64,000 bases of DNA, from the NCBI GenBank assembly GCA_964036295.1, contig OZ038463.1, forward strand, positions 12,639,274-12,703,273. The letters run 5' to 3'. The first letter of the stretch is position 1; each line of letters begins with the position of its first letter. The notes beneath the pieces were generated by a model. That model saw only the letters and a program-made list of their open reading frames with translations, searched no databases and was not told the origin of the DNA. Source of the stretch: Plumapathes pennacea. Taxonomy: Eukaryota; Cnidaria; Anthozoa; Antipatharia; Myriopathidae. This document shows positions 1 to 64,000 of this stretch, one piece after another. Both the position numbers and the translations under genes were made by a program.

Positions 1-1506
1 CATAAAGCAATACAAATCACTTTCTTTATAAATGCTGTCTCTAAGGGGACTCCAGCTGTCAGGACAAATTGTCATAAAACATCTAAATTGAAATTGTGTA
101 AAATAAAAAAGAAGACTATTTTTAGTTCATGAAAAAATTGGACAAAGTTTCACAGGCACTGCCATCTTGGACTTGTTACATTTCATGGCTGTGCCTACTG
201 TTATAAATCAATTAGCTCTTTTGTCATGTGATAAAGCCGGGCAGCCATAAAATGTCACCAAAATGGCAGTGTCCATGAAATTAAAAACCTGAAAGTGGTG
301 CATACTTTTGTCCAATTTTTTTACAAACCAAATTTCTTTTTCAAAATAAAAAGTCATTCTTGTATTTAATATTGAGAATAATCACATACTAAATATCAGC
401 CGATACAAATCATGAATAAGTAATTGTCATGTACAAACATAACATCCCAATACTTGAGAAAAATGCTCAAAGTAATAAATGTCTGACTGATCATCAGAAT
501 ACTGAGATCTTTTGACAGAATTTATTTATTGGTAACATGGGACTTCCACAAATTTTGCAGAATCTCACAATTTGTTTTCACTCGCAATTTATGAAAATGC
601 AAAGATGATTTTACATTGGCAAAAAGATTCTCTCCAACTGACCTCCCCCCTTGAGTATATAAGCTGTGTCGACATGCTGACACAGAGAATAGTTATGTGC
701 ATGCAAGTCAATAATTCTCTGATATCATGTGCGTCTTTCTAAAATTCTAAGCAAATAGTGAGACTAGTATTGATTGCTTTTCCAGAGTCGCGTAAATTTG
801 TTTATAGTCGCGCTTGATTTTCAAATCAGCTCTCACCCGCTAAGCTTGAGCTGTTAACTGCGCGTCTGTTGCGTATCCCGGAGTTATCCGTGCACGCAAC
901 AGAGAGATATATCGCCCACCAATTCGCACACAAGATCTTTTATATAGAGATTGTGTTCGAAATTCATTGAACAAAGTAAGTTGGTTTCGCTTTCACAAAA
1001 AAATCCGGAAGTATCTCATCTGTGATAAATTTGCTGTTCGTTTATGGAAAATCTACTCCGTTTTCATTTTTACTATATGAACGAGATTTGGATCTCTAAA
1101 AGTCCCTTCAGTATTCCAAATGAAATCAGTCGTTCCTAAAGAATCTCTTTAGTTCACAGTATTTTTTCCCGCACCTCAATGAATATAAATATTCTTTAGC
1201 AGTTAATTCAACGCATAAGCATTTTTTGTGCTTGCCTTAAAGGAACTATTTCACGTTTAATAGAAAACGCCTAAAAGACAAAAATAACAACATAACGATG
1301 ATATCAGCTTTATATATTCGCACCATCGTGAACTGCAACGAAGTCGACCTGCACAAGCGAATTAGTTTTAAGCGTCCTCCGAGTTTGTTGTTCAAAACAA
1401 AGCAGGTCTGAACTAAAATTAATTACTTCGAAGAGGGAATATAGGTGCTTAGCATTTATACTTTTAATATAATAGCTCAAGAAGATAAGTTTGTGTATAT
1501 ACCAAC
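1..1506 (-). other. Probable intron 4 of GABARAPL2, no coding exon seen
   Basis: AT-rich sequence downstream of the fourth GABARAPL2 exon. I searched it on the minus strand for the missing C-terminal Atg8 exon (MGQLY...YVAYS block) and did not find it, so the stretch is read as intron. No repeat family shared with the rest of the window was recognised. Confidence 0.5.
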
Positions 1507-2020
<514 letters not shown>

Positions 2021-2303
2021 ATTTCCTTTCGGACTATTCAAAAATTAACGATTTTCCCGTCCTTTATATATCCGTCCAAACTCGACTTCTGCTGCGCAAG
2101 AAGGCCAATGTTTTAGCACGTGACCCGTTTGTTATTTTCTTCTCTGACGTCATTGATTTCGTAATGTTCCTAATTTGGTCACAAAGATACTTGGTCAGCG
2201 GTTTTGTTGTTCTATTGTCACCCCGCATTCATCGTGTTTGTAATGGGTATTTTTGTGCTCAGCACAGAAAGCAAAATAAGAGAGAAAGCAGCAGATTAAA
2301 TAG

Positions 2304-2334
<31 letters not shown>

Positions 2335-3626
2335 GGGGGGGGGGGAGGCAAGAATGGAAATAAATAACCGTCTTAGGAACCTGTGCAGATGCGTGATCAC
2401 ACGGTGAATCGCTGTCCTGGCCTCTAGCCTGCGTGCAGACGTCCTGTATCCCCGACAAGACGTCTACACGAAGGCTACCCTGGCTCTTCCTCTTATCTCT
2501 TTTGAGACAGAGAAGAGTGCTCGCAGATGCTTCAGCCGCATCTACTGAGACCGTCAAGTTACGAGAAACAGTTTTCCATTGTTGTTTAGTGCGTGCGCGC
2601 TCACCCGCGATGACCGTGGTGACACCGTGCTGAAAGCGCGCTTGCTTTGCTGACAGTGATTGCTGAATGTCTGGAACATGTTTTCTTGCACGTGAGACGA
2701 AACTACAAAAAAGGATGCTCATTCCCGCGTGCTGTAAATCTTGGTTCTAGCGCCGTGTGACCACGGCGTATATTGCACCACTAGTTCGACATTGAGTGGG
2801 CTGGAAATATTGCCTTTGTGATTTTCACGTGAATCCCTGATTGTCATGACTGATTTTTAGTCATTGCGTGTTTTATCGGGATTGCGTCCGAAAATATGAT
2901 TTATTTTTTAGATAATCTCTCTATTCTCTGTTTTGTTTTTGTTTTTGTTTTTGTGTGAAAAGATAATGGTCTACAGAGGTATTAAGACACTTCAAAGGCC
3001 AAATCAGATGAAGTATAGCTTGATTCAATGCGCATGCGTCAACACGGAATGTCTTCTAAAACCAATGTTAGAAATAGGTTTCAAAACCATTTAGAAATTA
3101 TATAACTTGTTCAACAACTAGAAAACGAGTACAAGACTTAGCGTGCTATTATGTTGCCCTTTTGCACCGAACCTTTCAGCGTTCCTTTCCGGACAGTAAA
3201 TTGACTCCCATAATGAGAATACAACAGCTTCTCGCTAGGTCGGTGTCGAGTGGCAGTTTTTGTTAGCTTTGCGCAGTGGCATTACCGTAACCAGTGAGGT
3301 TCATCCGAGGTGCGGTTATTGCTGATTGAAAACTTTTCCCAATACCCCGCCAGACGGCTTGAAATACAGCCGGCTGTGCAATTTTTGAAGGCTCATCCGT
3401 GAGCCCCACAATAAATGAAAAAAAAAGAAAACATTGAAAAGTAGTTTGGAACCGGAACAGTTGTTTCGTACTAGTACGACTGGTTCAAACAAGAAGTTCA
3501 GCAGGAGAGCCAGTTGGCGTTAGTCCTGGAAATCAGTTTGAGCCTGCACTTGCATGCAACGACAGCTCGACGTCGAGCCAAGATCTGAGCCTCCGATCAG
3601 CGCCAACAGCGGCACACTGATTCAAG
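2021..3626. promoter_or_regulatory. Intergenic/divergent promoter region GABARAPL2-OTUD6B
   Basis: The two flanking genes are transcribed away from each other, so this 1.6 kb holds both promoters. It contains a (GA)n tract followed by a run of about 18 G (2308-2346) and a T-rich (GTTTTT)n stretch near 2930-2955. ORFs of 119 and 175 codons here cross the low-complexity tract and show no family signature, so I do not call them genes. Confidence 0.5.
2308..2346. repeat. (GA)n followed by poly-G
   Basis: Simple-sequence tract: eight or so GA units running directly into an uninterrupted G run of about 18 bases. It lies in the divergent promoter region of GABARAPL2 and OTUD6B. Poly-G length is likely unstable and error-prone in assembly. 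Confidence 0.9.
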
Positions 3627-6600
3627 ATGGCGGACGACACGGCCGACAGCGAAGGCGAGTATGAAAAATTGGAAAGGAGGCACAAGAAGGAAAAGAAAGA
3701 CCTTCAAGGTATGCTGTAGCAGCAGCAATTTTAAGCGTCCTGTCCCTGCGTATCTCTTGATGTATTTGTAGTAGTATCTTTCAGTCACTGAAGAAAGAAC
3801 ACTCCGTGCTTAATTTCTGATTTCAGTGATAAATACACCGAGTTTTCCCCCGGATCAGCTGTTTGCTACTCTGGTTATCTCTTTATTTAGTATAAACAAA
3901 TGATTTATGTTTTCTGTCCGAGGCTAGGTGTGACTCTTTGGTTCCCCTCCACGTATCCCTTCAATGTCACCATATAATTCTTGTTGAGGCCATATTTATT
4001 ATGAGCTATTTTTGTCAGATACGTAATTCTCTCAGATGTATTTATTGTAGTCACCCAGATTTGATGAGTTGTTTAAGTTGACACAAGCTGTTTCAAATCA
4101 AACAGCAAAGATCCAGTCAATGAAGCACTCCATTCCAAAAGGAGACAAAAAGAAAAAGAAACAGGTGATGGCAGAGATCAGTGTACTGGAGGAGGAGCAG
4201 ACACAGAGACATGAAAAGGAGCTCAAGGAACTTCACACAAATACACAACAGGTTACTCAATTCAGTGCCTTTTATGAACAGGACTAAAAATGTACACCCA
4301 ACAGGGACAGATCCAGATTGATTTATACCAATTTATGGAAACTGGTCAGATATTGAAAGCTTAGTTCTACACCTCCCGAAATGGCCTTTTGGAGAGTCAA
4401 ATCTCATTTTTCCCCAGGGGAGTATAAAGTCCTAAACTCCTGGGAAACCCATGCCAGTAAGATTGTCTTCTGATCTGCTCCTACTGAGAATAGATAATCA
4501 TTCCCTTTCTACCAAAAAGGACACTCTAAAACTACCAAGAAGCCAACATCTTCTGAAAACGCCTAATCTCAACATTATTGTACAGGCTTTGAAAGGTGGA
4601 AGAGTCCATATATAACCCTAAAAATAATTTGTGTGATTTATGGACCCCATAGCTAATTCCCCCTAAATAATAAGAATCTCTTACAAAAACAGCCTCTCTC
4701 TGTCAGAGATAGTACATAGTTCATAACTCCTCACTGTCAATGTTTTCCTCGCAGACAGTAGTGAAACATATTGAAGTCCCTGACTCTGGACTGACAGATA
4801 AGCTGAATGACTCTCACATTTCTGACACAGTTCCCCATACAAGTCGAGCTCAAAAGAGAAGGGTAATGGATGCCACTGATAGTGTTTCTGTTATTAATAA
4901 TACTGCATGAAATTCCAGGGATACTGCCACATTAGGTAGTTGAAGATATATTCAGGTCAACCAACATTTGAATGAACAGTTACACAGTAGATATTCAATA
5001 TAGTATGCAGTTGCAAGGATAACCAGAAAAAGTGTGATTCATCATGTATATTATCATTTCATTAGTAAACTGAAATGGTAATTAATGTTAAATAGGAAAA
5101 AAAGGCCACCAAAGAGAGAGAAAGAGAAGAGAGGATCACCCAAGCTGAAGCTGACAACATTTACAGTGCAAGGAATGTTGAGGCTGAAAAACTCAAGAAA
5201 TTACTGGGTGAAAACCATCTGACTATCAAAGAGGTAAGCATAACTAAATGACAAAAATGAACAAGTTTGAAAACTTACATGTCTTGAATAGAGTCAGGGT
5301 TTGGTGGATGACCCTGCCCAAGTTTCTGTTTAACCCCCTGTGACCTTGCTTCTTACATCGTTTTTACAATATTTGGGATATGGTAATGCTACATTGCATA
5401 ACCTGGTAATGAAGATAGTCTGCCTTCATGGTCACATTTTTTGAAGGCCATGTGATGTGTGTGCTGTACATAGCATTCTTTCAACTCACAGGATTTATCT
5501 TTGTCTCTCTTCAGATCACTCCTGATGGGAATTGGTAAGTGACATACCTGTAGTAGCTGCACTCTACATGTAGACGCCTAGGCTATTTTATTTCAAGAAA
5601 TCTGCAAAGAGCCACACGTATAAGAAATCCCAAAACCTTGCAAAGCTTTCATGCTCTGTTTGCTGAATAAATGCTGACAATGTGCCAGATAAGGGTTAGT
5701 ATAATGGTAGTAGACTGGTCTAAATTTGTGTCTTGTATTCCAGTTTGTACAATGCTGTGGCTCATCAGCTGTCAAAACAGGGAAAAATGGTTTGTATGAA
5801 GCAGAGTGCATGATGTTGTTTGTCCATTGGCCATAGAAACTGATCTAACTTATAATTGTTTTAGGCTCTTCCCAAACTAATCAGCATTCAAATTTCTGTC
5901 AGGCTTGTACTGATTTTGTATCAATAAAAGGAACAGCAAAATCAAGCCCTAAGCCTTGTTGAAACACAAAATTCCTTCCAATGTTGATTGCCAAAAGTTT
6001 ATATACTTTGACTGAAAAAGTTGTATATGAGATTGTGTATCGGAAATATTATTTATTTATACTGTCCTGTTATGCCCCTTCAGCATGATGCCAAGTCTCT
6101 TAGAGTGTGTGCGGCAGACTACATGCAGAATCACAGGGATGACTTTTTACCTTTTTTAGTGCACCAAGACACGGGTAACCTCTATACAGCAGGTGTGTTG
6201 AGATAGCATACGTCTCAAGGACAATAGGCCATTTCTGGGGTGCCTCTTGATGAGGTCAAGTGCCACACAGGGACCGTGCAGGGGGAGGGGCTGGGGGGCT
6301 TTAGCCTCCCCACTTTTTTGAGAGTTCAAAATTGATTAAGGGTGAAAACCAGTTGTGAGACAGACAACCATCATTTTGTGTTCATAATCAGCAAGAAATC
6401 TGCAAATGGCCATGACATTTAAAAATTAAATGCATTTCTAGCCATTTCTGAGGACTTAAGTTTCAAATTTTCCTGGGGGAGCATGCCCCCGGATCCCCCT
6501 AGCTAATGAATGATTACGTGTTAGTTTTAAGCCCCCCACTCTAAAACATGCTCTGCGGTCCCTGCCACAGCAACCTTTATTATGAAAATGAGCTTAATAT

Positions 6601-8008
6601 TGATTAGAAATTTCAGAGGCTCATGTGCTCTCAGGGGTTAGAAGGTCAAGCAGTGCAAAGATTTATGATTACAAATATTGATAGCCTCCTGACAACAGAC
6701 CCAAGAGTGGCTTCCATTTTACGGGCAAGAAAGTAAAGTTATGGAAGCTGCTCATTGGTATGCTGTCAGGAGGCTAACCTAAATATTAGGGGATAAACCA
6801 GTTTCTTTTGAACCAAAGTACCATTTTCTTAACATTACTAGATGAATTTGCAAAATACTGTGATGAAGTTGCAACAACGTCAGCTTGGGGAGGGCAGCTG
6901 GAGGTTTGTGAGCACATTTATTTGCCCCTCTGTCTGTCTGTCTGTTAACCTGTCTTCTTGTGTGCCTGCCTGACCCTTACAAAAGATGCCAGTTCATGTA
7001 AGATGTTGTGTTGGTCTGTGTCAGATGAATTAAGATCATTCTTGTATTGTGCCAGCACTATTCCTCAAGTGTCAGAAGTTGTCGAGTCTAAACCCAGTTG
7101 GCGTGCACCAGAATAAAATGTAGGCAGATCCACGAGCATGTTTAAAAAAGTCAGAATTAGTTAGAAGTTGTTGACTGCTCCGTTCGCTCTGTGTTAACTT
7201 TCCAACGGAGCTGACACGTTACAAATAAACATGCACAGTAGCATAACATTGATATAAAATGTAGTCGCCAAACTTGGTTTAAAATGTTTCATTCAGATCC
7301 TTTTTTTGTTAAGTCACCAATTATCATTGTCTTTCCGTAGATCCAAGCTCTGTCTGAAGTCTTGAAGATAACAGTCAATATTTATCAGGCAGATTCATCA
7401 GTACTTAGAGTGGGAGAGAAATACGACTCAACACCAATCACACTATCGTAAGCAGGACATCATTTTTACAGTGTAATATACTATTGATACAGCAGATCCT
7501 CCCTCCTGCATGGGTTTCTATCAAACTATCTGCCAGCAATTGTGGTTACAACAGTTTAAGAATTGGCCCCACCCGGTTGTTGAAAGGAATAATTAAATTT
7601 GTTTTTCTTTATTATCATCTCGGCCAAAAAGGTGCTGTGTTTTGATGAAAAAAATAACGAAATTGCTGCAGTTAAACCATATCGCGGAAGTCACGTTGTG
7701 AGCCGCGAAACTTCTCATCCTCAGGCGTAAAAATGAAAAAAAAAAAAAAAAAAAAAAAATCGAGCAAGTAATCGAGCTGTGAACAACCGATGTCCTATTT
7801 GGACCCATCGGGGAGTCCAAATCTGCTGTGACACCGACCCATAGGGTCGCATAGTTTTTCTGGTAAACCTCAAAACCTCTGGAGTGAAGTGGATGATCTT
7901 TTTCTTTTTCTTTTTTCTTTTTCTTTTGCCTGCAGGTACCATCGACATGCTTATGGACTTGGAGAACACTACAATTCACTAGTACCGGCCGAGGAGACTT
8001 CAAGTTGA
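3627..8008 (+). CDS. OTUD6B: OTU-domain deubiquitinase OTUD6B-like, 10 exons
   Basis: Cysteine protease that removes ubiquitin; the human orthologue is linked to proteasome assembly and translation. Exons: 3627-3708, 4106-4251, 4755-4862, 5096-5233, 5515-5534, 5744-5789, 6084-6174, 6842-6903, 7341-7447, 7936-8008; 873 nt, 290 residues, close to the human length of about 293. The N-terminal half (1-155) is a charged coiled coil (RRHKKEKKDLQAKIQSMK, then a KKATKERE segment). The OTU domain follows: catalytic Asp162 and Cys165 in DGNCLYNAVAHQL, and catalytic His278 in YGLGEHYNS. All three triad residues are present. Start chosen at 3627 because it lies in a strong CAAGATGGCGG context and gives the family N-terminus. 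Exon 5 is only 20 nt. The introns carry several MITE-like insertions. OTUD6B rather than the intronless mammalian OTUD6A is favoured by exon structure and similarity. Confidence 0.95.
6268..6564. mobile_element. hAT-like MITE in OTUD6B intron 7
   Basis: About 297 bp bounded by inverted ends CAGGGACCG and CGGTCCCTG, with inner GC-rich arms (GGGGGCTTTAGCCTCCCC at the left, TTTTAAGCCCCCCACTC at the right). The flanks share GCCACA, which looks like a target-site duplication. No coding capacity. The CAGGG-type end is typical of hAT elements; family assignment is inference. Confidence 0.6.
6682..6776. mobile_element. Small foldback element with 13-bp perfect inverted ends
   Basis: Starts TAGCCTCCTGACA and ends TGTCAGGAGGCTA, exact reverse complements, enclosing about 70 bp. 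It lies in OTUD6B intron 7 shortly before exon 8. Size and ends suit a tiny MITE, but no second copy was found in the window. Confidence 0.5.
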
Positions 8009-8637
8009 CAGACCATTACGCGACGTTGTGTTTTTGTCAGTGAGGAAGACGCGGAAATGCTCTCCAAAAATGACGGGACCCCCGGCAGAGGAAAAACTGG
8101 GGATTGGTTGCATAAACGTTTGGCCAGACGTTGATTGCAGTTACAGGGTTAGTTGATATCATGAAAAGCCGTCACGAAATATGAACAGTGATATGGAAAA
8201 AGTCATGGAAACGGATAGCTTGACTGAGCTTATGGAAGCCATAGAATGTATACATTATAATAGTAAAACGGTGTTGGTCGCAAGTTTGATTTGTTTTTCG
8301 CTGAACGCTGTAAAGAATGTGTTCACTGACGTTGCGAGCCGTCAGCTCTTCGTTAGGGGTAAAGAACCAAATAGTTGTCTCTGACCATAAAGACCATTAC
8401 ACTGGGCAATTTTTCTGACTACTTGTTACGTAAAGCGCGAGACAAGTTGCGCGTGTAATACCCCTGTAACAGAAAATTGCGACTCAAATTGCAAGGAAAG
8501 TAGAGCAAGTATTTCTCATTGTTGCGTGAAGTTGCAAAGAAAGTTGGGTCTGATACCGGCCGACTCGACTGCAACTTGCAATGTTTTGCTGTCGTCAACT
8601 CCTTACGTTGCAAGTTGCAGACAATTTTGCCCCGTGC
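8009..8637. other. OTUD6B 3' flank, no gene
   Basis: 3' UTR and intergenic sequence. From about 8394 (CATTACACTGGGCAATTTTT) to 8635 (ACAATTTTGCCCCGTG) the ends are partly inverted copies of each other and enclose repeated TTGCAAG/CTTGCAA words, suggesting an old MITE into or beside which the LINE tail landed. No clear polyadenylation signal was recognised. Confidence 0.4.
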
Positions 8638-8784
<147 letters not shown>

Positions 8785-10055
8785 TTTTGGTAGGAAGCTC
8801 CGCTCACCTAGGTGATTTTCAGGGAGGTCCTACAAAAAACTAAAGCTAAACATTTTAAAAGGCTAAAACCTTAACAAGATATATTTCAAAGTTACAAGAT
8901 TAAAAATACGTCTAAAAATTATCTTATCGTATCAAAGAGTTCTTAAAACAGCCAAACTAGGTGATTGTCTTGTCTGTAGATCTAAATTGTTCCAGTCCTT
9001 AACCGCATGATAAATGAAGCGTTGCTTGCCCCAGTTGGTGCGCACACGTGGAAGACGTAGATCTTGACAGCGGCGCGTATTGTGTCCATGGACATTATTG
9101 TTTCTTATAAAACTAAATTCAGATGAAACGAGGTTATTCAGGTGTTTATAGATAGCAACACAGCGATGGAAGTGGCGGCGGGCATACAGAGGTTGCCAGG
9201 TCAATTTTTCCAGGGCCTCTGTGCCAGAGGAGTGTCTCGGGAGGTCCATTATAATCCTTGCGGCATTGTTCTGTAGCACTTGCAAGTGTTGCATGAGGAC
9301 TTCGTTGTTTTTTTCGCCCCAGACCAGGTCTGCGTAGTCGAACAATTGTAGGACAAGGCTATTGTATAATGTCAGGCGACTGTGCTGTGGTAGTAAGTGC
9401 CTAACACGACGTAATAGTCCAAGTCTTTGACAAACCTTTTTGCTCAGGGCGTCTATATGGTCCAACCAAGTCATATTATGACTAAATGTGACGCCTAAGT
9501 ATTTGAAAGACTCTTCACGTTCGAGGGGTTGGCCGTTTATCACCAGCGATAGGTTGGGAAATAAAGAGTTGACCTTGCGCGTGCTTCCAAATATGACAAA
9601 TTTGCATTTGTCCACGTTTAGGGTTAACAGATTATTATTAAGCCAGTTACAGATATATCGGAGGTTAGTGTTAATGTTATCTTCGAGCTCTCGCAGATTA
9701 GATGAGGAGAAGTATATAACTGTATCGTCTGCGTATAAGGATACTCGACAGAACTTGGTGCAGGAGGGTAGGTCATTTACGTAAATCAGGAACAAGAGTG
9801 GCCCAAGCACGCTTCCCTGTGGAACTCCAATTGTTACTGGTTTTGCAGAGGAACTGGACTCGCCAACCGTGGTAATTTGAGTTCGCTGGGATAGATAAGA
9901 CTTGAACCAAGTAATAGCGGGATCGGTAAGCCCTGTCTTTGATAACTTTGTGAAGAGGACTTGGTGGTCCACAGTGTCGAAAGCCTTCGATAGGTCCAAG
10001 AAAACGGCGCCAGTAACAAGGCCTTTGTCCATGTTTTCAAGAGAGGAGCGCTAGA
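8785..10055 (-). mobile_element. 5'-truncated non-LTR retrotransposon (CR1/L2/Jockey group) with RT ORF
   Basis: A 366-codon open frame (10032-8932, minus) encodes most of a reverse transcriptase: FLDLSKAFDTVDH near its start, GVPQGSVLGPLLFLIYVNDLP, then the catalytic LYADDT box, followed by the WLNNNLLTLN..K block and the C-terminal thumb-like region ending in the WNNLDLQTRQSPSLAVLR motif usual for this group. The palm and thumb are intact, but upstream of 10032 a stop and a frame change occur and the endonuclease and ORF1 are missing, so the copy is dead by 5' truncation, the normal fate of LINE insertions. The 3' end runs into the (ATA)n array. Clade placement is from motif recall only. 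Confidence 0.9.
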
Positions 10056-11951
10056 AAATATGGAATGCACAAAGGTTTCAACTGTAATTTAAAGATTGCA
10101 GCAGCAACCGTTATCTTTATTTTATTTTATTTCAAAGAATTCGATCACCGCCGTTAGGGGGATCCCAGACATGCCAACTCTTCCGAGTCTCCCGCATGAG
10201 CGCCTCATCACCCGCGAACTCACGTCGATCTCCCGCACGAGTCTGAGATCTCCTGCTTCCCTCCACGCCATTTGACCGAGTGAGCCCCAGACCCCCAGGT
10301 AAAATCTCCCGCCTGAAACTTTTTGGGGGTTGGCATCTCTGGATCCCTTCGAAACATTCGGTTGTCATAGGAAATGTTAAAGTGAGATTTTGGAAGAATT
10401 TGCCTAGAGACTGCGAAATATTGGACTTGAGAAACAACGTGGTGCGCAACAGAAGACCAAAGTTGCAAGTATGCAGCAGGGGGCGGAGCAGAACACAGCG
10501 GTCAATACGACACCACGCACTGCATGAACCTGCCACTTCAACAAGCTACGCTTCTGAAGTAGTTACTTTTTGCTAAGCTTTACTGTTAATTTTCGAAAGA
10601 TATGTTCGCATCGCACACCGATTTATGATTCTGTGCCCTCAGTGGAGCCGGTTCGGACTCAAATACATCTCGGTTTCAAAGGAAAAATATGGCAAATGGA
10701 CGGTGCTTATATCTGCACGAGTAATTTGGCTTTTATCAAGCATATTCTTACTTTTCTTACTGACCCGGAGTTTTTTCAATTTCACGCTGTGTTTTGTTCG
10801 TATATACACTGCCGGGATGTGCGCAGGTAGCAGCTGTTTTCCAGCTTGGAGTAGAGTGAGCAGCCAACTGGACTCAAACCACTTCAATACCCCAAACTTT
10901 ACTTGACTCTTTTACAACCTTTTACACCAATATAATTATTAATTCCCGGCTCTACCAACTACAAAGTCCTCCATTAGTATAACTCCTCCAGTAACTCCAG
11001 TCATCGCGAACAGTTCGTCAAGCATGAGGAAGTTTAGCAGGTGACCTGTTTCCGTGGTAATTAGAGTTTGGTAAACTTTAGACTTTCCCAACACAACTCA
11101 GGTTGTTTTGTCTTGGGTTAGGAGTTGATTTTCAAATTTACCGGGCACAGAAGGGTTTAACAACCACTAAACTCTGTCCTGTCTCCTCATTTCGACCTCT
11201 TTCAAGGTCAACAGGCGCCCCGTGCGATTTTAGCTTAGTTAGGTCTGTTGACACAGTCATGACTGCCTAACCAACGACTGTCGCTGTTTCAAAATCCTGC
11301 AACTTGTTTCGTGTCGTCAGCGCGTCGTAAGAAAGTATGCGACCGTAAGCTAAAGATGTCGCACCATGTAAATCTGTGGTCTTGGGCGACCACATTCTTT
11401 TCAAGCTGTCATACAATTGCAACAACTCACTAAACTCCGAATTGAACAAGTCCACTCTGCAACATGTACTACCTTCCTATACACTACAACGTTTCAAAAC
11501 GACTGGGAAAAGTCTGTATAGTAGACGTACAGAAGCCCTGTAACTGTCTAAACTCGGGTCTTCGCATTAGTTAGTGTAACGATAATCCTTGTTACTAGGC
11601 AACAGTTGGTCTGTGACAGCGTAATAGTGAAACATACAGCGAACGGTGGACGAGAAAATGCTGCAAAGAATGTGTCGATTCGAGCGTTAACCATCTGTCA
11701 GATCAACTTTTCTCATAGATGTGCTAGTGCCAGAGCGCAGTATGAAACAACTTTGAAAGCAGTTACAAAGATAAGCCAGAAAATATATACATATAATCAG
11801 TAAATGTGATCGCTTCTATTTCAATCATGTTTGCTGCAGTTGCGATGCGACACATACGAGCTCCGAAACACGATAGATATGTATACATATCATTTTTAGT
11901 TCGGTTTGAAAGTTAAATAGTCCACTTCGTGGGCTCACTTTCGTCCTATAA
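10056..11951. other. Intergenic stretch between LINE and KARS1 3' end
   Basis: Apart from the short inverted-end element at 10160-10347, no gene, RNA or repeat was recognised. Short ORFs (up to about 134 codons near 10132-10536) overlap on both strands, run through the repeat and lack family motifs. Confidence 0.45.
10160..10347. mobile_element. MITE-like element with GGGATCC/ATGCCAAC inverted ends
   Basis: Left end GGGGATCCCAGACATGCCAA is matched, inverted, by TTGGCATCTCTGGATCCC at the right. The inside is rich in TCTCCCGC words. Fragments of the same family (GCCAAC next to CTCC, or its complement) appear at 17618-17700 in a KARS1 intron and near 55935-55985. Confidence 0.55.
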
Positions 11952-22161
<10,210 letters not shown>

Positions 22162-22604
22162 GTTGGAGAACCGAAAAAGACCCACGTGAGAGATAAACGG
22201 GTATCTGTGATTGGTCGAGAGTCGCAACCCCAGAACCGCCCGCGCAGAGCTCCTACACGCGCGCGAAATCACGTTCATCCTCGAGTTCCATGAGGCGACC
22301 TATTTTCCAGCAAATGTTCTCTTTACACACTGATCTGTGACTCCAATTTGTAAAGCGCCTCGCACATCTTTACTAAGGTACCGTTTCTACATTTGGCAGG
22401 TAGAAACGATAGCTTTTGGAACGACCTCGGGCCTTTCTTTCTGAGAAAACGAATCTCGCAAACAAAGCAAAGGCTGCACTGTCCTTGTTCTGGTATGGAG
22501 CTTATCATTGGATGGCTCTGCTCAGCCAATCCGGTCGAATTTCTTATCCGCGCAGTGAGCCCTGGGAATGAAAGTGCCGGCAGAGAGAGTCTGGGCACAA
22601 CAAC
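22162..22604. promoter_or_regulatory. Bidirectional KARS1/NDUFAF6 promoter
   Basis: Only 443 bp separate the two divergent start codons. The interval contains three CCAAT-type boxes: ATTGG at 22210-22214 and 22507-22511 and CCAAT at 22526-22530. It is more GC- and CpG-rich than its surroundings (for example CCGCCCGCGCAGAGC near 22237) and has no TATA box that I can see. This is the usual layout for divergent housekeeping genes; CCAAT boxes suggest NF-Y control, which is inference. Confidence 0.7.
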
Positions 22605-25600
22605 ATGGCGGCTCTTTCTAACTGCAGCAGAAAATGTGTGCAATCTTCAAATATCCGCAGAAAATGGTCTCTCATGACGGTCATCAGGAGCTTCGCAAAC
22701 GCTACACAAAACGACGTTCAATACTGTATAGATTTAGTAAGGTAAGCTCAAGAGTATGTTGCAGAGAGAAGACCCAGAGCTATGTGCAGGCTTTTGATGC
22801 AAGCGATCAGGTTAAACTGCTAGTCTCGCGATCAAGAGACATCCTATCATTTTTCTCCATACTGAACTGCATATAGCTGGATTATGCATAAAAGGGAGAA
22901 TTCTGTCTCTGACTACTCTTGTGGAGTTGAGACTGTACGTATTCAATTCGTCTCTTTGTATTTGTCTCTCTATTGCATTGCTCAGGCGGTTGGATTACGA
23001 GAACTTCCTCTGCACTCTGTTAGTCCCTAAGACGGCCAGGACGTCCGTGTTTGGTATTCGTGCATTTAACGTGGAGTTAGCACAGGTATTAAGATCTGGA
23101 AAGCTAAACTAATACCACCATGGCAAATCACAGTTTAGACTAGTTTAGGGACATAGTTTGGTCCGAGATAAAATAGTAGTTACTTGTAGTTAAAATCGAG
23201 TGATGCATTTAATATCGTTTCCCCTTTATCTGTACTCAGTACCATCGACATATTCACCAGTCCCGGTCCCCACTTAACATTAATAGGTTATATAAATTAT
23301 CCCCCCCCCCCCCCCCTTCCTTAATGTCCACCTAAATTTGGTTGTCCCACAGTCGTAAAAACAGTTGCATAACAATGATGGTTGGATATTATGAAACCCA
23401 ACTTTTACGGGCGTTTTAATTAATGTTGAAACTTACGTTTGGACTCTGTACATTTCCTTGTCGATTTCTGCTCACGCTGCTCACTTTTTTACCCAAAAAT
23501 CCCCACACTAACGTCCAAATTTGGACCATCCCTACCCCCCTCCCCCTAACAGCCCCTCTAGGTTTCAAACTCACCCTACCTCCCACAAATGGTTTTCAAA
23601 GTACCCTACTGCCCTGCTGTCATCTGAAAAAAATGGTGGCATAAAGTGATTTATTGATATCAAAAAGGATTATTGATTGATTGATTGATTGTTTTATTGA
23701 TTGACTATTTTGTGGTTTGTCTATTAGGTGCAAGATTCTGTCAGTGATAAGAATATAGGAAAGATGCGGTTACAATTCTGGAGAGACACTTTGGAACAAA
23801 TATATAAGGTGATCCTCTATTGCTGCTTATCCTAGGAAGAACCACTGAGGATGCAACTAAATCCTCTTGTAGCCTTTGTACAGCCATCCCATTCTCTTTG
23901 TACCTTGGAAAAGCAACATGTTCCTATCTGAGGTATGAAGGAAATGGGACAGCTGTACACAGGCTAAATCTCTGGTAGTGACCGCACCCTCAGTGCTAAC
24001 AGGGCCCGCAACAATATTGACTCACTGCTGTGGTAAATACCCTACCATGTGAAAACGGGAAAGCTAACAAATTAAATAGAAATAAATAATCCTGACAAAT
24101 CTCACCCACCCCTTCCCCCAGGGGGGGTACTCCTCAAAATTTTGGGTGGGAGTGTGCCGCCCAGGACAGAAAACCCTTACCCTATTTCAGACCAAAATTT
24201 GCGATTTTTAACCCTATTTCAGACCAAAATTTGTGATCTTCGACCCTATTTCAGACCAAAATGCACAATTTTCAACCCTACTTCAGACCAAATATCAAAA
24301 TCTCCGACCCTATTTCAGACTAAAATGCTGAAAATGATACCCTTTGGGGCGGCACATACCTATATGGCTCATATATGGGAGTACCCCCCCCCCCCCCCCC
24401 CGCCCCTTCCCTGGCCTCCTCCTCGCCCATGACCCACACACAACCTTTTGCACTTGCTGAAAAGGAATGCTTGCCATATTAGCTAGTAATTTGTGGCCAG
24501 AAATTTTTTCTTTTTTTGATATTTTTTAGTCTTGTTATATAATTTCCCAATACTGTCTAACTCTTGATTATCAGGGAAACTCCCCTCAACAGCCAGTGGC
24601 ACTTGTAGTAACAGAAGTGAGTATGAGACTATTCATTATTGCTTAAAAGTTGTTTTGTTTTATTTTATTTTATTTTTCATAATGTCACTCCCTCCCTTGG
24701 TATGGAACACTATTCCCAAGTAATCTTCCATAAAATAGGATTTTGACCTCAAACAGCTAATGTGCACACCTGGGTCTTACCTCACTTCCAGGTCATCTTG
24801 TCCATCATTTTACTTGTCTTCTTGTTTTCTCAGTTTTAACTCTGTTCCTGTCTATACAGTATACTACTTACTCTAATATCATATTGCTCTTTTCTCAAGG
24901 CAGTCAAAAGACATAAGCTTACAAAACAGTGGTTCACACGACTAATTGATGAGAGGGTAAGTATTGTCAACAAGGTCATATGCACTTAGATTATTATCAT
25001 CATCATCATTTATTATTATAACATTATTACTATTAAATATTATTATCATCTCAAGGTTAGTAATTTGGATGACAAACCTCATGCCACTGTAAGTTCTTTG
25101 GAAGAATATGGAGAAAATACTGTTTCACCAGTCCTGTATCTGAGTCTGGAAAGTCTTGGTAAGATACTGGTTTGGTTTGTTTGATACTGTACATCTGAGG
25201 CGAAAGATGGGAGAAAGTTGAAATATTAGAGGTCACTGCCTGTTGACTATTTTCTTGCAGACATAAGAAATGTGCATGCAGATCACGCTGCTAGTCACAT
25301 TGGGAAAGCAATTGGAATCGTGACCCTTCTAAGAGCCACACCCTTTCATGGAAACAAGAGAAGAGTTTACTTACCCAGTGACATCATGGTCAAGGTATGT
25401 GACATTACATGTATTAAGCCCCATGCACACGAACAAGTTTTCTATGACAAGTTTTCTGTGACAAATGATTTGCCCATGTATACGGTTGAGCAATTTTTTT
25501 TCACAAGTTTTTTGACAAATTTTCGTTGTTTCTTTTCCTTCTGACTTTGACTTCCATAAACTCTTCACGTGATCTCAAAGCCTCCAGCAAGAGGCTAACT

Positions 25601-27576
25601 GCATTATTTGGCTAATTCAAATTTTCTCATGTACATGAGCAAAAAAATCTTGTCACAGAAAGCTCGTTATAGAAAACTTGCTCGTGTGCATGGGGCTTTA
25701 TTGTATATTATGTATTATTATAAAAGTTGCATTATTTGCTAGTATTATTAATAATAGTTTGTAGTAATTTTATATTTTTGTCTTTTTTTTGTAACATAAA
25801 TTTCAGTTTTGTATTGTTGCCTTTTAGTGCTTGGGGCAGTTTCAGTATGACATAAACCAACAGAAACTAAAAGGTCAACCACTTGAATGTTACTAATTAA
25901 ATCAAATTCAATTTTGCTTGTCTTAGCATGGTGTATCCCACGAAGACATCATCAGAGGAAATGTCACTCAAGCGGTAAAAGATGTGACATACGAACTGGC
26001 CAGTTTAGCACACACTCATCTTTCCACAGTGAGTAGCTTGCATAATTATGCAGGGCCCGGTTTTTTGAAAGTTGATTGAGCTAATCCAGGATTAACGAAA
26101 TTATTTCTCTCGAACTCTCTCCCAATAAATTGCAGAGTTTTGTTAGAAGATGGATTAAAAGGCTTGTTCCAGCTTAAAACATTATCAAGAAAGTCGCTGT
26201 GGATGAAACTTTCACGTTTTCAGGCTTATAAATAACAAGAAAGTTTAAACCTAATCGAGGATTAGCCTAATCGTGCTTTGAAAAACCGGGCCCAGTATAA
26301 TAATCATTGCATTAATTTAATGAACACTGTTGTTATCATATTTGTAAAAACCAAGAGCAGATAAAAAATTATTGTTTATTGAAGTGTGGATCCTAAAATA
26401 AGTTCCAATATACTAGTAATACAATAATAAAAATATTTGCAGATATTCCCTTATCCAGATGGTCAAAAGATATGATCTGTGATATTTGCTTATGATGGAT
26501 AAGAATATTTGAAATTGTTAAACATTATTATGTCTACATGTCAGATTTTCCTCACTGCTCTATGTGTCTGTTGTGCAAGCTACAGTACAATGTAGAATCC
26601 AAGCATGGATGTAACAAGGATACATCAGCTTGTAATTACTGGTATAATTGCACTTTCTGAAGTCTTTTTGCTTTTACTTTTCAGGTCAGAGCTCTAATGC
26701 CTTCCATTCCCAAAGAAGCACACAGAGCCCTGTTGCCAGCTGTAAGGCATTGTTAAGAACATTCTTTTGTGTTCTGCTTGTGCTGCAGTAGCTCCCTCTC
26801 CCCCTCCTCCAACCCCCACAAACACAATCAAACCATGGGGGAGTCCACGTTGTCCCACATATTCACATTGTCCAAACATCTGCAGTTTGTTGGCCAAACA
26901 AACAAGAGAAAGAATTTGTTAATCCTGGGTTAGCTTAATCAACCAATGAACAACTGCTGGTCCAGTATTGTGAATTCCAGTGACTTATACTGTGGTTCCC
27001 AGAGGTTTCCTTGCTCTTTGTAGGAGGCCAAATCACTAAATTTGTGAAGTGTGAGAACTTTTGTGAACCAGGGTACAGCGAGTGACTTAATGTCTTCTGA
27101 TGTCACCAACATGCCAAGGCTCGTGAGGTGGACTGCTGTGCCAAAAAATACCCAACTACTGAGAATTGAGTCTTGGTGTTACATGTATTTCAGTGTTTAT
27201 TAACCACAAAGCTGCACCCAAGCAGCTAGCTAAAATTGTCATAAAATAATGCTCCATGCCTGCTTTATGTCAGCCAAGTTACATCTACTACTATTGCTTA
27301 CTAGCCAGGCCAGCTGACCTAAATCCCAATATTTTGCTAAAAGCCAGATTCTCCAGCTAAAACAGTTGCAGTCAACCAAGAACAGCTCCAGCACAGGAAT
27401 ATCAAATTATTAATAATATTAATCTTGTCTCATTTTTTCTACAGGTACCTTGTATCATCTATCTGAACAAGATTCAAAAAGTAGATTTCGACTTATTTCA
27501 ACCAAGTCTGAGAGAGAGAAACCACATGTTACCATTGTCACTTTTAAAACATGCTTTTGTGTCAAAAATATTTTAA
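22605..27576 (+). CDS. NDUFAF6: NDUFAF6, complex I assembly factor (squalene/phytoene synthase family), 10 exons
   Basis: Mitochondrial protein needed for assembly of respiratory complex I (ND1 module in human). Exons: 22605-22741, 22986-23085, 23728-23808, 24575-24616, 24900-24956, 25056-25158, 25261-25394, 25927-26028, 26685-26741, 27445-27576; 945 nt, 314 residues against 333 in human. The first 35 or so residues are basic and poor in acidic residues, as in a mitochondrial presequence. Diagnostic blocks: [63 protein letters not shown] and [10 protein letters not shown] near the end. All junctions are GT-AG and in phase. Start 22605 lies in an exact TISU motif. The family has the trans-prenyltransferase fold but no demonstrated synthase activity here. 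Confidence 0.95.
23300..23317. repeat. Poly-C run
   Basis: Run of about 16 C in NDUFAF6 intron 2, followed by CTTCC. Length likely unstable. Confidence 0.8.
23866..23966. repeat. Imperfect foldback in NDUFAF6 intron 3
   Basis: TAGCCTTTGTACAGCCATCC at the left is matched, inverted, by GGGACAGCTGTACACAGGCTA at the right, with outer CACTGAGG and CTCAGTG words extending the match. Looks like a decayed MITE. Confidence 0.5.
24121..24401 (+). mobile_element. GGGGGGTACTC repeat with internal CAGACCAAA units, copy B
   Basis: Same family as 21331-21619: left end GGGGGGTACTCC, about five CCCTATTTCAGACCAAAA-type units, the block GGGGCGGCACATACCTATAT, right end GGGAGTACCCCCC plus a C run. Lies in NDUFAF6 intron 3 in the same orientation as copies A and C. 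Confidence 0.87.
25417..25698. mobile_element. MITE with about 30-bp inverted ends, close to an NDUFAF6 donor site
   Basis: Left end AAGCCCCATGCACACGAACA continuing to AAGTTTTCTAT; right end ATAGAAAACTTGCTCGTGTG continuing to CATGGGGCTTT, a near-perfect inverted pair. Element starts about 22 bp after the donor of exon 7. Non-coding. Confidence 0.75.
26052..26294. mobile_element. GGGCCCGG-ended MITE, copy 2
   Basis: AGGGCCCGGTTTTTTGAAAG to AAAAACCGGGCCCAG, with CTAATCCAGGATTAA and GAGGATTAGCCTAATCG near the ends. Inverted relative to copy 1. Lies in NDUFAF6 intron 8, just downstream of exon 8. Confidence 0.85.
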
Positions 27577-27592
27577 ATTATCCATTCGAAGA

Positions 27593-27603
27593 AATAAAAT
27601 AAA
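27593..27603 (+). terminator. NDUFAF6 polyadenylation signals
   Basis: Two overlapping AATAAA hexamers (27593-27598 and 27598-27603) begin 17 bases after the stop codon, implying a very short 3' UTR. Confidence 0.75.
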
Positions 27604-28821
27604 ATTATTTTACCACATGTGTCCCCTTCTGACATCCATTCACAACAGAGAAATCTACAAGGATAGTACATAGAAACAATAGCCAGAAACATGAAATGAG
27701 ATGGGAAGTAAAAATGTTCAGAATTATGGCAGACTTGTCTAAATAATATTACAGAGTGAATTCTAGTTTATAATAGACTGTCAGTGAGTAGCAGAGATAC
27801 AAAAGCTGGCCAGCTACAGTAGCCAGTGTACATGTAACTTCCAACAGGGTTCGAAATAATTAGCTTTGCTGCTCAGTTTTCCCAGGGACAACCACAATAC
27901 TTGCTTTGGTTGCCCCATCCAGTCTCTTGGTGGCCCACACTGTGTTGAAAAAGGAGCATCATTCTGCAGCACTAAATTGCAAAATTTTACCATGGGCAGG
28001 CAAGTAGTTGCCCAAGGGAGAACCATTACACACTGTTTGGTTGCCCCAGCGTGTTTTCAGTTCTCATGGACAACAATTAACTTTCAAACCCTGTTCCAAC
28101 TCCTGCACTGTCAAATAAAATGCTAAAAATGTGATCACTCAAACGGCTCATGATATGTAAAGCACATTCTAACAGTAGAGGACACAGCCAACATGGCAAT
28201 GAAAGGGTCACTGTTGCAAAAGACCCACTTGCTTCTGTCAATAATATTTGGACCTTTTAAAAAAATAATTCATTTCATACAGAAATTGCATACCGCAAAT
28301 GCTCAGAGATCCGCCCCCTGCTCCACAGTCTGCCCTGGGGCTCTGAAGATGCACTACTCTGTATTACTGATATACATGTACCTGCTGTATAGTCCTACCT
28401 AGTAAGAGTCATATAAATTACAAGAACCCTTGGCTCATACATTGTGGAATAAGAATTTAAAAAAATGTACTGCAACTTGAAATTATCTGTTCGGTATTGG
28501 TAGTTTGCATAAAACTACTGCATCTTTAAAGTTAAAATGTTCTAAAAATTTACATTGCTGCTTTTAACAAAACAATCTGACCGGCAACTGAACCACTAAC
28601 AATAACAATTCCAATGAATAGTTAGCAGATGTATTGCACAGCAAGCATCCAATTTAGTTATCGAATGTACTAATTAAAACTCAAAACTAGCTTCTCTGCA
28701 AAGACTAATTTTTAAAACTGGTCCAAGTACAGGTGTTTGGATTTTTTTCACTTTGCCACCACGGTCTTGTGCAGTGTGTATTTAACCTGCCATTTCATTC
28801 CCATCATTGTGATAGACCTTG
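27604..28821. other. Convergent intergenic region NDUFAF6 / F-box-E2 gene
   Basis: 3' flanks of two convergent genes. A diverged relative of the GCTCGACA/GGGCAACC repeat lies at about 27845-28085. No gene is supported; the ORFs at 27814-28126 are inside that repeat. Confidence 0.45.
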
Positions 28822-30079
28822 TCAAACAACATGTAGTCTGGCATATTTTAACGTCCATTCTCTTGCAATTCTTTCATATTCCTCCCTGTTCTCTGCACAA
28901 AGTTTAGCTATTTCAGGTTCCATAGAAATATGACAATAAGGATCTGTCAACAATGATTGTATGCTGACTAAAACCTTAGGAATTGTGAGTGCAAGACTCC
29001 AGTTATGCCGCAGAGCATCTAAGCCCACATCTCCATGGAAACTGACATTTGGATGGAAAATCCGTGTGATAAATCTCACAATTGGAGGTCTCATTGGGTA
29101 GCTCTTCGGAATTTCCAAATGCAAAAAGAACAGTCCATCATTATAAGGGCATTCAGGTGGGCCTGTGATTGATGCATGCCAGTGAGAATAGCTGTTGTCC
29201 AAAGGCATTGCATGAATTCCTTCAGTGGGGTCTACCAGCAAGTTTTTCAGTTCACTTCTGAGCCGCTTGTTTCTCCAAGTGTTTACCAAGTCATTCTCTG
29301 GAGACCGCTACAAAATCAAATGACAAACAGGCCACTAAAGTACCGTACATTATTCTAAAATGTGCCATAAGACAGCAGCATGTGTGATAATGAGATTTTT
29401 AAAAGATAATTCCAGATTGAAACAGAAATTTACATGTACTGTATCAGTGTACTATACTTTATGAAACTCACAAAAATTGTTCGTGAAAGCTGACAAGACA
29501 AGTAAAACAGGAAGACCCCATAGTCATCCTGGCTGATACATGAAAAAATAAATAAAACACACACACACAGAAATACAAACTAAACATCTGGCAAACAGTC
29601 AGGAAACTAAAAGTCCATCAGTGATCCATGCTTCAGTGTTTGCTTACCTGTACAGAGCCTTCTTCGAAACATCTTCTGCATGTCACACTTTGTAACCTTC
29701 AAAGAACATGTAACAGTTGAAGTATATGAAGATGGATAATTAATAAAAGAAAAATTGGAGTCCTCATTGAAAATGTTTTAGAGCACTACACTTTGGGCTT
29801 CCAACAACATAATAATTATTTTACTGTACAGTAGAAGAATCCCACTAACTCAAACTCCCCATTCCCTTGCATTTCCTTTTCAGTCATTTACTATTGGCTA
29901 ACTTGAACTCCTGCTAACTAAAACTATTTCTCATGTCCCTTGGGAGTTCAAGTTAGCAGGGTTCTACAGTAAATAGTAACTCCTCAAATAATTTACCAAA
30001 AATTGTACACCTTGAACCAAAAGACAATACTACATTTGGTAAATTGACAAATGGAGGCTTCAATGATCAATAAATGGCC

Positions 30080-30146
<67 letters not shown>

Positions 30147-32359
30147 TAATAATAATAACAACCAATAATAATTAGTAGTAGTAGTATTATTATAATTATT
30201 ATTATTATTATTATATATTTTAAAAATGATTATTAATATTAGTTAAATAATTCAATGAATTTTGTTCTACACATTCTTTTGATAATCAAATGTGAAATAC
30301 TTACAGTTGTAGGTAGAGAGTTCTCCAGCACTTGACCGGTTTGGCTGGTCGTAGGAGAGGCCATCTCTTGGTGACATATGTTTTCCACTGATCTGGTTCT
30401 CCAGCAAGAAGTCTCCATCGGTGACAGACTTGCCCAGCCATACACAGTGAGATGTCATCCAAGTTTGAAAAGATCATTAAGAGGACTGTAGATCAACAAA
30501 AGATGTCATTCAAATTCAAAAAGAACATTAGGAGGACTGTAGATCAACAAAATGGACTAAAATTAGTGACAAGCAGAAAACCCAAAACTCTAAAACAGTA
30601 GACAGATAAAACCCCAATAATGAAATGTTAGAGCAGCTTTTGACTGGAGACTGTTGATGTATACATGTGCAATGTCTGTGCCTCAGTTTTGCCTTATTTT
30701 GTTGTGCTTTCTAACCTTTGGTCACAGAAGTTCTGCAACATTTTCAGCCAATCAAAACCAACAATGTCATGGTTAAGTTTCATAATTATGCAACTATGAG
30801 GCTCAATCATCACTATAACCTTAATTGACTGATCTCTTGACTTCAAACTACCAGTAACCAGTTTCAAATGGCTTCTGGTTTAATTATGGTCTTGTTTGTT
30901 TTGAATGGCAGATAAAAATAATCATGTGATTGCTTTGGTTTTGCACTTACTAGTACACCAAATGAGTTTAGAAGCATTCCCAGCCAATCAGTAACAAATG
31001 TGGAACCTGATCATTGTGATCTCACACACCAAACAAGTGTTGATGGTGCTTTCCTGCACTGCTGATTAGTTTCTTCTTCAAAGTAAAACCAAACACAAAT
31101 TACGTTGGCCTTCCGTTAGTTGAAAGTCTAGACTGCAAGCAGACGCCCCGGGAGGGGGAGTACTCATCATAATATTTTGGGTGGCAGTGTGCCACCCTAT
31201 TTCAGACCAAAATATCTGATTTTCCATACCCTATTTCAGACCTGACTTTAAAATGTATACCCTATTTCTTTTTCTGTTGCAATGATTTCTGCCGGGTATT
31301 TCTTCTATTTGCCATGCTTAATGTCTGCAGGAAAACACTCCTGTCAAAATCATACCCTATCCCAGACCAAAAAGACAAATCGATACCCTATTTCAGACCA
31401 AAAAGGCAAATCTATACCCTATTTGAGACTAAAAATGCTTGAAAATGATACCCTTTGGGGCAGCACATGCCTACATTGCTTATATATGGAAGTACCCCTC
31501 CCCCCCCCCCCCCCCCCCCCCTCCTTTCCCCTCCAAGATCCTACAGCCCAATTGTGAGCGTAGAAAAGTATGGCAGTCGCAATGTCATCTTGGAGGGAAA
31601 AGGAGGGACTCCTCACAGCCTATTAAAAGTCTTTCGTTCAGTTCAGTTTTGTGACATTATCAGTGGCTGTCAAAGACTTTGAAATCTGTTGCTTTTGCTT
31701 CATATATCGATGTGTATTTAATTATTGATCAAAACAATGCAGTAAATTCAGGGTCTTTGTTGAAACAAAGCTGAAGTTCGACAGCCAGCCTGTACAGTAG
31801 TCGTCGTCACAGTTTGTTTATACTCACTTTCCGGGGGCATGCTCTCCACAAGATTTTCCTCGACGACGTGTAACTCAGCAGCCAACCTTTCAGCAATGAG
31901 GTAGGGCGACCTAACCCTCTCATACAGAGATAAGTACGGTAGCTTGAAGCTGGAGTCTGTTCTTTCTGGAAAATCAGTTGTCGAGACGTAACACTTATCG
32001 CTTTCACACCCGCTATCTTCTTCCGATTCAAGCCCGCTCGTATCACAAGTTTTCGATTTCCCGACACCATTTCTGTCTTCCTTTTTGTCGAAAGGGACAA
32101 CGTGCCAACGTTCCTTTTCTTTCTCGTCCGCAGCTTTGCTTTCTTTCGCTGCAACGGCGACAGTGTCGGGATACAAAAATGCGTGACAGATTTCACAGTA
32201 AGGTCCAAACTCTGGGGTGTCATGATGCAAACAGCACATTAGGCATGTCTCAAATGTCGCTTTGAAGTCACTGTTAGACTTGCAAGCTCCTGTTTTGTCT
32301 TTGCCGTCTGAACATTCATCATTGCCGCCTCCTTTAGATTCTGTTTCGGCAGCCGCCAT
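28822..32359 (-). CDS. F-box protein fused to a cysteine-less UBE2D-like E2 domain, 4 exons
   Basis: Predicted ubiquitin-system protein of 415 residues. Exons (minus): 32359-31828, 30485-30305, 29696-29648, 29307-28822; phases fit and the joined frame is open. Residues 1-170: acidic, with a Cys-rich patch (TCLMCCLHH, CEICH; C39, C42, C55, C58 could bind zinc). Residues about 173-215: F-box (MPPEILLMIFSNLDD, then CHRWRLL). Residues 240-250: a CRRC motif. Residues about 260-410: UBC fold with NTWRNKRLRSELK, the YPMRPP turn, an intact HPN motif, the W..ALTI.KVL.SI.SLL.DP block and REWTLKYA near the end, most like UBE2D/E. The position of the catalytic cysteine is Gly349 (codon at 29023-29025). 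By family knowledge F-boxes bind SKP1 in SCF ligases; a catalytically dead E2 domain suggests a non-covalent ubiquitin- or E3-binding module. I do not recall a named vertebrate orthologue, so no symbol is given. Confidence 0.85.
29829..29969. mobile_element. Tigger/pogo-like MITE with TA duplication
   Basis: Ends CAGTAGAAGAATCCCACTAA and GTTAGCAGGGTTCTACAG, flanked by TA on both sides, in intron 2 of the F-box/E2 gene. Related to the copy at 57858-57975. Confidence 0.75.
30081..30214. repeat. (AAT)n / (ATT)n compound microsatellite
   Basis: (AAT)n of about 25 units with a few AAC interruptions, then AGTAGTAGT and a shorter (ATT)n part, which could form a hairpin. It lies in intron 2 of the F-box/E2 gene, about 90 bp past the donor of exon 2. 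Confidence 0.92.
30481..30545 (-). repeat. Tandem duplication of the F-box exon acceptor
   Basis: On the minus strand TTGTTGATCTACAGTCCTC occurs twice, about 54 bp apart. The copy nearer the exon is the acceptor used (exon begins 30485). The upstream copy includes the acceptor plus a diverged version of the first 38 or so coding bases of the F-box exon; splicing there would meet a stop about 15 codons later. Confidence 0.75.
31150..31524 (+). mobile_element. GGGGGGTACTC-family repeat, copy C
   Basis: Left end GGGAGGGGGAGTACTC, then CCCTATTTCAGACC units, an inserted unique segment (about 31275-31345), further units, the block GGGGCAGCACATGCCTACAT, and a right end GGAAGTACCCC followed by about 22 C. 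In intron 1 of the F-box/E2 gene. Confidence 0.85.
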
Positions 32360-32990
32360 CTTCGATTATTCCTTCCTCGTTCCAGTCTCCTGGCTCTTGT
32401 TATCACACCCCGACTCAACCGGAGCTTCAAGAGTTGCCATATCGCTTTTCGACATTATGTTCCTCTCCAGATTTTATACATCTGAGCACAGTTGTTCAAT
32501 TAGCTCGATTAAGCTAGCCCAGGATTAACTAACCAATTAACCAATGAAGGTGTACTGGAACGAGCAAACGCGGGAGGAGGAGGAGGTCCGTGTTCGCTCG
32601 TTCATTTCTCCCCTGCCCCCTGCCCTTCCCCCGGAGGGCCAAGCTACGCAGGCTATAGAGGAGCCCGTAGACCCGTAGACGTCGCGCCCGGGGTGGCACG
32701 GATCTCTATGGTCAGCCACAATCGGTCGCAGGACCATCTCCACAAGACAGATGTGATGGAATGGATATCTAGTTCCAGGTAGGAGACGCACCACCGCTCT
32801 TATGCCATCAGTACCGGCCTATCAGCCTGTCCGACTACCCCGATGGTTAATTTTCTTTGTAAAGCCACTTGTTTTCCATGTAAGGATCCCTTTTGCAATG
32901 GTCTTGTGATCAAGCCTCAAATTACATGATTCCACATGTCCTGTCCCTGTCACTTACTCCTGCCAACTAGTCGTGCAAATGTTCATCCGG
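32360..32990. promoter_or_regulatory. Upstream region of the F-box/E2 gene
   Basis: 5' flank of the minus-strand gene. A degenerate GGATTA-type MITE fragment (AAGCTAGCCCAGGATTAACT) lies near 32510-32540, and a GC-rich stretch (CGCGCCCGGGGTGG) near 32683. No TATA box or gene was recognised. Confidence 0.4.
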
Positions 32991-35260
32991 ATCATGCCTT
33001 TCTCAGCTATCTCGTCACTGCGATAAAGGACTTTCACGTTATAAGGGTGGATTTTCTAACCATCTAAATTTGCAGTTACGGATATACTGCAGACCCATTC
33101 TACCAATTACAGGGTCTTCCAAAACCCATATTTCTCAAGGACTCATACCGAGTTATCCTTAGTCTTCAGTGTGGATGCCTCAACTTCCCACACAACATTG
33201 GCTTTTTTCTTTTATACTGAGCCGTGTAGGGTAATCGTTGGGCCAGAGATTGACAGTCGAGAGCCAGCAGTCTGGCAAGTCAAGAACCAGTCAGGCCCCT
33301 TCCACCACATTCCAGACACTTTATTGGCATCACTTCCTTTAACTTGGATACAGACATGTCCTGGGAAGTCAAGAACCAGTCAGGCCCCTTCCACCACATT
33401 CCAGACACTTTATTGGCATCACTTCCTTTAACTTGGATACAGACATGTCCTGGGAAGAATCGATCGTAGGCTGCCACTATGACCCACTTTGATCTTTGAC
33501 CCAGCGACGTGCCACCTCTATATTTTGCCACCCATAGACGTGGCATGTCGGATGGATATCTTTCAACTGCACCTTCGACAATCCGTACGACATAGATCTT
33601 TACGTGTGCGGAAGCAAGCTCCAACTGTTGAATACTACTCCTATCTTCGCCACTTGAACAGTTCCTCGTGGGTACCCAACTCTTTGTGTCCCGAGTTGTC
33701 TCCGATTGTGTGTAGAATGATTTCTTGGATGCTATCGAATGGTAACCAGTCCTCCACCTTGTCTGAGAGATTTAACGCAAACACCTCCAACTACCTCAGT
33801 TCCTTTGTGTGTTAGTTACTTACATTACATTTCTCCAACAGCTATAATGGGTGAAGCTTGTCCAAAGAGGTCAAATAACGAAGCGGAGGTTTGAAGGCTA
33901 GTATCATCGTTGCATTTGCTGTTTGATTCCAACTCTGCAGTATCCTTTGTCCAAACGTTCGATCCAAAGTTTTTCCCGCAGTAAGAATTTCATCCGCGTA
34001 TAGGCTTCTGCTGATCTCCTATACTTTACTGGGATTCTTGCTCTTGCAGTTTTCTACAATCTGTTGATCTATGTCCATAATGACTTTCTTGGATTGACGA
34101 TGCCAATCGATGGCCTCGGCGTACTGTAGGATAACCCTGTGCTTTGCTCACGAGGATGGCCAGATTGAATTCTCCCTATTTTATATAAAATGCACGTAAA
34201 GGAGAATTTCCCACCAGCGTCAGCCCTCAATCTTTAATTCTATCTTCACGGGATATCATACTTCTTATTTTGGAATGGAGCTCTGGGGTGTGCACCGCTT
34301 CATGGCGTCGGCTTCCACCGGGCCTACTGTGGACTGCTATATTGTCATCCCAGCCAATTCTTCTTCCTGAAGATTATAATGAATAAAATGGACAGCTTCT
34401 GGATTTGCAAGGGGTCTTGAAAGTAGTCCTGGCCAGTTGACTTGCAGCCTTTCTCTCCCAAGTCCGACTCCTCGTTCTCCGAGCCGGTGTTACATCACCT
34501 GGGGACCTATATAATTCATGACAAGAATACCCCGAACGCAACCCTGAGAGGGTCGGGTAGCTGCCCTACCAGTTGCAGACGTCTTTTCCGAAAATTAGCC
34601 ACTTGGTGTCGCCTCGAAGGCAATGCACGACTACTTCTTTTACCTGCCAAAGGCATTGTGTAGCTTGTATCATAGCCTTGTCGACCTCAACTGTAAGACT
34701 GATTTGTGCAACATTAATCTTGTAAACACGGATTTGTTTCAACTGTAAGTCACGAGTGCATGCTGTCTTCGGATGGCAATCCATGTTCAACGCCCACTCA
34801 GGAACTGACTGTTGTCGCCATGGAAGGGTAGTGGAAGGACTCACCTGGGTGGCATACTAATGTAATCGTGTTTGCGCTTCATCGGTCCCAGTTATCTCCA
34901 TGACTTTCGCAGTATGCTTCCACTGGTACGGTTCAGCATCCTGTCAACTGTTTTCTTGTCCTGCATGTGCGTGAAATTTGAAGATACGCTTCCTGTTAAC
35001 CCCAGAATGTCCATCCAGGATAAGACTGGTTGTCAAATACGCAGCTAAGGACATTTGTCGACAAAAGACCAAATGCCTGGGGTCACCGCCTTTTTTAAAA
35101 GTAGCTGCCCATTTCTGATAGCTGTACCACTTTATAGACAATGCCCAACACAGGGTCGTCTTGTTGGTCTTCTTGTAGCTCTACAATACTGGACTCCCCG
35201 TGATAGACTTTGACGTCGAATTCTTCTATCTCCTCCAAATGGCGAGTACACAGATCCCGA
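32991..35260 (-). pseudogene. Heavily decayed BEL/Pao-like retrotransposon fragment
   Basis: No long open frame, but pieces on the minus strand fall in BEL/Pao order: a possible linker or Gag/protease remnant near 35160-35230, a reverse-transcriptase active-site-like SLYADE..TAGK string near 33975-34015, and an RNase H C-terminal-type string MWWKGPDWFL near 33290-33310, which is repeated because of an 89-bp tandem duplication. Stops and frame changes separate all of them. No terminal repeats were found. The assignment rests on short motifs and is tentative. Confidence 0.35.
33278..33456. repeat. 89-bp tandem duplication
   Basis: Two consecutive, practically identical units each running from GTCAAGAACCAGTCAGGCCC to ACATGTCCTGGGAA. 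Identity implies a recent event inside the old BEL/Pao remnant. Confidence 0.92.
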
Positions 35261-36875
35261 GAATCAGGCATGCTCGCAGACCATCGCAGTCCCTTGTGAT
35301 CAAGATACCAAGTACATAATGGTGCATGTGTGGAAGATTAATTCATAAACTCGCGGATTCCAGAGAATCAACGTCAATTTCGCGCTATTAAAGCATTAAA
35401 TTAATATTTACACACCACACACTTTTCCTTAGATTCAGGTTCTTGACAGGTTAATAACTGTGCATGAGTTTAACAGTTTAAGGATTTTAAGAAAACCACG
35501 AGTTGGCAGGAAATAACGTAATCCATAAGCAAGAATGGCACAAAAACAGGACTTTCAAACCCTGTAAATTCACTGATTATTTATTGTCACGCAAGGGTAA
35601 TAAAAATAAAAATTAAAGACTTTCTTACCATAAAAAATCGTACGTTATTTTATACTTTAGTTTTATGCAATAAATTTCCCACAACTATAACTAAAAACAC
35701 AATATTGTGTAATGTATATAAGGGGACGTATTACAAATATATGAAGCTTATAATACATTTATGTCTTGTCGAGTCCTTACTGCAAAATCAGCGCACTGAA
35801 AAGGGGAGAAGTTCATTCGGGATAGAAAAAGGCACAACGCCTTTAAATGTTGTCATATCTACAATACAATAGAAATGTTTCAATGAATGACGATGTCGAG
35901 CACTGAATCAATAATAGAGGTGAAAGTTATGTACAAACTGCACGTTTTTAGAGCAACTACAACTAAAGCCTTTTTACATTCTTTTGCCTAAAAGCTACAA
36001 AAGTCTACTTTGCAAATTTCCCTCTCCTTGATCCTTTTAGAGTAAGCCACAAGGAGGCCGGCGAGGAGAGTAGCCAAACAAGGCGTCTGTTTTGTGACAG
36101 CGGGTTTGGCTTCCGCCATAAGAGGCCAAAACTGTGGAAACAAAACCAGGAATCAATTCAGTAAATTTGTAAACGTGTTTCTTACAATCACTTCCAAACA
36201 TATCTTCATTTACGAAGAAGTCCGTGAAAGTTCCAGAGTCAATTTCCAATGTATATATATATTTTTTATTTAAACAATATTTGGAACTTTACATTAACTC
36301 CAAGAGCTGCAGAATGCAGCTCATCTAGGGAGTTTACGTAAATTTAATACAAAAATTATTACTTTAAGGAGCTGAACAAAACAAGCAAACATAAAGACAA
36401 AATAGAAAGCTAATTTACATGCGATAATGTTAAGATAACAACTAATAATTGAAAATGATTTAACACCCTGTTAGAGGACGGGACAAATAGTTAAAGACAT
36501 GAAGACTAGCAAAAACGCTTGGTTTGCATTAGGAAAGATTGTACTGATTTAAAAATAAAAGCATTTGAATCATAATCTAAGCCTGGGAAACCATTTAAGA
36601 GCCAGTTAACTTTGTTCGATAAAGTCGAATTAGCCCAAGCATGACCGGCAACCTGCGCAATAGAGGTAAGCAGCAATGTATATCTGCAGTGCTAGTTGAT
36701 CAGGATAACTTTGACGCGTAGGGTTTTATGACTACGACCTGTTTCAAACGTCGAACTTTACATGAGTTGAAGAAAATGCAAATCAGCAAAAGCTATTTAT
36801 ATGTTAGCTAATTTACAATGTATTCGACTCGTGAAAAGTTCGCGTTGAAACAGGCCTAACTGGCGTCAGCTCTCA
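35261..36875. other. Intergenic stretch, no supported gene
   Basis: AT-rich sequence between the BEL/Pao remnant and the ankyrin/coiled-coil gene. A 70-codon minus-strand ORF at 36249-36037 has no recognisable family and no confirmed splice partners; it might be a further 3' exon of the neighbouring gene but I cannot support that. Confidence 0.4.
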
Positions 36876-37190
36876 ATATATAGAGGATATTACACGGCGG
36901 CGCGAAGATATGAATTTTATTTTCGAGTGGTAAAATATTGTTTTTACCACGAGAAAATAAGATCCATATCTTCAAGCCGCCGCGTAATTTTCTTTTTATT
37001 ATATTAGACACGAGTGTTTTACGAGAAATTGCACAAACAACCGTGCAAAAGCGAGAAATGATGCCAACGATATCCTCACTAGTGAGGATATGGAAAATAC
37101 GCCACTCGGGTCCCGGATGTAGTTTCGTATGGATTTTACGCACGGTCTATTTTCCACTCATTTAACACTCGTGTCTATATAATAAATACA
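36876..37190 (+). mobile_element. Foldback MITE with central 18-bp palindrome, copy 1
   Basis: Ends TATATAGAGGATATTACAC and CACTCGTGTCTATATA. Near the left end GAAGATATGAATTTTATTTT and AAAATAAGATCCATATCTTC form a long hairpin. The core has the perfect palindrome ATCCTCACTAGTGAGGAT. Copies at 48015-48357 (inverted) and 63026-63370 share the whole layout. Non-coding; its small ORFs recur only because the repeat recurs. Confidence 0.87.
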
Positions 37191-37264
37191 TTTCGCAAAA
37201 CCTCGAAGATGTGGGAACCCCTCCTAACCCTTTACACAAAACTCGGTCAAAATACGTACCTTTG

Positions 37265-40200
37265 TCATTCTTCTGAATTCTTGTCTGGTGATTGTGGAAC
37301 AAAACGTAGCAAACTGTCACAACAGTGGAGCTTCGTTTGTAGTTCGCTACACTCTTCGTTGATACGCTTCCGCTTCCCATACACTGTTTCCTTTTCAGTA
37401 GAAAGTTTCTCTATTTCCGTGTTTAACTTCTCCAGTTCCTTTTTCTTCTTTTCCAGGTCTTCTTCGATGCCCGCAAGTGTGTCATTCATCGCTGGTAGAA
37501 AAAATGGGGCAATAGTTATTATAAATTATGTAAAATACAGGTTAAAAAAACAGATTAAAGTTTAAACGGATTCGAATTTTAACTTTTTTGTCATCTAGTT
37601 ATAAAGTGTCCAAATAGTTTTAAAAGCTTCATCACAACACCAATTTTACATCATGCACTGCAACCTCCTGTTTGATAGCAGTGTTAGGATGTATTTGTAT
37701 CAGATGTTCAAAGACAATTACAAGGATCCTTTTTTGATTAATTTTATCATCGTTGCTTGTTTTGCTAACCTTTATAGGAATTCAATCATAATTTAATTGC
37801 ATGCAAAGGGAATCTTGTATTCTGTTAAATTCAATTTGCATTTCGACCAAATAAACAAAGAATAGTACTAACAGCCCTAATTTCAGTGCTTCCCCTCACC
37901 TTGAACAGTATGGAGCTTTTCTTTCAATAAAGTCTCGTCCTCTAGCCTCGTTTTATTCGCCAGCTTTGTCATATTTTCAAGAAGACCAGCTCCTCTCAGG
38001 AAGGTGATCAAGGAACTATCCAAATCTGGAAAATACATAACTGGCTAATCAACATTCGGTACACCAAGAGCACCACACATATTTTGTAATTATTAGAGTG
38101 TTCTGATATAAAATAGTTAATATTGGTAATCCGTGATAATGGTGGCCTGTGCAGTAGATACAATGGTAAAAACAGTTCTAAAGAGAACTAGATTGACTGT
38201 GGTTTGCATTTAGTCCCCAATATTTTTCTCGTTCATTCTCATCGAGTAAGGACTGGACAGAGTGAGGGGGACTGGAGAGGGTGACGAGCAACGAGAAAGG
38301 AGAGTGTGTGAGTTTCAAGAAAGGCGCGATGTTCAAATTTCATCGTTCGAATCTAAAAGGAAACGCTCCTATCGTCCCACAGAATTGTAAGCATCGTTTT
38401 CAGCGACGGTTAGTTTTTCCAGTTCTAAATGTTTTTTCCTTTTTGTAATCGGTGTATCATTATTTAATTCCCAGTCGACTAGACTAAAATTGGAAAGGAC
38501 CTCCGAAGCTACTACAAATATAAGACAAGGGAGCTTTCTCTGTGTGTGGCTTTCATCTATAGTAGCGTGTCGCCCGTACATGCGAAACAGTCAAAATTCT
38601 AGCAAGCACGAAAGACACACCAAGTCACCACGAAATCGTCACCGAAGGACACGTCACGACTTTCAAGGACAACCGACAGCCAAAAGAGCGACCGACCGTC
38701 TTTGAAGACATTTCGTCCCTCATATACTTCACAGGAGAAGGTAGACGGATTCAATTTATCTGACATTTGAGTTCATTGTGAGATTCTTGCGCCCACCAAA
38801 AAACAAAATGGCGGACTTCATCAACACATGGTTTGCATGAGATCGAGGCTGACCGGAAGTATATCTGGATAAATTGGAATAATTTGAAACTCGTTTGAGA
38901 TGCCCGAAAGCAGATCTCAAGACTCGAAGGAAAAAGAGATAATGCAATACGCGCTCTGAATGATTTGTTTGGAGAACTTGAAACAGTTTTTGCAGTTCAG
39001 CCAAAACCGGAAATTCTTGAAGCTGTATTCAACCAACTTGAAGCAAAATAGAGAAGCGCAAAGAAACAAAAAGAAGTCATTGCGGACAGACTTGTAGAGG
39101 AAGATACCGGCTCGGTGACCGAGTCAGCGCCTGCTAATCAGAAGATTGGGGATAAAGTCAAAGTGGACTATCTGCAGATAGCCCAGGATTATGCTGCATA
39201 TCAGAAGGAACATAGTCTTCAAAAATCCCAAGAAAGCTCTGGGGCATTGGAGGCGATGGCGAGCGCAGTGAAGAACATGGTAGAAACCATGAGTTCAAAG
39301 CCAAACATTAGTGGCCTAGAAAGATTGTCTGTGCCCACATGGGATGGGAACCGGAAGTCATATGCAACCAGGAAAAGAGAATTTAACCATTGGATGACTA
39401 AATATGGTCAAGATAAAGAAGAACAACTACAGCGTTTCCGAAAAGCTATGCCAAAGGGTTTCTCAGACCAAGTGAAAACCTGCAAGACCATTGATAAGGC
39501 TTGGGATATTCTTGACACTGAGTTTGCGGACAAGCGAAAGCTTATGGATGAGCTCTTAACTGAAATCAGTAGTCGCAGACCCATCAAGAAAGACTCAAAA
39601 TCACTTGCTCAGCTTCTGAAGCACCATTTTCATGTCACAACTTTTGTCAAAGCTTGACTCAAGGGACAATATAGTAGAGAGGTGCAAAGGGAAAGAAAGA
39701 AGAAAATGTCACCAATCTCATTAACTGGTTACACCAAGAAGCGAGTATAGAGAAAAGAGCCATCGAGAAACTAACCCAAGGTGATCAGACAACCATACAA
39801 CCACTACTGGAACAACTGATGATGAAACTTGTCTTCTTGGCTGCACACCCAAACATCTACTTGCTGCCTGTCCCGGCTACCAAGGTTCAACAGTGAATCA
39901 AAGGTGGGAAATCGTCAAGCAAAACAAAAGATGTCGCAAATGGTACCTCCTGCGACAAATGCAAGAAAAATCATCACCGCATCCTACACAATGAAAGGCA
40001 GAATCCTGTTAGTTCCAATTTGAACCCAAATGCTGGGCCATTCCCTTACCAAGAGGCCTCAATCACAGCAAACAGCAACAGTTTTCAAAGGAATGATGAT
40101 CAGAGGAGAAAGATTAAACCTGCCACTGGACTGTGTCCTGTTCAGAAAGTTATGGTCGGTGATTCAGGTGGAAAATCCATGGAGGTTCTGGCAATGTTGG

Positions 40201-43200
40201 ATACTTGATCAAACACAAGTCTTCTATCGAAGAATGCAGCCAAACGATTAGGACTGACTGGATCTCAGACCCATTTAACCACGAACCTTGCTGGAGGAGA
40301 AAAGAAATCGGAAGTTTCAGAAGTCCTTGAGGTCACTGTTGCCTCACCTACTGAAGAAGACACAAAGAAGACTTTCCAAGTACATACGGTCCGGAGACCG
40401 TGCAGCAGTGCCAAGACAGTTTCAAGAAGATCCATTAAAAGTTACTCTCATCTGAAGACAATCTCACACAAGTTGCATCTCTCAGGTGGTGCTGTAGATC
40501 TTCTCATTGGCACTGACCTCGTTGATGCATTTATTGATGTTCACACAATGACTGGCGAGTATGGAGAACCTATTGCGAAGAGAAACTGTTTTGGATGGTA
40601 TATCATGGGACAATTTGATTCAGAGGCAATGAACACATCTGGAATTCACTCAGTCGACATCGGGACGGTGAGCATCGTGGAGGATGTGAAGAAGCTTCTT
40701 CATCAAGATATGTTGGGAGTCAAACCAACTGAACTCTGTACGTGCAGTGACAACGTTCTTCGAGAAAACAAGTTCGTAAAGTCCCTATCAGATTCAACTA
40801 CATTGGTGGATGGAAGAATTCAGGTCAAAATGCCTTGGAAAGAAAGTGGACCGCCAAGACGCAGCAACTACGACATCGCAATCAAGAGAATGTATTCTGC
40901 TGAGAAATCATTCAAGAAAAAGAACTGCTACGAGGTTGTGAGTGAGGATGTCCAGAAGTTGTTGGACCAGGACTTTGTTTGCAAAGTACCTCCTGAGCAA
41001 GTAGACCATAACCAACCAGAATGGTATCTGCCTCTTCAGGCGGTTTTCACACCAGAGAAGACTACCAAAGTTAGACTAGTCTTTGACTCATCTTGTAGAG
41101 GCCACGATGGTCTGTCACCAAACGATCACCTCGAGAAAGGACCAAACTACATCAACAGCCTGCCAAACGTTCCGACATCCTGGCGATGGGACGAAGTGAC
41201 CTACTCAGGTGATGTCCGGAAGATGTTCAACCAAGTCATGGTACATCCGGATGATCAAATATATCACAGATTCTTGTGGAGGAACAACACGAACGAAGCA
41301 CCGTCTGTTTACCAGTGGCTCAGATTGAACTTTGGTGATAAACCAGCACCTAACATTGCCTCAAATGTTATCAACACCTTAGCCAAGGCGTCTCAGGCAG
41401 AATTTCCTGAAGCAGCAAGAGAGCTACAAGATCACACGTATGTAGATGGTGTTGGTGGGTCCAAAGCAACGTTGACAGAAGCCAAGCAAACTACGAATGT
41501 AATTGACGCCATTTTGGGAAAGGGTCAATTCCAAATCAAGACATGGCATTCCAATCGCCAGGAAATTGACCAGTCAAATGGTGAACGGTTCACAGATCTA
41601 CTTGGCCACAGATGGAACAAACAAGAAGACACATTTTCCTTCAAGAAAGATGTGGTCATAGGAAAGGTCGAAGGATTTCTCCAAGAGAAGTTGCTTAGCC
41701 CTGTTGGCCCAACTTTGGGACCCCATTGGCCTCGTTTCACCTGTCACAATAAAGTTCAGAATCGATTTGCAAGAATTGTGGAGTTCGGGCTACAACTGGG
41801 ACGACATCTGGCCCAAGAGTGTTCAGCACAAGTGGATGGAAAATGTAGAAGCCATGAATCACCTCCTCACGTTTGAGTTTGATCGCAAGCTGAAACCAAG
41901 GAACACAGTAGGTCCACCTGAAGTTCATGGATTTTCTGATGGTGGAGAACACGCATATGGTGCAGTCATCCTCCTTCGCTGGACTCTCAATGATGGAAGC
42001 TATTAACTGTGTTCCAGTTATGATCAAACCGTTTGTTGCTCCTCTGAAGGAGAAATCCATTCCAAGAATTGAACTCCTGGGATGTCTAGCCCTCTCGAGG
42101 ATGTACGATACGTGTCAAGAAGCACTGAAATTTGCAAAGATCAAGGACTGCAAGAGAGTCTTCTGGGTAGACTCGCCAACTGCCTTGTCCTGGATCAGAA
42201 CTCCACCACGACAATTCAGACCCTTTGTGTCGGCCAGGGTGGCTGAGATTCAAGAAACAGTGGGAGTGGAAGACTTTCGCCACATCAGATCAAAGAGTAA
42301 TCCAGCCGATGCTCTCACAAAAGGAATTGAACGGGAGCAACTCACAAGTTGGCTGAGGGACCCTCGTTCCTTAGACTGCCTGAAACCAAATGGCCTGACT
42401 TTCAAGATACAAGCCAAAGTTCTCAGGTGGAAGATGCAGAAACTTTGAAGAAAAAGAAACCTCCAGAGAAGAATGAACGGGTCAACAAACGTAATGCAAC
42501 AACCAGGAAAGTCCATGCAAGTACCGCCACTCAAGAAGAAAGGAAGGACAATCCCATCTTGTTGCATTTGCTGGAGGCCTGTTCTACGTTCCCGAAAGTT
42601 AGGAGAACTCTTGCTTATGTTCGTCGCTTTGCTCAAAACACAATGAAAAAGAACGTGAGCAAGGAACCTCTCTCTGTTCAGGAACTGAAAGATTCAGAGA
42701 GTCAACTTTTCAAGTGGAGTCAACTTCACCTTGATGTAACCCTCCTGGACAAGAAACTGGTCGCTAAGGCTGATCATAACGGACTACTCCGAGCACAGGG
42801 ACGCCTTGAAGATGTCAGATCTCTCCCGGAAGACATGAGAAACCCCATTCTCCTGCCACGAGGCCACCAACTCGCACACCTGCTCCTACTGCACTTGCAT
42901 GAAAAGCGTGGACACTGTGGCTAGAAAAACCTGATACATGAAGCAAGGAAGAAGTTCTGGATCATTGGACTCCGCAACATGTCAAAGCTCCTCATAAGCA
43001 AGTGTGTCATTTGCAGAAAGCTACGCAAGAAACCTCTCGTGCAGCTGATGGGCCAAAAGTCTAAGAGTGGCAGCAGGGTTCCCAGCCTTCTCTAACACCG
43101 CCATGGATATGTTTGGACCATTGCAGGTCAGGTTGAATCGGAAGACTCTCAAAGAAGCGCAAGTTGTCATCTTCACGTGCATGACGACAAGAGCGATTCA

Positions 43201-46200
43201 CCTGGAACTTCTCACGGACAAAACATCAGAAGCGTTTTTGATGGCGTTCCGTCGTTTTGCCTGCCTGCGTGGACACCCAAACGTTAGTTGGTCAGACTGT
43301 GGAACGAATTTTGTGGGTGCTCAAGCATACCTCAAAGAGATTATGCAGTGTTGGGAGATTCCCAAAATTCAAAGTTTGCTATCAGAAGAATTCACCTGTG
43401 ACTTCAAGTGGTAGTGGAACATACCCCATGCAAGTCATCAGAATGGAGTTGTGGAAACCCTGATCAAGTCTGTCAGAAAAGCTCTCAATTCCACATGCAA
43501 GAATCAAGCCTTCACCAAGGAACAGTGGAGGACATTTCTCACAAAGACCACCTACATGATCAATGGACGCCCATTGTATCCAAGCTCAGACAACATCTGG
43601 GAATGTCCACCCATAACTCCGAATGATATTCTCGTGGGGCAACACAACCCCCCTCCGCAGCCAGAGCCAGAGGACAGGATCAATCCCAGGCATCGACTCA
43701 GAAGCACTCACAACCGAGTCAGTGAGTTTTGGACCTGCTGGATGAAATACTTCGCACCCAATTTGCTACCAAGGAACAAATGGTTCAGAGTGAAAGAGAA
43801 TGTGGAAGTTGGTGATTTGGTATTGGAACTAGACCTAAACCACAAGAAATTTAAAACCATGGCGAAATTTTGATGGTTCTATTACCTCTGCTCTTTTGCT
43901 CCGACGATTTTTCTGAAACTTGGTCAAAATATGTATTAAGTCAATATAAGCTGATTCCAGAAATTTTACAAAAATATATCAGCAAAATTTTTCACTGGGT
44001 GTGATTTTGTTCAAAAAGCGCTGTCCACTTAAGCTATAATATCACTGAAAATATTTTTTCCCAAGTTAAATCGAATTATATCATATTATTGCTGAATGAT
44101 AGCTGCAATGTTCTTCAAAGTTTCATAAGAATCGCATATAAGCCAAAAAAGTTATGATCCAAAGTTTGTCATAGACGCGTGCACCCGATGAAACTCCGGA
44201 GTCACCTTAAGCCACGCTTTGGTTCAAAGGTGCTAAAAAGCTTTTGATCGATCGTGTTGTAAAATCAAGGTGAAGTCCGCAGTTCGGTTTTAATTTTCGA
44301 GAGCATGTGCATTGAGAATCAAAGGACCCAAAATGTGAAAGATCAGTTCATCACTCTTGTGATTCTCAATGTCCCCACCTCTGTTTTGGAAGTCAAATAC
44401 TCTCAGGTGCAAAGACTGCCACTTTATTCACCATGTGGTCGGCTGCAGAACCTGCACTAGTCAGCCTAATTGACAAATTGACAATACATTGTCACAGTGT
44501 TAACATATAATCCATTGTTAACAGGTCAACCAACCAAGTGAAATTTTCCCCCAACTGCTGTAACTCGTTCATGTTTCACATTCACGAGTTAAAAATAGGA
44601 AAAAATAGGAACTTGACACGCTGGGTTAAATAAGGAAAATGTTTTTGTAATGGTAATTCATTGTAGCGGAGTAAGACAATGTAATAAAAACATCTGGCAG
44701 TAATGGCAGAATTAGAAAAAGAGAAGCCAGAAGGATGCAACTTACCTGCTGAAGTGCTTGCCAAATTATCAGGCACAACCTGAGTAGCAATGTCAGGGCC
44801 AGCACTGGGCGTTGCATTCACATCTATGTCATCATTCACTTGGGTGGCTCCACTATGACAGTCTCTTACTGGGGTTGAATCTATACATCCTCGGCAGTTT
44901 GGACACTCACCACAACAACCCTATTTGCAAAAGACGAGCCTGGTTTTTTATGAGGGACACAAGCATAAGTCCTTATTTTACAGTGAAAACATGCCTGGAT
45001 GCAACCACTAGCATGAGAAGGATGAAAGTATTTTGTTTTCTTTGTGCTGGGATCATTCATTTTCACTGATGCATATTTTCTTGTGCTTGTGCTAGAGTCA
45101 TGGCCGCTAATGCAAACCAGGCTATGACTGCTAATAACAGATTGATCTAAAATCCTAGCATAATTGTTTACACAGCCTCCCAAGTCCTCTGTTAAGAGAT
45201 GATGCTTGAAGATACTATCAGGCATGACCCATTTTCCCCTCAAACCTTATTATTGAATTGCTTGCACTTGATGACAACCTCAGCAGCTTTTTGTTTCATT
45301 TTACAAATGTAAATAATGCACCTTTTCTGGTTTTCTAGTGCTATTTCCAGTATTTGTTCAAAAATGCTTATTAGTCAAACATAGATGGTGTGTGAATATA
45401 GGCCAAATTGTCCCCACCCAGAGAGAAATCCTTGCACAGCCAGACAGTGATATGAGCCACTGTAAAAAGTGCAGAAATTTGACATTGAAAATGATTGACA
45501 GCTACTGCACTACATTATGCAAAGTTTGGATGTTCAAATGTGAGCTTTGTTATTTTCAACCCACCAATGAAGTTATTAAAGCATGAAATAAAGAAGTGTG
45601 ACAGAAATTATCATATACATCTTATTTAAAGTAATCACATGACCTCTCATGCATGTTTGGAATACATAAGCACCCATTTAAGCACCACAAACATTGCACT
45701 TGCACAGGTTTGTGGTCTTTGAAAAATTTTATCTTGCTCATTATTTTAAATTGTACACAAAATCATGTGTTTACATATACAAACCATCTTCTGTTTGCAT
45801 ATTACTCACCAGGTCGAATATCTCTTTCTTGATCTGGGTAACTGGTATTAGATCTTGTTCTTCCTGAGGAGATTGCTTTTCAGCTTCACTTGTTTCATTT
45901 GTTTCACTTGCACCATTTGTGTGACTTGCTTCACTTGTTTCATTTGTTTCACTTGCATCATTTGTTTGACTTGCTTCACTTGTTTCATTTGTTTCACTTG
46001 CATCATTTGTTTTACTTGCTTCACTTGTTTTACTTGCTTCACTTGCTTCATCTGTTTCATTTGTTTCATTTACAACGGGGATCTCTTCCTCCTCTTCTGG
46101 TGTGTCTTCTTCATTATCATCTTCATTATCATCTTCATAAGGTTCTTCTGCTGCTGTGTCTTCTTGAGTATCACTGTGTGAAAGTTCATCTGCTACACCA

Positions 46201-49200
46201 GCAAATGGGATGTCAGTTGGTTCATCTGAAACTTCAGTTTCATCATGCACAGGAGACTCTGGAGGACTTTCTGTTAAAAAGGCACTGCTGTTGTACTTTG
46301 CCTGTGGAGTCTGTCCTTTTTTAATATGATCAGTCAGTGCCTGCGCAATTCTAGTGGAGCCATTGTTGATGGCAACATCAAGTGGCATCAACTGCTGTTT
46401 GTTCTTGATAGTCAAATCAGTACCACTCTCAAGGATCTTCCTCATTGTGGAGATGGACACGTCATTTTGAGCCAAAATGTGGGCAATAGAGTTGCCATCC
46501 TTGTTGGTGGAATCTATAATTTGTGCTGTTTTTCCTGGCATCATTCTGGCTTGCAAAATCATGGTTTCTAAAGCTTGACCGTAGTAGTCAGGTTTGCTAC
46601 CACGCACCAACCGCTTCGCAGCCAGATGTAGGGGAGTGTCACAGTCTTCATCCTTTAACACTAGACAATCTTTTAAGAGTTCTACAATGCGGGGCATTTT
46701 ATGCTCAGGGCGGCGTATACCTGCTTTGTGCAAGCACATGACGCATCGATGTAGAGCGGTTTCTCCGCTTAGTACAGAGCGGACAGTGGACAAGAAACCT
46801 GCAGGTGGTAACACAGCAAAAATAATGAGTGACATTACCATTATCATACTACTAAAATGGAAAAAGACAGACTTTAAAAAAAATGGACACAAACTACTTA
46901 TATATAACAAGATCAAAGACTTTCAAGATACCCAAATTATTCTTATTAATATGACAGGAAGACCATACGCTATGCAAACATGAGGCTCAGTCACTCACTG
47001 TATAAAAGATTAAGGTACATGTAACAATAATAGGGAAGAGAATATTCTATTTCCTCTTTTTATTCCAATAGTATTTACACAACTGTTTCTTTTTATTTAT
47101 TTATTTACTGGATTCACCAACAAAACGTACAAGTTGTACAATAAACAACAAAAACAAACAAAAGTTACAATCAACAAATGAGCATGGACTGAACACAGAG
47201 ACAAGCTCCAATAACGGTCCCCTCCCCAATAAAAAATAATAAATAAATAAAAATCTGGTCATTGTATGCAAGGATCCCACATGGCTTTTCTGGTGAAATC
47301 TGATGCTCATAAATAAAATGTTGGTTGATGATAATGCTACTTTCATAGTAGAACAAAAGCTATGTATATCTGCAAAACTAATGTTTTTATGCGGTGATAT
47401 ACATGGTTAGTTTAGACAAAGGCACAGATCACTACATCTTCTTGTGTATGTGCATGTTAAAAGTTCCCACTGCATATCCCCTTGTGTGAGGAGAACATGA
47501 ATTATTGTTCTTTCATGTCCCTGCTACATGACCCCTTGTGTGCGAGGACCTATATTGTTGAATATGTTATCACTTGAAATCCATAAGACAACATTAAAAG
47601 TCAAATCCCTTACTGCTTGCTGATTTAGATTCTTGTACATAATGAATTTGGTAGCAAACAGTTTTTGGTTTTCTGTCACCTTACTGACCACACATATATG
47701 TTGCCATAAATTCTCCAAAATGTACTTGTTATGGCAACATGTGCTTTACTGGATTATGTTGACACTGTTTGGGGTGACAAAAACAAAACAATCCTAATGG
47801 ATTATCCACAATTTCTCCAGAACAGCAGACTTTTACTTTGACCTTTCCCACACCAATTCATCAGCATCACAAGCACTTAACCAATTAAACTGGCAGCCAT
47901 TATCTCTCTACTGGCGCTTCCATCGTTACTTAAAAAACTTAGTTGATTTTGATTTGAAAAATAAGAACAAAGACATAAATCACAGCCATCACACCTGCCA
48001 AAATGAAAACCTCCTTATTATATAAACATGAGTGTTTTACTGGAAAATATACCGTGCATAAAATCCATATGAAACTACATCAGGGACCTGAGTGGCATAT
48101 TTTCTATATCCTCACTAGTGAGGATATCATTGGCATCATTTCTCACTTTTGCACGGTTGTTTGTGCAATTTCTCGTAAAACACTCGTGTCTAATATAATA
48201 AAAAGAAAATTACACGGCAGCTTGAAGATATGGATTTTATTTTCTCATGGTAAAAACAATATTCAACTCACTCGCAAAGCACTTGTTCGTAAAATATTGT
48301 TTTACCACTCAAAAATAAAATTCATATCTTCGCGCCGCTGTGTAATATCCTCTATATCTTCCATTCTGTGACAATGACATATTTTCTAATGCTCCAATGA
48401 TTTATATACTGAGATTATATCTTTTATTATTGCACTTTTTGGAGACTCCAAGCAGGTCACCATCTCAAAATCTAATGTTTGTCAGTCTGTCAGGCATGGA
48501 CCTCCTGGTGAGATGGCCAAGCAGTTTCATTGCAGTGAAAAGCTATGAGCACCAATGGAAGTGATTTTATACAACAAGATGTTCAAGATGTTGCATCATT
48601 TGATCAGAGATTCCTTGTGGAGATGGTCAGGACGCAAGTCAAGAAATTTTGCCATTAACAGGGTATATTTCGTTTTCCCAGACGAAATAACCCAAATTAA
48701 AATGATGGACATGCATCTGGTGGGAAAATGAAGAACTGCCACGCAAGCATGAACAATGAAATTTCAATTCCAGATGCAAGATGGACAATGTTTTCATTGC
48801 AACAGCATTTGGTGTATCAGCTGGGCTCCTGAGGCAGCGAAAATTTGCCATTTATGGTTGTTTCTTTTCCCGCTTTCTCAAAAATAATCTGGTGCAAATT
48901 GGTGAACTCTGTGAACTTAAGTGAGACTGTTGTCAATGATGCAAAAGACCAGACTAGCTGGTCATGGACCAACTTCCACTCCTTCAATAATTGTGATTGC
49001 ATTGGCTTCTGCAGGAAACAACTCGTGCTTCAAATTCTCTGCTGGGCAAGTGATAAAGTTATGTCATCTATCCGTATTACATGAACTCTGCCAAAACAGA
49101 TTGTTTTGGCCTGATTTTCATCTCCTACACAAGCTTTTGGAGAGGAAACTGTGGCCTATTTGTTCCAAAATGTTTTCGATTTTCTTGACCTATTTTTCCT

Positions 49201-50535
49201 CTCCTACACAAAGCTTTCAGGCGACTTGCCCAAGTTTTTAGAGAAGAAAATGTGGCCATCTATTTCAAAATGTTTTCAACTTTCTCTGCCTGGTTTTCCT
49301 CTCCTAAACAAAGCTTTCAGGCAACTCATCCAAGCTTTTGGAGAGGAAACTGTGGCTTACTTAATCTAAAATGCTTTCGAGTTTCCTGGCCTAGTTTTAT
49401 TCACTGTGGAAAAATTTCAGAAACTATGGCCATGGTTACATTACAGCTAAAATGCACCCTCTTAGCACACTTAAAGTCGAAGCATTAGGGAGTGATTGCC
49501 CATTCTCCCGAGCCAGAGGCTCATGTTTCAAATGTCCGACCGGTGGAATACCTGTAGAAAGAAGACAGGTTCAGAAGGGAAAAACCGTTGGAGTTGCCTC
49601 CTCGGATGAAAAACCTTCTTACTACTGCCGGCCGTGGGAATTGAACCCACGACCTACTGGCTTGGAGCTTCATTATGGATTCAGGTCCACCACCCCAAAA
49701 CCACTCGGCCACCAAGTCAGTCTTTCGCCCTCCTGGGGCACATGCTACGCATTGGCAAATAAGCACGTAACTTTGAAATAAGCACCCAGGGTGCTTATTC
49801 AAGGATTTGTGGTATGCATTCCTTGCTATGGAGAGTTTCTTTGGGTGTTATGACAGGAGTGTCAGGAGTGTGGCATTGCTTGGGGCAGGGATGTGTGCTT
49901 TATATTATGCAGCATAGAACCCATTTTGCATAAAGTAACCTGCAGATCCACAATGCTGAGTTCACATCAGGTGCCTATTGCTCAGTGTGAAGAGCTGGCT
50001 GCGTCCAAAGGCTACCATTTTTGTTTTCAGTGTGAGTGAATAGTGCTAGAGCACTATAATTTTTATTTCATTGCCTGATGTTTACGAGCACAGATTATGA
50101 CCGGCTGGCTTTGTTTGTGTTGCCAACACGTTTGGAGATGGAGATTTAGGGTATAGAATAAGAAGACCGAGGGACTTAGCTTTTGGGGTTTTGGTGTTTG
50201 GTATTCTTTTCGCGCCTGGCTTACACTACAGAGTACGCTTTTCAACACGTTGACCTACCGTTTTCCAGCATCCATTCGAGGGCGCTACACTTTCCCAGAA
50301 CACTCGCCCAGTGCACGAGCGGAAAGCGGAAAAGCTTGACTGGGTCTTTTATGTCATCGTCTTTATTCCAGCCTTTCCCAGCGTAGTCGTTCACTGTTGA
50401 TTCTAAATTCTCCATCGAGTGTCGTACGTTTGAACGGTTGTGATCCGAGCAGTTCAGCAACGCTACCAAAAGGTCGTGGTGCTTTGGACACGGCTTTTTT
50501 TCGACACAAAAGGGAGTGCAGACCTTTTTAGACAT
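37265..50535 (-). CDS. Ankyrin-repeat, acidic-repeat, coiled-coil protein, 5 exons
   Basis: Predicted protein of 597 residues of unknown role. Exons (minus): 50535-50259, 46798-45810, 44920-44746, 38025-37900, 37491-37265; phases fit and total 1794 nt. Residues 70-245: ankyrin repeats (FPLVHWASVLGKCSALEWML, SGETALHRCVM, CDTPLHLAAKRL, DGNSIAHILAQND, PLDVAINNG). Residues about 270-410: very acidic, then a repetitive Ser/Glu/Thr/Asn tract coded by a minisatellite. Residues 423-435: a CCGECPNCRGC cluster. Residues 480-590: a coiled coil (IEEDLEKKKKELEKLNTEIEKL). The first three exons join convincingly. The link to the last two, across a 6.7-kb intron holding a BEL/Pao copy, rests on phase agreement and orientation only; they could belong to a separate gene. 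The N-terminal segment is Cys-rich. Not a recognised named family. Confidence 0.65.
38890..43873 (+). pseudogene. BEL/Pao LTR retrotransposon internal region, inactivated
   Basis: Gag-like frame from about 38895, interrupted by a TAG near 39051, with the DUF1759-type region at 39115-39657 and a CxxC..NHH..LH zinc-knuckle string near 39950-39990. A DUF1758-type aspartic protease follows (about 40150-40540), its LDT active-site triad followed directly by a stop (40206-40208). RT is in the 467-codon frame 40473-41876; the YVDD catalytic box reads YVDG. RNase H (41885-42330), an integrase zinc region (42780-43030, with a stop), the integrase core (43067-43414, SDCGTNF) and a DUF5641-like C-terminus (43451-43873) complete the normal BEL/Pao order. 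Frame changes separate most blocks. I found no LTRs, primer-binding site or polypurine tract. It lies antisense to the ankyrin/coiled-coil gene, in its presumed large intron. Confidence 0.9.
43874..44745. other. Intron sequence downstream of BEL/Pao copy
   Basis: Presumed intron of the minus-strand ankyrin gene (or 3' flank of the element). AT-rich, no repeat shared with the left side of the element, so no LTR pair can be shown. Confidence 0.4.
45885..46078 (-). repeat. Coding minisatellite in the ankyrin gene
   Basis: Degenerate array of 15-bp words (on plus: CACTTGTTTCATTTG, CACTTGCATCATTTG, CACTTGCTTCACTTG) inside exon 2. In frame it gives repeated five-residue words such as ASETN, ETSEA, SQTND and SKTND. 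All interruptions keep the frame. Confidence 0.9.
48015..48357 (-). mobile_element. Foldback MITE with central 18-bp palindrome, copy 2
   Basis: Inverted relative to copies 1 and 3: begins TTATATAAACATGAGTG, ends GTGTAATATCCTCTATAT, and contains ATCCTCACTAGTGAGGAT and the CTTGAAGATATGGATTTTAT hairpin arm. In intron 1 of the ankyrin gene. Confidence 0.87.
49105..49385. repeat. Three tandem units of about 110 bp
   Basis: The words CTCCTACACAAAGCTTTCAG, GAGAGGAAACTGTGGCC and CAAAATGTTTTC recur three times at a period of roughly 110 bp, with divergence between units. Overlapping ORFs of 72-106 codons here arise from this repeat. Confidence 0.75.
49535..49721 (-). mobile_element. tRNA-derived SINE (Ser/Leu-like head)
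   Basis: On the minus strand 49721-49621 reads as a tRNA-like head: A box TGGCCGAGTGG and B box GGGTTCAATTCCCAC in a good T-arm stem (CGTGGGTTCAATTCCCACG), followed by GGCCGGCAGTAG. The anticodon arm is poor and the 5' and 3' acceptor strands do not pair, so it is not a functional tRNA. A unique non-tRNA body of about 85 bp follows (to about 49535). This is the standard architecture of a SINE with an internal pol III promoter. Confidence 0.65.
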
Positions 50536-53036
50536 GTTCGAACTGTATCTGCAGCATAAGAAGAGAATTTTGTCAAAGGACTGATTGGCGGTCTAACAAT
50601 TGCCGTTACACTTACCAAAATGGCGCCCGTTTGCAGCTGGGGACTGGGTACAGGTCTGGCTTGCGGGCAGTACCGAATGTGAGTTTTATGTGCTTCATTG
50701 TTCGCAGATTTGTTATCCCCTCGCCCTGCAGGAGCCCCTAGTGGGTTTGGATGCGGGATGCAGTGATTTTAGAGGGGAAAGTAAGGAGGGTATGTACGGT
50801 TATAATTTATTCTTCTTGAGCCTCGCCTCACACGTGGCGGTTCAGACAACAAAAGAAACTTCTGCGCATGCGGCTCAACCGTACTCAGGATCCCTTCTTC
50901 ATAAATCGACATAAATCGCTTATTGCGAACTCAAAAAGGTCTTCGCACCTTCCCGTTACAAATATACTTGAGTTGCGGGGTTAATTTTGGCTGGCGGATT
51001 TCTTTAGGTAGAAAGATTTTGGCACCCTAGTGTTCTCAATTTTATGTTAAACAATTGGATCTATTTCCATAATGTAATTATTACAAGCTTAAACTGCATG
51101 AAAATGACGAGGAGACTTCCTATCTTGCACTCTGTAGATATTTTATTTTTTTTATACGGAGAACAAAGGGACTATGGTGGTTTATCATCTGCTGGCCGTT
51201 TTTATGTGGGGGGGGGGCGGTAGCCTAATGGGACTCTAAAATAATCTCAAATTATTTATTTTATGGTTGTTTTATGATTTTTGATATTGTGGTGAAAAGT
51301 TATAATTGTAACTTTCTTTTCTAATCTGGAAATATAGTTATTAGTCTCAGGATGATGAGAAATAATGGAATAAGATTAACGGGAATTTTTGCAGCGGAAG
51401 AATGGAATAATGGCCTTGGTTTTTCTGGAATAATGGAACAGCGACATTTTCTTTGGAATAATCATCGAAGTTTTTGACCGGAATAACGAGATTTTCTGGA
51501 CTGGAATAATGGAATAATGGAAATTTTTGAGGTGGAATAATGCCACTTCATTATTCCGGAATAATGGAATAATGAACATTCCATTATTCCTCTTCATCCC
51601 CCAATATTCGTCCAGACTAAATTTTCATACTAAGAGATACGATATTTGCATATAATACGCTCGCCCTGATACAGTTGCTTCGGTAAAGTGTATTTTTTCT
51701 GGTAAACTAAGTATGCTTCCTGTGGGACATTTCTCTGGAACATGCAGGTATTAAAAATTTGCATTGTCTCAGATGATTGCGCGATTTTCTCATTTACATC
51801 CCAAGTGCTGCTTAGAATATGTGCATACGCGGTACAGTTTCTCCGAAAGATGTCCCGTAATAAAATGCTTCTCACCAAAAAATAAATAAAAGTTAAGGCT
51901 ACGTTTACATTACACCGGGTAGGATTTTGCCACAGTTACAAACCTATTGGGTGCAGTGTAAACACGAATAGACCACCGATCTGCAGCGGGTTTGGCCAAA
52001 AAACCTATCCAGTACAGTGCATGTAAACACGAGGTTAGTCCGGAGAGGCTTTCAACCATTTAATGCAATCAAAGCGCCGTGAAAACCTACCCGAATACAG
52101 GATGTAATACTTTCAGAAGCGGGGCAAACTTGTCACTGTGCCTCATCGAAGTCTTGCAGGTTGTGTTCCGTCAAAGGCACACGTATACAATGCACGGCAA
52201 CCAAGGGTATATTATGTTCGAGTTGTTTTTGATCGCAATGCTTGTTTCGTGTAGGAACTTTTTGGTCCCTCTTTTGGTTAGTGTAACGCGAGACTGTTGT
52301 ATTTCTACTTTACCAGCCTTATAAATTTGTATTCATCGATACCACAGCACAAATGTGTAAGTCCTTGTTCGGCGAATATATTTGGGACTTACCAGGGATA
52401 ATCCAATCACTACACGAAAAGTTGTCTGAAGTTTGCTTAGCCGATCTGGATTTATCCATCACAACACTAGAAATGTGGGAAGCTGTAGTACTCGCGGGTA
52501 GAAAATTGAGCGGGGGTGTGCTGCTGGCGCCATCAAACCCTGATCCTATTCAAGAGACGAATCTGAAAGGACATTAAACACTCCAGCCAAGCAAAAACAC
52601 GCTAGCAACACACGGTTAAAATGTTTGACAAAGACGAGTATGCAGACGTTTCCGCCTCAATTCAGAAACAAACCCAGACCCTCCACCAGAACAATCCCCG
52701 GGAGGCAGCTGGTACATAGGAACCACCTAAAAAGGACTGGAAATCCCATGGGAAGTTCAAAACCAGAACCACAATACCTTAACAAGGCAATCAGAACTTA
52801 CACCCATAGTCTATGATGAGTTGCTGGATCAGTACATGCAAAACACCCTCGATGTCGGGAGTGAGACACGAATGTGAGGTTTGACTCTGACAGTTATGTC
52901 CGGTTCAACGTAAAGGACACCTCCTTCTGTGGCTTTTGTTGTCCCGATAGACTTTGAGAAACCGACCAAGCTGCAGATCTTCAAGGAAATGATCGACTAG
53001 GACGTTACTAAAACGGGGAATGTCAGAGCTAAATCG
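50536..53036. other. Intergenic region upstream of the ankyrin gene
   Basis: Repeat-rich. It contains the GGAATAATGG array (51360-51598) and a segment at about 51895-52055 with GCTACGTTTACATTACACC at the left and ATGTAAACACGAGGTTAG at the right, probably a MITE. A 74-codon ORF at 52353-52577 has no recognisable family. Confidence 0.4.
51360..51598. repeat. GGAATAATGG minisatellite with inverted 3' part
   Basis: Many degenerate copies of GGAATAATGGAA with spacers such as TTTTTCTGG; near the right end the motif switches to its complement (CATTATTCC), so the end can fold back. Confidence 0.85.
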
Positions 53037-53037
53037 C

Positions 53038-53129
53038 GCAGGTTTAGGTTTAGTTTTATGGTTAGGTTATGGTTAAGATTAGTTGTTTCGATGTCTAACC
53101 ATAAACATAATCCTAAAACTAAACCTAAA
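53038..53129. repeat. Imperfect inverted repeat of TTTAGGTTTAG / CTAAACCTAAA
   Basis: Left arm starts TTTAGGTTTAGTTTTATGGT and right arm ends AATCCTAAAACTAAACCTAAA; the arms are about 34 bp each with few mismatches around a loop of about 22 bp. Each arm carries telomere-like TTAGGTT words but not a (TTAGGG)n array. Confidence 0.8.
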
Positions 53130-54059
53130 GCAACAAAATTTAGCTATGGTGGCTTCTTTCATCTCATTCCCCATTCCCCGGTTTAATAACATTTGATCGA
53201 CTACGTTCTCTCGTGTCCTGTCCCAACCACTGGATGAAAGATACTAAATTTGTATGGAAGTCAGAATCCAGACAAAAAAAACCTGACCATTGTTAGATGG
53301 GTACTAATGTAAGATGGACAGCATTTTTTATGCAAGCCGTTTGTTGGATGATGCAAGAACCCTGAAGTGTCTACACAGACAGGTGCATCCTAAGTGGCTT
53401 GCTGATCATTAAGCCACAAAATGATTTCAACAATTTCACTTTATGCCAATTGACTCACTCGATTGTTTAGACCATTTGGATAATCTGTAGTAATTCCCTC
53501 TCTGCCAACCTGTCAAATCTTTTCAAGATTTCTTGAAACCGATATTGAAGCCGTTTGAGACGGCCTTTCAATCCAGTTGAATCCTGCGCAAAGATGACGA
53601 GGGTATGTTGAACAATGTTTGACTTTGTTGAAATTTCGATCTCTCCAATCTTTCCATTCCTTTCGGAGGCCTCAAAGTGATTTCGCCAACACTCAACAGG
53701 ATGCAACAATGCTTCAACAAATGTTAAAACAAGTGGTGAAACCTTTGACAAGAGACCAAATATGTAAAGGGTCACTACACTACTCTCACGGATGTCAATA
53801 AGAGATAACGTCTTATCCTATCATTACATTGTTGAGTCAACATGTATGCATCGTTCTTTAAGATGGCCCCTACAATAAAAATCTCATCAAGCCATAGCAT
53901 ACTGAGCAATGATAAGCCTATTGCGTCCGTCGTATAACTATGAATTCTTAAATCTTGCGGGTTCCTGCATCAAAAATGTCCCAAACCAACTGAAACTGTA
54001 ACTTATTGGTAATCACATCAGAAGAGAATTATATGTCCCACCAAAATGTGTCACCACGT

Positions 54060-55025
54060 CGTCATTCAGAATTCTCAGCACCTGATCGTGGAACAAAGCT
54101 TAGTAAGCTATCACAACACTGGACCTTTCTGCAAATGGGTACTATCTTTACTTGTTCGCTTCCTTTGCCTGCACTGCTTACTTCTCCACAAAAATTATAT
54201 TGATATCTGCATTTAAGTCTTCAAGTTGTTTTCTCTTCTGTTGGATTTTACCTTCGAGTTCCTTTATCGACTTCCTCATCGCTGATAGAAGATTTGGAAC
54301 AAAAAAGAAAAAAATAGGCAGTATAAAATGTAATGTTGAAGCTATCAAACTGAATTAATCGTTTGCTATACTTCATAATAGGTTCTACCGGAAAGCAGCT
54401 TTTCCATACATTAACAAAGTGAAGTTCAACTGATTCACAGTGTGAGCTTGACTTGTCATATAAGAGATGTCTGAAAATCATCAATTTTTTGTGGGAAAAC
54501 ACTTTACAGGATTTGGCGTATGGTGAAAGAAAGAGTGACATTTCACCTCAAACCACATTTGAAAAGAAAATAACGCCAACATAGTTATGGAGTTACCATA
54601 AGCATGAGAGGAAAGTGTTATTTAAAAAATAGCAAGAAACTTTTCAGGCCTTGTTACACTGGTCAACGTTGTTTTACATCTGCTAATTTTTAGTAAAACT
54701 GCTAATGTCACCTAGCTGCTCCCATTACGATTTTACGGATGCCTGACAAGCCTAAAGCTTGAAAATCGAAACACTATCAATTTGGCACATCTTAGAAATG
54801 AAGGGCTTCTTTTTCGTACGCTTTCAACTATCAGTTGATATAGTTATTTCACTGAATAGTCCTAATTTCAGTGTTTTCCTCCTGAACAGGTTGGGACTTT
54901 CTCAGTAAGTGCTCCTCTTTCAGTAAGTGCTGCTCTTCAAACCAAGTTTTGTTCGCCAGTTTTGTGAAATTCTCCAGAATACCAGCCCCTTATTTCCAAG
55001 AATGGAATCAAGAAGCTACCGCAAT
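54060..55025 (-). pseudogene. Decayed copy of the coiled-coil exons of the ankyrin gene
   Basis: Two blocks match the last two exons of the gene at 37265-38025 in order and orientation: 55015-54890 corresponds to 38025-37900 (shared words GCCAG.TTTGT and CCAG..CC) and 54290-54060 to 37491-37265 (shared GTGGAACAAA, AAACTTATCACAAC-like and the GAATTCT end). The frame is broken by stops and shifts, and the upstream block contains a small internal duplication (CAGTAAGTGCTCCTCTTT). No ankyrin exon was found beside it. Confidence 0.6.
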
Positions 55026-55315
55026 TCTAGAAGAGACAAACAAAATATGATCATGATGACATAAATCAATTACAATATTACGAACACGTGGGACAATTTG
55101 ATCGAACTTTTGTGAAAATTTTATACGACTTGATCAGGTCTACGTAAAAGAAATAATACCTAAATGAGAATTGCACTTTATTAGGGTAATTTAGTGTCTG
55201 TGTTCTTTTGACTATAGTACTGACAGTGGAGCTGTGGAAAATCCAAAGAGTATATAGATCAATAGAAAAAAAGTAAAGAAAAATGACAGGGACACAAAAG
55301 CTGCAAGATCAAAAA

Positions 55316-55340
55316 CAAAAAAAAAAAAAAAAAAAAAAAA
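55316..55340. repeat. Poly-A tract
   Basis: About 24 A. No retrogene was recognised before it, so origin is unclear. Confidence 0.85.
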
Positions 55341-55399
55341 GAACACAGGACTGGTGCAGGTACAAAACAAGGCACAGGAAAACAAACGGAAGAGAACAA

Positions 55400-57498
55400 T
55401 CCGCCCACACAAAGGACAAGGCAGTGATACTAAGATAATAAGATACCGCACTAGTATTGTTTGTTATCCTGGAGACGTGACACGGAAAGGCTACGAAATG
55501 AGGCTAACATATCAAATATTCCATATTTTGTTTCATAGCACTGTGAAACGGGACTATGGTTCATAGAAATATCATGCACAGTTTCACCTTAATTCATATG
55601 GAAAGGTTACGCAAAGGCTACAAATATTCACAGGGTTTTCACATGTGATCTTTATAGGATACTTACATACTATACTAGTAGTTCATAAGATAGGATACTT
55701 ACATAGTACACCAGTAGTTCATAAGATTAGAAACTAAGTCCGCTTTAGAGCTGAGAAATTTTGGCTAACACGGTGAACTGAAATTATGCCTTTTACCACT
55801 TCTTACAAGACTTTTTGTTGCATTCAACTTCTATTTATGGGGAGAAGACTTGCCAAAATATGTTCTTGATAGTGAGAAGTAGAAAATTTCTGATACATGT
55901 AGAAGATTGATATGAGTTCACGGGTAAGTAGGAGATGAAGCGCTGATGCGGGGGACTCACACATAAAGCAGGAGAGTTGGCATAATATTGTTATTATTAC
56001 GCTGAGATCAATAAGTTACATTTAGAGCCTTCGATGGCTTCGGCCTCCAAACCTGCAGCTGTCCCAGGCTCCCAGATACTGAAGCAAGGTACAGGAAAAG
56101 GAAGCGAATAAAATATGGTGCAAAAGACTGGGGCGAGTAGCACTCTTTTTGTCCCAGTTCTTTACGCCCTTTTATTATTATTGTTATTTTTTGCGCCTTG
56201 CTTTTAATATCTGAGAGCCTGGGCCAGGCTTACCTAACCTTATACAAAGAGAACATACAAACAGTAAGTCCGTTTGCTTGCAGAAAGGAAAATTAGCATG
56301 GGAACTATCACTAAATTATAGGTGGGAAATTTGATAACTCTTGATTCGACTTCAGAATTCTTAATAAGTGACATTCTTTGACAAACATTTTTGCAAGCGT
56401 TGCTATAATATGCTCATATATAGCACATATAATACATACTTATTTACTATCCGGCTCCCGTGTAATGTGCAAATACAGTGAATATTCTGTCTTCCCTTAG
56501 TAATGAGCAAAACAGCTGTATATTTGGCACGCTACTAAGGGAGTTGGGAATGTGGGCTATTATATTTACAGTCTGCTGCTTAGTGTGGCAATATTATATC
56601 TACGATAGGGATTCGGCTCAAGTAATAGGCCATTTCCGAGATGCCTGTTGCTGTTTCAAAACGAGGTCTAGTGCGAAACCTTTCTTATGAAAATTATTTA
56701 AATATTTTTCACTGGATGAACTACAAACGGCATTCACTTAGCGAGCTTCAGTAGCGAATACAGCAGTTTGTATTAGGAATTAGCCATGTGAATTTCCGCG
56801 ACTTGAGAAAATGACGTCACAACTCAAATTGGTAACCAGGTCGCAGGAACATGGCGGCGGGAAAATACAGAGATTTCGAACGCAGAAAAAAAAACTCACT
56901 TTCCTTCATCCAATGACAGTGCACTTTGGTGATCTCTTAATTTAGGGTGTTAACTACCGATTTGGTAGAAAAAATAACAATTGACCGATTTGATCGTAGC
57001 AGCACTTTAAGCATTTGTGATCTTAGGTAACCTTATCAAGTTTACACATATGCCAAATTATACTATTATATGATATAATACTGTATAATACATAATATAA
57101 TATAATATATTATATAATGCCAATATTATACTCTTACCTGTTAGTCACTCTTCCCTATCCAGGCTTTCACCAAATGACATGAATCTACTAAAACTACCAA
57201 ACGTCGGGGCTCAGTTCTTCAAAGTACACTTACGCGATCCTAAATTAGGTCAAAATTTTGTCTTTACCCTTTCACTCCCAAGAGCGATCAGCTTCAAATT
57301 TCTCCTTTCAGTAACTCACCAGAATTATATCTTAATCAGCCCTGAAGACCTGGTCCCTGATTATTGCACTAACCTCTTGAAAGGCCTTTCTACATAACTA
57401 TGCAAATACCCATGGTACATGTTGGCCAGCAAACCACATTATATTAACCATATTACTCCTTTCTGCTGCTATTTATCAGTTCGAGAGTTTGGAGCCTG
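55400..57498. other. Intergenic region left of the CCDC102-like gene
   Basis: Contains an imperfect foldback at 56068-56228 (CCCAGGCTCCCAGATACTGA against ATATCTGAGAGCCTGGG, with inner AAGCAAGG/CCTTGCTT), a TATA-rich (TATAA)n stretch near 57060-57120, and a CCCTTTCACTCC.AAGAG.GATCA repeat at 57267 also seen at 61265. No gene is supported. Confidence 0.45.
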
Positions 57499-62265
<4,767 letters not shown>

Positions 62266-64000
62266 CTGCAATAAATAAATCAGAAATAAGAATTATAATA
62301 AACTAAGAACAAAAATAGAAAGAATAAAATAAGAATAAAATACAAAAATAATATGAGATAAAAGAAAATACTAATTTAAATCAAATAAGATATTGGATGA
62401 AAATAGAAATAAAAATGAGAATGGCAATCAGAAGAAAAATAATAATGAGAATAAAATGAGACTAGCATAAGATTATAAGAATATTTACTAAAGAATAAAA
62501 CTAACTTAAGAATAAAATGAGAATAAAACTAATAATATGAATATACCAAAAGCAAGAAAAAGAACAAAATTAAAATTATTATTATTATTATCACATTATC
62601 ACATGCAAACCACTAATAACTAATTATTAGTGGTTTGCATGTGGTGTCATGTAAAATTATCTTGGAAGTTATGCATTCTACAAATTAAACCAATATATTT
62701 TATTTTCATTGTATTTTCATTGTATTTCTAGAATACCATAAAGTTAAGCCTCCATGCAAGTTCTGGGCAGATATGAACTTTCTATCAATAATGATGGATG
62801 TTTTAAGTTCATAACAACAAGGCTGTGTGTCACGCTTTCTGCTGCAAGAATCCCAATGTTTGTGTGTGAATTCACTGTTTAAATTCTGGAATCCATTAAA
62901 AAGTGGAGGGAAAACAATTCCAAGCAACACAGAATCAAATTAACGTCCAAATCAGCTTTAGTTCATGCCACAAGAAAAAGCCATCTTGGCCAGTGTACTG
63001 AAGCTACACTAACATGGTAGAACAATACATAGAGGATATTACATGGCAGCGTGAAGATATGAATTTTATTTTCGAGTGCTAAAAGCAATATTTTACGAAC
63101 GAGCGCTTCGCGAGTGAGGAAAATATTGTTTTCACCATGAGAAAATAAAATCCATATCTTCAAGCCACCGTGTAATTTTCTTTTTATTATATTAGACACG
63201 AGTGTTTTACGAGAAATTGCACAAACAACCGTGAAAAAGTGGGAAATGATGCCAACAATATCCTCACTAGTGAGGATATGGAAAATATGCCACTCAGGTC
63301 CCGGATGTAGTTTCGTATGGATTTTACACACGGTATATTTTCCAGTAAAACACTCCATGTCTATATAATAAAAAGCCCTATTATTTCGTTAGAGATAAAG
63401 TCTCGATAAACTCACAATGCAGTGTGCAATTTATATATAATTTTGCCTGGTGATGTATTTTTAACATATCTATCAATTCGAGATCTATTAACCTATATTT
63501 GAGGTTTCCAGTGGTTATGGAAATTGGTCATATTTTTTCACATTTTTAGTACAGAAATAGCAGGAAATGGCATTTCTAGAGCCAAATCTCAAAATGTATG
63601 TTGCTCCCTGGCAGTGCTTATATATATGTCAATAATGTTATGCACTTATCATTGGCTTTTCCAGGGGTCGACCCCCAGGACACTCCCTTGACACCCCTGG
63701 GATTAGCAGGGGATTAGTCGCCTTTGGATACATTATTTTCCCCGTGGGGTAGGGGCATTATACATCTTTGGTAACGAACAACTAAAACCCCCGGGGATGC
63801 CCCCACGGGATTTGTCCCGGGTAGTTCAGCAGTATTACACACTCACGTGGCAACTTTCCTGCCTTGTGGACCTTGTCCCCTTTGTTTTGCAAAAACTGTT
63901 TTCTTTCATGGACTGATTTTGCTGATATAACAAGTATTTTCAAGCAAAATGCATGGGACATTAACAGAGTGAAGAGAAAGGCCATAGTGGCTGAAGGTTT
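62266..64000. other. Upstream intron of the CCDC102-like gene, no exon seen
   Basis: AT-rich, with AAAATAA-rich low complexity at 62,280-62,580, an inverted pair ATGCAAACCACTAATAACTA / TAATTATTAGTGGTTTGCAT at 62603-62641, the MITE copy 3 at 63026, and a GC-rich palindromic repeat near 63664-63840 (GGGGTCGACCCC; CCCCCGGGGATGCCCCC). Confidence 0.45.
63026..63370 (+). mobile_element. Foldback MITE with central 18-bp palindrome, copy 3
   Basis: ACATAGAGGATATTACATGG at the left, TGTCTATATAATA at the right, with ATCCTCACTAGTGAGGAT inside and the GAAGATATGAATTTTATTTT hairpin arm. Same orientation as copy 1. Confidence 0.87.

Follow-up and report, generated by a model that had tools for sequence, protein, structure and literature searches.

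A predicted zinc-finger, F-box and E2-like protein of Plumapathes pennacea as a probable cnidarian orthologue of Drosophila Morgue

The closest described counterpart of the protein reported here is Drosophila Morgue, on which the first papers appeared in 2002 (as cited within PMC9502492 and PMC12417491). In the parts of PMC3787007 on which we draw, Morgue is described as combining an N-terminal C4 zinc finger of the essentially invariant form CX2CX12CX2C, a central F-box with typically five conserved Trp residues and a C-terminal UEV, by definition an E2-type domain without the catalytic Cys. Morgue carries a Gly in place of that Cys, a residue stated in the same source to occur at the active site of no other UEV, and the Asn of the HPN motif (Asn77) is named there as critical for the ubiquitin interaction of UEVs (PMC3787007). 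Members of Lophotrochozoa, Platyzoa and Ecdysozoa, i.e. protostome groups, make up the range given for Morgue in that text. According to its abstract, over-expression phenotypes in the fly were unaltered by loss of the F-box or by a change of the Gly; one passage of the results of the same paper reports that every domain deletion lowered lethality somewhat (PMC3787007), and the two statements disagree on the importance of the individual domains. Fly Morgue is also described, in the portions of two further papers at hand, as acting on circadian light responses (PMC9502492, PMC12417491).

We analysed a window of 64,000 nucleotides from the antipatharian Plumapathes pennacea (assembly GCA_964036295.1, contig OZ038463.1, forward-strand positions 12,639,274 to 12,703,273), whose features are given in window positions throughout. 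Four minus-strand exons joined in phase encode a predicted protein of 415 residues plus a stop codon (1,248 nt) and are separated by three GT-AG introns (Table 1). An earlier note on this DNA had proposed such a four-exon model, with a Cys-rich N-terminus, an F-box, a CxxC linker and a UBE2D-like domain in a single chain; the span (28822-32359), the length and the in-phase joining all agreed with our analysis, and each of the domains claimed was recovered in the order claimed. The note had also taken that order to be undescribed, which did not hold, as the architecture is that of Drosophila Morgue as set out in the available parts of PMC3787007.

Table 1. Features of the predicted Morgue-like gene, in positions of the window.
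Feature	Position	Strand	Content	Basis or remark
Exon 1	31828..32359	-	Residues 1-177 from the start codon onwards, with the zinc-finger motif, a linker and the opening F-box residues	One match in own genome, 100%
C4 zinc-finger motif CX2CX12CX2C	32186..32245	-	Residues 39-58	Motif as published for Morgue (PMC3787007)
Exon 2	30305..30485	-	Most of F-box and Trp-rich extension	
Exon 3	29648..29696	-	49-nt linker exon with CRRC	
Exon 4	28822..29307	-	Entire predicted UEV domain in a single exon; stop codon	
UQ_con match	28855..29265	-	Residues 269-405, UBE2D-type	Pfam
Gly349 codon	29023..29025	-	At position of catalytic Cys85 of UBE2D2	Alignment

The introns measure 1342, 608 and 340 nt, with splice donors gtgagt, gtaagt and gtaagc, acceptors that all end in AG and cumulative junction phases of 1, 2 and 0. 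The reading frame is closed by a stop codon that starts 9 nt upstream of the ATG, and no AATAAA or ATTAAA polyadenylation signal was found in the 1,500 nt downstream of the stop codon. A model predicted from genomic DNA alone, with one intron as long as 1,342 nt, could in principle have misjoined two adjacent genes, with exons 1-3 belonging to an F-box gene and exon 4 to an E2-like one. We regard this as highly improbable, as every junction is in phase with GT-AG sites, the F-box match spans the exon 1/2 junction (at residue 178), and the acceptor of exon 4 supplies an in-frame TAG stop immediately before the exon, whose first Met, residue 288, lies some 20 residues inside the UBC domain. A complete UBC domain translated from its own ATG is thus impossible and neither half is convincing as a separate gene; the two-gene reading was rejected because exon 4 lacks its own start.

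Two repeats were observed within the gene. A 51-bp tandem duplication with 45/51 identical positions (30450-30551, minus strand) lies across the exon-2 splice acceptor and provides two acceptors separated by 51 nt. Splicing to the upstream copy would truncate the protein within the F-box, after 191 residues, and the duplication may represent either a decayed duplicate or possibly a splicing off-switch. Intron 1 holds repeats (31140-31520) built of units about 31 bp long, and members of the same family match at 24120-24406 and 21331-21616.

The Cys-rich N-terminus includes a CX2CX12CX2C motif that the earlier note had missed, a pattern that arose in 21 of 20,000 shuffles of residues 1-171. A motif scan of the whole protein found three CxxC motifs, at residues 39, 55 and 244, the last of which is the linker motif, CRRC (residues 244-247), with no second CxxC nearby. 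The F-box was recognised by the Pfam F-box-like profile at residues 172-214 (E 6.8e-13, 48.6 bits against a cut-off of 24.3) and by the F-box profile at residues 173-212 (E 1.2e-8). Its matches among structure chains include FBXL2 (the best, E 1e-5), FBXW7, SKP2 and FBXO3, from which the window protein differs in having no LRR, WD40 or other Pfam domain: a Pfam scan of the 415 residues returned nothing beyond the F-box and UQ_con, and an NCBIfam scan gave a single match far below its cut-off. Like an SCF substrate receptor the protein possesses an F-box, and SKP1 binding would be expected. The F-box region (residues 172-245) contains four Trp residues (201, 211, 219 and 231), with another at 265, as against the five typical of Morgue in the description available (PMC3787007).

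The C-terminal domain matched UQ_con with an E value of 1.7e-39 (135.1 bits, cut-off 27), and the best 60 of its 265 PDB matches were chains of UBE2D, which lead, and of related E2s. Over 143 ungapped positions 73 residues (51%) are identical to UBE2D2 chain 6ttu_D, one of these identities being the Ile at position 21 of that chain, which we take to be engineered rather than wild type. The catalytic Cys85 is replaced by Gly349, D117 by Ile, N114 by Tyr and I88 by Ala; Asn77 of the HPN motif and D87 are kept. The equivalent of S22, presumably the backside ubiquitin-binding position of UBE2D, is His, and F62 and P95, which we take to be RING-contact positions, correspond to Met326 and Leu359, with the equivalents of K4, R5, S94 and A96 retained. 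The contact or catalytic roles that we assign to UBE2D K4, R5, K8, S22, F62, I88, P95, A96, L104, S108, N114 and D117 are likewise assumed. A single-sequence AlphaFold2 model of exon 4 alone, made with no alignment, had a mean pLDDT of 34.8, and the fold is assigned by sequence only.

To place the Gly in context we examined the catalytic position in other E2-like stretches of the same genome. At least 61 UQ_con stretches including that of the window were listed, from a scoring of best candidates only that may be incomplete; from the 60 outside the window, 33 were picked by profile range near the catalytic position, and three of these alignments (L031, L032 and L058) fell short of it. All of the 30 that reach the position carry Cys, the 30 not being independent, as at least eight are copies of one exon on contig 4. 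These eight E2 exon stretches lie across about 4 Mb of that contig (approximately 22.29-26.54 Mb), all with Cys, and seven of them are of equal length, with 112 to 114 of 114 bases the same as in the first (itself counted). Gly349, set against Cys in 30/30 other stretches, indicates that the UBC domain is a UEV and not a second E2, and an active E2 enzyme was rejected on account of the replaced Cys. The domain departs from the UBE2D (UbcH5/Ubc4) enzymes that it resembles in sequence in its active-site Gly, in the changes at D117, N114, S22, F62 and P95 and in being joined to an F-box. It shares with the UEVs MMS2 and TSG101 an E2-type domain without the catalytic Cys, and differs from both in being of UBE2D type, with an active-site Gly and with an F-box and a zinc finger in the same chain.

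The likeness to Drosophila Morgue extends to a CX2CX12CX2C motif of exact spacing, a central F-box and a C-terminal UEV with Gly, all in the same order. Because all four features are common to both, orthology, as judged from these features against the published description of Morgue, is likelier than convergence. Differences are the Trp count given above, the length (fly constructs extend to residue 491 in the account available, against 415 residues here) and the host, a hexacorallian outside the groups named for Morgue in the passages drawn on (PMC3787007). Taken jointly, we consider that the window protein is very probably a cnidarian (hexacorallian) orthologue of Drosophila Morgue with an SCF-linked role in non-covalent polyubiquitin binding. 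The design is therefore already known, and what is new is the host group, a cnidarian outside the range stated in those parts of PMC3787007.

Among the main texts of the open-licence papers searched, none that names Morgue also mentions cnidarians, Nematostella, or both coral and ubiquitin. The abstract of Zhou 2009, on the distribution of Morgue, reportedly states that Morgue was not found in Cnidaria; cnidarian members may already be present in public proteomes under other names. Morgue goes unmentioned in the portion of PMC11354881 at hand.

The mitochondrial genome of the host (contig 24, 17,711 bases) contains rRNA genes and two tRNAs, Met and one with anticodon tca (SeC under the bacterial code, read as Trp), and two mitochondrial tRNAs are typical of Hexacorallia. 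With gene names other than cox1 assigned by reading of the translations, nad5 is split around nad1 and nad3, and cox1 is split around an ORF read as a LAGLIDADG endonuclease. The former arrangement is reported for Actiniaria, Antipatharia, Zoantharia and Relicanthus, and a cox1 endonuclease was confirmed in 24% of actiniarians, in the available parts of PMC10167242; those of PMC6890759 describe a cox1 intron with an endonuclease in Relicanthus, as in Metridium. Judged by this gene arrangement, the mitochondrial genome is of the hexacorallian type and, from these features alone, tentatively anemone-like, in agreement with the cnidarian host implied in the earlier note.

Elsewhere in the window, a U4 spliceosomal RNA at 3265-3403 (plus strand; model positions 1-138 of 138, 120.4 bits) was the sole Rfam match at the gathering threshold. 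Interrupted retroelement frames at 39052-43873 (plus strand), which match DUF5641 and, below threshold, a reverse transcriptase, are presumably BEL/Pao-like, and a 372-residue reverse-transcriptase frame at 8932-10050 (minus strand; RVT_1, E 2.2e-26) is one that we take to be LINE-like. Part of a class II tRNA synthetase, of the lysine type by eye, lies at 12654-13001 (minus strand; tRNA-synt_2, E 1.1e-13), and a 383-residue frame at 45771-46922 (minus strand) has ankyrin-repeat matches and a repeated tail rich in Glu, Thr, Asn and Ser.

No second copy of the gene was found in the P. pennacea genome (290 Mb, 24 contigs), where match counts are lower bounds. The N-terminal part and F-box gave at least three matches, namely two exons of the window and a weak F-box on contig 5 with 32% identity, and the UEV exon matched itself and at least 13 shorter stretches with 33 to 59% identity. 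Confirmed relatives numbered none of six pattern-matched stretches from genomic contigs and none of five from viral contigs, both collections being non-animal and thus little informative. The UEV exon begins at a codon boundary, and the window UEV is the only one of the at least 61 listed UQ_con stretches to cover profile positions 1-139; together with its containment in a single exon, this is what we would expect, as we infer it, if an F-box gene had long ago captured a UBE2D copy that lacked introns. The same features would suit an independent fusion in which a cnidarian F-box gene gained a UBE2D exon by retrocopying or shuffling, convergently with Morgue, as would the absence of cnidarians from the range given in the parts of PMC3787007 used here. 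Such an origin seems to us quite unlikely, because the domain order, a C4 motif of identical spacing and the replacement of Cys by Gly would all need to have arisen a second time, and because identity to UBE2D2 of about 51% does not indicate a recent copy; a recent UBE2D retrocopy was rejected on the same figure.

For a Morgue orthologue, the most likely activity predicted from these domains is that of an SKP1-binding F-box protein with a zinc finger and a dead E2 as non-covalent ubiquitin-binding modules. Through its F-box the protein would bind SKP1 and so enter an SCF (CUL1) complex. The C-terminal domain keeps the E2 sequence pattern; with Gly in place of the catalytic Cys, and with other catalytic positions also changed, it would form no ubiquitin thioester at the usual site. 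The UEV and the N-terminal zinc finger would provide a non-covalent polyubiquitin-binding surface that may hold, or help to extend, K48 chains on substrates beside the real E2, and the outcome would be faster degradation by the proteasome, with IAP-type inhibitors as possible targets. The P. pennacea genome contains matches to both the Skp1 and the BIR domain. We infer, rather than observe in this protein, SKP1 binding, ubiquitin binding, chain handling and substrates. Points that count against the explanation are the presence of four Trp residues rather than five, the His at the S22 position, given its presumed backside role, the disagreement over domain importance in the fly, and a stated Morgue range that does not extend to cnidarians (PMC3787007).

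Two ideas of the earlier note bear on this mechanism. Its suggestion of a non-catalytic ubiquitin-binding surface appears to be right. Its other suggestion, a competitor for the real E2, would have the UEV of a Morgue orthologue bind RBX1 and block access of the real E2 to SCF, to which the UBE2D-like sequence and the retained K4, R5, S94 and A96 equivalents lend some support; it is weakened because F62 and P95 are changed, altering two presumed RING contacts, and we consider it unlikely. Also speaking against it are the three small proteins isolated with fly Morgue, which associates with SkpA and K48 polyubiquitin: they were two SkpA forms and polyubiquitin, as reported in the passages drawn on (PMC3787007). 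The same passages raise a possible link of Morgue to deubiquitination through Ubp64e, and by analogy a route of the Ubp64e type is possible for the window protein.

With the protein read as a Morgue orthologue, we lean towards the view that the last ancestor shared by cnidarians and bilaterians already had Morgue, and that vertebrates and other lineages later lost it. A cnidarian member would date the origin of Morgue to before the cnidarian-bilaterian split, or else would reflect horizontal transfer or convergence. As an outgroup, its sequence would tell whether the zinc finger, the active-site Gly or Asn77 is among the parts of Morgue constrained over the longest span, and would help to distinguish what is conserved in its function from what depends on partners in the fly, for example DIAP1 and the Reaper/Grim pathway. 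If the reading is true, a polyubiquitin reader on SCF that combines a dead E2 with an F-box would belong to the ancestral equipment of animals, and sea anemones would offer a place to find the original role of Morgue.
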